From Pseudomonadota bacterium (GTDB taxonomy: Bacteria > Pseudomonadota > Alphaproteobacteria > Rickettsiales > UBA3002), in assembly GCA_040384265.1 (NCBI GenBank), contig JAZKJM010000005.1, forward strand, positions 177,166 to 241,165: a stretch of DNA of 64,000 nt, in the 5' to 3' direction. The position numbers and the translations under genes are program-made. Below the pieces are notes generated by a model. The model ran no database searches. It saw only the letters and a list, made by a program, of their open reading frames with translations, and was not told the origin of the DNA. Each line of letters starts with the position of its first letter. The stretch's first letter is position 1. This document shows positions 1 through 64,000 of this stretch, piece after piece.

Positions 1-566
1 CAGGCCAGCAGCAGCGAACGGTGCTTTTGGTAGGTCAGCGCGAACATCACCCCGCCGATGGCGCACAGCACCGGCGCCACCCAATTGCCAAACACAATAT
101 GGGCAAAGCCAAAGCCAAGGCCGCTGACCGCGACCAGCATCGCCGGCGAAAGCAGCGGCGCAAAGCGCGCAAACAGGTAGCTGCGGAAGATAATCTCCTG
201 CGGCACCACCGAAATCAGTGGGTAGAGCACCATCACCATCGCCCAAAGCTGAGGCCGGGCGCGGACGAACTCGAACATGCTGCCCGGCAGCAGCCACCAG
301 GTGGCCGCGGTCAGCAGGGCTGCCGAGAGCGCAAATCGCAGCAGCACCGGCTTCAGGTTCACCCACCGCACGGCGGATGCGCCCCAGATCACCCGCTCGG
401 AAGCATGGGTGACGGCGCGGATGATCAGGTAGCAGACCAGCGTCATCGCCCACATCACCGGCAGGATGGCGCGCGGCGGCAACAGCAGCCACAGCGCCAG
501 CGGCACGCCGAGGGTGAACAGCGAAAGCTCGCCATAAAGCCAGAATTTCCGATGGATGATACGCAT
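1..566 (-). CDS. CPBP-family intramembrane metalloprotease, partial
   Basis: The minus strand is open from an ATG at 566 to the window edge, giving at least 188 residues with the C-terminus missing. It is very hydrophobic, with about five predicted membrane segments. Residues 123-128 read QEIIFR, matching the EExxxR motif of CPBP (CAAX protease and bacteriocin-processing) proteases with Q for the first E. H156 lies in the following FGFAH segment, as in motif 2. These are membrane proteases of mostly unknown substrate. The frame stays open upstream of 566 and a GTG at 644 could be the true start; no good Shine-Dalgarno decides between them. The family call is firm and the start is not. Confidence 0.75.
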   Translation of the reverse strand, partial: MRIIHRKFWLYGELSLFTLGVPLALWLLLPPRAILPVMWAMTLVCYLIIRAVTHASERVIWGASAVRWVNLKPVLLRFALSAALLTAATWWLLPGSMFEFVRARPQLWAMVMVLYPLISVVPQEIIFRSYLFARFAPLLSPAMLVAVSGLGFGFAHIVFGNWVAPVLCAIGGVMFALTYQKHRSLLLA

Positions 567-734
567 GCGCCGTGCGTAGCAGGCGCCCGCGCGATTGCCA
601 ATGAATTGTATGTAACCCGCCCTCACCCGCCGCGATTCAGTCACCCACAGCCATTCAAGAAAAATATTTGCAACGGCGAAACCTTTATGCCATAGAAACC
701 GCCTGCCGATTATTAGGCAGCTTTAGTATGGTTT

Positions 735-809
735 TCCGCGGTAGCTCAGTGGTAGAGCAATCGACTGTTAATCGATCGGTCGTTGGTTCGAATCCAACCC
801 GTGGAGCCA
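735..809 (+). tRNA. tRNA-Asn (GTT)
   Basis: A 75-nt cloverleaf. The acceptor stem TCCGCGG pairs with CCGTGGA (one G-T pair), the D arm reads AGCTCAGTGGTAGAGC, the anticodon loop is CTGTTAA with anticodon GTT, and the T arm contains GGTTCGAATCC. CCA is encoded at 807-809. Confidence 0.97.
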
Positions 810-879
810 TTTCTTTACAAGAGGCCAATTTCTGGCTTAAAGCAGCACCAGCTCTGCCTTCAAGGAGTTCTAAAACTCT

Positions 880-1395
880 TTATTCCAAGCTTTCTAGCAG
901 TTTTGATAATTGCTTCTTAAAGCTACTGTCAAAGCTGATTTTGTAAACGCTCCCTGATTCCGTGGACATATAGCCCTTAATAAAACGCAATCTCAGCCAG
1001 CGTAAATTTTTTACATCTCGTTCAAACACTCTCTTAAATTCTGAGTGAAATGATGGAACGGTGGTCAGTTTGATTAATTGTGACCGTCCCGGGATAAGCT
1101 CTATAGTTTCATTACGCTCAGGGTTAATAGTGTAAACGGACTTACGAAATGGGATTTTAAACCAAAAACAAAAAGCAGGAATATACGCGGTTTTCAGGCC
1201 AATATTTTTGGTATTCATATTAATCACATCATCGTACTGAGCGCCCCCAACAACCGTGACGTAAACACCGAGCTTTACTTCAAGCTTTTCAGATTCTCGC
1301 CGCGCAAGCCATAAGGTTAACATTACAGTAGCTGCTGTCGCTATTGCGCTTAGTGCTTGAAATGTATTTGCATGATTTTTAAAAAATTCTTCCAT
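880..1395 (-). CDS. Hypothetical single-pass membrane protein, AT-rich
   Basis: 171 residues of unknown function. Residues 13-31 form one hydrophobic segment (ALSAIATAATVMLTLWLAR), so the protein is probably anchored by its N-terminus with a mainly beta-rich soluble domain after it. Its base composition is far more AT-rich than the flanking genes and it lies directly beside tRNA-Asn, a common integration site, so recent acquisition is likely. I found no integrase and no duplicated tRNA 3' end beside it. It is not in an obvious operon. Confidence 0.6.
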   Translation of the reverse strand: MEEFFKNHANTFQALSAIATAATVMLTLWLARRESEKLEVKLGVYVTVVGGAQYDDVINMNTKNIGLKTAYIPAFCFWFKIPFRKSVYTINPERNETIELIPGRSQLIKLTTVPSFHSEFKRVFERDVKNLRWLRLRFIKGYMSTESGSVYKISFDSSFKKQLSKLLESLE

Positions 1396-1499
1396 TACGC
1401 TTGCCCTAATTTATTTATGCTTAAATCGACACATTAGATGAATGGAAAGTTTTCGCAATACGGGACAAGTTCTTATCCGGTCAAGGACGGAGAGCCACT

Positions 1500-1531
1500 A
1501 AAAAAGCCGCCCCATAATGGGCGGCTTTTTT
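1500..1531 (-). terminator. Rho-independent terminator of tsaC
   Basis: A perfect stem of about 13 bp (AAAAAGCCGCCC / GGGCGGCTTTTT) with a 6-nt loop, flanked by A and T runs so it can work in both directions. It begins 16 bases after the tsaC stop codon. Confidence 0.85.
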
Positions 1532-1546
1532 ATTCCCCAACCACCC

Positions 1547-2524
1547 CTATTTCACCGCCGCTGCCCGCTTCAACCTATCGTTGATAGCTTCGCCGATGCC
1601 GTTGGTTGGGATGGGCATGATGGCGATGGCGGTGTGGCTTGCATCATCGAGGGCGCGCAGGTGGGCGAAGAGGTTGGCGGCGGCTTCGAGCAGGTTGCCG
1701 GTGGCGGAGAGGTTGAGGGTTTGGGCGGCGCCGCTGGGCGCGCCCGGGCCGAAGGCGAGCAGCGCTTCACCGGCGCGCAGATCCGTGGCGTTGAGGCGGA
1801 CGGGGATGCTGGGCGCGTAATGGCTTTCGAGCTGGCCGGGGGATTTTAAGGCGGGTTGGCCGGGGGCGGATGGGGGATTTTCGCAATCCGCGGCAAGGCG
1901 CAGGCCTGTTGCTTCCATCATCGCCCGCGTGATGCTGCCGGGGCGCAGGATGAGTGGCCGGGGGCCCGAAACATCGACCACGGTGGATTCGAGGCCGATC
2001 TGGCAGGGGCCGCCATCGATAATGAGGGGGATGGCGTCGCCGAGTTCGTCGCGCACATGCTGGGCGGTGGTGGGGCTTATGCGGCCGGAGCGGTTGGCGC
2101 TGGGGGCCGCGATGCCACCATCGAACGCGGCGATGAGGCGCTGGGCGACCGGGTGCGCGGGCATGCGGATGGCGATGGTGTCGCCGCCGGCGCTGACCAA
2201 TTCGCTGATGGGGGAACCGGCGCGGCGCTTCAGCACCAGCGTCACCGGGCCGGGCCAGAAGGCGCATGCGAGCATGGCGGCGGCATCGTTCCACATAGCG
2301 TAGCGCTCGGCCATCGCTTCATCGCTCACATGAACGATCAGCGGGTTGAATTGCGGGCGGGATTTGACGGCATAAATGCGGGCGACCGCTTCGCCGTTGC
2401 AGGCATCGGCCCCCAACCCATAGACGGTCTCGGTCGGCAAAGCGACCAGCTGGCCCGCGCCCCAAAGGCTTACGGCCTTATCCACATGGGCGTCATCTAT
2501 ATCTGGTGTTGGGGATGGCTGCAT
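1547..2524 (-). CDS. tsaC: L-threonylcarbamoyladenylate synthase (TsaC/Sua5)
   Basis: 325 residues. It makes threonylcarbamoyl-AMP from threonine, bicarbonate and ATP, the first step of t6A37 modification of ANN-decoding tRNAs. The N-terminal YrdC domain (to about residue 210) carries LVALPTETVYGLGADA, KSRPQFNPLIVHV, the WPGPVTLVL segment and APSANRSG. A C-terminal Sua5 domain follows, so this is the long Sua5 type rather than short TsaC. The first in-frame codon is a TTG at 2530, but the ATG at 2524 is the natural start. It diverges from the ParA-like gene and ends at a strong terminator. Confidence 0.95.
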   Translation of the reverse strand: MQPSPTPDIDDAHVDKAVSLWGAGQLVALPTETVYGLGADACNGEAVARIYAVKSRPQFNPLIVHVSDEAMAERYAMWNDAAAMLACAFWPGPVTLVLKRRAGSPISELVSAGGDTIAIRMPAHPVAQRLIAAFDGGIAAPSANRSGRISPTTAQHVRDELGDAIPLIIDGGPCQIGLESTVVDVSGPRPLILRPGSITRAMMEATGLRLAADCENPPSAPGQPALKSPGQLESHYAPSIPVRLNATDLRAGEALLAFGPGAPSGAAQTLNLSATGNLLEAAANLFAHLRALDDASHTAIAIMPIPTNGIGEAINDRLKRAAAVK

Positions 2525-2590
2525 TGACAATATATGGTGGATAAGCTAGGTTAAACCGGCTCGATAAGAATGAAAAACACGAGGTGGCAA

Positions 2591-3250
2591 GTGGTAGCAA
2601 GAATCATCACCATTGCACAGCAAAAAGGCGGCGCTGGCAAAACGACCATGGCGGCCCATTTGGCTGTCGCGTGGGCGGCCAGCGGCAAACGCAAGGTCGC
2701 CATTGTCGATATCGACCCGCAAGGCTCCCTCACCCAATGGTATAAAGTGCGCGCGGCGCGCCTCGGCGAGGAGGATACCAACCTCACCTTCGCCGCCATT
2801 TCCGGCTGGCGCGTGCGCAGCGAGCTGGACCGGCTGAAACACACGCATGACCTGATTGTGATTGATTCCCCGCCGCATACGGATGCTGAGGCCCGCACCG
2901 CGATTCGCGCGGCGGATCTGGTGGTCATCCCCTTGCAGCCAAGCCCGATGGATGTGTGGGCGACCAGCGCCACCATCGCCATTTGCAAGCAGGAGCGCGT
3001 GCCGGTGAAGATGGTGCTGAACCGCGTGCACCCGCAGGCGAAATTGACCGAAGCGCTCAGTGGTGATATGATTGGCCTGACCGCAAACCGCTTTGGCAAC
3101 CGGGTGATTTTCGCCGGAAGCATGATGCATGGGCTGGGCGTCACCGAGGCGCAACCGGGCTGCATGGCGGCCGATGAAGTACGCGCCTTATCGAAAGAAA
3201 TCATGACCTATTTGAACCGGAAAACGGCGGAATCCCGCCAGAGCGCATAG
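2591..3250 (+). CDS. ParA/MinD-superfamily ATPase, orphan
   Basis: 219 residues from a GTG start. The deviant Walker A is QKGGAGKTT, with the signature lysine of ParA/MinD dimers, and DLIVIDSPPHTD is the Walker A' / switch II stretch. No ParB and no parS-like repeats are adjacent, so it may position another cargo rather than the chromosome. An ATG at 2570 is in frame, but the GTG at 2591 has a GAGG Shine-Dalgarno 6 nt upstream and gives the family-typical N-terminus MARIITIAQQKGG. It is followed 9 bp later by ogt, probably co-transcribed. Confidence 0.85.
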   Translation: MVARIITIAQQKGGAGKTTMAAHLAVAWAASGKRKVAIVDIDPQGSLTQWYKVRAARLGEEDTNLTFAAISGWRVRSELDRLKHTHDLIVIDSPPHTDAEARTAIRAADLVVIPLQPSPMDVWATSATIAICKQERVPVKMVLNRVHPQAKLTEALSGDMIGLTANRFGNRVIFAGSMMHGLGVTEAQPGCMAADEVRALSKEIMTYLNRKTAESRQSA

Positions 3251-3259
3251 GAGAGAGCC

Positions 3260-3778
3260 ATGACTGAGCCCCTGTATTACACCACCCACCGTGCGGCCAT
3301 TGGCGAGCTGCTCATCGTCGGCACCGCACGCGGCGTGCGTTACCTGACCCTGCTGGCGGATGGCGCGGATGTGGCCGCCCACCTCACCAAAAAATTCGGC
3401 AACGGCGTCACCCGGCTGGATGGGTTTTTCGCCACCGCCACCACGGCGATTGACCGCTACCTGACCGAAGGTTCGCGCCTGCGCCTGCCGTTCGACCTGG
3501 ATGGCGGCACACCGCTGCAGCGCATGGTCTGGCTCGAAATTGCGCGGATCCCGTATGGCGAGACGATCAGCTACACCACCCTTGCCGAGCGGGTCGGCTT
3601 CCCGCGCGCCGTGCGGGCAGTCGCATCCGCTTGTGGCGCGAACCCGGTGCCGCTGCTCATCCCCTGCCACCGCGTGCTGGCGAAGGATGGCACCCTCGGC
3701 GGCTTCAGCCTCGGCGGGCTGGAGACGAAGGAATACCTGCTCCTGCTGGAATCGCAAAAAGCGGCGGTGGCGGCGTAG
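3260..3778 (+). CDS. ogt: Methylated-DNA-protein-cysteine methyltransferase
   Basis: 172 residues. It repairs O6-alkylguanine by suicidal transfer of the alkyl group to its own cysteine. The active-site motif PCHRVL is at about residues 134-139, preceded by the helix-turn-helix segment PRAVRAVASACGANP with the arginine finger and GETISY. Length fits the Ogt class without an Ada regulatory domain. TAGGAGAG upstream of the ATG is a good Shine-Dalgarno overlapping the stop of the ParA-like gene. It converges on bolA with only 6 bp between. Confidence 0.95.
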   Translation: MTEPLYYTTHRAAIGELLIVGTARGVRYLTLLADGADVAAHLTKKFGNGVTRLDGFFATATTAIDRYLTEGSRLRLPFDLDGGTPLQRMVWLEIARIPYGETISYTTLAERVGFPRAVRAVASACGANPVPLLIPCHRVLAKDGTLGGFSLGGLETKEYLLLLESQKAAVAA

Positions 3779-3784
3779 CTCTCT

Positions 3785-4051
3785 TTATTTCGGCACGTCC
3801 GTATGGAGTGCGAGGGCGTGTAGGCCTTCGTCGAACAGCGGCTGCAGCCGTGCGTAGACCTCGCGGTGGCGGGCGACGGGGCTTTTGCCCACAAACGCCG
3901 CGCTGGTGATGCGCACCGTGAAATGCGAATTCCCCCCTGCCCGCGCGCCTGCATGACCGGCATGTTTTGCAGAGTCATCCGTCACCTCGAGCGCGGTCGG
4001 CGCGAAGGCCTCGTGGAGCAGCTGCTCGATCCGTTTTTTCATGGCCGGCAT
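3785..4051 (-). CDS. bolA: BolA-family protein
   Basis: 88 residues of the BolA/IbaG family, which partners monothiol glutaredoxins and Fe-S clusters and influences morphology and stress responses. Recognisable features are the RIEQLLHEAF helix, the conserved HAGHAG stretch, SHFTVRITSAAF, RHREVYARL and the C-terminal HALALHT. The ATG at 4051 has AGGA just upstream; an ATG at 4042 and one at 4084 are also in frame. It diverges from the J-domain gene, an arrangement common in alphaproteobacteria. Confidence 0.93.
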   Translation of the reverse strand: MPAMKKRIEQLLHEAFAPTALEVTDDSAKHAGHAGARAGGNSHFTVRITSAAFVGKSPVARHREVYARLQPLFDEGLHALALHTDVPK

Positions 4052-4105
4052 AATTCCTACGCGAAGGGTTGAAAGCCGCGCCAACTTACGCGATAGTGCG
4101 CGCCG

Positions 4106-4654
4106 ATGGCAAAGCGAAAAAAATCCGAATCAGTCGAATCCTCCGGTCAGCGCTGCGCGTGGGCGGATTGCCTGAACGAGGGCAACTTCCGCGCGCCACG
4201 CTCACGCGAGGCGCTGCGCGAATTTCAGTGGTTCTGTGAGGAGCATATCAAGGAGTTCAACAAGAAGTGGAATTACTTCGAGGGCATGAACGAATCCGAG
4301 ATTTATGCGTTCCAGCGCGACGCCACCACCGGCCACCGCCCCACCTGGCGCATGGACCAGCTGAATGAAAACGCCAGCGCCAAGCTGGAGGAAGCCTTTG
4401 GCCGCATGTTTGGCGATGGGCAGGCACCCGCCTTCAAGGCTAACACCAAGCCCATCGGCGCGCGCGAGAAAGATGCGCTCGCGGTGCTTGACCTCGAACA
4501 CCCGAGTGATAAAGCAAAAATCAAATCGCAGTACCGTGAGCTGGTGAAGAAATATCACCCCGACGTGAACCGCGGGAATAAGCATGCTGAGGAAACCTTC
4601 AAGAAAATCACCCGCGCTTACCATCATTTGTTGGCGCATTATCTGGAGAAATAG
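4106..4654 (+). CDS. J-domain co-chaperone (DnaJ-like)
   Basis: 182 residues. The C-terminal 60 residues are a J domain with the diagnostic YHPDVN (HPD) loop at about 149-154, so the protein should stimulate an Hsp70. The N-terminal part holds several cysteines (RCAWADC, FCEEH) that could bind metal and lacks the Gly/Phe and zinc-finger regions of true DnaJ. The J domain at the C-terminus next to cobS-cobT is a recurring alphaproteobacterial arrangement, suggesting a role with the CobST AAA+ complex; that is inference. The next gene starts 2 bp later. Confidence 0.9.
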   Translation: MAKRKKSESVESSGQRCAWADCLNEGNFRAPRSREALREFQWFCEEHIKEFNKKWNYFEGMNESEIYAFQRDATTGHRPTWRMDQLNENASAKLEEAFGRMFGDGQAPAFKANTKPIGAREKDALAVLDLEHPSDKAKIKSQYRELVKKYHPDVNRGNKHAEETFKKITRAYHHLLAHYLEK

Positions 4655-4656
4655 CC

Positions 4657-5190
4657 ATGTCGTCGATTGCCCGCCTCTTGCTGCCGCTGACCGCCCTGCT
4701 GGTGCTGTGCGCCTGCATTCTCGTCGAGGATTATGACAGCGTGTGGGAGAAGGCAAAGCCGGATTCCTGCGTCACCAAAATCGCTGAATCGCTCTATTAC
4801 AGCGAATACCGCCGCGACCCTCAGGGCAAGGATATGAGCAAGCTGGCGCGCGTCTGGACGGTGGATGGGTATAACTTCCTGCTTCTCAAACAGGATGAAG
4901 CTGATGCGGGCGGGCGGATGTATCGCTTTGGTGTGGTGCAAGGCATTTTCCAGCGCTACCGCCTGGTGCCGACGATGCGCGCGACGTTTGAGAAAGAGTA
5001 TCCCAACGCCCCGGTTAGCCTGAAGCATGACACGGTGCAACTGGCGAAGCTGGACGCACCGACCATCAAGCTGCTCAGCGAAATTTCCGCCAAATCTGAA
5101 TACTGGGAAATCGATGACCAGACCCTCTATAACACCATGCGCAACCCTGCCTGCCGGTTTGAAGACCGCGATTTGAAAGCGAAAGAATAA
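4657..5190 (+). CDS. Putative lipoprotein, unknown function
   Basis: 177 residues. The N-terminus has a basic residue, a hydrophobic stretch [11 protein letters not shown] and a lipobox LCAC, so it is probably a lipidated periplasmic protein with the modified cysteine near residue 20. I do not recognise the rest (mixed alpha/beta, two further cysteines). It sits 2 bp after the J-domain gene and 2 bp before cobS, so it is co-transcribed with them. Confidence 0.75.
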
Positions 5191-5192
5191 TC

Positions 5193-6167
5193 ATGAAAGA
5201 CAAAGACACCGCCGACAATTTCGACGCCGCGCCCACCAAAAAATTCTCCTCGGAGAAGTTGTTTGGTGTTGCCAGTGATATGAAACTGCACGGCTTTGCC
5301 CACCCTCACTCGTTGGTGCCGGCGATTGACCCAAGCTACCAGTTCGACCGCGCGACGACGCTGGCTATCCTCGCCGGGTTTGAGCATAACCGGCGGGTGC
5401 TGGTGCAGGGCTATCACGGCACCGGCAAATCGACCCATATCGAGCAGGTGGCGGCGCGCCTCAACTGGCCGTGCATCCGCATCAACATGGATTCGCATAT
5501 CAGCCGCACCGACCTGATCGGCCGCGATGCAATTATTGTCAAAGACGGCAAGCAGATCACGGCGTTTCAGGAAGGCATCATCCCCTGGGCGCTGCGCCGC
5601 CCGATCGCGCTGGTGTTCGATGAATACGATGCGGGCCGCCCGGATGTGATGTTTGTGATCCAGCGCATTCTGGAGGCGCAAGGCAAGCTGACGCTGCTCG
5701 ACCAGAACACCGTCATCACGCCGCACCCGTATTTCCGCATTTTCGCGACCAGCAACACGATTGGTCTGGGCGATGCGACCGGGCTCTATCATGGCACCCA
5801 GCCGATCAACCAGGGGCAGATGGATCGCTGGAACATCGTGACCACGCTCAATTATTTGCCAAGCGACATGGAAGAAAAAATCGTCACCGAGAAGCTGCCG
5901 GACATGCAATCGGCCAAGAACCGCAAGCTGGTGGCGACCATGGTGGCGATGGCGAACCTGACCCGTCAGGGCTTTATGAACGGCGATATTTCGACCGTCA
6001 TGAGCCCGCGCACCGTGATTAGCTGGGCAGAAAATGTCAGCATCTTCCACGATGTGGACATGGCCTTCCGCCTCTCCTTCCTCAATAAATGCGACGAAAT
6101 GGAACGCGGGACGATTGCCGAATACTACCAGCGTTGCTTCGATGTGGACTTGCTGGCGGCGGCGTGA
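5193..6167 (+). CDS. cobS: CobS, AAA+ subunit of cobaltochelatase-type complex
   Basis: 324 residues. AAA+ ATPase of the MoxR/CobS family with Walker [10 protein letters not shown], Walker [10 protein letters not shown] and sensor FATSNT. With CobT it powers metal insertion by CobN in aerobic cobalamin synthesis. No cobN or other cob gene is in the window, and CobST pairs also occur in alphaproteobacteria without the B12 pathway, so the substrate here is open. Its stop overlaps the cobT GTG start by 4 bp (GTGA). Confidence 0.95.
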
Positions 6168-8056
6168 AACACCGCGATCCCGCACCGATAGAAATTGAAA
6201 ACGCCTTCCTGCGCCATCAGGCGGAGGTCGCGCAGGCGATTTCGGGGCGCACGGAGCTGAGTGTGAACATCGGCCTCAACCGCATTGTCGATGAGCCCCT
6301 GGCGCAGCGCGACGCGATCCTGATTGCCAAATCATTCGATGATGATACCGCAGCCGCCACCCGCCATATGCGTGGTCAGGTGGATCTGGCCGCCCTCGCC
6401 TTGCGCCACCACAATGCCACCACCCACCACCAGCACCGGCCGATGGATGCGAAAGCCGCCGCCATGTTCGATGCGCTGGAACAGGTGCGGCTCGAAGCCA
6501 TCGGCAGCACGGCGTTTGCGGGCATGAAAGCCAACCTCGAACAACGCCACCAAACCGCGTTCACGATGAAGGGCTACGATCTCGCGCGCGAAAAATCGGA
6601 ACTGGCGATGCCCGATGTGGTTGCCATGATCGCGCGGCAGGCCATCACCGGCGAACCGCCGCCGCCCGCCATCGCCCGGCTGGTTTCGATGTGGCGGCCA
6701 TGGGTGGATGAAGCCGCCCTCACCCACCTTGGCAAGCTTGGCCCGGCGGTTGGCCAGCAGGAGGCCTTCTCGCGCATTGTGCAGGATATTTTATACGAGC
6801 TGAAACTCATCACCCACCGGCCGACGGATGAAGCGGGCGACGACAATGGCGATGCCGACAGCGCCGATATGACCGGCCACCGCAAGGACGATGCGGGCGA
6901 CGAGGACATGCAGGATCAGGCGGCGCAATCGCTGCAATCCAGCGGCGAAGCGAGCGACAGCGAAGACGGCGAGCGGCAGGAAGTGAAAGCCCCGGCGGAT
7001 GTCGATGGCGATAGCGAGCCGGACGAAAAAGTGAAAGAAAAATCGCCGCGCGCCGCACCCAACCGGGCGGATTTCATGCTCGCCGAAACCATCCCCTACC
7101 ACGCCTTCACCACCGCGTATGACGAAATCATCGCCGCCGACGAGCTGGCCCCGGCGGAGGAACTCACCCGCCTGTTCGAAACGCTGATGCAGAAGGTGAA
7201 GCAATACCACACCGTCACCAGCCGCTTGGCGACGCGGTTGCAACGGCTGCTGCTCGCCCAGCAAACGCGGCAATGGATGTATGAGTTGGAGGACGGCATC
7301 ATCGACAATGCGCGGCTCGCCAGCATTGTCGCGCGGCCGGAAACGACGACGATTTATAAAATCGAAAACGACACGGATTTCCGCGACACGGTGGTGACGC
7401 TGCTGATCGATAATTCCGGCTCGATGCGCGGGCGGCCCATCACCATCGCCGCGCTTTCGGCCGATATTCTGGCGCGCACGCTGGAGCGCTGCGGCGTTAA
7501 GGTCGAAATTCTCGGCTTCACCACGCGCGACTGGAAGGGCGGCTTCGCCCGCCGCGCCTGGCTGGAAGCGGGCCGCCCGGTGGACCCGGGCCGATTGAAC
7601 GATTTGCGCCACATCATCTATAAATCCGCCGATCAGCGGCTCAACCGCTCGCGCCGCAACCTTGGCCTGATGCTCAAGGATGGCATCCTGAAAGAAAATA
7701 TCGACGGCGAATCCGTGCTGTGGGCCTATCAGCGCCTGCGCGCGCGCCGCGAGCAACGCAAAATCCTGATGGTGATTTCCGATGGCGCACCGGTCGATGA
7801 CTCGACCTTATCCGCCAATTCCGGCGGCTATCTCGACCGCCACTTGCGCGATGTCATACACATGATTGAGCGCAGCGGCGATGTGGAGCTGCTCGCCATC
7901 GGCATCGGCCACGATGTCACCCGCTATTACAGCCGCGCCGTCACCCTGCATGATGTGGAGCAGCTGGGCGACACCATGCTACAACAAATCACCAGCCTCT
8001 TCAGCCGCGAGGAAATCCGCCACACCCGCAAAGCCGAACGGCGGCGGGCGGCGTAA
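6164..8056 (+). CDS. cobT: CobT, VWA subunit of cobaltochelatase-type complex
   Basis: 630 residues from the GTG at 6164, which overlaps the cobS stop and indicates translational coupling; in-frame starts upstream lie inside cobS. The N-terminal CobT domain is followed by a highly acidic linker at about residues 220-300, then a C-terminal von Willebrand A domain with the MIDAS motif LIDNSGSM and the conserved [11 protein letters not shown]. CobT recruits the CobS hexamer to the chelatase. The unit ends at a shared terminator with rpmB. Confidence 0.95.
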
Positions 8057-8080
8057 CCTTACGCTCCGCAATCAGCAATA

Positions 8081-8110
8081 AAAAAGGCGCCCATTGCTGA
8101 GCGCCTTTTT
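8081..8110. terminator. Bidirectional terminator between cobT and rpmB
   Basis: AAAAAGGCGC and GCGCCTTTTT form a 10-bp stem with a 10-nt loop. The A and T runs let it end both the plus-strand cobT transcript and the minus-strand rpmB transcript. Confidence 0.85.
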
Positions 8111-8132
8111 CGTATGCTTACTTAGTCGCGAA

Positions 8133-8444
8133 CTACGCGGCGGTGGTTGCTTTAGCGGCAATCGCTTCGCGGGCTTTCATGACTTTGCGTTTCAGGTTGC
8201 GGGCTTCTTCCGACAGCGATTTGCTGTGGGTGGTCATCAGGAAGTTATCGAGGCCACCGTTGTGGTCGATCGTGCGCAGGGTGCTGGCGGTGATGCGCAT
8301 GCGGATGGTTTGGCCCAGCGCGTCCGATTGCAGGCTCACTTGCTGCATGTTTGGCAGGAAGCGGCGCTTCGCCTTACGGTTCGAGTGCGACACGGTGTTG
8401 CCCGAGAGGCCACCTTTTTCTGTAATTGCGCAACGTCTTGCCAT
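8133..8444 (-). CDS. rpmB: 50S ribosomal protein L28
   Basis: 103 residues, the longer alphaproteobacterial form. The N-terminus MARRCAITEKGGLSGNTVSHSN and the following KAKRRFLPN are diagnostic of L28. It is monocistronic, with about 260 bp upstream before the next plus-strand start, and ends at the bidirectional terminator. Confidence 0.97.
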   Translation of the reverse strand: MARRCAITEKGGLSGNTVSHSNRKAKRRFLPNMQQVSLQSDALGQTIRMRITASTLRTIDHNGGLDNFLMTTHSKSLSEEARNLKRKVMKAREAIAAKATTAA

Positions 8445-8612
8445 CGCTAAATCCTGCTTTCTGACTTTTCTTAGTAGTGTGAATCATGTTCGCGGCAGCA
8501 TCGCAGCACACCAGCGGAGTGTGGCCAATACAGGGTTAGGCGCGCCGAGTCAAGCATCTCCTTAAGAATAATGCGAAAATAGATAGCACGGCAGTTTTAT
8601 GTAAATATGCAA

Positions 8613-8631
8613 TTGTCATCAAACCGTCACA
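8613..8631 (+). promoter_or_regulatory. Pho-box-like operator A
   Basis: TTGTCATCAAACCGTCACA: two TGTCA-like half-sites 11 bp apart, close to the PhoB-binding consensus. The in-frame ATG at 8635 is immediately after it, which argues that translation really starts at the ATG at 8707. Related sites are at 16586 and 61210. Confidence 0.55.
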
Positions 8632-8706
8632 CAGATGGCTCAATCGCGTGGTATTATAAGGAATCGGAATATTTCACAGTCATTTAACGTAATAACGTCA
8701 GGCACG

Positions 8707-10182
8707 ATGAAACAGGATTCCACCACGACCTACCGCTGGGGCGCAGGCTCTGCCATTGCGCAGGTGGATGTGCGCGCCCAGCATAATGGGCACGCGGTGG
8801 CGTATGTCTATGCCGACCCCAAGGTGGCACCCGAAACATTGCAAACCATCCGCGCCGCGATTCGCCTGAAGGGCTGGGGCACGCTTTCGGACCACCGCAA
8901 CGACCGGTTTGGCCTGCGCGTCAGCGGCCTGAAGGATGGCCATGAGCTGATTGAACTGTTGAGCCACCAAGACGGAATCGGCAAACCAACGCAAGAAGCC
9001 ACCACCGCCGATGCGGTTGAGAAGCCCAAGACATTCATTGAAAATGTGAAAGCACACAGCCTGCGTGGCGCCGGCATTTTCTACTCCATGGGTAATGTTG
9101 TTTACCTGATGAGCGGCGTGCTACGCAGCCGGGAACAGGGGAAAATCGATCATGGCCAGATTGGCAGCAGCCTTATCTGGGGCGCGGGCGATGCGCTAGT
9201 TGCGGCCATCGGCGGACGCGATGACAGCCGACAGCTGACCTCCCTGCTCACCAAGCTGCGCAACCATTACGATAATGAAGGCATCGAAATTCCGCAGAAT
9301 TCGGCTATCCATGTCGAAACCTCGACCAAGGGGAAAACACTTGGTAACCGCACCTATGATTTCCTGCATGAATACCTCAACCCAATTAAATGTGGGACAG
9401 AGGTGGCGGCAGCGTTTGGCTATTTCAATGCAGGCAAGAACCAGGGCAATGTCTGGAAACAGCGCACTGCAGTCACGTTTGGGCTTGGCTTTGGCGCATC
9501 GTTGCTGATCAAGGAAAAGAAAATCGATGCGGATAAATATGAGCAGGCCGGGCCGCTGGGCAAGTTATGGATGAAAATCCAATCTAATCCGCTTAGCGTG
9601 GGTGGCATTTCGGGTTACTCTAATACGATTCTGACCACGGTAGGCGCGCTTGATGAAGGGCGGCGCTTCCGTGATCCGGCGAAATATCCAACGTTGGCGA
9701 ATGCACAGGGCAAGATTATTGCGCCGTCGAAATATTATAAGCTCGATTTCGCGGCCCCTGCGGTGATGTTCTTTGGGAACTCGCTCTATGCGATTTCGAA
9801 GAAAAATACCGGGGGCGATATTAAGGCGCAGGCGATGGTGAGCGATGTTTACAGTGTCGCCGCGCAGATCATCAATAAACAGCCCGAAGCGACGCGCGAG
9901 GCGTCCATGGAATCCACCGCGCGATTCCTTGGTGAGCGTCCGGAAATCAAGGATACCCATCAGGAAATCATCGCCCGGTTGAAGGCGGAGATTGCGATTC
10001 AACGGCAGAATCCGTGGTTTGAGAATTTGGTGCTGCACAAGCCCGCCGGTAAAGCGCGCGGGACGCATAAGGAAGCGGAGACGGCGCCCGCATCCCAAGT
10101 GCAGCGCGAGAGCGTGCAGCATCAGGCCAAAGGCGTCGCCGCGAACGATGCGCCATACCTCGAAACGGCGAACGGGCGCTAG
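8707..10182 (+). CDS. Hypothetical protein, possibly membrane-associated
   Basis: 491 residues, not recognised. An N-terminal domain of about 90 residues (mixed alpha/beta) is followed by a region with several short glycine-rich hydrophobic stretches (around 121-140, 151-170, and further on AVTFGLGFGASLLI and FAAPAVMFFGNSLYAI), and a charged, probably disordered tail. I chose the ATG at 8707 because AGG lies 5 nt upstream; the alternative ATG at 8635 abuts a Pho-box-like operator. Near its C-terminus it reads AANDA, also seen in the protein at 61295. It stands alone between convergent-facing rpmB and gyrB. Confidence 0.7.
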   Translation: MKQDSTTTYRWGAGSAIAQVDVRAQHNGHAVAYVYADPKVAPETLQTIRAAIRLKGWGTLSDHRNDRFGLRVSGLKDGHELIELLSHQDGIGKPTQEATTADAVEKPKTFIENVKAHSLRGAGIFYSMGNVVYLMSGVLRSREQGKIDHGQIGSSLIWGAGDALVAAIGGRDDSRQLTSLLTKLRNHYDNEGIEIPQNSAIHVETSTKGKTLGNRTYDFLHEYLNPIKCGTEVAAAFGYFNAGKNQGNVWKQRTAVTFGLGFGASLLIKEKKIDADKYEQAGPLGKLWMKIQSNPLSVGGISGYSNTILTTVGALDEGRRFRDPAKYPTLANAQGKIIAPSKYYKLDFAAPAVMFFGNSLYAISKKNTGGDIKAQAMVSDVYSVAAQIINKQPEATREASMESTARFLGERPEIKDTHQEIIARLKAEIAIQRQNPWFENLVLHKPAGKARGTHKEAETAPASQVQRESVQHQAKGVAANDAPYLETANGR

Positions 10183-10263
10183 GCGAGCAAGACCGCCCTC
10201 GACCGCGCACCTCTTTATCCTTTCACTCGAATTGTCCCGATCATCTTCTCGATGATGCCTGAG

Positions 10264-10286
10264 ATCCTATGCTCAAGGCATAGGAT
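10264..10286. terminator. Hairpin between unknown gene and gyrB
   Basis: ATCCTATGC and GCATAGGAT form a perfect 9-bp stem with a 5-nt loop in the 166-bp convergent gap. There is no T run, so it is either a factor-assisted terminator or a fragment of a dispersed palindromic repeat. Confidence 0.4.
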
Positions 10287-10348
10287 GACGTAATCAGGAC
10301 GCGGAAGGCAACCTACCTATCGGTAGACGCGAGATTCACGCTTTCAGT

Positions 10349-12805
<2,457 letters not shown>

Positions 12806-12859
12806 CTATCGCCCATTTCCCGGTAAAAACGGGCGACGGGAAACAGGCAACGATTTCTA

Positions 12860-13993
12860 TCACATTTTCACCGTTCCGCCATCAATTTCGAGGATGGTGG
12901 CGAACCCCTCCAACCCTTGGAAATCTGCGGCGTCGGTGCCGGTCATCCATGCTTGTATCTGAGTGGCGCGGATGAGGTCAAAAAGGGCCGCCCGCTTATC
13001 CACATCCAAATGCGCAATCACCTCGTCCAGCAGCAGGATGGGCGGCACCCCGCACCAGCTTGCCCGCGCCCGCGCCGCAGCCAGCACAATGGACAGCAGC
13101 AGCGCCTTCTGCTCGCCGGTCGAGCAACGCTCGGCAGGCATGGATTTAGCGCGGTGGATAACAATCAGGTCGCTGCGCTGGGGGCCTTCTGTGGCGCGGC
13201 CACGGGCGCTATCGATGCCGCGAAGACTTGTTAATCGTTCAGCAAATCTTGCTTCCACTTCCAGCGCCGAGGCACCCTGCCCCAGCCATGTTTCGAGCAC
13301 CCCCTCCAGCCGTATCAGCGCGCGCGGGAAGTGGGTAACGCCCTCCTCCAAACTGGTGGTCAGGCGCTGCATCACCTCCTCGCGGGCAAGGGTGATGGCG
13401 ACGGCGTGCTCGGCCATTTGCTGTTCCAGCACGGAGAGCCAATAGGGGTCGGCCAGCGAACGGTCGGCGAGCAGCCGGTTGCGCTCGCGCATGGCCAGCT
13501 CATAGGCCGAGACCCGCGCCGCATGTTCCGAAACGAAGCCATAGACGATGCGGTCGAGCAATTTGCGGCGGCTGCTGCCGCCCTCGACAAACACCTGATC
13601 CATGCTGGGCGTCAGCCATTGGATGCAGGCGACCTCGGCGAGGCGCGCATGGCCGCGTACTTTTTCGCCGTTGATTTTGATGATGCGCTTTTCCACCGCC
13701 GCCTCGCCGTCGCGCCCGGTGCCGATGAAGCTGGATTCATGATGCGTCCGCACATCGGCCGCAACCACCCAGGGCGCGCCGCCCGCTGCCTGCGCATCCA
13801 TCTCCCGCAAGCGGCTACCGCGCAGGCCCCGCCCAGGCGAGAGGAGCGAGATGGCTTCAAGGATGTTGGTTTTGCCCGCGCCGTTTACGCCGCGCAGCAC
13901 TACCGGGTGCGACGGCACCGCCAGTGACAAGCTACGATAATTGCGGAAATTTTCGAGGCTAAGCGAAGTGATGGCGTGGGGAACATCGGGCAT
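12860..13993 (-). CDS. recF: DNA replication and repair protein RecF
   Basis: 377 residues of SMC-like ABC ATPase fold. Walker A GVNGAGKTN at about residues 35-43, the ABC signature STGEQKA near 292, and Walker B PPILLLDEVIAHLD near 316. RecF helps load RecA at single-strand gaps with RecO and RecR. It starts about 60 bp downstream of a small glycine-rich gene and precedes gyrB. Confidence 0.97.
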   Translation of the reverse strand: MPDVPHAITSLSLENFRNYRSLSLAVPSHPVVLRGVNGAGKTNILEAISLLSPGRGLRGSRLREMDAQAAGGAPWVVAADVRTHHESSFIGTGRDGEAAVEKRIIKINGEKVRGHARLAEVACIQWLTPSMDQVFVEGGSSRRKLLDRIVYGFVSEHAARVSAYELAMRERNRLLADRSLADPYWLSVLEQQMAEHAVAITLAREEVMQRLTTSLEEGVTHFPRALIRLEGVLETWLGQGASALEVEARFAERLTSLRGIDSARGRATEGPQRSDLIVIHRAKSMPAERCSTGEQKALLLSIVLAAARARASWCGVPPILLLDEVIAHLDVDKRAALFDLIRATQIQAWMTGTDAADFQGLEGFATILEIDGGTVKM

Positions 13994-14052
13994 TCGCGCA
14001 GCGTACTAAACTTAGCACTACGACGAAAGCAGTAATGTCCCCCACCCGTGCC

Positions 14053-14502
14053 TTAAAGACCGGCGATGCCACCTTTAGCGACTGGCTTTGCCGCTTTCGG
14101 CGTTTGTGCCGCCGATGCCGTCAACGCTTCAGCGCCGGCATTCTCGCAGATTAAACCGCTGATTTTGTCACCAATAAACTCACCGGCAGCTTTACCGATG
14201 CCCGCACCAACAATGGCCACTGGCACCACCGGCAAGAACCCACCCGCAATCCCAGCCGCAGCTCCAGTGATCGCAAGACCCGCCATATTCATGCTAGCCT
14301 GAACTTCATCATCTCCCTTGGGGGTCGCAGACGCAACCACTGTTCCACCAACGCCAGCTCCCGCAATAACGCCAAGAATATTTCCTGCTACCGGAATGCC
14401 ACCAGCAACAGCGCCCGCACCCGCGCCCGCCGCCGTTCCAATATAACCACCAAGCTCTTTGGCCCGCTCTGCGCAGGTGGCGTCAATTTTCTTATCGGTC
14501 AT
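14053..14502 (-). CDS. Hypothetical glycine-zipper membrane protein
   Basis: 149 residues, rich in glycine and alanine. Two long hydrophobic segments of glycine-zipper type span about residues 20-60 and 72-110, so it probably sits in or on a membrane as an oligomer. Function unknown. AAGGA before the ATG is a good Shine-Dalgarno. A run of 12 C (poly-G on the coding strand) lies about 45 bp upstream of the start and could vary in length. The gene separates dnaN from recF, normally neighbours. Confidence 0.7.
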   Translation of the reverse strand: MTDKKIDATCAERAKELGGYIGTAAGAGAGAVAGGIPVAGNILGVIAGAGVGGTVVASATPKGDDEVQASMNMAGLAITGAAAGIAGGFLPVVPVAIVGAGIGKAAGEFIGDKISGLICENAGAEALTASAAQTPKAAKPVAKGGIAGL

Positions 14503-14545
14503 GATAAAATCCTTTCATAAGTTAGCATTCACAAGGCCGATCTTA

Positions 14546-14557
14546 CCCCCCCCCCCC
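14546..14557. repeat. Poly-C tract of 12
   Basis: A homopolymer of 12 C on the plus strand in the upstream region of the minus-strand gene that starts at 14502. The rest of the 268-bp gap (14503-14770) is AT-rich in parts and holds no gene I can support. Confidence 0.9.
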
Positions 14558-14770
14558 GTTAATTTTTGGTTAATTTATATAAAAATAGATGCATTCGTAT
14601 GCCGCGGGGTTTTCGCATTACTATGACGCCTTGCCTGCGAATCACTCTTAACGCGCTCTTTATAAAACGGGTGACCATGCCTTATCGCATCTTGAATCGG
14701 GATCGGGCATCACTCGTCGGGAAGGCAATCACGCACTTCACCAATCAAACCCTAAACTCAGGAGAGCATC

Positions 14771-14947
14771 ATGAGCGTTAAAGGAAAATTGAAAGAAGCA
14801 GCTGGTTTCATCGAAGAAGAGCTCTACGAGCACGGCGATAGCCCGGAATCGAAACGCAAGGCGCAAGAAGGCCGCAACCTGCGTAACGAAGGCCGCATGG
14901 AAGATGGCAAAATGCCAAAACTGACGCCTCCAGGCAGCCAGAAATAA
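14771..14947 (+). CDS. Small CsbD-like protein
   Basis: 58 residues, highly charged, beginning MSVKGKLKEAAGFIEEEL. The start resembles CsbD-family stress proteins, but the rest is divergent (SKRKAQEGRNLRNEGRMEDGK) and the similarity is loose. CAGGAGAG 5-10 nt upstream of the ATG is a strong Shine-Dalgarno, and a hairpin follows the stop, both supporting a real gene. It probably encodes a small soluble, possibly stress-induced, protein. Confidence 0.7.
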   Translation: MSVKGKLKEAAGFIEEELYEHGDSPESKRKAQEGRNLRNEGRMEDGKMPKLTPPGSQK

Positions 14948-14962
14948 TAGCCCACCACCTAA

Positions 14963-14994
14963 CTCCGGGAGTTGTTCCCCTGCGACTCCCGGAG
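14963..14994 (+). terminator. Hairpin after CsbD-like gene
   Basis: CTCCGGGAG and CTCCCGGAG form a perfect 9-bp stem with a 14-nt loop, followed by six C and TTT. It is a plausible but weak terminator. Confidence 0.5.
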
Positions 14995-15017
14995 CCCCCC
15001 TTTACTCAGAGAGCGCC

Positions 15018-15329
15018 ATGTTTTTGCAACTGAACCCGCCGCTACCGCTTGAAACGCCCAAGGGCAAAGCATGGGCGGTTGCCCTCATCGATTACGGCCC
15101 GCAATGGGACTTGCAGTGGATCACCTTCATCCACGATACGGGCGAATGCTGGACATTTCTGAACCGCGATATTCGGCAGGAATCCAACATCACGTTTGGC
15201 ATTCCCAAGCCGACGCCGCTGCACAAGCCCGCACCATCGCTTAACGCGATTGCGCCGGGCAATGGCCATAACAGCTATGATTATAGCGAAACGATGCGGC
15301 CACCGCTTAACGGCAAGCACCACGCCTGA
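15018..15329 (+). CDS. Conserved-looking small hypothetical protein
   Basis: 103 residues. The core (GPQWDLQWITFIHDTGECWTFLN) is aromatic-rich and looks like a compact beta domain; the C-terminal half is proline-rich and probably disordered. AGAGAG upstream of the ATG is a fair Shine-Dalgarno. Function unknown. It converges on dnaN with 21 bp between. Confidence 0.65.
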   Translation: MFLQLNPPLPLETPKGKAWAVALIDYGPQWDLQWITFIHDTGECWTFLNRDIRQESNITFGIPKPTPLHKPAPSLNAIAPGNGHNSYDYSETMRPPLNGKHHA

Positions 15330-15350
15330 AGATTAGAAGATCGACGGGAA

Positions 15351-16466
15351 TCAGACCCGCATCGGCATGATGACGTACAGCGCGCCGACATCGGCTGGAT
15401 CACGAACGATGGTCGGGGAGTTGGAATCCGCGAAGACGAACTGCGCGGTTTCGCCCTCGATCTGGCCCATCATATCCAGCAGGTAGCGGCTGTTGAAACC
15501 GATTTCGACCGGGTCCGCGCCATAAGATACCGAGAGCTCTTCGCTCGCGGTGCCTTGCTCGGCGGAGCTGGCGGACAGGGTAATTTTGCTGCCCGCAAGC
15601 GCGAGCTTGATGCCGCGCGATTTCTCGCTGGTGATGACCGACACGCGATCCACGGCTTTGGAGAATTCTTTGCCGTCCACTTCCATCACCTTGTCGTTGG
15701 CGGTGGGGATCACGCGTTCATAATCCGGGAATGTGCCATCGATCAGCTTGCTGACCAGCACGGCGTTGCCCATCGAGAAGCGGATTTTGCTTTCGCTTAA
15801 GGAAATTTCCACTTTTTCGCCGCCCTCTTCCACCAGCTTATACAGCTCGTTGATGGTTTTGCGCGGGATGATGACGCCAGGAATGGCTTCCGCCCCTTCG
15901 GGCAGGCCCACTTCCATCCGCGCGAGGCGGTGGCCATCGGTCGCAACCGCGCGCAGCACGGCAGCGCCCTGGTTGCTGGCGGCGTGCAGATATACCCCGT
16001 TCAGGTAATAACGGGTCTCTTCGGTCGAAATCGCGAAGCGGGTTTTTTCAAGCAGCGCCTTACATTCAGCCGGGGTGATGCTGAATTTATGGGCGAGTTC
16101 GCCTTCTGCCATCACCGGGAAATCATCCACCGGCAAGCTTGCCAGCGAGAAGCGCGACTGACCGGCTGAAATCGTCAGCTTGCCTTTGTCGCCCTGGGTG
16201 ATCTGGATGTTGGAACCATCCGCCAGTTTGCGGATAATTTCGTAGAACATGTGTGCGGGCACCGTGGTCGCGCCTTTTTCCTGCACATCGGCGGCGACTT
16301 TCTCGACAATCGCGATGTCCATGTCGGTGGCGGTCAGGTGCAGCGCGCCCTTATCGGCATCCAGCCGCACGTTGGCGAGGATCGGAATCGTGCCGCGGCG
16401 TTCAACGACCGACTGGATGGGGCTGAGGGCTTTAAGCAAGACCGCGCGTTCAATCACCAATTTCAT
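15351..16466 (-). CDS. dnaN: DNA polymerase III beta sliding clamp
   Basis: 371 residues, the usual length for the three-domain clamp. Recognisable segments are the N-terminus MKLVIERAVLLKALSPIQ, the central FPDYERVIP motif and the C-terminal YVIMPMRV, which is typical of beta clamps. It tethers polymerase III to DNA. It is on the same strand as dnaA, but two other genes separate them, and a DnaA-box-like site lies about 85 bp upstream. Confidence 0.98.
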   Translation of the reverse strand: MKLVIERAVLLKALSPIQSVVERRGTIPILANVRLDADKGALHLTATDMDIAIVEKVAADVQEKGATTVPAHMFYEIIRKLADGSNIQITQGDKGKLTISAGQSRFSLASLPVDDFPVMAEGELAHKFSITPAECKALLEKTRFAISTEETRYYLNGVYLHAASNQGAAVLRAVATDGHRLARMEVGLPEGAEAIPGVIIPRKTINELYKLVEEGGEKVEISLSESKIRFSMGNAVLVSKLIDGTFPDYERVIPTANDKVMEVDGKEFSKAVDRVSVITSEKSRGIKLALAGSKITLSASSAEQGTASEELSVSYGADPVEIGFNSRYLLDMMGQIEGETAQFVFADSNSPTIVRDPADVGALYVIMPMRV

Positions 16467-16549
16467 GGGTTTTTCTCATGGGTGCGAGGGTTAAATCGAA
16501 TTGGAAAAGCTATAAAAGCGCCCTGCCCACTTGCCAAGCAAATTATTGG

Positions 16550-16558
16550 TTATACACA
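16550..16558 (+). promoter_or_regulatory. dnaN: Possible DnaA box upstream of dnaN
   Basis: TTATACACA matches the TTATNCACA DnaA-box consensus exactly. A single box in the promoter region of dnaN suggests autoregulation by DnaA. I see no cluster of boxes with an AT-rich unwinding element here, so I do not call an origin. Confidence 0.45.
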
Positions 16559-16585
16559 GGTTTCATGCGGGCCAGCCTTACGGAA

Positions 16586-16604
16586 ATGTCATCCAACTGT
16601 CATA
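16586..16604 (+). promoter_or_regulatory. Pho-box-like operator B
   Basis: ATGTCATCCAACTGTCATA: two TGTCAT half-sites 11 bp apart, the best match in the window to the Pho-box consensus. It lies 63 bp upstream of the hypothetical gene at 16668. Confidence 0.6.
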
Positions 16605-16667
16605 AAAAGCGCGTTGTTTTTAGGTAGAGTGGGAGGCCATGCTAAAATCCCATAAGGAACCCGCGCG

Positions 16668-17309
16668 ATGAATGCACCGAAAGCATCAGCTACGTACGAA
16701 ACTGCACTCAAGAATCAGCGTATGCGCATTGCGACGCGTTATGGCTATATTTTTAACCATCCTCAAGCGCAGAATTTTATCGCCAACCAATTAGCCCCAT
16801 TCCTGAAAGGAAATGAGGGCCTCACCACCAACATTACGGGTTTTTTCTTTGAGGCGGATGCAGACAAGGCTCTCCTAAAAATAAATGACCTTCTTCACGA
16901 AGAGCTTCGAGAGCCACTCACAAAAGAAAATCTCGCCGCCATTCATCAGGCGATAAGCCTTGACGAGACAGTATCACCCATTGCGTGCGAAGTGCGGCGA
17001 CAGGATGACATCATCGCGGCGCACGCAGAAGAAAGCGATGCTGCGAAGGCGGCTATTGGGGAAAAAATTGTCCCAGTCCGGCGTAACGTACGCGCCAGAA
17101 GCACAGCCCTCATCCCAGACCCGAATCCCAAACCGTTGGAAGAAAAAATTGCCGACGCCCTGGCCCTTCCCCTTAAGCATGGGGGGACTGAGCATCAGGC
17201 CATGCCCATCCCTGGCAGCTGGGCGGCAAACACATCGCGCGATGGATCCCCATCACCACAGAACGATTTTTTAAATAGCGCCTCGCACGCTCCGGGCCAT
17301 GATCGCTAA
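16668..17309 (+). CDS. Hypothetical soluble protein
   Basis: 213 residues, not recognised. The first 125 residues are predicted helical (for example DKALLKINDLLHEELREPLTKENLAAIHQAI); the rest is proline- and charge-rich and probably disordered. No signal peptide or membrane segment. TAAGGAA upstream of the ATG acts as Shine-Dalgarno. Its composition is more AT-rich than dnaN and dnaA on either side. It follows a Pho-box-like operator, and its 3' end overlaps the end of the opposite-strand methyltransferase by 4 bp. Confidence 0.65.
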   Translation: MNAPKASATYETALKNQRMRIATRYGYIFNHPQAQNFIANQLAPFLKGNEGLTTNITGFFFEADADKALLKINDLLHEELREPLTKENLAAIHQAISLDETVSPIACEVRRQDDIIAAHAEESDAAKAAIGEKIVPVRRNVRARSTALIPDPNPKPLEEKIADALALPLKHGGTEHQAMPIPGSWAANTSRDGSPSPQNDFLNSASHAPGHDR

Positions 17310-17896
17310 CTCTGCGATTCTTTCGTCGCGCGAACGAAATAGGTTGGGATGGGGAGTTGGCGGCCGCCATAGCGCACTTGCGCGTCGCGCCGGATGGCGA
17401 TCTGCGTCAGCCCGTTTTCGGTCAGGATGCGCGCGAGGTCGGCCTGTTGCATGCCATGGAAACGGCTCAGCTGTGCGTTTTCGCAATCCTCGACCATGGT
17501 GAATTCCAACACGCCGCCCGGCTTCAGCGCGGCGATGAGCGTTTGTAAGCATGGCAGGAATTGCGGTGGCAGCACAAAAAAGAGCGAGGCATATGACCAG
17601 ATGCCGTCATAGGCCTGCGTGAGGGTGGCGGTGACGAAATCGGCTTTGATGCAGTCGCCGCGCCAGCCATCCGGCACCGGGGCATGGTCGATATTCTGGT
17701 CGAGCAGGTCGATCGTCAGATCCGGCCGGTCGCGCATGAAGGCTAGCGCCCACCGCCCGGAACCGGCACCGAAATCCAACACGCGGCCCTGTGATGGGAT
17801 ATATGCGAGAAATTCTGCCGTTTCGGAAAGAGCTGGCAACTGCGCGGTGCGGGCGTAATAGGCCTTCCAGCCGCGCCTGTCGCCAGCATCATCCAT
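17306..17896 (-). CDS. Class I SAM-dependent methyltransferase
   Basis: 196 residues. Motif I VLDFGAGSGRWALAF at about 37-51 and an acidic motif II (DLLDQN) mark a Rossmann-fold methyltransferase; substrate unknown. Its ATG shares one base with the dnaA stop (TAATG), so it is translationally coupled to dnaA. That placement is unusual and could tie its level to replication initiation, or may simply be gene packing. Confidence 0.85.
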   Translation of the reverse strand: MDDAGDRRGWKAYYARTAQLPALSETAEFLAYIPSQGRVLDFGAGSGRWALAFMRDRPDLTIDLLDQNIDHAPVPDGWRGDCIKADFVTATLTQAYDGIWSYASLFFVLPPQFLPCLQTLIAALKPGGVLEFTMVEDCENAQLSRFHGMQQADLARILTENGLTQIAIRRDAQVRYGGRQLPIPTYFVRATKESQS

Positions 17897-19326
17897 TACG
17901 CCGCCGATTGCAGCATGCGCATCAGCAGCTCGACATCATCGGCGAATTCCTTGTCGTTGCGCGACAGTTCGTCGATGCGTTTGACGGCGTGCATCACGGT
18001 GGTGTGATCCTTGCCGCCGAACTTGCGGCCGATTTCCGGCAGCGATTTCGTGGTCAGCTTTTTGGCGAGATACATCGCGATCTGGCGCGGACGGGCGATA
18101 GCGACCGAACGGCGCGCCGAATGCATATCCGATACTTTGATGTTGAAATGGCCCGCAACTTTTTTCTGGATGTCCTCGATGGTGATGCGACGGTCGTTGG
18201 CACGCAGGATGTCCTGCAGCACTTCCTGGGTCGATTCCATCGTCACCGCGCCGCCGATCAGGGTCGCATGGGCGACCACGCGGTTGAGCGCGCCTTCCAG
18301 CTCACGCACGTTGCTGGTGATTTTATGGGCGAGGAATTCAAGCACCCGTGCCGGCACATGCGCGCCGGGAACTTTTTCGAGCTTCGCCTGCAAAATGCCA
18401 AGGCGCAGTTCGTAGCTGGTGGCGTGAATGTCCGTCACCAAACCCCAGCCGAGGCGCGAGCGCACGCGCTCTTCCATGCCTTCGAGATCCGCCGGTGAGC
18501 GGTCGCCGGAGATGATGAGCTGCTTGTTCTGATCGACCAGCGCGTTGAAGGTGTGGAAGAATTCCTCCTGCGTCGAATCCTTGCCGGAGATGAATTGCAC
18601 ATCATCCACCATCAGCACATCGACGCTGCGGAAATATTCCTTGAAGGACATGGTGTCCTTGCTGCGGATGGCGCGGATGAACAGGTACATGAATTTTTCC
18701 GCCGACAGATAGACGACCTTGCGCGCCGGATCTGTTTTGCGAATGTGCCAGGCGATGGCGTGCATCAAGTGCGTTTTGCCAAGGCCGACGCCGCCATACA
18801 GGAACAGCGGGTTGCTGCCAGGGGTGACGACCGAAGTTTCCGCAACGCGGCGCGCGGCAGCGTGGGCAAGTTCGTTCGGTTTGCCGACGACGAAATTATC
18901 GAACGTGTAACGTGGGTCGAGCGGCGCCGAGATGGAATCCGGATTGATCGGTTTATCCTCGTTGGCGGCGGCGCCCAGCATGGCGGCTTCGAGCCCGGCG
19001 GGCTGCTGCGCAGGCGCTTGCGGCGCGTGGCTGATGCTGGCGATGGGTTCGGCTTTCACGAAAATATCGACCGAATGCACGGTCTGGTCTTCCTGGCACC
19101 AGAAGCGCAGGATGTTGTCGGCGTAATGGGCGATAATCCATTCGCGCATGAAGCGCGTCGGCACGGTAATCATCGCCTGGCCGTTTTTGACATCGGCCAG
19201 TTTCAGCGGCTGCAACCAGCTTTTGAAAATCGCTTCGCCATAGCTGACGCGCAGGCGCTCACGCACGCGCTCCCAACGGGCGAAATGATCGGGACGACGG
19301 GTTTGGATGGAGGATACTTCGTTCAT
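17896..19326 (-). CDS. dnaA: Chromosomal replication initiator DnaA
   Basis: 476 residues. Domain I is followed by a variable linker, then AAA+ domain III with Walker [10 protein letters not shown] and Walker [11 protein letters not shown], and domain IV with the DNA-binding signature [15 protein letters not shown]. DnaA-ATP opens oriC. The start ATG has CAGGTAGG upstream. The order rpsT then dnaA upstream to downstream on the same strand is typical of alphaproteobacteria. Confidence 0.98.
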
Positions 19327-19361
19327 GTGCTTTGCCTACCTGAGTTTTTTGTTGTTGTGTT

Positions 19362-19931
19362 TTAAATGCTAGGATGAGGGACGAGGATATGGGTTCGGAC
19401 GACAACGGTTCCACCAATGAAATCATGGATGGCCCGCTTCTTTTTATTGAAGACGAGTACTAAAATATCAAGAAATACAAATAATTGCATCGCTAGGTTT
19501 ACAAAGTGCAATGCAGGGGATTGCTGGCCACCAATGTACAACGATAGCGCCGACTCGCTGCTTGGCGCATGCGCAAAACTTAACCAGCTGAACACACAAG
19601 AAAGGAAGATATAGGCTACAGAAACAATTTCTCTGCACAACGCCTGTTTGTAATCAATCTTAGCACCGCTGATATCAAGCACTTGCAGTTTCATCACTCG
19701 CTTACCAATGGTCGCACCATAGCGGCCATTGAAATAGACAATGTACGCAACAGCAAGCAACGAAAGCGGTAGTTGGCAAAGAAGGTACGTCTCAACACCC
19801 CTGCTCATCGACCACAACGTGCCCAACGTAATCGGCAGCATTACTAAACAATCAATCAGCTTTGCCACCGCACGCACCCAGAAGCCGGCGTATTTGGGCA
19901 AGGGCGCTTGCTGTGTTTCTACGTTTTCCAT
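19362..19931 (-). CDS. RDD-family membrane protein
   Basis: 189 residues with about four hydrophobic segments. The RDD signature is seen as FWVRAVAKLIDCLVM near the N-terminus and YGATIGKRVMKLQV in the middle, ending in the typical KRAIHDFIGGTVVV. RDD proteins are small membrane proteins, some linked to ion transport. GGTTAG upstream serves as ribosome binding site. It begins 9 bp after the rhodanese gene and so shares its transcript. It is more AT-rich than its neighbours. Confidence 0.9.
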   Translation of the reverse strand: MENVETQQAPLPKYAGFWVRAVAKLIDCLVMLPITLGTLWSMSRGVETYLLCQLPLSLLAVAYIVYFNGRYGATIGKRVMKLQVLDISGAKIDYKQALCREIVSVAYIFLSCVFSWLSFAHAPSSESALSLYIGGQQSPALHFVNLAMQLFVFLDILVLVFNKKKRAIHDFIGGTVVVRTHILVPHPSI

Positions 19932-19940
19932 AAACTAACC

Positions 19941-20384
19941 TTACGCCTGCTGCCACGGCAGGCGGCTGGCTTTCCAGCCATTCACCTGTCCACGTTGATG
20001 GTTGGTGTTGATGTCGCCTTCAAATCCGCCGGCGATGTTGTAGCAGTGGGTGTAACCCGCCGCCGTTGCCGCGATGGCAGCATCGGCCGAGCGGCCACCG
20101 GTTTTACACAAAAAATAAAGCGGCGCCGTTTTATCGGCCACCGCTGTTTCGAGTTGTTCAATGAAGCGTGGGTTCAGGTCGAAATTGGGATAGAACTTCC
20201 ACGAAATGGTTTTGACCACTTTGCCGAGGGAATCGACCGTTGGGACACCGGCAAACGACCATTCGGCCAGCGTGCGCACATCGATCAGTTGCGCATGTTC
20301 GCTTTGGCTCAGGGCGCTCCAGGCCTCGGCAGGGGTGACATCACCGGCATAGGAAGGGGTTACAGCGCGCATAGCAGAAGCCAT
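19941..20384 (-). CDS. Rhodanese-like sulfurtransferase
   Basis: 147 residues, single rhodanese domain. The catalytic cysteine is in FLCKTGGRS at about 102-110, preceded by LIDVRTLAEW, the conserved DVR-x-x-x-E/W entry motif. It likely carries persulfide sulfur; the donor and acceptor are unknown. I chose the ATG at 20384 because AGGT precedes it; a GTG at 20423 and an ATG at 20420 would add about 13 residues. Confidence 0.88.
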   Translation of the reverse strand: MASAMRAVTPSYAGDVTPAEAWSALSQSEHAQLIDVRTLAEWSFAGVPTVDSLGKVVKTISWKFYPNFDLNPRFIEQLETAVADKTAPLYFLCKTGGRSADAAIAATAAGYTHCYNIAGGFEGDINTNHQRGQVNGWKASRLPWQQA

Positions 20385-20519
20385 AGGGTTACCTATTTCA
20401 ATCAATCGTTCGTTGGTCATCACCTGAAGAACTCAGGCAATAGGGAGGGGATGCGGCCCACAGAGGCCGCGACACACACGAGATTTTTTATAGTTTCTTT
20501 TTGGGAGAAAGCGCGAAGC

Positions 20520-20792
20520 TTACGCTGCGACCTTCAGTGTTTTCACGCGCTGAGCGAGACGGCTCACTTTGCGTGATGCCGTGCCCATGGACAGAACGCC
20601 CTTGCTCACACCGCGCATGATTTCCGGCTGCGCCGTTTTCAGTGCTGCTTGTGCTTCGGTTGCGTTGCCGGTGGCAATCGCCGCTTCAACCTTTTTTACA
20701 AAGGTGCGGATGCGGCTCATACGGGAGCGGTTCACTTCCGTGCGTGCTTCCGTTTGGCGGATACGTTTTTTTGCCGATTTATGATGTGCCAT
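20520..20792 (-). CDS. rpsT: 30S ribosomal protein S20
   Basis: 90 residues: [15 protein letters not shown] at the start and a long helical, lysine- and arginine-rich remainder are diagnostic of S20. The start at 20792 gives the normal S20 N-terminus; the frame is open further upstream but not needed. It lies upstream of dnaA, as in many alphaproteobacteria. Confidence 0.97.
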
Positions 20793-20925
20793 GGTTAAAC
20801 CCACTTCGTTGTTCAAATGCTTGTTGTCGAGGAGGGTGAACCTAACGACGCACAGCACACCCGTCAAGCGGTTTTATGCACACCCTAAAAGAAAAAATAT
20901 TGCGCCCTCCAAACCCTCAAAATCC

Positions 20926-21771
20926 CTAGGGTTTTTGCCGCTTCCCGCGCAAAGGCTGGCATTGCGGGCACCAGTACGTCGCGCGCCCCGCTTGCACGCT
21001 TGTTTCGATGAAAGTCGCGCATCGAAAACAGGGCTGCCCTTCGCGTCCATAAACGTTAAAATGATGCTGAAAATAGCCCCCTTCATTTTGCGTACCGACA
21101 TAGTCGCGCAAGGTCGATCCGCCAGAGTCGATGGCGGCCTTCAACGTGACCTGAATCGCATCGATGATAGCAGCGGCTTTGGGGGCAAGACCGTGGGCAG
21201 GCAAAGATGGGTGCAACCCGCACAAATACAGGCTTTCCGAGGCATAGATGTTGCCGACACCGACCACTAATTTCTGATCCATAAGCACCGGCTTAATTGC
21301 CCCCGTGCGGCGCTTCAGCTGGGCGGCGAGATAACGCGGGGTGAAACCCTCCAACAACGGCTCTGGACCAAGGTTTTTGAGTAATGTGTGGATGGCTTCC
21401 GTCCCCGTGGGCAGTAATTCCATCAACCCGAAGCGGCGCGGGTCGTGGAACACCATTTTATTACCATTTTTTAGTGTGATAAGCACGTGATCATGCGTTC
21501 GTGGATAATACCCCTCCCCCGGCACCACCACAAAACTGCCCGACATACCCAGATGCGCCAGCAGAATTTGGCCGCAATCCAGGTCAATCAGCAGGTATTT
21601 GGCCCGCCGCCGCACATCCGTTATGCGCGCGCCGACCAGTGTTTCCATAAGATTTTGTGGAATTGGCGTGCGCAAATCATAGCGGCGCACCTCGACTGCG
21701 GTGATTCTCTGCCCCTTGGTCGCCTGCAGCAGGCCGCGGCGGGTGGTCTCCACCTCCGGTAATTCTGGCAT
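20926..21771 (-). CDS. mutM: Formamidopyrimidine-DNA glycosylase
   Basis: 281 residues. Catalytic N-terminus PELPEVETTRRGL (Pro1, Glu2 after Met removal), the H2TH region including GVGNIYASE, and the C-terminal zinc finger C-x2-C / C-x2-C. It removes 8-oxoguanine and formamidopyrimidines. The frame is open upstream of 21771, but that part is translated dispersed repeat (RHCEERSDAAIQ). The Shine-Dalgarno AAAGGGGAGGG directly follows the repeat end. It diverges from ubiE. Confidence 0.97.
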   Translation of the reverse strand: MPELPEVETTRRGLLQATKGQRITAVEVRRYDLRTPIPQNLMETLVGARITDVRRRAKYLLIDLDCGQILLAHLGMSGSFVVVPGEGYYPRTHDHVLITLKNGNKMVFHDPRRFGLMELLPTGTEAIHTLLKNLGPEPLLEGFTPRYLAAQLKRRTGAIKPVLMDQKLVVGVGNIYASESLYLCGLHPSLPAHGLAPKAAAIIDAIQVTLKAAIDSGGSTLRDYVGTQNEGGYFQHHFNVYGREGQPCFRCATFIETSVQAGRATYWCPQCQPLRGKRQKP

Positions 21772-21786
21772 GATACCCTCCCCTTT

Positions 21787-21873
21787 CGTCATTGCGAGCG
21801 AAGCGCGGCAATCCAGCGCGCGCAGCGCAAGCAAGAACTGGATTGCCGCGTCGCTGCGCTCCTCGCAATGACG
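21787..21873. repeat. Palindromic repeat family 1, copy a
   Basis: 87 bp with inverted ends CGTCATTGCGAGCGAAGC and its complement. It fills much of the divergent gap between mutM and ubiE. Copies at 42553, 51655 (half) and 56200. Confidence 0.9.
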
Positions 21874-21931
21874 TGCTAAACACTTGTCGCCATAGCAAAA
21901 ACACGCTACCAGCATGCTCCTGAGGTAGGTC

Positions 21932-22684
21932 ATGGATTCCGCAAAGCAAGATAAAACCGCACATTTTGGGTTTCGCACGGTGGAAGCCGAGGCCAAATCC
22001 GGCATGGTGCGCGAGGTGTTTTCCTCCGTCGCCGGCAGCTACGACATCATGAACGACCTGATGTCGGGCGGCATGCACCGGCTTTGGAAGAATGATTTTG
22101 TCCGCCGCATCAATGTCGGCCCAGGCGCCGCGATCCTCGATCTGGCGGGCGGCACGGGCGATATTGCGGTGCGCATGAAAGCGCGCACGGGCGCCAACGT
22201 CACCATCTGCGATATCAATCATGAAATGCTGAAAGCCGGACAAGCACGCCAGTTCGATAAGGGTGAATCGCACGGCCTGCGCTGGGTGTGCGGCAATGCC
22301 GAACATTTGCCGGTGCCGGATCATTCGCTCGACATCATCACCATCGCTTTTGGCCTGCGCAATGTCACCAACATCCCCCAGGCGCTGGCGGATGCGCACC
22401 GCGCGCTGAAGCCCGGCGGCCAGTTTTTGTGCCTCGAATTCAGCAAAGTCACCGTGCCGATGATGGCCAAGATTTATGATAACTACAGCTTCCACGTCAT
22501 CCCAAAAATCGGTGAGCTGGTGGCGAAAGACCGCGATTCCTACCAGTATCTCGTTGAGTCCATCCGCATGTTCCCCAAACAGCAGGAACTCGCTGCGATG
22601 ATGCAGACCGCCGGGTTCGCGCGTGTGAAGTATGACAATCTCACCATGGGCGTGGTGGCGATCCATCAGGGCTGGAAAATATAA
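21932..22684 (+). CDS. ubiE: Ubiquinone/menaquinone C-methyltransferase UbiE
   Basis: 250 residues. SAM motif I LDLAGGTGDIAVR, the UbiE signature YDIMNDLMSGGMHRLWK at the N-terminus, and the second signature FGLRNVTNIPQALADAHR. It methylates the benzoquinol ring in ubiquinone synthesis. GAGGTAGG upstream of the ATG. Its stop overlaps the ubiB start by one base (TAATG). Confidence 0.97.
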   Translation: MDSAKQDKTAHFGFRTVEAEAKSGMVREVFSSVAGSYDIMNDLMSGGMHRLWKNDFVRRINVGPGAAILDLAGGTGDIAVRMKARTGANVTICDINHEMLKAGQARQFDKGESHGLRWVCGNAEHLPVPDHSLDIITIAFGLRNVTNIPQALADAHRALKPGGQFLCLEFSKVTVPMMAKIYDNYSFHVIPKIGELVAKDRDSYQYLVESIRMFPKQQELAAMMQTAGFARVKYDNLTMGVVAIHQGWKI

Positions 22685-24144
22685 TGCTCACCAACCTCAA
22701 ATACAGCCTGCGTTTGCTGGGTATCGGCTGGACACTGGCGCGCCATGATGCGCTGTTCGGGCTCGAGGCGTTGAATGCGCCGGCGGCATTGCTATGGGTC
22801 TGCCGCCGCGCCGCGCGCCGCCATCGGGGCCTGCGCCTGGGGCAGCGCTTATCGGTGGCGCTGCAGGCGCTTGGGCCAAGCTTCATCAAAGCCGGTCAGG
22901 CACTTTCCACCCGCGCCGACCTTATCGGCGAAGAGATCGCACGCGACCTCACCGAGCTGCAGGATAACGTGCCGCCATTCGATAGCGCCCGTGCGAAAGA
23001 GATGGTGGAAGAGCAACTCGGCGCACCCATCACGCAGCTTTTCAGCCAGTTCGACGAGGATCCGGTCGCCGCCGCTTCCATCGCCCAGGTGCATTTCGCG
23101 GTGACGACGGATGGGCGCGAAGTGGCGGTCAAAATCCTCCGCCCCAACATCGAGCGCGCATTCCAGCGCGACATCGACCTGATGTTCTGGATCGCCCATC
23201 TGGTCGAGCGCCGCTTGCCCAAATACCGCCGCCTGAAACCGGTGCAGGTGGTGGAAACTTTCGCCAGCACCATCCGTCTTGAACTCGATATGCGCTTCGA
23301 AGCGGCGGCTGCCGAGGAACTGCGCGCCAACACCAAGGACGATGCCGACTTCTACGTCCCCACCGTCGATTGGGAACGCACCGCCCGCCGCGTGCTGACC
23401 ACGGAACGCATCCGCGGCATTTCCGCCGGCGACATCGAGGGGCTGAAGGCCGCCGGGCTCGACCTCACCCGCATCATGGAACATGCGGCGCGCGCCTTTT
23501 TCAACCAGGTGTTCCGCGACGGGTTTTTCCACGCCGACATGCATCCGGGCAATTTGTTTGTGCTGCCGGATGGCACGCTGGCGCCGGTGGATTTTGGCAT
23601 CATGGGCCGCATCGACCGCGAAAACCAGCTCATCCTCGCGCAGATTCTCTGGGGCTTCCTGCAGGGCGATTACATGAAGGTCGCGCAGCTGCACCACGAT
23701 GCCGGGTGGATTCCCGCGCATGTGAATGTCGATCAATTCGCGCAGGCCGTGCGTGCGGTGGGTGCGCCCATCATGGGCAAGGCGATGAACGAAATTTCGG
23801 TGGGCCGCCTGCTCGGCCAGCTCATCGCCATCGCCCAGATGTTCGAGATGGAAGCGCAGCCGCACCTGCTGCTGCTACAAAAAACCATGATGACCGCCGA
23901 GGGTGTCGGCCGTGGCCTGAACCCAACCATCAATATGTGGCAGCTGAGCGAACCGCTGATCCGCGATTGGGCGGCATCGCATCTTTCCGGCCCGGCCCGT
24001 ATGAAAGCCTTCGCGCACGAGGCGATAGAGATCCTAAAGGATGCGCCACACATCCTCCGCCAGCTCAAATCTCTCCTCGAATCAGAGCTGAACGAGCAAA
24101 CCAGCAGGCAGACACAGGAAAAACGTAAAGCCAGCGCAGCCTAA
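22684..24144 (+). CDS. ubiB: UbiB, ABC1/ADCK-family atypical kinase
   Basis: 486 residues. Family motifs are all present: KAGQ (IKAGQALSTRADLI), the A-rich loop VAAASIAQVH, the lysine in VAVKILRP, DMHPGN and PVDFGIMG. It supports ubiquinone synthesis, probably as an ATPase handling lipid intermediates. UbiB proteins usually end in one or two membrane helices; here the C-terminus is charged (EQTSRQTQEKRKASAA) with no clear membrane segment, so it may be peripheral. Co-transcribed with ubiE. Confidence 0.95.
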   Translation: MLTNLKYSLRLLGIGWTLARHDALFGLEALNAPAALLWVCRRAARRHRGLRLGQRLSVALQALGPSFIKAGQALSTRADLIGEEIARDLTELQDNVPPFDSARAKEMVEEQLGAPITQLFSQFDEDPVAAASIAQVHFAVTTDGREVAVKILRPNIERAFQRDIDLMFWIAHLVERRLPKYRRLKPVQVVETFASTIRLELDMRFEAAAAEELRANTKDDADFYVPTVDWERTARRVLTTERIRGISAGDIEGLKAAGLDLTRIMEHAARAFFNQVFRDGFFHADMHPGNLFVLPDGTLAPVDFGIMGRIDRENQLILAQILWGFLQGDYMKVAQLHHDAGWIPAHVNVDQFAQAVRAVGAPIMGKAMNEISVGRLLGQLIAIAQMFEMEAQPHLLLLQKTMMTAEGVGRGLNPTINMWQLSEPLIRDWAASHLSGPARMKAFAHEAIEILKDAPHILRQLKSLLESELNEQTSRQTQEKRKASAA

Positions 24145-24153
24145 AAACAAAAA

Positions 24154-24180
24154 CGCCGCCCATTAGTAAAATGGACGGCG
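24154..24180 (-). terminator. Terminator between ubiB and unknown gene
   Basis: CGCCGCCCATT and AATGGACGGCG pair over 11 positions with one mismatch. On the minus strand the stem is followed by TTTTTGTTTTT, so it ends the minus-strand gene at 24204 well; in the plus direction it lacks a good T run. Confidence 0.7.
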
Positions 24181-24203
24181 ATTATGTTGTGATGAGCATT
24201 AAA

Positions 24204-24566
24204 TTAGCGCTTACGCGTTTCGCTCGCAGCAGGCTTCGGCAAATCGTTGATGACTTTAGCCGCAGGATCCAAATTACCGCAGCGCCATGCTAAATCCACA
24301 GCCTGTGAAATTGTTGAGCTTAATTCGGGATTATCGATACGTCGCATTCCTGAATCCTCAGAGACCAGAACACGATCACCCGCTTGCACGGTTATTTTTT
24401 CCGGCCCTTCGAGAACAATGCTCTTGTCACCTAATTCTCCCCATCCCGCTTTTAGCTTCGGGTTTTTACGATCCCAGATGTAAGACGTATCACCCGGATT
24501 CATATCCGTTGCAGTGTTTGCATTGTCTTTTATGCACTTGTCAGGGTTCGTTTTATCGTTCGCCAT
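24204..24566 (-). CDS. Hypothetical small protein
   Basis: 120 residues, unrecognised, hydrophilic, no signal peptide. A predicted beta-rich middle (KITVQAGDRVLVSEDSG) and three cysteines. TAGGAGAC before the ATG is a near-perfect Shine-Dalgarno and a good terminator follows, so it is a real monocistronic gene. About 70 bp upstream (24637-24655) is a degenerate TGTCA direct repeat that may be another weak Pho-like site. It is lower in GC than ubiB. Confidence 0.7.
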   Translation of the reverse strand: MANDKTNPDKCIKDNANTATDMNPGDTSYIWDRKNPKLKAGWGELGDKSIVLEGPEKITVQAGDRVLVSEDSGMRRIDNPELSSTISQAVDLAWRCGNLDPAAKVINDLPKPAASETRKR

Positions 24567-24738
24567 TTCTGTCTCCTATGAGGTATTGAGCTGCCAATAT
24601 ATCAGCCCTATTCTTAATATTTTATAAATAAAGCATGAAGATCATGTGACAATTCACCACACACCGGCCAAACCCCTTGCCAACCCCCTGAATTACCCCT
24701 AAATACGTATGCTCAATGTACAACTCGGGAATCCACAT

Positions 24739-25971
24739 ATGGCACTTCCGCGCAGCGTATTACTAATCATCACCGGGTCGGTCGCGGCGTATAAGTCGCT
24801 GGAGCTGATTCGCCTGCTGCGCGCGCGCGAGGTGGTGGTGACGGCGATTCTTACCAAGGGCGCAGCGCAGTTCATCACGCCGCTGGCAGTGTCGGCGCTG
24901 ACGGGCACCAAAACCTACGACGATTTATTCTCGCTGACGGATGAGGTGGCGATGGGCCATATCCAGCTGTCGCGCGTCGCGGAGTTGCTGCTAGTTGCCC
25001 CGGCGAGTGCGGATATCATCGCAAAAATGGCGGGCGGGCTGGCGGATGATCTGGCCACCACCGCGCTGCTGGCGACGGATAAGCCCGTCATCATCGCCCC
25101 GGCGATGAACCATAAAATGTGGCACCACCCGGCGACCCAGCGCAACCTCGCGCGGCTGCAGGGCGATGGCATCGCCATCATCCCGCCCACAGCAGGTGAC
25201 ATGGCCTGCGGCGAACATGGCATTGGGCGACTGGCGGAACCGGCAGCGATGGTTGCGTTCCTCGAAGGCACCGGCGCGAACAAACCAGTGAGCGCGAACA
25301 GCCTCAAAGGCAAACGCGCCGTGGTCACCAGCGGACCGACGGCGGAAGCGATTGACCCAGTGCGCTATCTGGGCAACCGCTCCTCGGGCAAGCAGGGCCA
25401 CGCGATTGCGATGGCGCTCGCCGCTGCCGGGGCGGAGGTGACGCTGGTTTCGGGCACAGTGAATCTGGCCGACCCGAAGGGTATCACCACGATTCATACC
25501 GGCAATGCGGAAGCGATGCTGGCGGCGGTGAACAAAGCATTGCCCGCAGATATTTTTGTCGGCGCGGCGGCGGTGGCGGATTGGTGCCTTGCCAAACCCT
25601 CCGCACAAAAACTGAAAAAGAAAAGCAACGAGAGCAAGCTGACGCTGGAGCTTGTGCCGACGGTCGATATTCTCGCCACCGTCGCGCGCGGAAAAAAGCG
25701 GCCGGGCCTGGTGATTGGCTTTGCCGCAGAAACCGAAAAGCTGCTTGAACATGCCCGCCAGAAGCGCCTGAAAAAAGGCTGCGACTGGCTGCTAGCCAAC
25801 GAGGTGGAGGAAGGCCGCGTGTTCGGCGCGGACGATAACACCGTCACCCTCATCACCGACAGCGTTGAAGAAACCTGGCCACTCGCCAGCAAGACCGATA
25901 TTGCGGGCCGCCTTGTCAGCAAAATCGCCGATCATTTCGCCACCCCTCGCCGCAAAGGAAAATCCGCATGA
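24739..25971 (+). CDS. coaBC: Bifunctional CoaBC (Dfp)
   Basis: 410 residues. The N-terminal flavoprotein CoaC domain has the ITGSVAAYK loop, the active-site His in MGHIQLSR, the PAMNHKMW motif and the [10 protein letters not shown] cysteine; the C-terminal CoaB domain starts at [19 protein letters not shown]. It converts phosphopantothenate and cysteine to phosphopantetheine. An ATG at 24709 is in frame; 24739 gives the usual N-terminus. It heads a run of overlapping genes ending near 29478. Confidence 0.96.
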
Positions 25972-26444
25972 GCACGCTTAGCATCGCCGTCACCCGCCTG
26001 CCCCACGCCAAGGATCTCGCCCTGCCCGCCTATGCCACGCCGCAAAGCGCCGGCATGGATTTGCTCGCCGCCCTCGCCGAGCCAAAAACCCTTGCCCCGG
26101 GCGCCCGCGCGCTGATTCCGACGGGCCTTTCCATCGCCCTGCCGGATGGTTATGAAGCGCAGATTCGTCCGCGCTCGGGCCTTGCGCTCAAGCATGGCAT
26201 TTCGCTCGTCAACACGCCGGGCACCATCGATGCGGATTACCGCGGCGAGATCGGCGTCATCGTCATCAACCATGGTACGGAGCCGTTTGTGATCGAGCAC
26301 GGCATGCGCATCGCGCAGATGGTCATCGCGCCCTACACCCGCGCGGCGTTCACCGAAGTGCTGGAGCTGCCCACTTCCGAACGCGGCACCGGCGGCTTTG
26401 GTTCGACCGGCACGGGCTCCGCGAAAAAATCCGCAGGCGCGTAA
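25968..26444 (+). CDS. dut: dUTPase
   Basis: 158 residues. All five dUTPase motifs are visible: [28 protein letters not shown], the GMRIAQMV stretch, and C-terminal [10 protein letters not shown]. It hydrolyses dUTP to dUMP, limiting uracil in DNA. It overlaps coaBC by 4 bp (ATGA) with AAAGGAAA as ribosome binding site; coaBC-dut is a common pair. Confidence 0.97.
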
Positions 26445-26884
26445 TGCTAGTCCCCTCGAAAAAAATCTTCTACGCAATCGAGGCCGTGCTTTATATCGCG
26501 TATAACACCAAGGCCGGGCCGGTCTCGGGTGGTGACATCGCGGCGGCGCAAGCCCTGCCCACCCGCTACCTCGAGCCGATGATGCAAAAGCTCGTGCGCG
26601 TCGGCATTCTGAAAGGCGTGCGCGGCCCGCAAGGCGGCTATATCCTTGGCCGGGAGCGCCGCCGCATCAGCCTTGCCGATATCTGCGATACGCTGGCTGA
26701 GGATGCTGACCTGCCCACCGGCGCGACCGCGTTTGGTGATAAAATCCTCCGCCCCACCGCCACGGAACTGATGGCCCGCTGGCGCGAACAGCTGGGCACT
26801 GTCACCATCGCCACGCTGTGCGAACGCGCGACGGAGCAGCGCATTCCCACCGCCCACGAAACCGCAAACGATTTCACGATCTAG
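26444..26884 (+). CDS. Rrf2-family regulator lacking cluster cysteines
   Basis: 146 residues. The winged-helix Rrf2 domain is clear ([55 protein letters not shown]). The C-x5-C-x5-7-C cluster that binds Fe-S in IscR, RirA and NsrR is absent: the matching loop [15 protein letters not shown] has no cysteine. It is therefore more like CymR, which senses cysteine synthesis by binding CysK/CysE rather than a cluster. It is 8 bp upstream of cysK and overlaps dut by one base. Confidence 0.9.
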
Positions 26885-26892
26885 GAGCCGCC

Positions 26893-27861
26893 ATGACCAG
26901 CAATGCTATTGATACACTCGACGGGCCACGCGGCCGCACCTATGGCAGCATCATCGAAACCATCGGCCACACGCCGCTGGTGCGCCTCAACCGCATCGCA
27001 GCGGAAGCAGGCGCGCTGGCAACCGTGTTTGCTAAGCTCGAATTTTTTAACCCGCTTTCCTCGATAAAAGACCGCATTGCACTGTCGATGATCGAGGCGG
27101 CGGAAAATGACGGCACCCTGAAACCCGGCAGCATTCTGGTGGAGCCGACCTCGGGCAACACCGGTATTGCGTTGGCGTTTGTCTGCGCGGCGAAGGGCTA
27201 TAAGCTGATCCTCACCATGCCGGAATCGATGTCGCTGGAGCGCCGCAAAATGCTGAAATTCCTCGGCGCGGAGCTGGAGCTGACCCCCGCCCCCAAAGGC
27301 ATGCGCGGCGCGATTGAGAAGGCGGAAGAAATCATCGCCAGCAACCCCAATGCCGTCATGCTGCAGCAGTTCAAAAACCCGGCGAACCCAGCCATCCACG
27401 TCACCACCGGGCGGGAAATCTGGGAAGATACGGCAGGCGCGGTCGATGTGTTTATTGCCGGTGTGGGCACTGGCGGCTCCGTCACCGGGGTTGGTAAATA
27501 TCTGAAAGAGAAAAAGCCCGGCGTGCGCATCATCGCCATCGAGCCGGAAGACAGTCCGGTGCTTTCGGGCGGCAACCCCGGCCCGCATAAAATCCAGGGC
27601 ATCGGCGCGGGCTTTGTGCCCGATGTGCTCGATCGCGATGTGGTCGATGAAGTTATCACCATCAGCAACGCCACCGCGTTTGCGACCGCTAAGGCCGTCG
27701 CCCGGCTGGATGGGATTCCGGCGGGCATTTCATCCGGCGCCACTATCGCCGCCGCGCTCGAAGTCGCCAAGCGGCCGGAGATGGCGGGTAAAACCATCGT
27801 CACCATCGTCGCCTCCCCGGCGGAGCGCTATATCTCGACCGACCTGTTCGCCGATCTGTAA
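26893..27861 (+). CDS. cysK: Cysteine synthase A
   Basis: 322 residues. PLP enzyme making cysteine from O-acetylserine and sulfide. The PLP lysine is in SSIKDRIA, with TSGNTGIAL and the [10 protein letters not shown] phosphate-binding loop. The start at 26893 has TAGGAGCC overlapping the stop of the Rrf2 gene; in-frame codons upstream lie inside that gene. With cysE at 35624 the window holds both steps from serine. Confidence 0.97.
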
Positions 27862-27864
27862 GCC

Positions 27865-28608
27865 ATGCGGCCCGACCACCAGCGCCGCTATGCCCGCCAG
27901 ATCATGCTGCCCGAGATTGGTGAAGCGGGCCAGCAACGGCTGCTGGATGCGCGGGTGCTGGTCATCGGCGCGGGCGGGCTGGGTGCGGCGCTCATCACCT
28001 ATCTCGCCGCGGCAGGTGTCGGGCATATCGGCATCATCGATGACGACCGGGTGGAGCTGTCTAACCTGCCGCGCCAGATCATTCATGAAACCGGCGATAT
28101 CGGCCGCCTGAAGGTGGATTCCGCCAGCGACCGCATCGCGGAGCTGAATCCGGAAATGCAGGTCACCACCTACCCCACCCAGCTCACGCAGGAAAATGCG
28201 GCGGGCATCATCGGTGCCTACGACCTCATCGCCGATGGCTGCGATAATTTCGCGACGCGGTTTCTGGTGAATGCCACCTGCATGGCGCTTGGCAAACCGC
28301 TGGTCAGCGCCGCCATCGCGGGCTGGGCTGGGCAGGTCATGACCATCGCGCCGCATCTTGCCGCTGGCACTGCCTGCTACCAATGCCTCGTCAACCCCGA
28401 GGCACGCGAGGCCAATACCTGCCGCGAGTCCGGCGTCATTGGACCGCTGGCGGGCGTCATCGGTAGCATGCAGGCGCTGGAGGTGATCCGCACCCTGCTC
28501 GGCGCGCCCGCCCTCATTGGCCGCATGGCGATTTACGACGGCAAAACCGCCCGCCAGCGCCTCGTCGCCACCACGCGCGACGATCGCTGCCCCATCTGTG
28601 CCCGATAG
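27865..28608 (+). CDS. MoeB/ThiF-type E1-like adenylyltransferase
   Basis: 247 residues. ATP-binding GAGGLGAALITYLAAAGVG, the IIDDDRVELSNLPRQ stretch, and two CxxC pairs (CYQC and CPIC) for the structural zinc. It adenylates the C-terminus of a ubiquitin-like sulfur carrier such as MoaD or ThiS. No rhodanese domain is fused and no mo- or thi- gene is adjacent; position 4 bp after cysK suggests a sulfur-transfer role. I cannot tell MoeB from ThiF. Confidence 0.9.
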   Translation: MRPDHQRRYARQIMLPEIGEAGQQRLLDARVLVIGAGGLGAALITYLAAAGVGHIGIIDDDRVELSNLPRQIIHETGDIGRLKVDSASDRIAELNPEMQVTTYPTQLTQENAAGIIGAYDLIADGCDNFATRFLVNATCMALGKPLVSAAIAGWAGQVMTIAPHLAAGTACYQCLVNPEAREANTCRESGVIGPLAGVIGSMQALEVIRTLLGAPALIGRMAIYDGKTARQRLVATTRDDRCPICAR

Positions 28609-28642
28609 ACAGAACCGGGCCAACGGTGCTATGAGTTGCGCC

Positions 28643-29140
28643 ATGAACCGCTTCGCCCTCATCCTCGCTTTGCTTCTTGCCATGCCCGCGCTGGCGGCGG
28701 TGGAGCCGTCGATCCTGAATCCCTCCGGCCTGCCGGTGCCGCGCTATGTGTCGCTGAAATCCGATGATGTGAACGTGCGCGTGGGCCCCGGCAAGCGCTA
28801 CCCGATCCGCTGGGTGTATAAGCGCGCGCATCTGCCGGTCGAAATTGTCGAGGAATTCGCCCACTGGCGCAAAATCCGCGATTATCAGGGCACCACCGGC
28901 TGGGTGCATAAAGGCATGGTCGATGGCAAACGCAGCATCATGGTGATGGATAAACCGCAGAACCTCTATGCCGACCCGGAAGCCACCGCCAACCCCATCA
29001 TGCGCGCGGCACCGCTGGTCATCGGCGATCTCAAGAAATGCGAACCGGACTGGTGCCAGGTTGAAATCCAGAATCGCAAAGCCTGGATCCGCAAGGCCGA
29101 TATTTGGGGCGTCAGCCGCGAGGAAGTGTTTGGGGACTGA
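28643..29140 (+). CDS. Secreted SH3-domain protein
   Basis: 165 residues. Signal peptide MNRFALILALLLAMPALAA, then an SH3-like fold (LKSDDVNVRVGPGKRYPIRW, GTTGWVHKGMV) and a second SH3-like repeat ending WCQVEIQNRKAWIRKADIWG. Such proteins usually bind peptidoglycan or envelope partners in the periplasm. An ATG at 28631 is also possible. It follows the MoeB-like gene by about 35 bp. Confidence 0.88.
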   Translation: MNRFALILALLLAMPALAAVEPSILNPSGLPVPRYVSLKSDDVNVRVGPGKRYPIRWVYKRAHLPVEIVEEFAHWRKIRDYQGTTGWVHKGMVDGKRSIMVMDKPQNLYADPEATANPIMRAAPLVIGDLKKCEPDWCQVEIQNRKAWIRKADIWGVSREEVFGD

Positions 29141-29478
29141 TGTATTTTCTCCTGAAAATAGTCATCACCGCATTGGTGGTCGCCACCGTTTCGGAACTCG
29201 CGCGGCGTTACAGTGTGTTTGCCGCGCTCATCGCGTCGCTGCCGCTCACCTCGATATTGGCGATGGTCTGGCTGTATGAAGATACGCACGATGTACAAAA
29301 AATAAGCGCACTAAGCAGCTCCATTTTCTGGATGGTGCTGCCCTCGTTGCTTTTCTTTCTGGTCTTGCCGCTGCTGCTGCATCATGGCGTCCGGTTTTAT
29401 CCGGCGCTGCTGATTGCCTGCGCCATCATGGCGGTGGGCTATGCCATCTTCGTCGCGGTAAAAAACCTGGCCGCTTAG
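29140..29478 (+). CDS. DUF3147-type small membrane protein
   Basis: 112 residues with four predicted membrane helices. The pattern MYFLLKIVITALVVATVSELARR with SLPLTSILAMVWLY is that of the DUF3147 family, function unknown. Its ATG shares one base with the stop of the SH3 gene (TGATG). It is the last gene of the coaBC run and overlaps the end of the opposite-strand gene by 4 bp. Confidence 0.85.
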   Translation: MYFLLKIVITALVVATVSELARRYSVFAALIASLPLTSILAMVWLYEDTHDVQKISALSSSIFWMVLPSLLFFLVLPLLLHHGVRFYPALLIACAIMAVGYAIFVAVKNLAA

Positions 29479-30899
29479 GCGCCCGTCATAATCCGTTCCA
29501 CCAACTCGCCGACGCTTGGCACGTAGCCGTTGCTATAGAACGGGTCGCTGGCGAATTTGTAGGCGTTGTGGCCGGAGAACATGAGGTTATGATCGATCGG
29601 CCCGCCGCGGACGATGTCTTGCAGGGTTTTCTGGATGCAGAAGCTGCGCGGATCGGCTTTTTTGCCGGTGGTGAAATCGTCGTGATCCTTCCAGTTGCTG
29701 AAGCGGCAATGGGTCAGGCAGCCCATGCAATCCACCTGGTCGGTGTGAATTTCAGCGGCCTTTTCCGGCGTCACGAACATCAGCGTATCATCGGGTGTTT
29801 TCATCGCATCGGAATAGCCCAGCGACACCCACTGGTTTGCTTTTTCGAGGTCTTCGGGCGTCACGTAATGCGGGCGTTTGCGCGGCCCGAGCAGGAACGG
29901 CTCGGAGCGGTAGCCCTCCTGCTCCATGCTGAACGGGATCTGCCGCTCGTTACGCGCGCGCAGCTCCTTGATGAACGGGTTATTGACCGCCGAGGAATAA
30001 AACCCGGTCGGGCTGAAATGGTTGAGGAACACGTCGCCTTCTTTGAGCGTCGGCAGGCGGTTTTTCCATTCTTCGGGGATCGGGCTTTCGCGCGTCAGCA
30101 GCGGGCGCGTGCCAAACTGGAAGGCGATCAGCCCGATATCCGGATTTTCGAGCCAGTGCTCCCAATCCTTCAAGTGCCAGGCACCGCCAGCCATGACGAT
30201 AGGCACATGGTGCAGACCGACTTCGTTCATGAAGCGACGCAGCTCGACCACGCGCGGATACGGATCTTCCGGACGTTGCGGGTCCTCGCTGTTGGACAGG
30301 CCGTTATGCCCGCCCGCCAGCCACGGATCTTCATAAACCACGCTGCCCAGCAGCTCGACATATTTGGAATAGGAACGTTTCCACAAGGCGCGGAAGGCGC
30401 GCATGGAGGAGATGATCGGGTGATAGTAAACATTGTGCTTCGCGGCCAGTTCGCTGAGGCGATACGGCATGCCCGCGCCACAGGTGACGCCGTGGATGAG
30501 GCCCGGAGCGCCTTCAAGAATGCCTTCCATGACGCGATCCGCGCCGCCCATTTCCCACAGGATGTTCATGTGGATGCGGCCTTTGCCGCCGGAAATTTCA
30601 TGGGCGATTTTAGCGTGCTGGATGCCGGCATGGATGCCGTTTTTGACCAGCTCTTCATGGCGCTCGCGACGGGTCACGCCGTGATAGACCAGCGGCACCA
30701 CGCTACCATCCGCATTCAGCTCCAATTGGTTGACGGCCGAAATGGTGCCCACCGCGCCCGCTGCCGCGAAGGCGCCCGCGCTAAACCCATTGCTGGCGCC
30801 GACCCCTTTGCCGCCCTCGACAATCGGCAGCACTTCGCGCCCCGAGATCATCACCGGTTTCAGTTTCGCCGCAAAGCTATTGGGTGCCGTGGCCGTCAT
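29475..30899 (-). CDS. Nitronate monooxygenase-like FMN enzyme with Cys cluster
   Basis: 474 residues, TIM-barrel NMO/2-nitropropane dioxygenase family: early GVGASNGFSAGAFAAAGAVG, MAGGAW and GLIAFQFGTRP (FMN phosphate loop). It is longer than typical NMOs (about 320-380) and has a C-terminal cysteine-rich stretch DCMGCLTHCRF...FC that could hold a metal or Fe-S cluster. Oxidising nitronates with FMN is the family reaction; the real substrate is unknown. TAGGACG gives a good Shine-Dalgarno. Monocistronic. Confidence 0.85.
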   Translation of the reverse strand: MTATAPNSFAAKLKPVMISGREVLPIVEGGKGVGASNGFSAGAFAAAGAVGTISAVNQLELNADGSVVPLVYHGVTRRERHEELVKNGIHAGIQHAKIAHEISGGKGRIHMNILWEMGGADRVMEGILEGAPGLIHGVTCGAGMPYRLSELAAKHNVYYHPIISSMRAFRALWKRSYSKYVELLGSVVYEDPWLAGGHNGLSNSEDPQRPEDPYPRVVELRRFMNEVGLHHVPIVMAGGAWHLKDWEHWLENPDIGLIAFQFGTRPLLTRESPIPEEWKNRLPTLKEGDVFLNHFSPTGFYSSAVNNPFIKELRARNERQIPFSMEQEGYRSEPFLLGPRKRPHYVTPEDLEKANQWVSLGYSDAMKTPDDTLMFVTPEKAAEIHTDQVDCMGCLTHCRFSNWKDHDDFTTGKKADPRSFCIQKTLQDIVRGGPIDHNLMFSGHNAYKFASDPFYSNGYVPSVGELVERIMTGA

Positions 30900-31079
30900 G
30901 GTTCGTCCTATGAAAATGAACTGCGCTTATAGGCGGAAATAGTGGGGCTGCCAAATAAATTCACAGGGGTGTTGATGACCACCCACCACGCGCGCCGGGC
31001 GATGCCAACCATCGCCACTGAAAAGCGCCCGGCAAGCGAGCCGGGCGAGCCTGCCAAGAGCCCGCGAGAGCGGCGCGCA

Positions 31080-31101
31080 GCCTTGGTCAGCAGACCAAGG
31101 C
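31080..31101 (-). terminator. Hairpin after iscA
   Basis: GCCTTGGTC and GACCAAGGC pair perfectly over 9 bp with a 4-nt loop, 14 bp after the iscA stop. No T run. A second perfect hairpin (CGCCCGGC / GCCGGGCG) is at 31026-31047. Confidence 0.5.
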
Positions 31102-31114
31102 GAAGCCAGCAATA

Positions 31115-31462
31115 TTAAACGTTGAAGGATTCCCCACACCCGCAGGTGCCTTTGGCATTGGGGTTATTGAACACAAACCCGCTTTTGAATTTATCATCGA
31201 CAAAATCCATCTGCGTGCCAAGCAGGAACATGACCGCTTTGGGATCGATCAGCACGCGCACGCCTTTATCTTCGACCACTTCATCGAACTTGCCGATCTC
31301 GTCGGCATATTCAATTGTGTAGGACAGGCCGGAGCAGCCGCGTGTGCGGATGCCGACCTTGATGCCAACGCTGGGCTTATCGCGTTTGCTGAGCAGCGCC
31401 TGAATATGTTCCGCCGCACGGTCGGTGATCTGGACGGCTTTGCCTGTGGTCGAGGTGCGCAT
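31115..31462 (-). CDS. iscA: Fe-S assembly A-type carrier
   Basis: 115 residues, HesB/IscA family. The three ligand cysteines are in GCSGLSY and the C-terminal CGCGESF. It carries clusters from IscU to targets. The start at 31462 follows the iscU stop by one base. It could also be called erpA; position after iscU favours iscA. Confidence 0.93.
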   Translation of the reverse strand: MRTSTTGKAVQITDRAAEHIQALLSKRDKPSVGIKVGIRTRGCSGLSYTIEYADEIGKFDEVVEDKGVRVLIDPKAVMFLLGTQMDFVDDKFKSGFVFNNPNAKGTCGCGESFNV

Positions 31463-31463
31463 G

Positions 31464-31865
31464 TTAGCTCGCTTTCGCCGCGTCGCTTTCATGCTTGGTT
31501 TTATAATCCGCGATGGCGGCTTTGATCGCATCTTCCGCCAGCACCGAGCAGTGGATTTTCACCGGCGGCAGCGCCAGTTCCTGCGCGATTTGCGTGTTCT
31601 TGATGGTCATCGCCTCATCCACATGCTTGCCTTTCACCCATTCGGTGACAAGGCTGCTCGATGCAATGGCCGAGCCGCAGCCGAAGGTTTTGAAGCGCGC
31701 ATCCTCGATCACGCCCGCATCGTTGACGCGGATCTGCAGTTTCATCACATCACCGCAGGCCGGTGCGCCGACAAGGCCGGTGCCAACCGCATCGTCGTTC
31801 TTATCGAACGAGCCAACATTGCGCGGGTTTTCGTAGTGATCGACCAATTTTTCTGAATAAGCCAT
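31464..31865 (-). CDS. iscU: Fe-S cluster scaffold IscU
   Basis: 133 residues. The three conserved cysteines lie in APACGDVM, FGCGSA and IHCSVLAEDA, and the HscA-binding loop is LPPVKIHC. It assembles [2Fe-2S] clusters from IscS sulfur. Nine bases separate it from iscS upstream. Confidence 0.96.
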   Translation of the reverse strand: MAYSEKLVDHYENPRNVGSFDKNDDAVGTGLVGAPACGDVMKLQIRVNDAGVIEDARFKTFGCGSAIASSSLVTEWVKGKHVDEAMTIKNTQIAQELALPPVKIHCSVLAEDAIKAAIADYKTKHESDAAKAS

Positions 31866-31874
31866 AATGCTCTC

Positions 31875-33131
31875 CTAGTGTTCTGCCCATTGAATCTTGC
31901 TGATATCAATGCCTTCTTGCACCATTTCCCACAGCGGGCTCATGGCGCGGAGTTTCTCGATGCTTCCTGTAACGATTTTAATCGCTTCGTCAATCTCCGC
32001 TTCGGTGGTAAAGCGGCCGATGCCAAAACGAATGCTGGTATGCGCGAGCTCCTCGCCCACGCCGATGGCGCGCAGCACGTAGCTTGGCTCCAACGAGGCG
32101 CTGGTGCAGGCGGAGCCGCTGCTCACGGCGAGATTTTTGATTGCCATAATCATGCTCTCGCCTTCGATATAGGCGAAGCTGAGATTGATGCAGCCGGGGA
32201 TGCGTTGTTCGCGGTCGCCGTTCAGGAACACGTCGGGCACATCGTCCATCACCGCTTTCATGAATTTGCCCGCGAGATAGCGGATGCGGGCGTTTTCTTC
32301 CTGCATTTCAAGGCCCGCGAGGCGCGCCGCTTCACCGAGGCCGACCACCATCGGCACCGGCAGGGTGCCTGAGCGCATGCCGCGCTCCTGCCCGCCGCCG
32401 CTGAACAGCGACTCCAGACGAATCCGCGGACGGCGGCGCACATACAGCGCGCCCACGCCTTTCGGCGCATAAATTTTATGGCCGGAAATGCTCATCAGAT
32501 CGATGTTCATCGCCTCGACATCCAGCGGAATTTTGCCAAACGCCTGCGCCGCATCCGTATGGAAGAAGACGCCGCGCTCACGCGTGATTTTACCGATTTC
32601 AGCGAGTGGCTGGATGACACCCAACTCGTTATTCACCGCCATGATCGAGACCATCAGCGTGTTCTCTTTGATGGCGGCTTTCAGCACATCGAGATCGACC
32701 AAGCCGTTGCTTTGCACCGGCAGGTAGGTCACTTCGAACCCATCCATCTCCATGTGGCGCGCGGAATCGAGCACGCATTTATGCTCGGTGACGACGGTGA
32801 TGATGTGGTTTTTCTTGGTTTTATAAAACGCGCCCACCGCTTTCAGCGCGATGTTGTTGGATTCCGTCGCGCCGGAGGTGAAAATAATTTCCTTCGCATC
32901 CGCATGAATGAGGCGCGCCACCTGGGTGCGGGCCAGCTCGCAGGCCTCTTCCGCCTCCCAGCCAAACGCATGGCTGCGCGAGTGCGGATTGCCGAATTTG
33001 GTGGTGAAATAGGGCATCATTACCGCCAGCACCCGCGGATCCACTGGCGTGGTCGACTGATAATCCATGAAAATCGGGAATTTCACGTCATTTTCTGCGG
33101 GTTTTGTGGTCATGGTCATTCCATACATCAT
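31875..33131 (-). CDS. iscS: Cysteine desulfurase IscS
   Basis: 418 residues. PLP lysine in [16 protein letters not shown], active-site cysteine in [18 protein letters not shown] (IscS-type long loop). It takes sulfur from cysteine for Fe-S clusters and tRNA thiolation. Starts at 33131 or 33119 are possible, neither with a clear Shine-Dalgarno. It leads iscS-iscU-iscA. No hscBA or fdx follows in the window. Confidence 0.97.
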
Positions 33132-33245
33132 TATGTGGCTGCGGCATAGAATAACATAGTGCGCGAGTCAACTATTTCAACGCCCCAAACCGTTCATTTA
33201 TGCGGCTTTGCGAGCGAGTCGCAAGTAAGCGAATTTATAGCCAAG

Positions 33246-33264
33246 CGTCATACGATTGTAACAT
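33246..33264 (+). promoter_or_regulatory. Weak Pho-box-like site C
   Basis: CGTCATACGATTGTAACA keeps the 11-bp repeat spacing but with several mismatches. It is only about 20 bp before the ATG at 33285, close for a promoter unless the message is nearly leaderless. Confidence 0.3.
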
Positions 33265-33284
33265 TCCCCTGCTAACATTCGCGG

Positions 33285-34001
33285 ATGTTTGAAGAATTAG
33301 CACAATGGGCAACATCCCTTTTCAGCAAAAGCCAGCCTGATAATGCGGCTGTGATGGCGCGCGCTCAGCAATCCGCCCTTCCCCAGCCAATTGCCGATTT
33401 CATCGCCAGCACACGCATGAGCTCGCCACAGCAACTGGCACAAATGGGCATGCTGGCTAACAAAATACCCCCGTGGGAATTCGCGGATTTCTGCCAAAGC
33501 ATCGCCCTTGGTGTCGAATATGTTCACCGGCATTTTGGCACATGCCCGCGAGCGATTTGCTTTACCGACGACCCCGTGAGCAACATGCGTTATCGACTCT
33601 CCGGTCAGACGATCTTTATTCCCCGTCAGGCCGTGAAGGAATTGCTTGATTTACGCTATGCACGCCAGCCCAAAACCGAGCCCTATGTGCTTTCCAGCAA
33701 TCAAATGGCGACGCTGTATGCGGTTGAGGAAGCCTACCATCATTACCAATATGTCACCAATCCGAAGCGCACGGAAGCGCTTGCGGCCAAGCAACCGCAT
33801 CCCCCGGGAGATGGGTTCACCAAGGGATATAGCGATAATCCCCTGGAGACAGAGGCCGCGCAGGTTGTGCAGAATGCGCTGAAGGAATTGGGTTTTGATA
33901 CATACCAGTATCAGATGGTTCCGGGCGCGCGGCCATACCGCTGGCAAGAACATGTAGAACAGGGGCGGCTGCCACACAGCCTCGCGCAATCGCTTCGCTA
34001 A
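33285..34001 (+). CDS. Hypothetical protein with EEAYHH motif
   Basis: 238 residues, unrecognised, no signal peptide. Near residue 147 it reads VEEAYHHYQ, followed about 40 residues later by NPLETEAAQV. This resembles zincin metalloproteases (HExxH, then a glutamate in a downstream ExEA helix) but with Glu for the first His, so an inactive relative or another metal site. It lies on the opposite strand between iscS and the second desulfurase, overlapping the latter's end by 4 bp, and is less GC-rich than either. Confidence 0.65.
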   Translation: MFEELAQWATSLFSKSQPDNAAVMARAQQSALPQPIADFIASTRMSSPQQLAQMGMLANKIPPWEFADFCQSIALGVEYVHRHFGTCPRAICFTDDPVSNMRYRLSGQTIFIPRQAVKELLDLRYARQPKTEPYVLSSNQMATLYAVEEAYHHYQYVTNPKRTEALAAKQPHPPGDGFTKGYSDNPLETEAAQVVQNALKELGFDTYQYQMVPGARPYRWQEHVEQGRLPHSLAQSLR

Positions 34002-35104
34002 GCCGCCGCCTTTGCCAACCGCGCGTAAGCATCCGCCCACGCTGCGGCAAAGGCATCCATCTGCGCGCGCGTGGTGCCCCAGCCCCAGCTAATGCGCAAG
34101 GCGGTTTCGGCGATTTCGGGCTTCACCCCCATCGCCAGCAGCGCGCCGGAAGCCGCCACCCGCCCCGACGAACAGGCCGACCCGGCCGAAACCGCGAAAC
34201 CTGCGAGGTCGAAATGCATGAGCTGCGTTTCGCTTTTCACGCCGGGCATGCTGACGGCCAGCGTGTTGGGCAGGCGCTCGGCACTGGCACCAAAAATCAC
34301 CGCATCCGGCGCGGCGGCCATGATCGTTTGTTCCAGCATCTGCCGCCATTCTAGCCACTGCGCGGCTTCCGGGCAGTGGGCGACATCGCTCACCAGCTGC
34401 GCGAAGCCGACGATGGCGGGCACATTATCCGTCCCGGCGCGGCGCCCAAGCTCCTGCTTGCCGCCGACCATCAGCGGCTTGATGGGTAAATCGCTGCGGA
34501 TCATCAACGCCCCGGTGCCAACTGGGCCACCGGCTTTATGGGCGCAGAGCGTCAGCATATCGGCAGCGAGTAGCCCCCAATCGAGCGGAATTTTGCCAAG
34601 CGCCTGCACCGCGTCGCAATGCAGCAGCGCGCCATGGGCGTGGGCGATGCGGGCGATATCGGCAATCGGCTGGATCACCCCGGTTTCGTTGTTGGCCAGC
34701 ATCACCGACACCAGCGCCGGGCGGCCAAGGGCCACCAGTTGCTGCTCCAGCAGATCCAACCGCACGATGCCATTTTCATCGACCGCAATGGTCGCTGCAC
34801 CGAGCAGCGCTCCGGTTTTGGTCAGCGAGGCATGCTCCACCGCCGAGACCAGCAGCGCCCGATCCGAAAAGCCGCGCAGCACGGTGGTGTTGGCTTCTGT
34901 CGCCGAGCCGACAAACATCACCTCGTTGGGAAAGGCGCTGAGCGCCGATGCGATGCGCGCCCGTGCATCCTCCAGCAGCTTTTTCGCATGCCGCCCGGCG
35001 CTATGCACCGAGGATGGGTTCAGCGGCATGCCGTGCAGCCCCTCCATCGCCGCCAGAACACTGGGACGAATGGGCGCGGTGGCGTTGTAATCGAGGTAGA
35101 TCAT
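33998..35104 (-). CDS. Second cysteine desulfurase, NifS/IscS family
   Basis: 368 residues. MIYLDYNATAPIRPSVL at the start, PLP lysine in LCAHKAGGPVGTGAL, active-site cysteine in VSAGSACSSGRVAAS. It is shorter and more divergent than IscS above. Codons upstream of 35104 are in frame but overlap iscR and are not needed. It follows iscR by about 23 bp, so is probably under IscR control. Confidence 0.93.
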   Translation of the reverse strand: MIYLDYNATAPIRPSVLAAMEGLHGMPLNPSSVHSAGRHAKKLLEDARARIASALSAFPNEVMFVGSATEANTTVLRGFSDRALLVSAVEHASLTKTGALLGAATIAVDENGIVRLDLLEQQLVALGRPALVSVMLANNETGVIQPIADIARIAHAHGALLHCDAVQALGKIPLDWGLLAADMLTLCAHKAGGPVGTGALMIRSDLPIKPLMVGGKQELGRRAGTDNVPAIVGFAQLVSDVAHCPEAAQWLEWRQMLEQTIMAAAPDAVIFGASAERLPNTLAVSMPGVKSETQLMHFDLAGFAVSAGSACSSGRVAASGALLAMGVKPEIAETALRISWGWGTTRAQMDAFAAAWADAYARLAKAAA

Positions 35105-35127
35105 TTGGTGTTCCGTTCTTTCTATTT

Positions 35128-35616
35128 TTATACCGTCACTTGCCCCATCAACTCCGCAAACATGGTCAGGCCTGCGCTGCTTTTTGCGCGTGGGAATTTT
35201 TCCTGCACCTTGCGGCCGCAGACATCGGCGAGGGTGATCGTTTCGAGGTAATGGCTGATTTGCGCGCTGAGGCCTTCCCACAGATCATGCGTCAGGCAGC
35301 GGGTTTTGGGGGCCATGCAGCCTTCGTGTTTCTGGCCGTTGCAGCGGGTCATTTTCATCGGTTCTTCGCTCGCCAGCATAATATCGGCGACGCTGAGGCA
35401 CGCGGGCTCGCGCGCCAGCATATAGCCGCCGCCCGGGCCGCGCACGGATTGCACCAGCCCGGCTTTCTTCAGCCGTGCGAAAATCTGTTCCAGATAGGCC
35501 AACGGAATTTCCTGACGCCCGGCAATTGCCGCCAGCCCCACCGGCTTGCCCGGCGGCTGGATCGCCAGGTCCACCATTGCCATCACCGCATAGCGGCCTT
35601 TGGTTGAGAGGATCAT
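35128..35616 (-). CDS. iscR: IscR-type Rrf2 regulator
   Basis: 162 residues. Rrf2 winged helix MILSTKGRYAVMAMVDLA with PLAYLEQIFARLKKAGLV and GPGGGYML. Three cysteines RC-x7-C-x6-C near residue 90-106, followed by LTHDLWEGL, fit the [2Fe-2S]-binding site of IscR. It senses Fe-S status and represses isc genes. It sits in the cysE-iscR-desulfurase unit; its upstream frame overlaps cysE. Confidence 0.93.
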   Translation of the reverse strand: MILSTKGRYAVMAMVDLAIQPPGKPVGLAAIAGRQEIPLAYLEQIFARLKKAGLVQSVRGPGGGYMLAREPACLSVADIMLASEEPMKMTRCNGQKHEGCMAPKTRCLTHDLWEGLSAQISHYLETITLADVCGRKVQEKFPRAKSSAGLTMFAELMGQVTV

Positions 35617-35623
35617 GCCACCC

Positions 35624-36295
35624 TCACGCGTCGAACGTGGCGGAAGGCGGCTGGGCCGCGCCACCGAACTGCGCGAGGCGCGCTTCCAGCTGGGTCACCC
35701 GTGCTTGCAGCGCCACCATGTCATGCACAGTCGGATCGTTATCGCCCGCGACCGGCGTCCCGTAAGCGGTGAAGCCCTCGTCGGATTTCACCTCCACCAC
35801 TCGCGCCGGAATGCCGACCATGCTGGCGCCCTCTTCCACATCCTTCACCACCACCGCATTCGCGCCGATGCGCGCGCGGCTGCCGATGGTGATGGGCCCG
35901 AGCAGCTTCGCCCCGGCGCCGACGATCACATCATCGCCCAGCGTGGGGTGGCGTTTGCCGCTATTGAGGCTGGTGCCGCCGAGCGTGACTTCATGATAGA
36001 GCGTCACCCGCTCGCCGATGATGGCGGTTTCGCCAATCACCACACCCTGCCCGTGATCGATAAAGCAAAACGCCCCGATCACCGCCGCCGGATGGATCTC
36101 GACCCCCGTCATCAGCCGCGTGAACGCGGCAATGAGGCGCGCCACCAGCTTCAGGTTGCGCCGCCACAGGTAATGCGCCGCGCGGTGCGTCACCAGCGCG
36201 TGAAACCCCGGATAGGTCAGCGCCACCTCCAGCCGCGTGCGCGCAGCGGGGTCACGGGCGAGGATATGTTTCAGTTCGTCGTTGAGCGATGCCAT
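35624..36295 (-). CDS. cysE: Serine O-acetyltransferase
   Basis: 223 residues. Left-handed beta-helix of hexapeptide repeats with the SAT signature [16 protein letters not shown] and [18 protein letters not shown]. It makes O-acetylserine for CysK. The short N-terminal helical domain matches the EpsC-like class. The C-terminal tail is extended and coiled ([14 protein letters not shown]). Seven bases separate it from iscR. Confidence 0.95.
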
Positions 36296-36473
36296 GGGTG
36301 TCGTTTGCCTTACCGGTTATAAATTTCTTGTATCGCGCGGGCGTATGGGCTACCACCCAAACCTCATGTTATGCCGCTGATTCAATGGTTTCATGAATCA
36401 TAGGCAACCCGAGTAAAACGGTCAACGATTACCGCGCGGCCTGTTTTACCCGTCATTTTTAAGGAGTTGATGG

Positions 36474-37181
36474 ATGCCCGAAATTATTTTCCAAGGTTCG
36501 GAAGGCCGCATTGAAGGCCGCTACCACCACAATCCTGACAAACAGGCACCGGTCGCGGTGATCCTGCATCCGCACCCGCTGTACGGCGGGACGATGAACA
36601 ACAAAATCGTCTACCGGCTCTATGCCAGCTTCGCGCGCCAGGGCTTTTCGGTGCTGCGTTTTAACTTCCGCGGCGTCGGCCGCTCGATGGGTAAATTCGA
36701 TGACGGGATCGGCGAAATGACCGATGCCGCCACCGCGCTCGATTGGATACAGCTGCAAAACCCGGATGCCAGCTGCTGCTGGATCGCCGGTTTCAGCTTT
36801 GGCGCGTGGATCTCGCTGCAACTGCTGATGCGCCGCCCGGAAATCGAGGGGTTCCTCGCCATTTCGCCGCCTGCGAACATGTATGATTTCGGCTTCCTGA
36901 GCCCCTGCCCGGCCCACGGCCTCATCACCCAGGGCGACCGCGACGATATCGTCAGCGAGCCTGCGGTGCAGACGCTGGTCGATAAACTGCGTGCACAAAA
37001 AGGCACCAACGTGGAATATAAAGTCATCCCCGGTGCCGACCATTATTACCGCACGCAGATGGAAGCCCTCACCGGCTCGACGGATGAATTCATCGCCCGC
37101 AAGATGGAAGAATTCAAAAACCGCCCACGCATCCGCCCCGACCGTAAACGCCGCCAACTCCCGGCGGATGTGCCGCAGTAA
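36474..37181 (+). CDS. Alpha/beta hydrolase (COG2945-like)
   Basis: 235 residues. The nucleophile motif is GFSFGA at about residue 103, with LHPHPLYGGTMNN and FNFRGVGRS near the start and the catalytic His in PGADHYY. Substrate unknown; alphaproteobacterial homologues are often annotated as putative esterases. A perfect AAGGAG precedes the ATG. Ends just before anmK on the other strand. Confidence 0.9.
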   Translation: MPEIIFQGSEGRIEGRYHHNPDKQAPVAVILHPHPLYGGTMNNKIVYRLYASFARQGFSVLRFNFRGVGRSMGKFDDGIGEMTDAATALDWIQLQNPDASCCWIAGFSFGAWISLQLLMRRPEIEGFLAISPPANMYDFGFLSPCPAHGLITQGDRDDIVSEPAVQTLVDKLRAQKGTNVEYKVIPGADHYYRTQMEALTGSTDEFIARKMEEFKNRPRIRPDRKRRQLPADVPQ

Positions 37182-37194
37182 AAACGGCGAGCTA

Positions 37195-38283
37195 TCAGGG
37201 TAAGTAAAGCACCCCGCCTGTCATCGGCAGCTTCACGCCGGTTGTGGTCGGCAGGCTGAGCGGCAGGTCGAGCACACTGCGCGCCGCGAGGTAGGCGAAG
37301 GCCTGCGCTTCCAGCATATCCCCATCCCATCCTACGGTTTCAACCGGCAGCACGGCGGCGTTGACGCAGGCATCGAGCAGGCCCATCAGCGTGGGGTTGT
37401 GCCGCCCACCGCCGGTGATGAGCAACTGCTTGGGCGCCACCGGCACCGCCATGCAGGCCATCGCGATGGCGGAGGCGGTCATCGCTGTCAATGTCGCCGC
37501 GCCATCTTGCAACGTGCCGGTGACGGCGGGTTTGAAATGGAAGCGGTCGAGCGATTTGGGCGCATCCAGCGCGAAAAACGGGTCGGCCAGAAACGCCGCC
37601 AGTTGGTCGGCATCAACTATCCCGGCAGCGGCGATTTCGCCATTCGTGTCATAGCGCTTGCCGGTATGCTTAAAAATCCAGTCATCCAGCAAGGCATTGC
37701 CGGGGCCGCTGTCGAAGGCGATGATTGCCTCATCCCCCCCAATCCACGTCACATTGCTCACCCCGCCGATATTGACCACCAGCAGCGGTTTTGGCAACTC
37801 GTGGGCGAGTGCGGCGTGATAGAGCGGCACCAGCGGCGCGCCCTGCCCACCGGCGCGCACATCGGCGCTGCGGAAATCGGCGATGACGGGAATGCCGATT
37901 TCGCGCGCCATGCGTGCGGCATCGCCGATTTGCAACGTCACGCCTTCATGCGGCGCGTGGTAAATAGTCTGGCCGTGAAAGCCGATCAGCCCAATCGCGC
38001 CCGGCGGCAGCGCACTTTTTTCGATCAGCGCCCGCACCGCGTCGATATGCACCTGCGTCAGCGCCTGCGCCACGGCGCTGGTGTCATCGCCCGGCGCGCG
38101 CATGGCGGCCAGGATATCGGCGCGCAGCCCGTCGTCATAGGGCACGAACAGCGATGCGCCCGCGCGCACCACCGCCTGCCCATCCGTGTAGAGCAGCGCC
38201 GCATCCACCCCATCCGCCGAGGTGCCGCTCATCAGGCCGATAACATAGGTCGGGAATTGAATCGCACTTGTCATGGGGCGCAT
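37195..38283 (-). CDS. anmK: Anhydro-N-acetylmuramic acid kinase
   Basis: 362 residues, ASKHA fold. [15 protein letters not shown] at the N-terminus, [19 protein letters not shown] and [10 protein letters not shown] are AnmK hallmarks. It phosphorylates and opens 1,6-anhydroMurNAc during peptidoglycan recycling. ATGs at 38283 and 38274 are both possible. It diverges from tyrS with a 21-bp gap, so the promoters overlap. Confidence 0.96.
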
Positions 38284-38304
38284 TATGCGACAGATAGAAT
38301 CCCT

Positions 38305-39594
38305 ATGTCACACGATTTTATCCAGATTATCCGCGAGCGCGGTTTCGTCCACCAGATGACGGACGAGGCGGGCCTGCGCGCGCTGCTCGCCACGCCGGGC
38401 CAGAAGGCCTATATCGGCTTTGATTGCACCGCCAAATCGCTGCATGTGGGCTCGCTGCTGCAGATCATGCTGCTGCGCTGGTGGCAGAAATGCGGCCATA
38501 CGCCGATCGTGCTGCTCGGCGGCGGCACCACCAAAATCGGCGACCCAAGCGGCAAGGATGAATCGCGCCCACGGCTGGATGATGCGGCCATCGCCGATAA
38601 CATGCACAGCCTCAAGCAGGTGTTCGCGCAGTTCATCGATTTCGACAACGCGCTGATGGTCAATAACGATGACTGGCTGAAAACCATCCATTACATCGAC
38701 TTCCTGCGCGATTATGGCCGCCATTTCTCCGTCAACCGCATGATGACGATGGACAGCGTAAAACTGCGGCTGGAGCGTGACCAGCATTTAAGCTTCCTCG
38801 AATTCAACTACATGATCCTGCAGGCGTACGATTTCGTGGAGCTGAACCGCATCCACGGCTGCCGCGTGCAAATGGGCGGCAGCGACCAGTGGGGCAATAT
38901 TGTGAATGGGATTGAGCTGCAGCGGCGACTTATGGCAAAACCAATTGGCCATGCAGCTGTTGGCCAGTCACCTATCGGAAAATCAGACAATCCAGAACAC
39001 GAAGTGTTCGGCATCACCTCACCGCTCATCACCACCGCGTCCGGCGCGAAGATGGGGAAAACGGCGGGCGGTGCCGTGTGGCTGAACGCCGAGCTGCTCA
39101 GCCCGTATGATTACTGGCAGTTCTGGCGCAACACCGAGGATGGCGATGTGGAGCGGTTCCTGAAACTCTTCACCGAACTGCCGCTCGATAAAATCGCCGA
39201 ACTCGCGGCGCTCGAAGGCGCATGCATCAACGATGCCAAGAAAGTGCTCGCCACCGAAGCCACCGCCCTGCTCCACGGCCGCGACGCCGCCGACCGCGCC
39301 GCCCACACCGCCGCCGAAACCTTCAGCGGCAGCGGCGTGAGCGAGGATTTGCCATTCATTACCAGCGCCGCCGCGATGCTGGAAGTGGGCGTCCCGCTTT
39401 ACAGCTTCATCGTGGAAGCCGGTGTTTCTGCAAGCAATGGCGAGGCGCGCCGCCTCATTAAAGGCAATGGGGTTCGGGTCAATGATGTGCTCGTGAGCGA
39501 TGAGAACCAGAAAATCACCCCTGCCTATCTCCGCGACGAAGGCATCAAGATATCCGTAGGGAAAAAGCGACATTTTCTTGTAAAAGTCATATAG
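38305..39594 (+). CDS. tyrS: Tyrosyl-tRNA synthetase
   Basis: 429 residues. Class I signature LHVGSLLQ (HIGH), binding motif GGSDQWGN, and KMGKT in place of KMSKS. C-terminal S4 domain [21 protein letters not shown]. The ORF is open far upstream, but that part overlaps anmK; the ATG at 38305 gives the normal N-terminus. A palindromic repeat follows the stop. Confidence 0.97.
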
Positions 39595-39600
39595 GTTTTC

Positions 39601-39682
39601 GATGGATGCTGAAACAAGTTCAGCATGACGTGTTTGGGTGATTGCTACTAAGCGTCATCCTGAACTTGTTTCAGGATCCATC
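39601..39682. repeat. Palindromic repeat family 3
   Basis: About 82 bp with inverted arms (GGATGCTGAAACAAGTTCAG and its near-complement CTGAACTTGTTTCAGGATCC). It fills the convergent gap between tyrS and acs and may act as their terminator. No second copy in this window. Confidence 0.8.
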
Positions 39683-39692
39683 CCTATGCATA

Positions 39693-41621
39693 CTATTTAT
39701 TCATCCGCGTCGTCACCAGATGATCCACCACTTCCGGGTTGAGCAGGGTGCTGGTGTCGCCGAGGGCATCCAGCTCGTTTTCGGCGATTTTGCGTAGGAT
39801 GCGGCGCATGATTTTACCGGAACGGGTTTTCGGCAAACCGGGGGTGAGATGCACAAAATCCGGCACCGCGAGGCCGCCGATATGCTGGCGCACATGCTGC
39901 TTGAGGGCGGCGGCAAGCGCCTCATCGCCCGTGACGGCAGCGTTGAGCGTCACGTAAGCATACACCCCCTGCCCCTTGATCGCATGCGGATAACCGACGA
40001 CGGCCGCCTCCGCCACCTGCGGGTGGGCTACAAGTGCTGATTCAATCTCCGCCGTGCCGAGCCGGTGGCCGGAAACGTTGATGACATCATCCACCCGCCC
40101 GGTGATCCAGTAATCGCCATCCGCATCGCGCCGCGCGCCATCGGAGGTGAAATAGCGCCCCGGCACGTGGGAGAAATAGGTCTGGATGAAGCGCGCATGG
40201 TCGCCCCAGATGCTGCGCGCCTGCCCCGGCCATGAATCGGCGATGCAGAGCATGCCCTCGGCCGCGCCGCTGAGCAGCGTGCCTTTGGCATCGTAAATTT
40301 CCGGCACCACGCCAAAGAACGGCTTGCTGCAGGAGCCTGGCTTCAGCGCTGTCGCGCCCGGCAGCGGCGTCAGCATATGGCCGCCGGTTTCGGTCTGCCA
40401 CCAGGTGTCGATCACCGGGCAGCGGCCCGCGCCGACCACGTTGTAATACCACAGCCACGCTTCCGGGTTGATCGGCTCGCCCACGCTTGCCAGCAGCTTG
40501 AGCGAGGCGCGCGAGGTGGCGGTGACAAACCCATCGCCCTGCGCCATCAACGCCCGCACGGCGGTGGGTGCGGTGTAGAACTTCGTCACCCGGTGCGCAT
40601 CCACCACCTGCCAGAAGCGCGAGGCATCGGGGTAATTGGGGACGCCTTCGAACATCAGCGTGGTGGCACCATTAGCCAGCGGGCCATAGAGAATATAGCT
40701 GTGCCCGGTGATCCAGCCCACATCCGCTGTGCACCAGTAGATATCGTCCGGCTGGAGGTCGAAGACATATTTCGTCGTCGTCGCCGCATAGATCATATAG
40801 CCGGCGATGGTGTGCAGCAGGCCCTTGGGCGTGCCGGTGGAGCCGGAGGTGTAGAGGATGAAAAGTGGGTCCTCCGCATCCATCACTTCGGGCACGCAGC
40901 TGTCGGGTTGGTTGGGCACCAGGTCGTGCCACACTACATCGCGGCCGGGCACCATCGCGACCGCGTCCGCGGTGAGGTTCAGCACCAGCACATGGCGCAC
41001 GGGCAGGCCGTTGATGGCGGCATCCACCGTCTCTTTCAGCGGGATGGTTTTGCCACCACGGCGGCTTTTATTGGCGGTGATGACGATGTCGCTCGCGCAA
41101 TCCTCGATCCGCCCGCGCAGCGAATCGGCCGAGAACCCGGCGAACACCACCGAATGCACCGCGCCAATGCGCGCGCAGGCCAGCATGGCAAAGGCTGCTT
41201 CCGGCACCATGGGCATATAGATCGTCACCCGGTCGCCTTTTTTAACGCCCAGCGCCTTCAGCGCATTGGCGGTTTTGCAGACCTCATCCAGCAACTGGCC
41301 ATAGCTGATATGGCGTACTTCATCCGGCGTGTCGCCCTCCCAGAGAATGGCGGTTTTCTGCGGCGTCGTGCGGGCATGGCGGTCGATGCAGTTCGCAGTG
41401 ATGTTGAGCTTGCCGCCCTCGAACCAGCGGATGGAAACATCGCCCTCAAAGCTGGTATTTTTTACCCGCGACCATGGCGCAACCCACTCGAATGCATTGG
41501 CAATGTCGCCCCAGAACCCTTCCGGGTCACGCACCGAGCGCGCATACATTGCCGCGTAGCCCGCCGCATCCACATGGGCGCTGCTGGCGATGGCACTCGG
41601 AACGGGAAAGAGGCTTTCCAT
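39693..41621 (-). CDS. acs: Acetyl-CoA synthetase
   Basis: 642 residues, usual Acs length. Adenylation motifs [43 protein letters not shown], and the lysine-acetylation site TRSGKIMRR near the C-terminus. It activates acetate via acetyl-AMP. Monocistronic; repeats lie on both sides. Confidence 0.97.
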
Positions 41622-41670
41622 AAGGCTGGCTCCGCACTGATTTCTAGGGCCATCCTACTCCTTTCGCCAT

Positions 41671-41730
41671 GCCAGCGAAAGCTGGAATACCATCTGTTTA
41701 CGCCGGAAGGTGGATTCCAGCTTTCGCTCC
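41671..41730. repeat. Palindromic repeat family 4
   Basis: Inverted arms CCAGCGAAAGCTGGAATACC and GGTGGATTCCAGCTTTCGCT with a short loop, in the divergent gap between acs and truA. Single copy in the window. Confidence 0.75.
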
Positions 41731-41756
41731 CCTGACGGAGCGGCTATAGGGGCACC

Positions 41757-42509
41757 ATGCCCCGCTACAAACTCACCATCGAATATGACGGCACCGACTA
41801 TTCCGGCTGGCAACGGCAGGAGGATGTGGTGACGGTGCAGGCCACTATCGAGGCGGCGGCGGCGCAGTTTCTGGGCACGGGCGCGCCTGTCACCATCCAG
41901 TGCGCGGGCCGCACGGATGCGGGCGTGCATGCGCGCGGCCAGGTCGCCCATATGGATTTGCCGGTGGCGCGCGAGACCGGTAATATCCTGCAAGGCATCA
42001 ACACGCTGCTGCGGCCGCACGCCATCGCCATTGTCGCCGTGCAGGAAGTGGCGGAGGATTTTCATGCCCGGTTTGGGGCCAGCAAGCGGCATTATCTCTA
42101 CCGCCTCGTCAACCGGCAGGCGCGCCTCGCGCTGGATGATCGCCGCGCATGGCATGTGCGCCGCACACTTGACCTTGATGCCATGAACGCAGGCGCGCAG
42201 CATCTCATCGGCCATCATGACTTTACGAGTTTTCGCGCCGGGGAATGCCAGGCCAAAAGCCCGATCAAAACGCTCGATACGCTGGAAGTGATCGCCCGCG
42301 AGAACCGGCCGGAACAGGTGATGATCCGCACCAGCGCCACCTCGTTCCTGCATCATCAGGTGCGCAACATGGTCGGCACGCTGGTCTATGTCGGCATCGG
42401 CAAATGGACACCCGACCAGGTGCGCACCGCCCGCGACGCCAAAGACCGCCGCGCCGGTGGCCCCATGGCCCCCGCGCATGGGCTGTATTTGATGAAGGTG
42501 GATTATTAA
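41757..42509 (+). CDS. truA: tRNA pseudouridine synthase A
   Basis: 250 residues. Catalytic aspartate in AGRTDAGVHARGQ at about 51-63; YDGTDYSGWQRQ at the start and the C-terminal HHQVRNMVGTLV are family marks. It modifies positions 38-40 of the tRNA anticodon arm. A family 1 repeat follows. Confidence 0.97.
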   Translation: MPRYKLTIEYDGTDYSGWQRQEDVVTVQATIEAAAAQFLGTGAPVTIQCAGRTDAGVHARGQVAHMDLPVARETGNILQGINTLLRPHAIAIVAVQEVAEDFHARFGASKRHYLYRLVNRQARLALDDRRAWHVRRTLDLDAMNAGAQHLIGHHDFTSFRAGECQAKSPIKTLDTLEVIARENRPEQVMIRTSATSFLHHQVRNMVGTLVYVGIGKWTPDQVRTARDAKDRRAGGPMAPAHGLYLMKVDY

Positions 42510-42552
42510 AATATCGCCACACCACGAAATAAGATGCCCATCTTAAAGATAT

Positions 42553-42643
42553 CGTCATTGCGAGCGAAGCGTGGCAATCCAGCCTTACTTTCTTCTTTCC
42601 GCACGCGGAGGGACTGGATTGCCGCGCTTCGCTCGCAATGACG
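42553..42643. repeat. Palindromic repeat family 1, copy b
   Basis: 91 bp between convergent truA and dapE. Its inner part (CCTTACTTTCTTCTTTCCG) is shared, inverted, with copy d at 56200. Confidence 0.9.
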
Positions 42644-42677
42644 TTTAGAGAGAGAGTCCGACCCTACTGGTCGCCAA

Positions 42678-43805
42678 CTACCGCGCGAAAAAGCGGCTGA
42701 GCATTTGCTCGTAAATCTTGGCGAGGCCTTCGAGGGTAGCCACTTCCACCCGCTCATCGACCATGTGCGAGGTGCGGCCGGTGGTGCCAAATTCGATCAC
42801 CGGGCAGTAATCCTTGATGAAGCGCGCATCCGACGTGCCGCCGGTGGTGCTGAGGCTTGGGCGCATACCCGTCACCGCTTGCACGGAATCCACCACGATG
42901 GCGGCGAGTGCCTCGTCACGCGTCAGGAAGGCTTCGCCGGTCAGGCGTGAGGTCAGCGCGTAGCTGCCAAAGGGTGCGAGGCGCGCGCGCACCCATGCAT
43001 CCACCGCCGCACCGGTATACTGGTCGTTGAAGCGCACGTTGAATTGCGCCGTCGCCACCGCCGGAATCATATTCACCGTCGGGTTGCCGACATCGATCGT
43101 CGTCACTTCCAGATTGCTCGGCGGGAAGAACTCGGTGCCCGCATCCAGCGGCTCGGCTTTCAGCGCATGCAGCATGTTCACGATGCGCGTCACCGGATTA
43201 TCCGCCAGCGCCGGATAGGCGGCGTGGCCTTGCTTACCCGTGACATTCAGGCGGAAACTGATGCTGCCGCGGCGACCGATCTTGGCCATTTCGCCCAGCA
43301 CATTCGGGTTGGTGGGCTCGCCGACAATGCAGGCGTCAATTTTCTCGCCGCGCGCGGCCAAAAACTCCAGCATCTTGCGCGTGCCGTTGATGGCGACGCC
43401 TTCTTCATCCTGCGTGATGAGCATGCTGATCGAGCCCGCATGGGCATCGCCAAGCTCCCGCACCGCGATCATGAATGCCGCAATCGCGCCCTTCATGTCT
43501 TCCGCACCGCGGCCATAGAGCTCGCCATCGATCACTTGCGGCGCGAAGGGCGGCACGCGCCAGGCGCTTTCATCGCCCGCGGGCACCACATCGGTGTGGC
43601 CAGCGAAGCAGAAATTGGGAGCCGCCGTGCCGCGACGCAGGTAGAGATTTTCTACCGGCGGCGTATTTTCATCCTCGAACGTCACCCGCGTCGCGACAAA
43701 GCCCAGCGGCGTGAGGAAGGCCTCGATCACATCGAACACCCCTGCTGTGGTGGGCGTCACGCTCGGGCAGCGCATCAGCGCGGTTGCGAGGGCAACGACG
43801 CTCAC
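42678..43805 (-). CDS. dapE: Succinyl-diaminopimelate desuccinylase
   Basis: 375 residues, M20 metallopeptidase fold. Metal ligands in [21 protein letters not shown] and the catalytic QDEEGVA. It makes LL-diaminopimelate for lysine and peptidoglycan. The GTG start overlaps the dapD stop by 4 bp (GTGA). Confidence 0.96.
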
Positions 43806-44632
43806 GCGCGCAGCAGTTCGTTGATGGAGGTTTTGGAGCGGGTTTTTTCGTCCACGCGCTTCACAATCACCGCGCAGGCCAGATGCGGGTCGCTCGGCGT
43901 TTTGCCCGGCAAGCTGCCCGGCACCACCACGGAATACGCTGGCACGCGGCCATACATCACTTCGCCGCTCGCGCGGTCCACAATTTTGGTCGATGCGCCG
44001 ATGAACACGCCCATGGAAATCACCGCGCCCTGCTCAACCACGACACCTTCCGCAATTTCGCTACGCGCGCCGATGAAGCAGTGATCCTCGATAATCACGG
44101 GCCCGGCCTGCAGCGGCTCCAGCACGCCGCCAATGCCGACACCGCCGGAAATATGGCAGTTCGCACCGATCTGGGCGCAGGAACCAATCGTCACCCAGGT
44201 ATCGACCATCGTGCCCTTACCGACATACGCGCCGATATTGACGAAGCTTGGCATCAAAATCACATCGTTGGCGATATAGGCGCCGCGGCGCACAAACGAG
44301 CCCGGAACCGCGCGGAAACCCGCTTCGCGGAACTGCGCTTCATCCCAGCCGTTGAATTTGAGGGGCACTTTATCGAACCATGCGGCGGCGCTGCCATTCA
44401 TTTGCGGGCCGCTGATGATCTGGTTATCGTTGAGGCGGAAGGAGAGCAAAATCGCCTGCTTCACCCATTGGTTAACCACCCATGCGCCGCTGGTTTTTTC
44501 GGCGACGCGCAGCTGCCCGGCATCGATCTGGCGGATAACGGCATCGACTGCATCGCGCACCGGGCCTTGGGTTTTGGTGGAAATCTCCGCGCGGGCGTCC
44601 CACGCGGCGGTGATGGTGGATTCAAGGTTCAT
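43802..44632 (-). CDS. dapD: Tetrahydrodipicolinate N-succinyltransferase
   Basis: 276 residues, left-handed beta-helix with hexapeptide repeats ([38 protein letters not shown]). It catalyses the step two before DapE. The ATG at 44632 gives the typical MNLESTI start; an ATG at 44644 is also in frame. It leads dapD-dapE. Confidence 0.97.
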
Positions 44633-44728
44633 ATGTCGCCCCATAAAATGATGCTGGGAGGCTTAGAACGGGCGGGCTTGCTTGGCAATCAAAACATCAC
44701 TATATAGCGGTGCAGAAACGAGGCACCC

Positions 44729-45289
44729 ATGTTCATCCAGACCGAAACCACCCCCAATCCCAACACCATGAAATTCCTGCCCGGGCAGGATGTTCTGGCC
44801 GATAAAACCGCGTTTTTCACCGACCGCGAGAACGCCAAGGCCTCGCCGCTGGCAAGCGCGCTGTTCGTGCTGAGCGACATTCGCGCGGTGTTTTTTGGTG
44901 GGGATTTTATCACCGTCACCAAAACCGAAGCGGCGACGTGGGATATTCTCAAACCGCAAATCCTGACCACCGTGATGGAGCATTACCAAAGCGGCCTGCC
45001 GCTGATGGCGGATGCGAAACCGGCAAAAACCGAAACCGCGAGCAGCTATTCGGAAGACGAACAAGAAATTGTCGATCAGATCAAAGAGCTGCTCGAAACC
45101 CGCGTGCGCCCGGCCGTTGCGCAGGATGGCGGCGATATTATCTTCCACAGCTTCAAGGATGGGATTGTGCATCTGGAAATGCACGGCTCCTGCGCGGGCT
45201 GCCCCAGCTCCACCGCCACCCTCAAAAGCGGCATCGAGAACATGCTGAAGCACTACATTCCCGAAGTGCTGAGCGTGGAGCCGGTTTAG
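44729..45289 (+). CDS. NFU-type Fe-S scaffold/carrier
   Basis: 186 residues. The N-terminal Nfu_N domain starts MFIQTETTPNPNTMKFLPG; the C-terminal NifU domain has the cluster-binding HGSCAGCPSS (CxxC) at about residue 150. It delivers [4Fe-4S] clusters to targets. It complements the iscSUA genes 13 kb away. A family 2 repeat follows. Confidence 0.94.
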   Translation: MFIQTETTPNPNTMKFLPGQDVLADKTAFFTDRENAKASPLASALFVLSDIRAVFFGGDFITVTKTEAATWDILKPQILTTVMEHYQSGLPLMADAKPAKTETASSYSEDEQEIVDQIKELLETRVRPAVAQDGGDIIFHSFKDGIVHLEMHGSCAGCPSSTATLKSGIENMLKHYIPEVLSVEPV

Positions 45290-45321
45290 CCGCTTACCCG
45301 CTGCCCCACACTCGCACCGCT

Positions 45322-45399
45322 TGTCACCCCGTCGCATGACGGGGTCCATCTACTTGTCCGAGATAGCAAGATGGATGCCGTCATAAAGACGGCATGACA
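45322..45399. repeat. Palindromic repeat family 2, copy a
   Basis: 78 bp bounded by TGTCACCCCGTCGCATGACG on the left and GACGGCATGACA on the right. It lies between convergent nfu and the flagellar-rod-like gene. Copies at 57872 and 62879. Confidence 0.88.
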
Positions 45400-45437
45400 C
45401 TAAATGATCCGGTATCACATTGAGGGGATAGGCGAGC

Positions 45438-45782
45438 TTACGCCTGAATATCGAGCAGGTATTTATCCATCTTGTCCTGCGCTTTGAGGACGATGATGTT
45501 GGCTTTCGCGCTGTAGGTGGCGATGTCGGCCTGGATCACTTCTTCATCCAGCGAGACATTCGGTTTTTCAACCGTCCCGCCGTTGCCATCGGGCACCGTG
45601 ACGGTGGCCGGGTTGCGGTTGACGACCGAAGTCGCCACCCCGCCATTGTCGTTTGTGCTTTGCGCAACGTCCTTGGCCTTAAAACCAATCACATCGGCGT
45701 TGGCGATATTTTCCGCCGCCGTCGATAAACGCTTTTCACTGGCATACAAGCCAGACAGCGCATTGCTGCTAACACTCACCAT
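45438..45782 (-). CDS. Solitary flagellar-rod-like protein
   Basis: 114 residues. The N-terminus (NALSGLYASEKRLSTAAENIANADVIGFKA) is the flagellar basal-body rod motif of FlgB/FlgC/FlgG, and the C-terminal helix (EEVIQADIATYSAKANIIVLKA) is the matching coiled-coil. It is shorter than FlgC (about 135) and no other flagellar gene is near. Perfect AAGGAG precedes the ATG. Confidence 0.8.
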   Translation of the reverse strand: MVSVSSNALSGLYASEKRLSTAAENIANADVIGFKAKDVAQSTNDNGGVATSVVNRNPATVTVPDGNGGTVEKPNVSLDEEVIQADIATYSAKANIIVLKAQDKMDKYLLDIQA

Positions 45783-45915
45783 CGAATCGCTCCTTCTTGA
45801 GCCCAGTACGAGCTTCTTGACTTACCCCTAACCTACACGAAATTTGTTAACAAAGCACCAAAAATATATCGGGCAGCGTGTATTTAGTCCCTAAAATGCT
45901 GGCTATTTATGGCGG

Positions 45916-48744
45916 TTATCGGCGGTGCATGGGCTTGAAGCCGCTGTCATCCGTGGATTTCTTTGGAGTGGCATCCTCGGCTTTTACCGGCGGCGTTTCA
46001 TCGAAAATGCTGAAAATGCCGCGCAGGAAGCCCGGCGTGAGGCCCGAGAGCGGGTTGACGCCAACATCGGGCTTATCATAGGTGCCATTCACCCAGTAAT
46101 TGAAGGCAATCAGCCCCTCGCCCTCACCGCCGACAATCATGCCGATCAGCGGGATTTTTCCGAGGATGGAGTTGAGCGCATAGGCCGGAACGACAACGCC
46201 TTTAAGGCCAAGCTTGGTGGTGGTCGTGTCTACCGTGCCGGCGACGGTGATGCCGATCGCCGTGCCGTTCGCCACGCCTTTGGCCACCGTAATAAGGCCC
46301 GCCCGCGAGGTGATATCCGCCGTCAGCTTATCGAAGGAAATACCGCTGCCAGTCAGCGCGTTTTGCAGCCCCGTAAGCGAGCCGATGGTGAGGATGCGCC
46401 CCAGGATCTGCGAGTTTTTGAGCGTGAACTCGCTGATGGTAAGGCGCGATTTCAATTCCGGCGGCGATTTTTTATCGTCATAGGTACCGTTCATGGCCAG
46501 CTTGCCCTTTGTCATGCGGTCGCTGATATCCAGCGCTTTGAGGAAGCTGCCCGCATCGCTCGCATTCAGGGTGAAGCGCCGCTCGCCCGCGTTGCGCGCA
46601 ATGCCGCCGCGCACCAGCGACGACCCGGCGTTGGCTTTAAAATCCGCCGATTCACACCGCGCAGCGCTGCAATCCAGCTTGCCTGTCACCTGGGTAAATG
46701 GCGCACCGGCGGCAAGCAGCAGCTCATCCAGGGCAATATCCAGCTTGATGGCCGGGAAATTCTTCAGCAGCGTGCTTTCACCGCCACCGCTACCATAGGC
46801 CACGCTGGCATCCAGCCGCTTGCCGGTGATGCTGACCTGCGAGCCGGAAGTTGCAGATTTATATTTCAGGCTGAAATCGTTGCGCGCTGCACCTTTTTGC
46901 CCTTCGCGGGATTTAACCTGAACGGTCATCGGCTGAGCGCCATCCTGCACCAGCTTCACATCGCTGATGCCAGTATCCGCCAATGCCAGCGAGCCGTTGA
47001 AGCCCATGCCCGCGTTGCTGGCCTTCAGCTCGCCGTTGATGGCGCTCGCGTTATAGCTGCCCGCGAGTTTGTTCTGTGCCACGTTAATGAGCTTGGTGCT
47101 GATGTCGTAATCCACCGCATCGAGATGGATCTCGTTGGGGTCACTGCTTGGGTTGCTGGAGAAGGCATTGAATTTCAGCTTCATCGCCGCTTCCACCGTG
47201 CCGCTGATGGTTTTTGCATCAAGGCCGATGCCATCATCAAAGGTGAAGTATTTGGAGCTGAGAAGCGCCACCGCATCGGCCGCCGGGGCAGTGGCTTCCA
47301 CGGTCGCTTCCATCGGGTTGTTGGGGCTGTTGAGTTCGGGGCACCACAGAATCGCTTTGGTAATTTTTGTGCCGCCCAGCATGCTGCCGCCGCCCCCTTC
47401 AACCTTCACCGTGGTGCCGGTGAAATGGGCGATGCCGTTCATTTTTTCAACCAGCGGGAAGCCCGGCAGATATTCAAACGTGATCTCGCGCGCATCCGCC
47501 ATCGCATCCACCGCGCCATCGGAAACGACCGGCGAGGAGAAATCCGTCGGGGTGAGGTTCAGCTTCAGCGTACCTTTGGCGGCGTAGCCGGATTTCAGCT
47601 TGGCGGTGATCCATGCGCGCGAATCGGGCGCCATGAACAGCGGCCAGTATTTGTAAATCTTCTTCACGTCGAGCTGGCTGGCTTCGCCGTCGGCGGTTGC
47701 ATACCAGCCGTCCTCCGCTTTGCGCACTTTGGCGCTGGCGGTAATGCTGGTATCCTCCAACGCCAGTTTGGCGCTGACAAGATCAATGGTCGGCCCGTTC
47801 CAATCCACTTGCGCGTTCACCGTGCTTTGGCCAAATTTCAGCGGCTCGGCAAACCATGGCGGCGCGGTCAGCACCGCACTGCGCGTGCCCAGCATCAGCG
47901 ACAGCGGGCCGGGCGTTTTATCCGCCTGCACTTTCTGCATCACCATGCCATCGAGCAGGCCGGTGGCGCTTACTTTATCCGGGCAGGCTGCAAACAGGCA
48001 GATGAACTGCGCCGGGAATTGCTCCACCTTCAGCGACAGCGTATGGCCTTGATCCTGGCGTTTGGCGACAAACTCGGCGCGCATATCGACCGGCTTATCA
48101 TCGAGCATAAATGGCATCTGCAGCGACGCGTCGAAATACCGGCCATGGCGCTCAACGTGCAGCGCCATGGCGCTGCTGACAATGTTCGCGCCGCTTTTCA
48201 CATCGGTGAAAGTGAGCTGCGCACGGTCGATGATGAAATCATGGAATGGCAATTCCGGCAGGCTGATGGTATTTTTCGGCCCACCCGTTTGCGCGGCGAA
48301 AAGCCCGTTCAGCGCCATGCGCGAACTGGCGCCTTCGAGCCCAAGCTCAACCGCCCCTTCTTGCGTGCGGGTGAGGAACAGGCGCGGCTCGTGCAGCGTG
48401 ACGGTGTGCAGCATATGGCGCGTGGGCAGGAAACCGATGGGGTCGATCGTCACAAACACGGCCGGTAATTGCGCGAACACATTGCCATCGCGCTTGGCGA
48501 AGGTGACGTTGGAAATGCGGACTTCACCCAGCTCCACCGCGTTGCGCCAATCGATCGACACATCGCCGATGGTGATGCTGTATGGCGCATCCGGCGGGTT
48601 GATGGCATCCAGAATCCAGGGCTTGGCGAAATTGAGCGTGCGCTGGTCGGCATGTAGCCAGATGGCAAGCCCAATCAGCAGCAGCAGCGCCGTGAGCAGC
48701 AGCAGCTTCAGCCATTTCATGCAATGTCGTAGATGCTTGACCAT
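45916..48744 (-). CDS. AsmA/YhdP-like envelope protein
   Basis: 942 residues. One N-terminal membrane helix (WLKLLLLTALLLLIGLAIWL) precedes a long repetitive beta-rich periplasmic part ending in an AsmA-like C-terminus (GVVVPAYALNSILGKIPLIG). Large AsmA/TamB-type proteins are thought to bridge the envelope and carry phospholipids to the outer membrane. The start at 48744 has GGA 8 nt upstream; ATGs further up overlap glnE. It diverges from glnE with 27 bp between. Confidence 0.85.
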   Translation of the reverse strand: MVKHLRHCMKWLKLLLLTALLLLIGLAIWLHADQRTLNFAKPWILDAINPPDAPYSITIGDVSIDWRNAVELGEVRISNVTFAKRDGNVFAQLPAVFVTIDPIGFLPTRHMLHTVTLHEPRLFLTRTQEGAVELGLEGASSRMALNGLFAAQTGGPKNTISLPELPFHDFIIDRAQLTFTDVKSGANIVSSAMALHVERHGRYFDASLQMPFMLDDKPVDMRAEFVAKRQDQGHTLSLKVEQFPAQFICLFAACPDKVSATGLLDGMVMQKVQADKTPGPLSLMLGTRSAVLTAPPWFAEPLKFGQSTVNAQVDWNGPTIDLVSAKLALEDTSITASAKVRKAEDGWYATADGEASQLDVKKIYKYWPLFMAPDSRAWITAKLKSGYAAKGTLKLNLTPTDFSSPVVSDGAVDAMADAREITFEYLPGFPLVEKMNGIAHFTGTTVKVEGGGGSMLGGTKITKAILWCPELNSPNNPMEATVEATAPAADAVALLSSKYFTFDDGIGLDAKTISGTVEAAMKLKFNAFSSNPSSDPNEIHLDAVDYDISTKLINVAQNKLAGSYNASAINGELKASNAGMGFNGSLALADTGISDVKLVQDGAQPMTVQVKSREGQKGAARNDFSLKYKSATSGSQVSITGKRLDASVAYGSGGGESTLLKNFPAIKLDIALDELLLAAGAPFTQVTGKLDCSAARCESADFKANAGSSLVRGGIARNAGERRFTLNASDAGSFLKALDISDRMTKGKLAMNGTYDDKKSPPELKSRLTISEFTLKNSQILGRILTIGSLTGLQNALTGSGISFDKLTADITSRAGLITVAKGVANGTAIGITVAGTVDTTTTKLGLKGVVVPAYALNSILGKIPLIGMIVGGEGEGLIAFNYWVNGTYDKPDVGVNPLSGLTPGFLRGIFSIFDETPPVKAEDATPKKSTDDSGFKPMHRR

Positions 48745-48771
48745 TGACGCCGTTCCAGAAACAATCAACTC

Positions 48772-51648
48772 ATGGGAATGTTTATACCGAGCCTCTCTAC
48801 CACCAGCCGCTTGCCCGTGGCAAGCCGCGATGCGGATGCGGCGCATACACTGGCGCAATTGCACGGCGGTCATGGCGCACATCACGCGCTGCTGGCGGCG
48901 GCTGCAGGCAATGCGCCCTATCTCGCGCGGCTGATTGGCAAATATCCCGACCATCTCGCGCGGCTGTTGGAGCACGGGTTCGATGCCGGGTGGCGGGCCT
49001 TAACTGCAACCACGCAGGCGCTCGATGTGGCGCAGCTCGACCAGCCTTCGCTCATGCGCGCGCTGCGCCAGCATAAAGCGCAAGCGGCACTCACCATTGC
49101 GCTGGCCGATATTGCGGCGGCGTGGGACCTTGCCCATGTCACCCGCGCCTTATCCGATTTTGCGGGCGACGCCGTTACCCTCGTCTTGCGCCACCTGCTG
49201 CTGAAAGCGGCGGCGCGTGGCGAGTTCGCCATCACCAACCCCGCCGAGCCGGAAGCGGGCACCGGCATTATCCTGCTTGGCATGGGCAAGCTCGGCGCGT
49301 TCGAGCTGAACTATTCCAGCGATATCGATCTGATCGTGCTGTTCGATAAGGAAACCCTGCCCTACACCGGCGCGCGCAACGCGCAGGTGTTCATGAACAA
49401 GCTGGCGAGCGACCTCACCAGCATCCTGCAGGAGCGCACCTCGGAGGGCTATGTGTTCCGCACCGACCTGCGTTTGCGGCCAGACCCCATGTCTACCCCG
49501 CTTGCCGTCACCACCGCCGCGGCGCTGAGCTATTATGAAACCGTCGGCCAGAACTGGGAACGCGCGGCGATGATTAAAGCGCGCCCGATCGCGGGCGACA
49601 TGCTCGCCGCTGCGGGCTATATGCGCGAGCTGGTGCCGTTCATCTGGCGCAAAACGCTCGATTTCGCCACCATCGCGGATATTCACTCCATCAAACGCCA
49701 GATGAATGTGAAGGGCGGCACCGACATTACCCTGCCCGGCCACAACATCAAAACCGGCGTCGGCGGCATCCGCGAAATCGAGTTTTTCGTGCAGACGCAG
49801 CAGCTGGTCTGGGGCGGCCGCATTCCGGAATTGCGCGTGCCGGCGACACTTGCCGGGCTCAACGCCCTCACCGATTATGAGCTGGTGCAGCCCGAAGTGC
49901 GCGATGCGCTCACCGCCTCCTACCGCTGGCTGCGCACGGTGGAACACCGTTTGCAAATGCGCAACGACGAGCAAACCCACCTCATCCCCACGACGGATGA
50001 GGGCATCCGTGAAGTCAGTATGTTCTGTGGCTATGACAGCACGGCGGATTTCACCAGCGAGTGCCTTGCCACCTTGCAGCAGGTGCACGCGATTTACACC
50101 GATTCGATGATTGATTCCGCACCGCTCGCAGTCGATGGCAACCTGATGTTCACCGGGGTGGAGGCCGACCCCGACACGCTCGCCACCCTGAAGCGCATGG
50201 GCTACGATGAGGGCCAGCGCATTTCGGATATTATTCAGGGCTGGCATCGCGGCCACCGGCGCTCCACCCGCAGCAAGCGCTCGCGGCAGGTGCTGACCGA
50301 GCTGATCCCGGCGCTGCTGACGGCGCTCGCCAAAACCGCAAACCCGGATGCCGCGTTTTTCAATTTCGATGATTTCATCGACCGCCTGCCATCGGGCGCG
50401 CAGATTTTCTCGCTGTTTCTCTCACGCCCGGAAATGCTCACGCTGCTTGCGGATATTCTCGGCTCCACCCCGGCACTTGGCGACACGCTCAGCAACAACC
50501 CCTCACTGTTCGATGGCGTGCTGGAGGCCGATTTCTTCCTCGGCCTTCCCTCGAAGGAGGAGCTGGAGAACCTCGTTGTCGAGCGGCTGCGCTATGCCCA
50601 TGCGTTCGAGCAGAAAATGCTCTATCTGCGCACCTTCAATAACGAGAAACGCTTCCAGGCAGGTGTGCATTTGCTCAAGCATCTGGCCAACCCCAAGCGC
50701 GTCGGCGCGTTCCTGTCGGATATCGCCGAGATCATCCTGCAATGCACGATGCGCGAGGTCTGGGCGGAATATGCGCTGAACAATTTCACCATCCATGATG
50801 TGCCCTTTGCGGTGCTTGGCATGGGCAAGCTGGGCGGCCGCGAGATGACGTTTGGCTCCGACCTCGACATCGTGCTGCTGTATGACGGCAGCGACGACGC
50901 CGCGCTTGAAACGCGCACCCACCTCACCCGCATCAGCCAGCGGTTTGTCAGCGCGCTCACCCTGCTCACCCGCGAGGGGCGGCTGTATGAGGTGGATACG
51001 CGCCTGCGCCCGGGCGGCACGGATGGCCCGCTGGCCGTTAATCTCGCCGCGTTTGATGCCTATTTCAGCAATAGCGCCTGGACCTATGAACACATGGCTC
51101 TTACCCGCGCCCGGGTGGTTGCCACCAACCAGCCCGCCTTCGCCATGCGGGTGGAACAGGTGGTCGCCCGGCATGTGCTGAAGCCGCGCGATGCGACGGT
51201 GCTGCTGAAAGATGTCACCGACATGCGCGCGCGCCTTGCCGCGCAATTTCCCACCCAGAACCCGTGGGCACTCAAGCACGCGCGCGGCGGTATGGTGGAT
51301 ATTGATTTCATCGCCCAATATCTGGTGCTGCGTTATGGTTCGGATCATCCGACCCTATGGCACCGCAACGCCCGCGCCGTGTTCGAGGCCGCGCAGAGCA
51401 ATGGCATCCTGCCCACCGCCATCACCGCGCCGCTGATCGAAGCCAAGAAATTCCTCTCCGACCTGATGAGCCTGCTGCGCCTTTCCGCCCCCGGCGGCCT
51501 CATTACGGATGACGCGCCACTCGGCCTCAAGCGCCTGCTCATCGCCGGCATGCGCGTGCATGATTTCGACACCCTCAAAGCAAAAACACTGGCGCTGGAG
51601 GCGAATGTGACTGAAATTTTCCAGGCGATGGAGCTGGGGGAGTTATAA
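48772..51648 (+). CDS. glnE: Bifunctional glutamine synthetase adenylyltransferase
   Basis: 958 residues, full length. Two nucleotidyltransferase domains: GMGKLGAFELNYSSDIDLI (about 165-185, deadenylylation) and GMGKLGGREMTFGSDLDIV (about 684-702, adenylylation), each with the G-S-D/x-D-x-D motif. It adjusts GlnA activity to nitrogen supply with PII. ATGs at 48772 and 48778 are both usable. Confidence 0.97.
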   Translation: MGMFIPSLSTTSRLPVASRDADAAHTLAQLHGGHGAHHALLAAAAGNAPYLARLIGKYPDHLARLLEHGFDAGWRALTATTQALDVAQLDQPSLMRALRQHKAQAALTIALADIAAAWDLAHVTRALSDFAGDAVTLVLRHLLLKAAARGEFAITNPAEPEAGTGIILLGMGKLGAFELNYSSDIDLIVLFDKETLPYTGARNAQVFMNKLASDLTSILQERTSEGYVFRTDLRLRPDPMSTPLAVTTAAALSYYETVGQNWERAAMIKARPIAGDMLAAAGYMRELVPFIWRKTLDFATIADIHSIKRQMNVKGGTDITLPGHNIKTGVGGIREIEFFVQTQQLVWGGRIPELRVPATLAGLNALTDYELVQPEVRDALTASYRWLRTVEHRLQMRNDEQTHLIPTTDEGIREVSMFCGYDSTADFTSECLATLQQVHAIYTDSMIDSAPLAVDGNLMFTGVEADPDTLATLKRMGYDEGQRISDIIQGWHRGHRRSTRSKRSRQVLTELIPALLTALAKTANPDAAFFNFDDFIDRLPSGAQIFSLFLSRPEMLTLLADILGSTPALGDTLSNNPSLFDGVLEADFFLGLPSKEELENLVVERLRYAHAFEQKMLYLRTFNNEKRFQAGVHLLKHLANPKRVGAFLSDIAEIILQCTMREVWAEYALNNFTIHDVPFAVLGMGKLGGREMTFGSDLDIVLLYDGSDDAALETRTHLTRISQRFVSALTLLTREGRLYEVDTRLRPGGTDGPLAVNLAAFDAYFSNSAWTYEHMALTRARVVATNQPAFAMRVEQVVARHVLKPRDATVLLKDVTDMRARLAAQFPTQNPWALKHARGGMVDIDFIAQYLVLRYGSDHPTLWHRNARAVFEAAQSNGILPTAITAPLIEAKKFLSDLMSLLRLSAPGGLITDDAPLGLKRLLIAGMRVHDFDTLKAKTLALEANVTEIFQAMELGEL

Positions 51649-51654
51649 ACATTC

Positions 51655-51672
51655 CGTCATTGCGAGCGAAGC
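51655..51672. repeat. Palindromic repeat family 1, half copy c
   Basis: CGTCATTGCGAGCGAAGC alone, immediately after glnE, without the second arm. Confidence 0.7.
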
Positions 51673-51731
51673 ACTTGCACCCACCACCATCCGCGCCTAA
51701 GTAAACACCACATCACCCACGGAGAACGCGC

Positions 51732-52202
51732 ATGACCACCACCCCCGCCGAAGGCACCACCGCCCCTGTTTGCAGCCTTGTTCTCACCGGCGGCAGCACG
51801 GCGGATCTGGCGAGCTATCGCGGTAAGAAAAACGTCGTTCTTTATTTCTACCCGAAGGATGACACCTCCGGCTGCACCGCCGAAGCGAAGGATTTCGCGG
51901 AGCTGCTGCCGCAGTTCGATAAAGCGGATACCGTCATCATCGGCATCTCGAAAGACCCGATGAAAAGCCACGACACATTCAAAGCAAAATATGAGCTGCC
52001 CTTCGCGCTTGCCAGCGACGATAGCGGCATCGCCGAAGCTTTCGGCGTCTGGGCGGAGAAAAGCATGTATGGCAAAAAATACATGGGCATCGTGCGCAGC
52101 ACGTTTCTGATCGATAAAAAAGGCAGCGTCGCCAAAGCATGGCCCAAAGTCAGCGTCCCCGGCCATGCCGCGGAGGTGCTGAAGGCTGCGCAGGGGCTTT
52201 AG
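51732..52202 (+). CDS. bcp: Peroxiredoxin, Bcp/PrxQ type
   Basis: 156 residues, thioredoxin fold. Peroxidatic cysteine in DDTSGCTAEAKDF at about 47-48. The resolving cysteine usually found five residues later is replaced by lysine, so it should act as a 1-Cys enzyme needing an external thiol. A second cysteine near the N-terminus (APVCSLV) is unlikely to serve. It reduces peroxides. Preceded by ACGGAG. Confidence 0.95.
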   Translation: MTTTPAEGTTAPVCSLVLTGGSTADLASYRGKKNVVLYFYPKDDTSGCTAEAKDFAELLPQFDKADTVIIGISKDPMKSHDTFKAKYELPFALASDDSGIAEAFGVWAEKSMYGKKYMGIVRSTFLIDKKGSVAKAWPKVSVPGHAAEVLKAAQGL

Positions 52203-52226
52203 TTCAGGCAATCGGCCTTAGCGGGA

Positions 52227-53129
52227 TTATCGCGCCTTACCCTTGTCCGCCATCTTTTCTACGGGCGGCGTCAGGCCTGCTACGGGCTCTGGCGCGCCGG
52301 CGAGCAGATCATTGAGGGCCGGGAATTTTTTGACGGTCTCTTCTGTCGATGCGCCCTTGCCCGCCACAAAATCCATTGCATTTTTTAACACGTCTTTATC
52401 GAAACCGTAGTTCGACGTCAGATGTGCTTGCTTCGGCGCTGGTGCAGGCGTTGCACGGCTTGCCACATCGGCTTCGATTTCTGCGGCAAACTTGCCCAGA
52501 CCGGCCGCTTTCAACCGGGTGGCGGCATCGCTCAGCACTGCATCCGCTTTTGCTTTTAAGGCAACGACGCTTTGTGCGCCGGGGCGCTCTCCGGGGCCGT
52601 AGGATTCACCCACTATATTTTTGCTTACCCCCGCCGCTTCCACTGCAAGTTCCTGCGCTGCCATCAGGAACGCTGGATCACCTTTGAGTGCTGGGGCCGG
52701 TGTAAATGCGGGCGCTTTGCCCTCCAGCGCGTTGTTGAGAAAATCATGAGCGCGTTTGCCCGACTGGGCGGCGAGCAGAGCCTGTGTCACCTCCGTCGAC
52801 ACCATGCCGAGGTTGGTAAAAATCTGGCCCAGCCGCGGCACGCCATCAGGCACACCTTTCTGGCTTGCCACGATCTTACCCGCGGCCGCCTCATGCTCCG
52901 GCGTGACGCCGTTTAATGTTTTGATGGCTTTCCAGCTCGCATCATCTTCCAACGCGGCAAGGTTTTTTTTATCACTGAAATATGCTTTCGCCCCATCCAC
53001 ACCAAGCGCGAGCCCTAACGCGCTTGCGCGCTCCTGCACTTTTAACGCGGCGTTATAATCTGCATCCTTAACGGCACCGGCAGCCCGTGCAAGGTCACCA
53101 ATCGGTTTAGTCAGGTCATTCACGGCCAT
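52227..53129 (-). CDS. Hypothetical alanine-rich protein
   Basis: 300 residues, unrecognised. Almost entirely helical and alanine-rich, no signal peptide or membrane segment, with a proline-rich stretch near residue 140 (PAFTPAPALKG) and a basic tail. I chose the ATG at 53129, with GGAGA 6 nt upstream, over one at 53141. About 200 bp of partly AT-rich sequence lies upstream. Confidence 0.65.
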   Translation of the reverse strand: MAVNDLTKPIGDLARAAGAVKDADYNAALKVQERASALGLALGVDGAKAYFSDKKNLAALEDDASWKAIKTLNGVTPEHEAAAGKIVASQKGVPDGVPRLGQIFTNLGMVSTEVTQALLAAQSGKRAHDFLNNALEGKAPAFTPAPALKGDPAFLMAAQELAVEAAGVSKNIVGESYGPGERPGAQSVVALKAKADAVLSDAATRLKAAGLGKFAAEIEADVASRATPAPAPKQAHLTSNYGFDKDVLKNAMDFVAGKGASTEETVKKFPALNDLLAGAPEPVAGLTPPVEKMADKGKAR

Positions 53130-53326
53130 CGCGTTCTCCATCGTAATCGCATGTCAATTAGGCGGATCATAACGCAGGGATGATTAAAAATTAATTAATT
53201 TTTATGCATTTTTGCATATTTCCGGCCCGGCCCGCCGCATTCTATCCACACCCCTGCTTTTCCCGACCGCGGCTATTGTCAAATCGCGCGTAGGAATTTA
53301 CAGCTTGGATTAAAGAGGGGTCGATC

Positions 53327-54595
53327 ATGAAAATCTGTGTTCTCGGTGCGGGGGTGCTTGGGGTGACAAGTGCCTATGAGCTTGCGCGCAGCGGGCACGA
53401 AGTGACCGTGATTGAGCGTCAGCCGGAACCTGCGCGCGAATGTTCCTTCGCCAATGGCGGCCAGCTTTCCTATTCGCACGCGGAACCATGGGCCAACCCA
53501 CGCGTTTTCCCGAAACTTTTCAAATGGATGTGGCAGGATGATGCACCGCTGGTGCTGCGCCCTTCGCTCGACCCGCATATGATGCGCTGGGGCGCGCTGT
53601 TCCTGCTGAACTGCCTGCCCGCCCGCGCCCGCGCCAATACCGAAACCATGATGCGCCTGGGCCTCTACAGCAAACTGAAAATGGCCGAGCTGATGGCCGA
53701 TACCAAGGTGGAGTTCAACCATCTGGGCCGCGGCATCCTGCATGTGTTTTCGGATGAAAAAGCCTTCGAAGGCGCCAAACGGCAGGCGGAGTTCCAGCAC
53801 ACGCTGGGCTGCGAAGAAGTGCCCCTCACCGTTGCGCAATGTTTCGCGCTGGAGCCAGCGCTGGCCAACACCACCAAAAAGCTGCTGGGCGGCATGCATG
53901 CGCCGATCGATGAATCCGGCGATATTCACTGGTTCACCCGTAACCTCGCCGATTATTGCGCGCAGCGTTATGGCGTCACCTTCCTGTTCAACCAGAAAAT
54001 CTCGCGCCTGCACCAGACGGCGAACGCCATCACCCATGTCGAGATCGAAGGCCAGAGCCGCGATTACCTCTCCGGCTTCGATGCGTATGTGATGGCGCTT
54101 GGCTCGCACAGCGCGCCGCAGCTGCGCAAACTCGGGCTTTATGTGCCGATTTACCCGATGAAGGGCTACAGCATCAGCATGGATGCCAGCGCCGCCTGCC
54201 CGCAGGTCAGCATCACGGATGATGCGGCCAAGCAGGTCTACAGCCTGCTGGGCAACCGCATGCGCGTGGCGGGCACCGCCGAATTCGCGGGCTATAACGA
54301 AGCGGTGCGGCCAGTGCGCGTTGCCCCCCTCATCGCCGGGATGAAGGCGCTGTTCCCGGATGCGCCGCTCGATAACCTGAGCGAGTGGGCCTGCCTGCGC
54401 CCCTCGACGCCCGATGGCCCGCCCATCATCGGCAAAACGCCGATCAGCAACCTGTTCATGAACAGCGGCCATGGCACGCTGGGCTGGACCCAGAGCGCCG
54501 GTTCCGCCCGTTTGCTGGCCGATGTCATCAACGGCAAACCGACCGAAGTGCCGATGAGCGGGCTTGGCATCGAACGCTGTTTGATCCGGATATAA
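53327..54595 (+). CDS. dadA: D-amino acid dehydrogenase
   Basis: 422 residues, FAD/DAO fold. Dinucleotide motif VLGAGVLGVTSAYELARSGHEV, then FANGGQLSYSHAEPWANP (DadA signature), and C-terminal GHGTLGWTQSAGSARLLADV. It oxidises D-alanine and others to the keto acid at the membrane. AGAGGGG precedes the ATG. One base separates its stop from the next start. Confidence 0.95.
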   Translation: MKICVLGAGVLGVTSAYELARSGHEVTVIERQPEPARECSFANGGQLSYSHAEPWANPRVFPKLFKWMWQDDAPLVLRPSLDPHMMRWGALFLLNCLPARARANTETMMRLGLYSKLKMAELMADTKVEFNHLGRGILHVFSDEKAFEGAKRQAEFQHTLGCEEVPLTVAQCFALEPALANTTKKLLGGMHAPIDESGDIHWFTRNLADYCAQRYGVTFLFNQKISRLHQTANAITHVEIEGQSRDYLSGFDAYVMALGSHSAPQLRKLGLYVPIYPMKGYSISMDASAACPQVSITDDAAKQVYSLLGNRMRVAGTAEFAGYNEAVRPVRVAPLIAGMKALFPDAPLDNLSEWACLRPSTPDGPPIIGKTPISNLFMNSGHGTLGWTQSAGSARLLADVINGKPTEVPMSGLGIERCLIRI

Positions 54596-54596
54596 T

Positions 54597-55505
54597 ATGC
54601 AGCCGCGCCGCCATAGCCTGCTTGTTCCCAACACCATCGGCGAGCCGGGAATGCATGAACTCGTGTTTTATGATTGGGGCGATATTAACTCGCAGCGCGT
54701 CGCTGTCTGCGTCCATGGCCTTACCCGCAATGCGCATGATTTCGATGCGCTGGCGCAAGCGCTCGTCGCCAAAGGGCGCCGGGTCTTCACCCTCAACATG
54801 GCCGGGCGCGGCGAAAGCGCCTGGCTGGCAGATCCCGCAGGCTACAACTACGCCAGCTATGTGGCCGATTGCAACGCGGTGATGGACAACTTCCACCTGC
54901 GCGGCGTCGAGTGGATTGGCACCTCGATGGGCGGCCTCATCGGCATGATGATCGCAAGCCAGAGCAACAGCCGTATCCGCCGGCTCATCATGAACGATAT
55001 CGGCGCGTTTCTCAGCAAAGAGGCGCTCACGCGGATTTATGAGTATGTGCGCACCATGCCCAGCCGCTTCGCCGACCGCGGCGAGGCCGACCGCTACCTG
55101 CGCGCCGCCTTCGCGCCATTCAACATCACCGATCCCGCGCTGTGGGAGCAGTTTGTAGACAGCTCGCTCATCACCGGGCCGGATGGCGCGCTGCGCTATG
55201 CCTGCGACCCCGCCATCGCCACCCCACTGCGCGCGGCAACCGAGGATTTTACCAAAATCGATGACATCAACCTCACCCCGATCTGGAATGAGGTGAATGT
55301 GCCCACCTATGTCATCCACGGGGCGGAATCCGACATTCTCACCACCCCCACCCTGCACGCCATGCGCGCCACCAACCAGAACATGCAGACCATCACCATC
55401 CCCGGCGTCGGCCACGCCCCACCGCTGATGAGCGCGGAGCAAATCCGCATTGTCACCGACTGGCTGGATGGGACAACCGCATCCCTGATGGCGGCGAGTT
55501 TTTAG
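54597..55505 (+). CDS. Alpha/beta hydrolase
   Basis: 302 residues. Nucleophile elbow GTSMGG at about 106, oxyanion HGLTRNAHDF, catalytic His in PGVGHAP. Substrate unknown. Co-transcribed with dadA. A long repeat locus follows directly. Confidence 0.88.
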   Translation: MQPRRHSLLVPNTIGEPGMHELVFYDWGDINSQRVAVCVHGLTRNAHDFDALAQALVAKGRRVFTLNMAGRGESAWLADPAGYNYASYVADCNAVMDNFHLRGVEWIGTSMGGLIGMMIASQSNSRIRRLIMNDIGAFLSKEALTRIYEYVRTMPSRFADRGEADRYLRAAFAPFNITDPALWEQFVDSSLITGPDGALRYACDPAIATPLRAATEDFTKIDDINLTPIWNEVNVPTYVIHGAESDILTTPTLHAMRATNQNMQTITIPGVGHAPPLMSAEQIRIVTDWLDGTTASLMAASF

Positions 55506-55539
55506 GAGCTGGGGGCTGGGGGCTGGGGGCTGGAGGCTT
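55505..55539. repeat. Heptamer tandem array GGGGCTG
   Basis: Five tandem units of 7 bp with degenerate ends (three exact GGGGCTG), starting at the stop codon of the hydrolase gene. Confidence 0.85.
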
Positions 55540-55552
55540 TTACCAAAACAGT

Positions 55553-55770
55553 CCCCTCTCCCGCCTGCGGGAGAGGGCTAGGGTGAGGGGCGCGCGAAGC
55601 GCAAGCAAAAACCCGGTGAGGGAAACGCGAGCGGCAGCGAGTCCATACTCCCATACGCAACAGATCGCTAACGCGCCGTCGCCTCGCGGCGACACCCCCT
55701 CACCCAGCTACGGCTAAGCGGCTCACGCCGCCAAGCCTGCGCAACCCTCTCCCGCAAGCGGGAGAGGGGA
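55553..55770. repeat. Palindromic repeat family 5
   Basis: Two arms containing CCCTCTCCCGC-GCGGGAGAGGG hairpins (55554-55579 and 55745-55769) in inverted layout, with GGGTGAGGG and CCCTCACCC facing each other. No gene in the 411-bp gap 55506-55916. Confidence 0.8.
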
Positions 55771-55800
55771 AAGATAGAAGGCGGGCAGCACACTACTACT

Positions 55801-55856
55801 GGTGACTGGTGACTGGTGACTGGTGACTGGTGACTGGTGACTGGTGACTGGTGACC
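55801..55856. repeat. Heptamer tandem array GGTGACT x8
   Basis: Seven exact GGTGACT units and a final GGTGACC. Related to the first array (five of seven bases shared in register). Confidence 0.95.
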
Positions 55857-55916
55857 GCCCGACTGCCTCCAAAAAATCCCCGTGCGTTTTGGGTAAAAAT
55901 CATGTAGATTCAGCCC

Positions 55917-56177
55917 ATGGCCGATGACCTGATATCCGGAAACACCCTGCTGCGCGCTGCCGAGCGCGTGCGCGCCAAACGCGCGGCAGAACAGGCCGGA
56001 GGCGTCGCTGCGCCCATCACTATCACCCAAGTGAAAAGCACCAGCGCGCAGGTGCGCGCCCGCCTCAACTTTATTCCCAACAGCGACACGCTCAGCAGCA
56101 TGATCGACAACGCCCTTGGCGCCCTGTCCCGCGGCGTCCGCTGGGCCCGCGGGTCGATCGTGAATTTGCTGGTGTAA
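55917..56177 (+). CDS. Small hypothetical protein
   Basis: 86 residues, basic and helical ([15 protein letters not shown]), unrecognised. No clear Shine-Dalgarno before the ATG. It sits between two repeat blocks and could be chance, but the composition is protein-like. Confidence 0.45.
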
Positions 56178-56199
56178 TTGCGCCCGCCTTCATTATAAT

Positions 56200-56290
56200 C
56201 GTCATTGCGAGCGAAGCGCGGCAATCCAGCTTTCAGACTTGCCGGAAGAAGAAAGTAAGGCTGGATTGCCACGCTTCGCTCGCAATGACG
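56200..56290. repeat. Palindromic repeat family 1, copy d
   Basis: 91 bp ending CGCAATGACG, followed by AAAGG and 9 nt later the gcdH ATG. The end of copy a stands in the same relation to mutM. Confidence 0.9.
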
Positions 56291-56304
56291 AAAGGTGTTA
56301 CCTC

Positions 56305-57471
56305 ATGCTCAACGAACTTAACTGGCTCGACCCCCTCGCCCTTGAAGGCGAACTGACTGAGGACGAGCGCCTGGTGCGCGATGCAGCGCGCGGATTTGCG
56401 CGTGACCGTTTGTTTCCCGGTGTGATTGCGGCCAACCGGCACGAAGTTTTTGACCGCGAGATCCTGCGCGAAATGGGTGCGCAAGGGCTGCTTGGCTCCA
56501 CCATTGAGGGCTATGGCTGCGCAGGCGTGAGCCATGTCGCCTATGGCCTCGTCGCCCGCGAGGTGGAATGGGTGGATTCCGGCTACCGCTCGGCGCTGTC
56601 GGTGCAATCCTCGCTGGTCATGCACCCGATCCATGCGTTTGCAGCCGAATCGCAAAAGCAAAAATATTTACCGCGCCTTGCCAGCGGCGAGCTGATCGGC
56701 TGCTTCGGCCTCACCGAACCCGATGCGGGCTCCGACCCCGGCAGCATGAAAACCCGCGCCGTGAAGGTCGATGGCGGCTACCGCATCAACGGCTCGAAAA
56801 CATGGATCACCAACGCACCGATTGCGGATGTGTTTATCATCTGGGCAAAGCTAGATGATGCGATCCGCGGCTTCATCGTCGAGCGGGGGGATGCGGGCAG
56901 CATCGCCACCCCGAAAATCGATGGCAAAATGTCGCTGCGCGCGAGCGTCACCGGCATGGTGATGCTGGATGATGTGTTCGTGCCCGAGGAACGGCTGCTG
57001 GATGTGTCGGGCCTCAAAGGCCCGTTCAGCTGCCTTAACAAGGCGCGCTACGGCATTGCCTGGGGCGTCACCGGCGCGGCGCTGCATTGCATGGAGATCG
57101 CCCGCGACTACACGCTGCAACGCCAGCAATTCGGCAGGCCGCTCGCCGCCACCCAGCTCATCCAGAAAAAACTCGCCGACATGATGACCGAGATCGCGCT
57201 TGCCACCCACGCCGCGCTGCGCGTCGGCCGGTTGATGGATAGCGGTGATTATGCACCGGCAATGATTTCGCTCATCAAGCGCAACAGCTGCGGCAAATCG
57301 CTCGACATCGCCCGCACGGCGCGCGACATGCTCGGCGGCAACGGCATCGCGGATGAATACCATGTCATCCGCCATATGATGAACCTGGAAGCCGTGAACA
57401 CCTACGAAGGCACCCACGACATCCACGCCCTCATCCTCGGGCGCGCCATCACCGGGCTGGCGGCGTTTTAA
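56305..57471 (+). CDS. gcdH: Acyl-CoA dehydrogenase, glutaryl-CoA type
   Basis: 388 residues. FAD-binding [17 protein letters not shown] and [18 protein letters not shown], with the catalytic glutamate in [20 protein letters not shown]. The YEGT ending and [16 protein letters not shown] near residue 95 fit glutaryl-CoA dehydrogenase, which makes crotonyl-CoA in lysine/tryptophan breakdown. Its stop overlaps the hisN start by one base. Confidence 0.9.
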
Positions 57472-58310
57472 TGAACGCCGATTTCCTCCCCTTCGCCCAT
57501 AGCCTTGCCGATGCGGCGGGGGCGATTATCCGGCCGTATTTCGGCACGGCGCTTTCGGTGGATGTGAAGGCCGACCATTCCCCCGTCAGCATCGCCGACC
57601 GGGAGGCGGAAGCCGCCATCCGCGCGCTGGTTGCGGCGCGCTTCCCCGAGCACGGCATTTACGGCGAAGAATATGGCCAGCAATCCACCAGCCAGCGCTA
57701 TACTTGGGTGATCGACCCGATCGATGGCACCCGCGCCTTCCTTGCCGGGAAGAAGGAATGGGGCACGCTGATTGCCCTGTGCGAAGACGGCGTGCCGATC
57801 CTTGGCATCCTCGACCAACCCGTCACCGGCGAGCGCTGGGTGGGCATGAGGGATACTCCAAGCACATATACTGTCACCCCGTCGCATGACGGGGTCCACC
57901 TTGAAGCATTCGAGAAAAAAGATGGACCCCGGCATAAAGCCGGGGTGACACATCTGTGCCGCAGCCGCCCCTGCCCGTCGCTTGCGGATGCCGCCCTTTC
58001 CACCACCTCGAAAAACCATTTCACCCCGCCGCAGGCACGCGCCTTCATCGGCCTTGCCGAGGCCTGCGGCGAGGTGATTGCGGATGGGGATTGCTACGCT
58101 TACGGCCTGCTTGCATGCGGCTTGCGCGACCTCGTCGCCGATGCGGGGCTAAAGCCCTACGACATCCTCGCCCTCGCCCCCATCATTCAGGGCGCTGGCG
58201 GCATCATCACCGGCTGGGACGGCGCGGCGATCACCCTCACCCATTATGCAACGGCGCTAGCGGGCGGGAATGCGGCGCTGCATGCCGCGGCCCGCGGAAT
58301 GCTTGCGTAA
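57471..58310 (+). CDS. hisN: Histidinol-phosphatase HisN with in-frame repeat
   Basis: 279 residues, inositol-monophosphatase fold. Metal ligands in GEEYG and WVIDPIDGTRAF, and WDGAAITL near the C-terminus. Residues about 134-160 (TVTPSHDGVHL...GVT) are a family 2 palindromic repeat translated in frame, replacing the loop usually reading GxxTxxNG before the RPCPSLADAALSTTS segment. The frame stays open, so the product may be functional. Confidence 0.9.
   Translation: MNADFLPFAHSLADAAGAIIRPYFGTALSVDVKADHSPVSIADREAEAAIRALVAARFPEHGIYGEEYGQQSTSQRYTWVIDPIDGTRAFLAGKKEWGTLIALCEDGVPILGILDQPVTGERWVGMRDTPSTYTVTPSHDGVHLEAFEKKDGPRHKAGVTHLCRSRPCPSLADAALSTTSKNHFTPPQARAFIGLAEACGEVIADGDCYAYGLLACGLRDLVADAGLKPYDILALAPIIQGAGGIITGWDGAAITLTHYATALAGGNAALHAAARGMLA
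57872..57950. repeat. Palindromic repeat family 2, copy b, inside hisN
   Basis: 79 bp from TGTCACCCCGTCGCATGACG to CCGGGGTGACA, same ends as 45322 and 62879, entirely inside hisN with no stop. Confidence 0.92.
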
Positions 58311-58321
58311 AAACGGGGCAG

Positions 58322-59515
58322 CTACTGGCGGCCACACTCCGGCTCAGCAATGCCCGCGATAGAGCGGATGGTCGCCTTGAAACCAGATTCAAAAGCCCGA
58401 ATCGCTTCATCTGCGGAACGAGTTTTTGGGGTAGTTTTATCGTTCAACGCGCACAACAGCTCACGCGCTGCCCTTTTGGTATCAAAAGAGTCATCTATAT
58501 AACGAACTCTCTCATTCTCAGGAAAAAGTGGCTTCAAGAGATCGAATGCTAATGCTCCAGCCACGATGGTAACCCGCCCCTTTTCACCATCATTCATATT
58601 CCGGCCCTTGATGAGTTCATCCACCAGTTGGCTGAACTCTTGATCCAGCTGCGGCAATGCTTCTTTTACTTTTTGGAGCTTGGAGATCTGACGCGCACCA
58701 TAGGCGCGATACCCGCTTCCAAGAGCTGAGTCTTCACCCGGGATAACCCGCGGCAGACTTACACCGGGATGGCGGGCAACAACACCATCATGATATTTTT
58801 CATAACGTGCATCGATATATTCGCCCACGATCGTTGCAAAAACGCTCAATGACGGTGGTTTTTTCGGAGCAGCGCTTTGCGCGCTCTGTAGTGCAGGACT
58901 ATCCATATCTTTACCATACCTTTTCGTGTGATTGGCCGCATATAGCCCGCCCATAGGCACGATAGTATGACAGCTTGATGAAACTTCGCCCCCAGACACT
59001 CCCTTTATTTGCAGCGCATTCACCACGGAGTCCGCAAAGTTGCGAACCACCTGCTGCGCAAGGGCCGGGGCGATGCCAATCTGCTCCAAGTCCTTTAAAA
59101 AAGCACTGGATTTTTCGATGATTTCCGCGTTTCTGTAATCCACCAGCGTCGGATTTTCCATGCCGCCATCGCTTGTGTCATAGCGCTTTTTTTCAATCAA
59201 TGCCTCGGCATAGGCCTTCGCCACACTGTGAAAGGTGGATAGCCAGAAGAGATGCACCGCGAACTCCTGTTCGCTGTTGAAGCAATGTTTTATGCGCGTT
59301 ATCGCATAAATAATTTCATCGTTAGCGGCCTGAGCAAAGGGCTGCTCATCGATCACATAGGTTTGCGCCACGGCGTCATAAACATGCTCCCAGCTCGACT
59401 GGTTCTCTTGGATGTAATCCCCCACCAACCCCTGCTGATATTGCATTCTTTGGCGCTGCGGCTGCGGCAGCGCGGCGATCATCAGTTGGTCGATCTTTTC
59501 ATCTGTCAGCGTCAT
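58322..59515 (-). CDS. Hypothetical protein
   Basis: 397 residues, unrecognised, soluble and largely helical. Low-GC relative to trmFO and hisN. I chose the ATG at 59515; a TTG at 59572 would fall inside the promoter if the Pho-like site at 59575 is used. It converges on hisN with 11 bp between. The 5' region is shared with the divergent trmFO. Confidence 0.65.
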   Translation of the reverse strand: MTLTDEKIDQLMIAALPQPQRQRMQYQQGLVGDYIQENQSSWEHVYDAVAQTYVIDEQPFAQAANDEIIYAITRIKHCFNSEQEFAVHLFWLSTFHSVAKAYAEALIEKKRYDTSDGGMENPTLVDYRNAEIIEKSSAFLKDLEQIGIAPALAQQVVRNFADSVVNALQIKGVSGGEVSSSCHTIVPMGGLYAANHTKRYGKDMDSPALQSAQSAAPKKPPSLSVFATIVGEYIDARYEKYHDGVVARHPGVSLPRVIPGEDSALGSGYRAYGARQISKLQKVKEALPQLDQEFSQLVDELIKGRNMNDGEKGRVTIVAGALAFDLLKPLFPENERVRYIDDSFDTKRAARELLCALNDKTTPKTRSADEAIRAFESGFKATIRSIAGIAEPECGRQ

Positions 59516-59574
59516 CGGCGTTACCCATCGTCCGGCTTGTTTCGGCGACGTTAATGCATTAAAAGCGCCCAAAG

Positions 59575-59593
59575 TATGACAATTGGATGAAGC
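59575..59593 (-). promoter_or_regulatory. Pho-box-like operator D
   Basis: GCTTCATCCAATTGTCATA on the minus strand: one exact TGTCATA half, one TTCAT half, 11 bp apart. A TTTAAT possible -10 follows 12 bp later. It overlaps the start of trmFO. Confidence 0.45.
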
Positions 59594-60942
59594 TTATGAC
59601 CAAAACCCTTCATATCATCGGTTCGGGCCTTGCCGGGTCGGAGGCAGCGTGGCAAGCGGCGGAGCGTGGGGTGCAGGTCACCATTCACGAGATGCGGCCG
59701 GTGCATAAAACCGAGGCCCACCACACCGCCTATTGCGCCGAGCTGGTCTGCTCCAACTCCTTCCGTTCGGACGATCACGAGCGCAACGCCGTGGGCCTGC
59801 TGCACGAGGAAATGCGCCGCTGCAACTCGCTGATCCTGCGCTGCGCGGATGCCACGAAAGTCCCCGCCGGGTCGGCCCTTGCGATGGACCGCGACCTGTT
59901 CGCCGCCGCCGTGACGCAGGCGCTTGAAAGCCACCCCAACATCAGCTTCCTGCGCGAAGAAGTGACGCGCCTGCCTGCCGCTTCGGAAGGGCTCTGCATC
60001 GTCGCCACCGGGCCGCTGACCAGCAAAGCGCTCTCGGCCTCGATTCTGGAGCATACGGGCGAAGCCTACCTCGCATTTTTCGATGCCATCGCCCCGATCA
60101 TCCATTTCGAATCGATCGATATGGGCAAGGCGTGGTTCCAATCGCGCTACGACAAGGTGGGCCCCGGCGGCACCGGTAAGGATTACATCAACTGCCCGAT
60201 GAACAAGGAGCAGTATTACGCCTTCATCGATGCGCTGGTGACCGGCGAAAAAACCGAGTTCAAGGAATGGGAGAAGAACACCCCCTATTTCGAAGGCTGC
60301 CTGCCGATTGAGGTGATGGCATCGCGCGGCAAGGATACGCTGGCGTTTGGGCCGATGAAGCCGGTCGGCCTCACCAACCCGCATGCGCCCACCGAGAAGC
60401 CCCACGCCGTCGTGCAACTGCGGCAGGATAATAAGCTGGGCACGTTGTTTAACATCGTCGGTTTCCAGACCAAGCTGAAATATGCCGAGCAAAGCCGCGT
60501 GTTCCGCAGCATTCCGGGATTGGAGAATGCCGAATTTGCGCGGCTGGGCGGCATTCACCGCAACACCTTCATCAACTCACCACTGCTGCTGGATGGGTCG
60601 CTGCGGCTGAAATCCGCGCCGCATATCCGCTTCGCCGGGCAGGTCACGGGGGTGGAGGGCTATGTGGAATCCGCCGCCTGCGGCCTCATGGCGGGCCGCT
60701 TTGCGGCGCAGGAGCTGCACGGCACCGCGGCGGATGCGCCGCCCACCACCACTGCGCTTGGCGCGCTGCTGAGCCACATCACCGGCGGCGCCAACGCGGC
60801 GACATTCCAGCCGATGAATGTCAATTTTGGCCTGTTCCCGCCCCTTGCCGGCAAAATCCGCAAGGAAAACCGCCCCAATGGCTATACCGCCCGCGCACTG
60901 GCTGACCTTGCTGCATGGCAGGGCGAACGGGCCGCAGCATGA
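59587..60942 (+). CDS. trmFO: Folate-dependent tRNA-U54 methyltransferase
   Basis: 451 residues. FAD motif [19 protein letters not shown], then [18 protein letters not shown] (TrmFO signature) and the catalytic cysteine region [14 protein letters not shown]. It makes m5U54 in tRNA using methylene-THF and FADH2. ATGs at 59587 and 59596 are possible. Its stop overlaps the next ATG (ATGA). Confidence 0.97.
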
Positions 60943-61178
60943 TGTTTGCCACCCATGTCCAGCGCGCACGCCTGACCTATGCGGTGGTCATGGCGAGCGC
61001 CACCTGCTGCATCATGTCGGCCGTCACCACCAGCATTCTGGCCCCTGCAGGCACGTTCTGGCAGCACTGGCCGCGGGTTTTGGGGATTGACCTCATCATC
61101 GCCATCCCCACCGCCATCATCCTTGGGCCGTTTGTGCGGCGGCTGTGCAGCTGGCTCTATCCGGGCCTCGTGAAATAA
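60939..61178 (+). CDS. DUF2798-like small membrane protein
   Basis: 79 residues with two predicted helices ([21 protein letters not shown] and [20 protein letters not shown]). The pattern ending [14 protein letters not shown] fits DUF2798. Function unknown. Translationally coupled to trmFO. Confidence 0.8.
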
Positions 61179-61209
61179 TAGTTCATTTATTTATTAAGAA
61201 AGTGGCATT

Positions 61210-61228
61210 TTGTCATGAAACTGTCACA
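61210..61228 (+). promoter_or_regulatory. Pho-box-like operator E
   Basis: TTGTCATGAAACTGTCACA: two TGTCA half-sites 11 bp apart, the strongest match with 16586. A possible -10 TCTAAT follows at 61236. It lies 66 bp before the GTG at 61295. Confidence 0.6.
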
Positions 61229-61294
61229 TATTTCCTCTAATGTGGATGGTGAACGATACTATTCCACCACCCTCCAACCGGGATATAACCGCGC

Positions 61295-62005
61295 GTGATC
61301 GGCAGAAAAAACAGAGACAAAATCGACCATAAGACGCATGTCGATGTCGGCCTGGGCATCTCGGTCAGCGAGTGGGTGATTTCGGGCGCCATCGGCCTAT
61401 CCAGCGGCTTGCTGGCAGCGGGCGCCACGATCCGCGACCGCTTCAGCGAGGAAGTCAAAAAATGGCCGGGGATTAAAGAGCTCCGCGTGAGCCACCGGGT
61501 GGATCTCGAAAACGCCAACCTGGACTTTTCCGGCCAGCCGGGCAACTGGAAAGCACACCAGGTAAAAGTCGATGGCATCAAGGAAGCCTATGCGCTGAAG
61601 CGCGATGCGGTGCTACTGGAAAAATACGGCATCCAGAGCCGTGGTGTCAAAACCTTCAGCTACGATACGCTGAAAGGCCTGACCTACGGCACATGGCAGC
61701 GTTTCGGCTTCTCCGGTAAATCGACCGAGGGGCGGATCATTTTTAACTCCGTTGTCGGCGCGCTCATCGGTGCAGCCGCAACGCTTTCCTTCTTCAACGG
61801 GGTGGCATCGCGCCATAAAATCGAGCAGATCGCGGATGCGACGGTGCAATCCGAAAAACCACCAGTAACGCCGGATGTGGAACCCGAAACAGCACCAGAA
61901 GACATCGCCGAAAAACCGGCGAAGCCAAGCAATCAGCTTATCGCAGTGAAAAGTCACCAGAAGATGGAAGCCGCCAACGACGCTTCCCTTGCGCAGCGGG
62001 CCTAA
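61295..62005 (+). CDS. Hypothetical membrane protein
   Basis: 236 residues from a GTG. Two glycine-rich hydrophobic segments (about 28-48 VISGAIGLSSGLLAAGA; about 155-172 VVGALIGAAATLSFF), so probably membrane-associated, and a proline/charge-rich tail with AANDA near the end, as in the protein at 8707. GGGA lies about 10 nt upstream of the GTG. Function unknown. Single gene under operator E. Confidence 0.65.
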   Translation: MIGRKNRDKIDHKTHVDVGLGISVSEWVISGAIGLSSGLLAAGATIRDRFSEEVKKWPGIKELRVSHRVDLENANLDFSGQPGNWKAHQVKVDGIKEAYALKRDAVLLEKYGIQSRGVKTFSYDTLKGLTYGTWQRFGFSGKSTEGRIIFNSVVGALIGAAATLSFFNGVASRHKIEQIADATVQSEKPPVTPDVEPETAPEDIAEKPAKPSNQLIAVKSHQKMEAANDASLAQRA

Positions 62006-62016
62006 CTAGCGCGCCG

Positions 62017-62745
62017 CTACGCCCGATTCCCGAACAGATCCTCGATATCCAGCTGCTGCGGCGCTTCGGCTTTGGCCTTGCGCGTTTTGGGTTCGGGCTT
62101 CACCAGCTCCGCCTTGCTCGACGGGCGGGCGATGATATGGTCGCGCACAATGCGCACCGGCGCGCCGGTCAGGCGGTCGATGAAGCTGGCCGCCTGCGCT
62201 GCCAGCACTTCGCGCGCCACATCGCGCGGGTTGAGCATGAAATTAAGCCACAGGCCGCGGATCAGCGCATGCAGCTGGGTGGCGGCGTTGCGCGCTTCAT
62301 CCAGCGATCCGCCGAGCGTATGGGCGAGCGCTTCGGTCAGCGCGTTCTCGATCTTCGCATCCGCCGCTTCCAGCTGGTTGCGGTAGGCCGCCTGCGTCGC
62401 CGCATGGCCCCAGAAGGCCGACATCACATTGAGGCGGCGCGCCGAGCAGAGCTTTTTGTTGAAATGCGCCGCGATCAGCCCGTCGAGCCGCACGCGCCCC
62501 TCCTCGCCCGCTTTGGCGAGTGCCTCGCCCCATTCCGCCTCGTATTCATCGATCAGGGTTTTGAGGGTTTCACGCAGCATGATTTCCTTGCTGGTGAAAT
62601 AGAAATTGATGATGCCGCGGCTCATGCCCGCGCCCTTGCTGATATGGGTGATGGTGGTTTCCAGCAACCCCCGCTTGGCGATGGATTCCAGCGCCGCCGC
62701 GATCAACTGCGCCTTCCGCTTATCTTTGACGTTTGCACGAGACAT
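62017..62745 (-). CDS. TetR-family regulator, BetI-like
   Basis: 242 residues. Helix-turn-helix at the N-terminus (LIAAALESIAKRGLLETTITHISKGAGMSRGIINFYF). The GIINFYF ending of the HTH and the WGHA segment resemble BetI. No betAB genes are adjacent, so the ligand is unknown. CAGGAGA precedes the ATG at 62745; the frame is open upstream but not needed. The C-terminal tail is lysine-rich. Confidence 0.88.
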   Translation of the reverse strand: MSRANVKDKRKAQLIAAALESIAKRGLLETTITHISKGAGMSRGIINFYFTSKEIMLRETLKTLIDEYEAEWGEALAKAGEEGRVRLDGLIAAHFNKKLCSARRLNVMSAFWGHAATQAAYRNQLEAADAKIENALTEALAHTLGGSLDEARNAATQLHALIRGLWLNFMLNPRDVAREVLAAQAASFIDRLTGAPVRIVRDHIIARPSSKAELVKPEPKTRKAKAEAPQQLDIEDLFGNRA

Positions 62746-62878
62746 AGGGAATCTCCTGTTATGGGAGTTTTTATTGGCGATATGTTCAATCAGAGATAGC
62801 TGAATAACCATTAAACGCAAGTATAATTTCTGGTGCCTATATCCCAGATGTGTGGCTATGTGGGAGCCCCCCCCGCAC

Positions 62879-62952
62879 TGTCACCCCGTCGCATGACGGG
62901 GTCCATCTGCGCCACCGAAGAAAGGTAGACCCCGTCATGCGACGGGGTGACA
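62879..62952. repeat. Palindromic repeat family 2, copy c
   Basis: 74 bp with long inverted arms (TGTCACCCCGTCGCATGACG and its complement) in the 330-bp gap between the TetR gene and hslO. Nothing else coding is seen in that gap. Confidence 0.92.
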
Positions 62953-62985
62953 ACTGGGAGGCATGCGAACACGAAAAGAAATGAA

Positions 62986-63059
62986 TTGCCCCCATCCGTC
63001 CGGGGGAGGCCGAGGGCCGACCCGCATAGCGGCGGGGGTCAGCGTAGCATAGGGGGCAA
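62986..63059. repeat. GC-rich palindromic element
   Basis: 74 bp bounded by TTGCCCCC and GGGGGCAA, with further internal pairing. It sits 16 bp after the hslO stop on the minus strand and could end its transcript. Confidence 0.6.
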
Positions 63060-63075
63060 GGACCCCTTCAATAAT

Positions 63076-63972
63076 CTAAGAAACACTCAACCCAAGCTGT
63101 GCTGGCGTAAAAATCTCGCTCTGGTTACAGAACTGGCAATGGACGCTGGCGACACCGTCCACCACCATATCGGCACGGTCGGCGAGGCTCATGCTCATCA
63201 GCAAATCGCTGATGCGCGCGCGCGAGCAGCGGCAGCCCACGCTGAGCGGGTGGGCATCATACACCCACACCCCCTGCTCGTGGAACAGGCGGTAGAGCAG
63301 CGCCGGGGCATCCAGCAGCGGGTCGCGCAGCTCGGCATCGGTGATGGTGCTAGCGACGGCTTTGGCATAACGCCAGGCTTCTTCGTGGGATTCGCTGGCC
63401 GCGCTGCTGTCGGGCATGCGCTCGATGATGACACCGCCCGCCACCCAGGGCGCGCCGTCGCTGAGGGTGAGCTTGACCCAGATATCGAGCTGCTCGGAAT
63501 GGGTGAAGTACGCCGTGAGCGCCTCGCCGACCGAGTCGCCCTCAAGCGCCACAATGCCCTGGTAACGCTGCCCCTGCTCGCCCGGATCGAAGGTGATGGC
63601 GAGATAGGCCCCCTCGCCCACCACGGCGCGCGGCGAATAGTGCGGCAGCGCGGCAAGGGCGGCGCGCGATGCTTCCGGCACATCCGCGAAGCCACGAATC
63701 TGGCCGCCATACACCGCATCCACCACCACCAGCGGCACCGGGCCTTCGCCGCGGATTTGAATGGTGAAAATGCCCTCATGCTTGAGGTTGGATGACAGCA
63801 TGGCCGCCACCACCAGCAATTCACCCAGCAGGCGCGCCACCGGCGCGGGATAATCATAGCGCGCGAGGATCGTCTGCGCGACATGGCCAAGCCGCACCAC
63901 GCGGCCACGCACCTGCGCGCCTTCGAGCATGAAGGGCGTCAGCAGGTCATCGATGGTCAGCGGAATCGTCAT
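63076..63972 (-). CDS. hslO: Redox-regulated chaperone Hsp33
   Basis: 298 residues. The C-terminal zinc/redox switch is CRC near residue 236 and CQFC near 271. N-terminal core with GELLVVAAMLSSNLK and the GGQIRGFAD stretch is typical. Oxidation releases zinc and activates holdase function. The ATG at 63972 is the natural start; the frame is open to the window edge, so an upstream start is not excluded. Confidence 0.95.
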   Translation of the reverse strand: MTIPLTIDDLLTPFMLEGAQVRGRVVRLGHVAQTILARYDYPAPVARLLGELLVVAAMLSSNLKHEGIFTIQIRGEGPVPLVVVDAVYGGQIRGFADVPEASRAALAALPHYSPRAVVGEGAYLAITFDPGEQGQRYQGIVALEGDSVGEALTAYFTHSEQLDIWVKLTLSDGAPWVAGGVIIERMPDSSAASESHEEAWRYAKAVASTITDAELRDPLLDAPALLYRLFHEQGVWVYDAHPLSVGCRCSRARISDLLMSMSLADRADMVVDGVASVHCQFCNQSEIFTPAQLGLSVS

Positions 63973-64000
63973 GGCGGGCAGATAGCGCACCGGCCCACGC

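Follow-up and report, generated by a model that had tools for sequence, protein, structure and literature searches.

A head-to-head REP pair with CGTC-type anatomy lies in frame in hisN of a Rickettsiales bacterium

The closest described relatives of the element reported here are the CGTC REPs. In the sections of Di Nocera 2013 (PMC3733652) on which we draw, these repeats consist of a C/TGTC tag, a stem of 8-9 bp, a loop of 4-5 nt and a CCA tail, with TGTC an accepted variant of the CGTC tag. According to the same sections, head-to-head dimers predominate, tail-to-tail dimers are rare, no transposase is associated with the repeats, and the stems almost invariably start A-T at the first two pairs, a feature that is typical and not absolute. 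CGTC REPs lie mostly outside genes, some dimers or groups being found in ORFs where they code for 20-30 residues, and different REPs occupy about the same recB site in two Xanthomonas species (PMC3733652). R. conorii CGTC-1 and CGTC-4 are equated there with RPE-6 and RPE-4. RPE-4/6/7 occur at shared sites in Rickettsia, and the relevant part of PMC3767692 leaves open the choice between hot spots and common origin. RPE-1 to RPE-3, of ~100-150 bp, are described in excerpts of two papers as often located in ORFs and are said to carry a conserved peptide (PMC10969869, PMC3767692). Among the papers found, as judged by title and the start of the abstract, none concerns a palindromic insertion in a histidinol phosphatase.

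The window analyzed here, a stretch of 64,000 nucleotides, carries a 79-bp element at 57872-57950, inside hisN and in its reading frame (Table 1). A palindromic repeat had been assigned to this position in the first-pass annotation, and its two hairpins of opposite, head-to-head orientation confirm the assignment. Against a covariance model of the repeat, to which both units contributed as members of the 28 used to build it, the left unit scores 45.9 bits and the right unit 40.3 bits (E 6.6e-12 and 4.1e-10 in a search of the window). Folded as RNA together with six flanking bases on each side, the element reaches -42.5 kcal/mol, which relative to 200 dinucleotide shuffles is a z of -6.1. The pattern TGTCAYNCCGNC occurs six times in the window where 0.24 occurrences are expected by chance, a count reached by 0 of 100 shuffles. 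The ends had been called identical to those of the sister pairs at 45322 and 62879; this holds for the left 27 nt, the same in all three copies, while the right units differ. A search of 57000-59000 against Rfam, with matches considered up to E = 1, gave none overlapping the element and two outside it, both far under their gathering scores.

Table 1. Positions of the hisN element, its host gene and related REP insertions (window coordinates unless a locus handle is given)
Feature	Position	Strand	Details
hisN, IMPase-type histidinol-phosphatase (likely name)	57471-58310	+	279 aa including the insert
hisN codons 134-162 (29 residues)	57870-57956	+	codons 135-160 wholly within the element
Left REP unit	57872-57898	+	TGTC tag, 8-bp stem ACCCCGTC/GACGGGGT, 4-nt loop GCAT, CCA tail
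Spacer between the two hisN REP units	57899-57922	.	24 nt
Right REP unit, inverted	57923-57950	-	TGTC tag, 8-bp stem ACCCCGGC/GCCGGGGT, 5-nt loop TTTAT, CCA tail
Sister REP pair	45322-45399	.	between two predicted genes
Sister REP pair	62879-62952	.	between two predicted genes
In-frame REP insertions in coaE (this genome; G004)	L007:1507-1580; L190		
In-frame REP insertion in ybeY (G004)	L339		
In-frame REP insertion in trmJ (G005)	L245		

By its anatomy the element fits the CGTC REP superfamily, as a dimer and with no transposase. Tag, stem length, loops of 4 and 5 nt, tail, head-to-head arrangement and the lack of a Y1_Tnp match in a PF01797 search all agree with the CGTC REPs as characterized in the sections of PMC3733652 cited above. 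The hisN units differ from them at the second stem pair: both stems begin A:T and then C:G, and of the 27 distinct aligned units, 15 have C:G at the second position and 12 have U:A. As far as the excerpts describe them, Rickettsia RPE-4 and RPE-6 are similar in being inserted in frame in housekeeping genes, with orthologs that carry different elements near the same site, and the ATGAC frequent in them corresponds, on the opposite strand, to the GTCAT present in part of the units here. They differ in that in-frame copies are rare in this genome (2 of 88 listed clusters) and in that C:G, not T:A, is the second pair in those 15 units. RPE-1 to RPE-3 share with the hisN element the in-frame palindromic insertion, but on the same partial descriptions the repeats here are unlike them in size (79 bp), in being rarely located in ORFs and in giving no sign of a kept frame. 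Two inverted REPs acting as one unit recall the REPINs, which have a GTAG tag and a RAYT gene in the account of PMC3733652; here the tag is TGTC and the genome gave no Y1_Tnp match. The superfamily is a known one; the host lineage and the genes (hisN, coaE, ybeY and trmJ) differ from those described.

In the 2.0-Mb genome (G000), the matches listed with the covariance model at E up to 1 comprise 146 REP units in 88 clusters: 48 plain head-to-head pairs, 34 single units and 6 others. Two-unit clusters among those listed number 50, with one ++ and one -- arrangement beside the 48 head-to-head pairs, and four more clusters contain three units. Stricter thresholds were applied elsewhere, namely 0.1 in a comparison with 14 other genomes and 0.01 in G004 and G005. 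The REP counts depend on these thresholds and on an upper limit of 150 candidates scored in each genome. Since the 28 units behind the model were picked with a hairpin-like pattern, the stem is confirmed by them and not discovered. In these units 98.9% of the stem cells are paired and 38 cells have changed on both sides, each value being reached by 0 of 500 shuffles; two of the five covariation measures do not rise above shuffles (pairs with changes on both sides, 143/500; further pair types, 294/500). The stem pairs vary mostly by compensation. Matches at E up to 0.1 were found in all 14 other genomes, 13 of the same family and one (G037) of another; G001 and G007 have one match each, that in G007 at E 0.09. 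Five pairs of 89 bp have 33-nt spacers with ends that are mostly ggcc (G000 C3:326594, C4:229218, C5:309248, C5:405988 and C6:24190), and the spacer of another pair, G000:C3:355646-355738 (L172), contains a run of N that represents an assembly gap or a masked stretch. Upstream of hisN, the first part of an acyl-CoA dehydrogenase ORF (56239-56310) includes GLPRFARND. An ORF in L086 terminates in the same residues, and the shared stretch is possibly another repeat family that overlaps a gene start.

A search with the Y1_Tnp profile (PF01797, RAYT family) found nothing in this genome; of the 15 genomes tested, two gave a match, at G004:C138 (L290) and G010:C6 (L291). There was none in G005, which is rich in REPs and listed as 100% complete. 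Direct matches between the flanks of the 48 head-to-head pairs are not in excess at k = 2-9 (lowest value 39/300 shuffles, at k = 7), and a classical MITE, which was considered for its target-site duplication, was set aside on this result. Old or imprecise copies could mask such a duplication. As no target-site duplication was found in the 48 pairs, it is the copy number that argues for movement. Complementarity between the outer flanks of the REP pairs does not exceed that in shuffled pairings. Immediately beyond the TGTC tags of the same 48 pairs the sequence is C-rich and G-poor, with 46 C and 4 G among 96 bases at position -8, a bias that may reflect target choice or terminators.

The host gene encodes an Inositol_P protein (PF00459, E 3.9e-41). 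Its product scores 251.4 bits (E 8.9e-75) against TIGR02067, his_9_HisN, by far its best NCBIfam match, and this lies under the curated cut-off of 275.15 bits, so HisN is used here as a likely name and not as a filed membership. The IGPD (HisB) step is retained in the genome and histidine synthesis therefore seems to be kept; one further Inositol_P gene is present. Histidinol-phosphatases other than HisN may exist in the genome. The codon model gives the whole gene +66 nats and its 29 codons 135-163 only +1.3, as expected for foreign sequence. That the insert is an artefact of assembly, or the gene a decaying pseudogene, is hardly credible. Repeats are places where assemblies can fail and the genome is in nine contigs, but the frame is open over 279 codons, and the flanks on both sides of the element are coding, lie in one frame and supply both halves of a single HisN on a 606-kb contig, which makes an assembly error unlikely from the sequence itself. 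The GEE and DPxDGT residues, which we take to be the metal-site motifs of the Inositol_P-type family, belong to the invariant columns of an alignment of 13 sequences, and this speaks against a pseudogene.

The insert had been put at about 27 extra residues. An extra in-frame tract is indeed present, with the size corrected to 26 residues wholly encoded by the element (135-160) and a net gain of 25, because the 29 residues T134-L162 replace exactly four residues in 23 of 29 aligned relatives. The empty site that an alignment of HisN relatives was expected to reveal is there: 25 of the 29 have four residues or fewer at this position, among them three congeners (G002, G003 and G004) with four each. 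Longer loops are found in G012 (8 residues), G037 (9), G013 (17) and G001 (18). Compared with G003, about 4 nt appear to have been lost at the edges of the insertion, which makes frame and length fit. The exact edges and this net loss are approximate, since the empty sites are those of same-genus proteins 51-60% identical and not of close strains. The PDB relatives 4n81 and 5eq7 align on either side of the insert and do not contain it themselves.

An AlphaFold model of HisN, built with 13 sequences, has a mean pLDDT of 89.3, with values below 50 at residues 141-143 and 145-153, between the strands at 129-135 and 160-162. The model superimposes on 4n81 with Z 36.2 and 1.4 Å over 243 residues, and on a Medicago histidinol-phosphate phosphatase with Z 35.5-35.9; these Z values come from rescoring Foldseek's own matches with low-confidence stretches excluded. 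Most likely the insert lengthens a β-hairpin turn as a flexible tract; about half of the insert is predicted to be disordered, and the fold stays intact. Modeling thus bears out a loop extension where the first-pass annotation had proposed a new surface loop, but in the model the insert extends a turn that already joins two strands and adds no fold element of its own.

A further claim had been that the repeat is a mobile element tolerated by genes in its own right, with other in-frame copies to be counted in the genome. Counting gave one more, in coaE, that is the two clusters out of 88 noted above. In-frame calls rest on a codon model, for which the retrieved DNA served as training set and which replaced a listing of long ORFs; the long ORFs through other REP copies were by eye mostly antisense or leader ORFs and were discarded. 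In G004, 3 of 86 listed clusters were flagged as in frame, and those in coaE and ybeY stand; the third, in proS, one of six flagged overall, was dropped because the repeat sits upstream of the usual protein start. G005 has one in 83 tested clusters (trmJ), four of its 87 listed clusters being too close to contig ends. In this genome, eight further same-strand clusters with coding flanks have no open frame through the repeat and were rejected as intergenic gaps or stretches before a start, not broken genes. These are presumably gaps or starts at, for example, tatB/tatC, rplS/leuC, murC/murB and rpsB/tsf, names that, like EtfB, PurK, ProS, YbeY, TrmJ and CoaE, we assigned from the translations.

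These counts bear on whether the repeat could be of the Rickettsia RPE-1 kind, a mobile protein-coding element suited to read-through and preferring genes. The hisN and coaE copies of this genome do share one reading frame, with the element starting at the third codon base and TVTPSHDG at the left end, but the coaE copy of G004 is read in another frame. Over the three genomes, 5 of 257 listed clusters are in frame in genes, although ~82% of the window is coding and the flank test would be passed at 2633 of 3000 points chosen at random within genes; in-frame copies are therefore far rarer than random placement would give. When all six frames of each element are counted, 112 of 288 are open; in mononucleotide shuffles the figure is 3230 of 7200 (45%), so the observed share is below the shuffled one. 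An element of the RPE-1 kind is largely refuted by the in-frame and open-frame counts, and we consider it very unlikely. Rarity in genes and frames no more open than shuffled ones argue against a gene-adapted element and for a passive sieve, in which only in-frame insertions in tolerant loops would survive. The CGTC REP anatomy likewise speaks against a gene-adapted element.

The same HisN loop is occupied in other genomes. In G013 a REP unit (18.7 bits, E 0.0074 over 162 kb with the covariance model) directly follows the same tyrosine codon, TATACT|TGTC as against TATAC|TGTC in this genome, and is followed by an apparent decayed inverted partner, seen by eye against a G013 unit where the model reports none. 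G012, of the same genus as G013, has a similar remnant, less clear and likewise seen by eye where the model reports none, and the 18-residue loop of G001 gives no REP signal with the covariance model. Such occupied or lengthened loops would be expected if the loop were old, selected in the lineage and merely similar to a repeat, yet it is absent from G002, G003 and G004 in the same genus, and the hisN copy, itself intact, shares 88-89% identity over ~80 nt with two others in the genome. We regard an old loop as extremely unlikely. G002 is the partner of this genome in the HisN tree (support 0.96; deeper nodes 0.03 and 0.85). With the site empty in G002 and also in G003, G004 and G010, a history with two separate gains is more parsimonious than a single gain plus several exact losses. 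Against this counts the disagreement of the coaE and joint trees with the HisN tree: they place G003 with the genus of G012 and G013 (0.88 and 0.62), G002 being missing from both.

In coaE, a REP pair of G004 lies in the same loop as that of this genome, in another frame, and the loop lacks a REP in the other 28 of 29 aligned relatives; the model lists the left unit of the G004 pair and the right unit was recognized by eye. The node concerned in the coaE tree (0.53) does not decide between one gain and two. The spacer of the coaE copy in this genome is that of the sister pair at 62879, 20 nt long, except for one position. The hisN and coaE cases together point to tolerated insertion hot spots. 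That certain loops are true hot spots for insertion of CGTC REP dimers is a tentative reading to which we give slightly less than an even chance: this species and a member of another genus would have gained insertions in the hisN turn independently, within ~1 nt of the same place, with the short site kept by further species around both, and the coaE loop would have been entered maybe twice in one genus. The EEFG loop of HisN in G004 (L060:1231-1317) and G013 (L047:1423-1560) contains, also in frame, a second repeat unlike the first, with 24 matches at E up to 0.01 in G004, 7 in G013 and 10 in this genome, some of only 18-20 nt. In two relatives REP pairs begin 4-6 bp past the last hisN sense codon (L053:2263-2344 and L063:2256-2325), the units in L063 being weak (E 0.015 and 0.018).

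Taken together, we think it very probable that a CGTC REP dimer, one of the 88 listed clusters, inserted in the β-hairpin turn of hisN, with the frame kept, the gene surviving and a flexible tract added to the enzyme. The steps would be as follows. A head-to-head dimer enters the turn; the length of the element and small changes at its edges would keep the frame, and as the frame used has no stop, hisN would survive. The dimer most likely moved as one unit, through what would be an activity not supplied by a Y1 (RAYT-type) transposase resident in the genome. Its insertion would leave no detectable target duplication, and rare in-frame insertions in flexible loops would be those that survive. 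HisN with the insert is presumably still active, and the flexible tract is probably neutral.

These results document translated REP insertions in an alphaproteobacterial family and provide a denominator for them, ~2% of the listed REP clusters in three genomes. The score of HisN suggests that enzymes with REP inserts may drop below curated score cut-offs. If the hot-spot reading is true, it would be favored over a single insertion followed by divergence, the choice left open for Rickettsia RPE-4/6/7 in the part of PMC3767692 cited above. Across the related genomes a single site is found filled, decayed or empty, which makes hot spots and the cost of an insert testable there.
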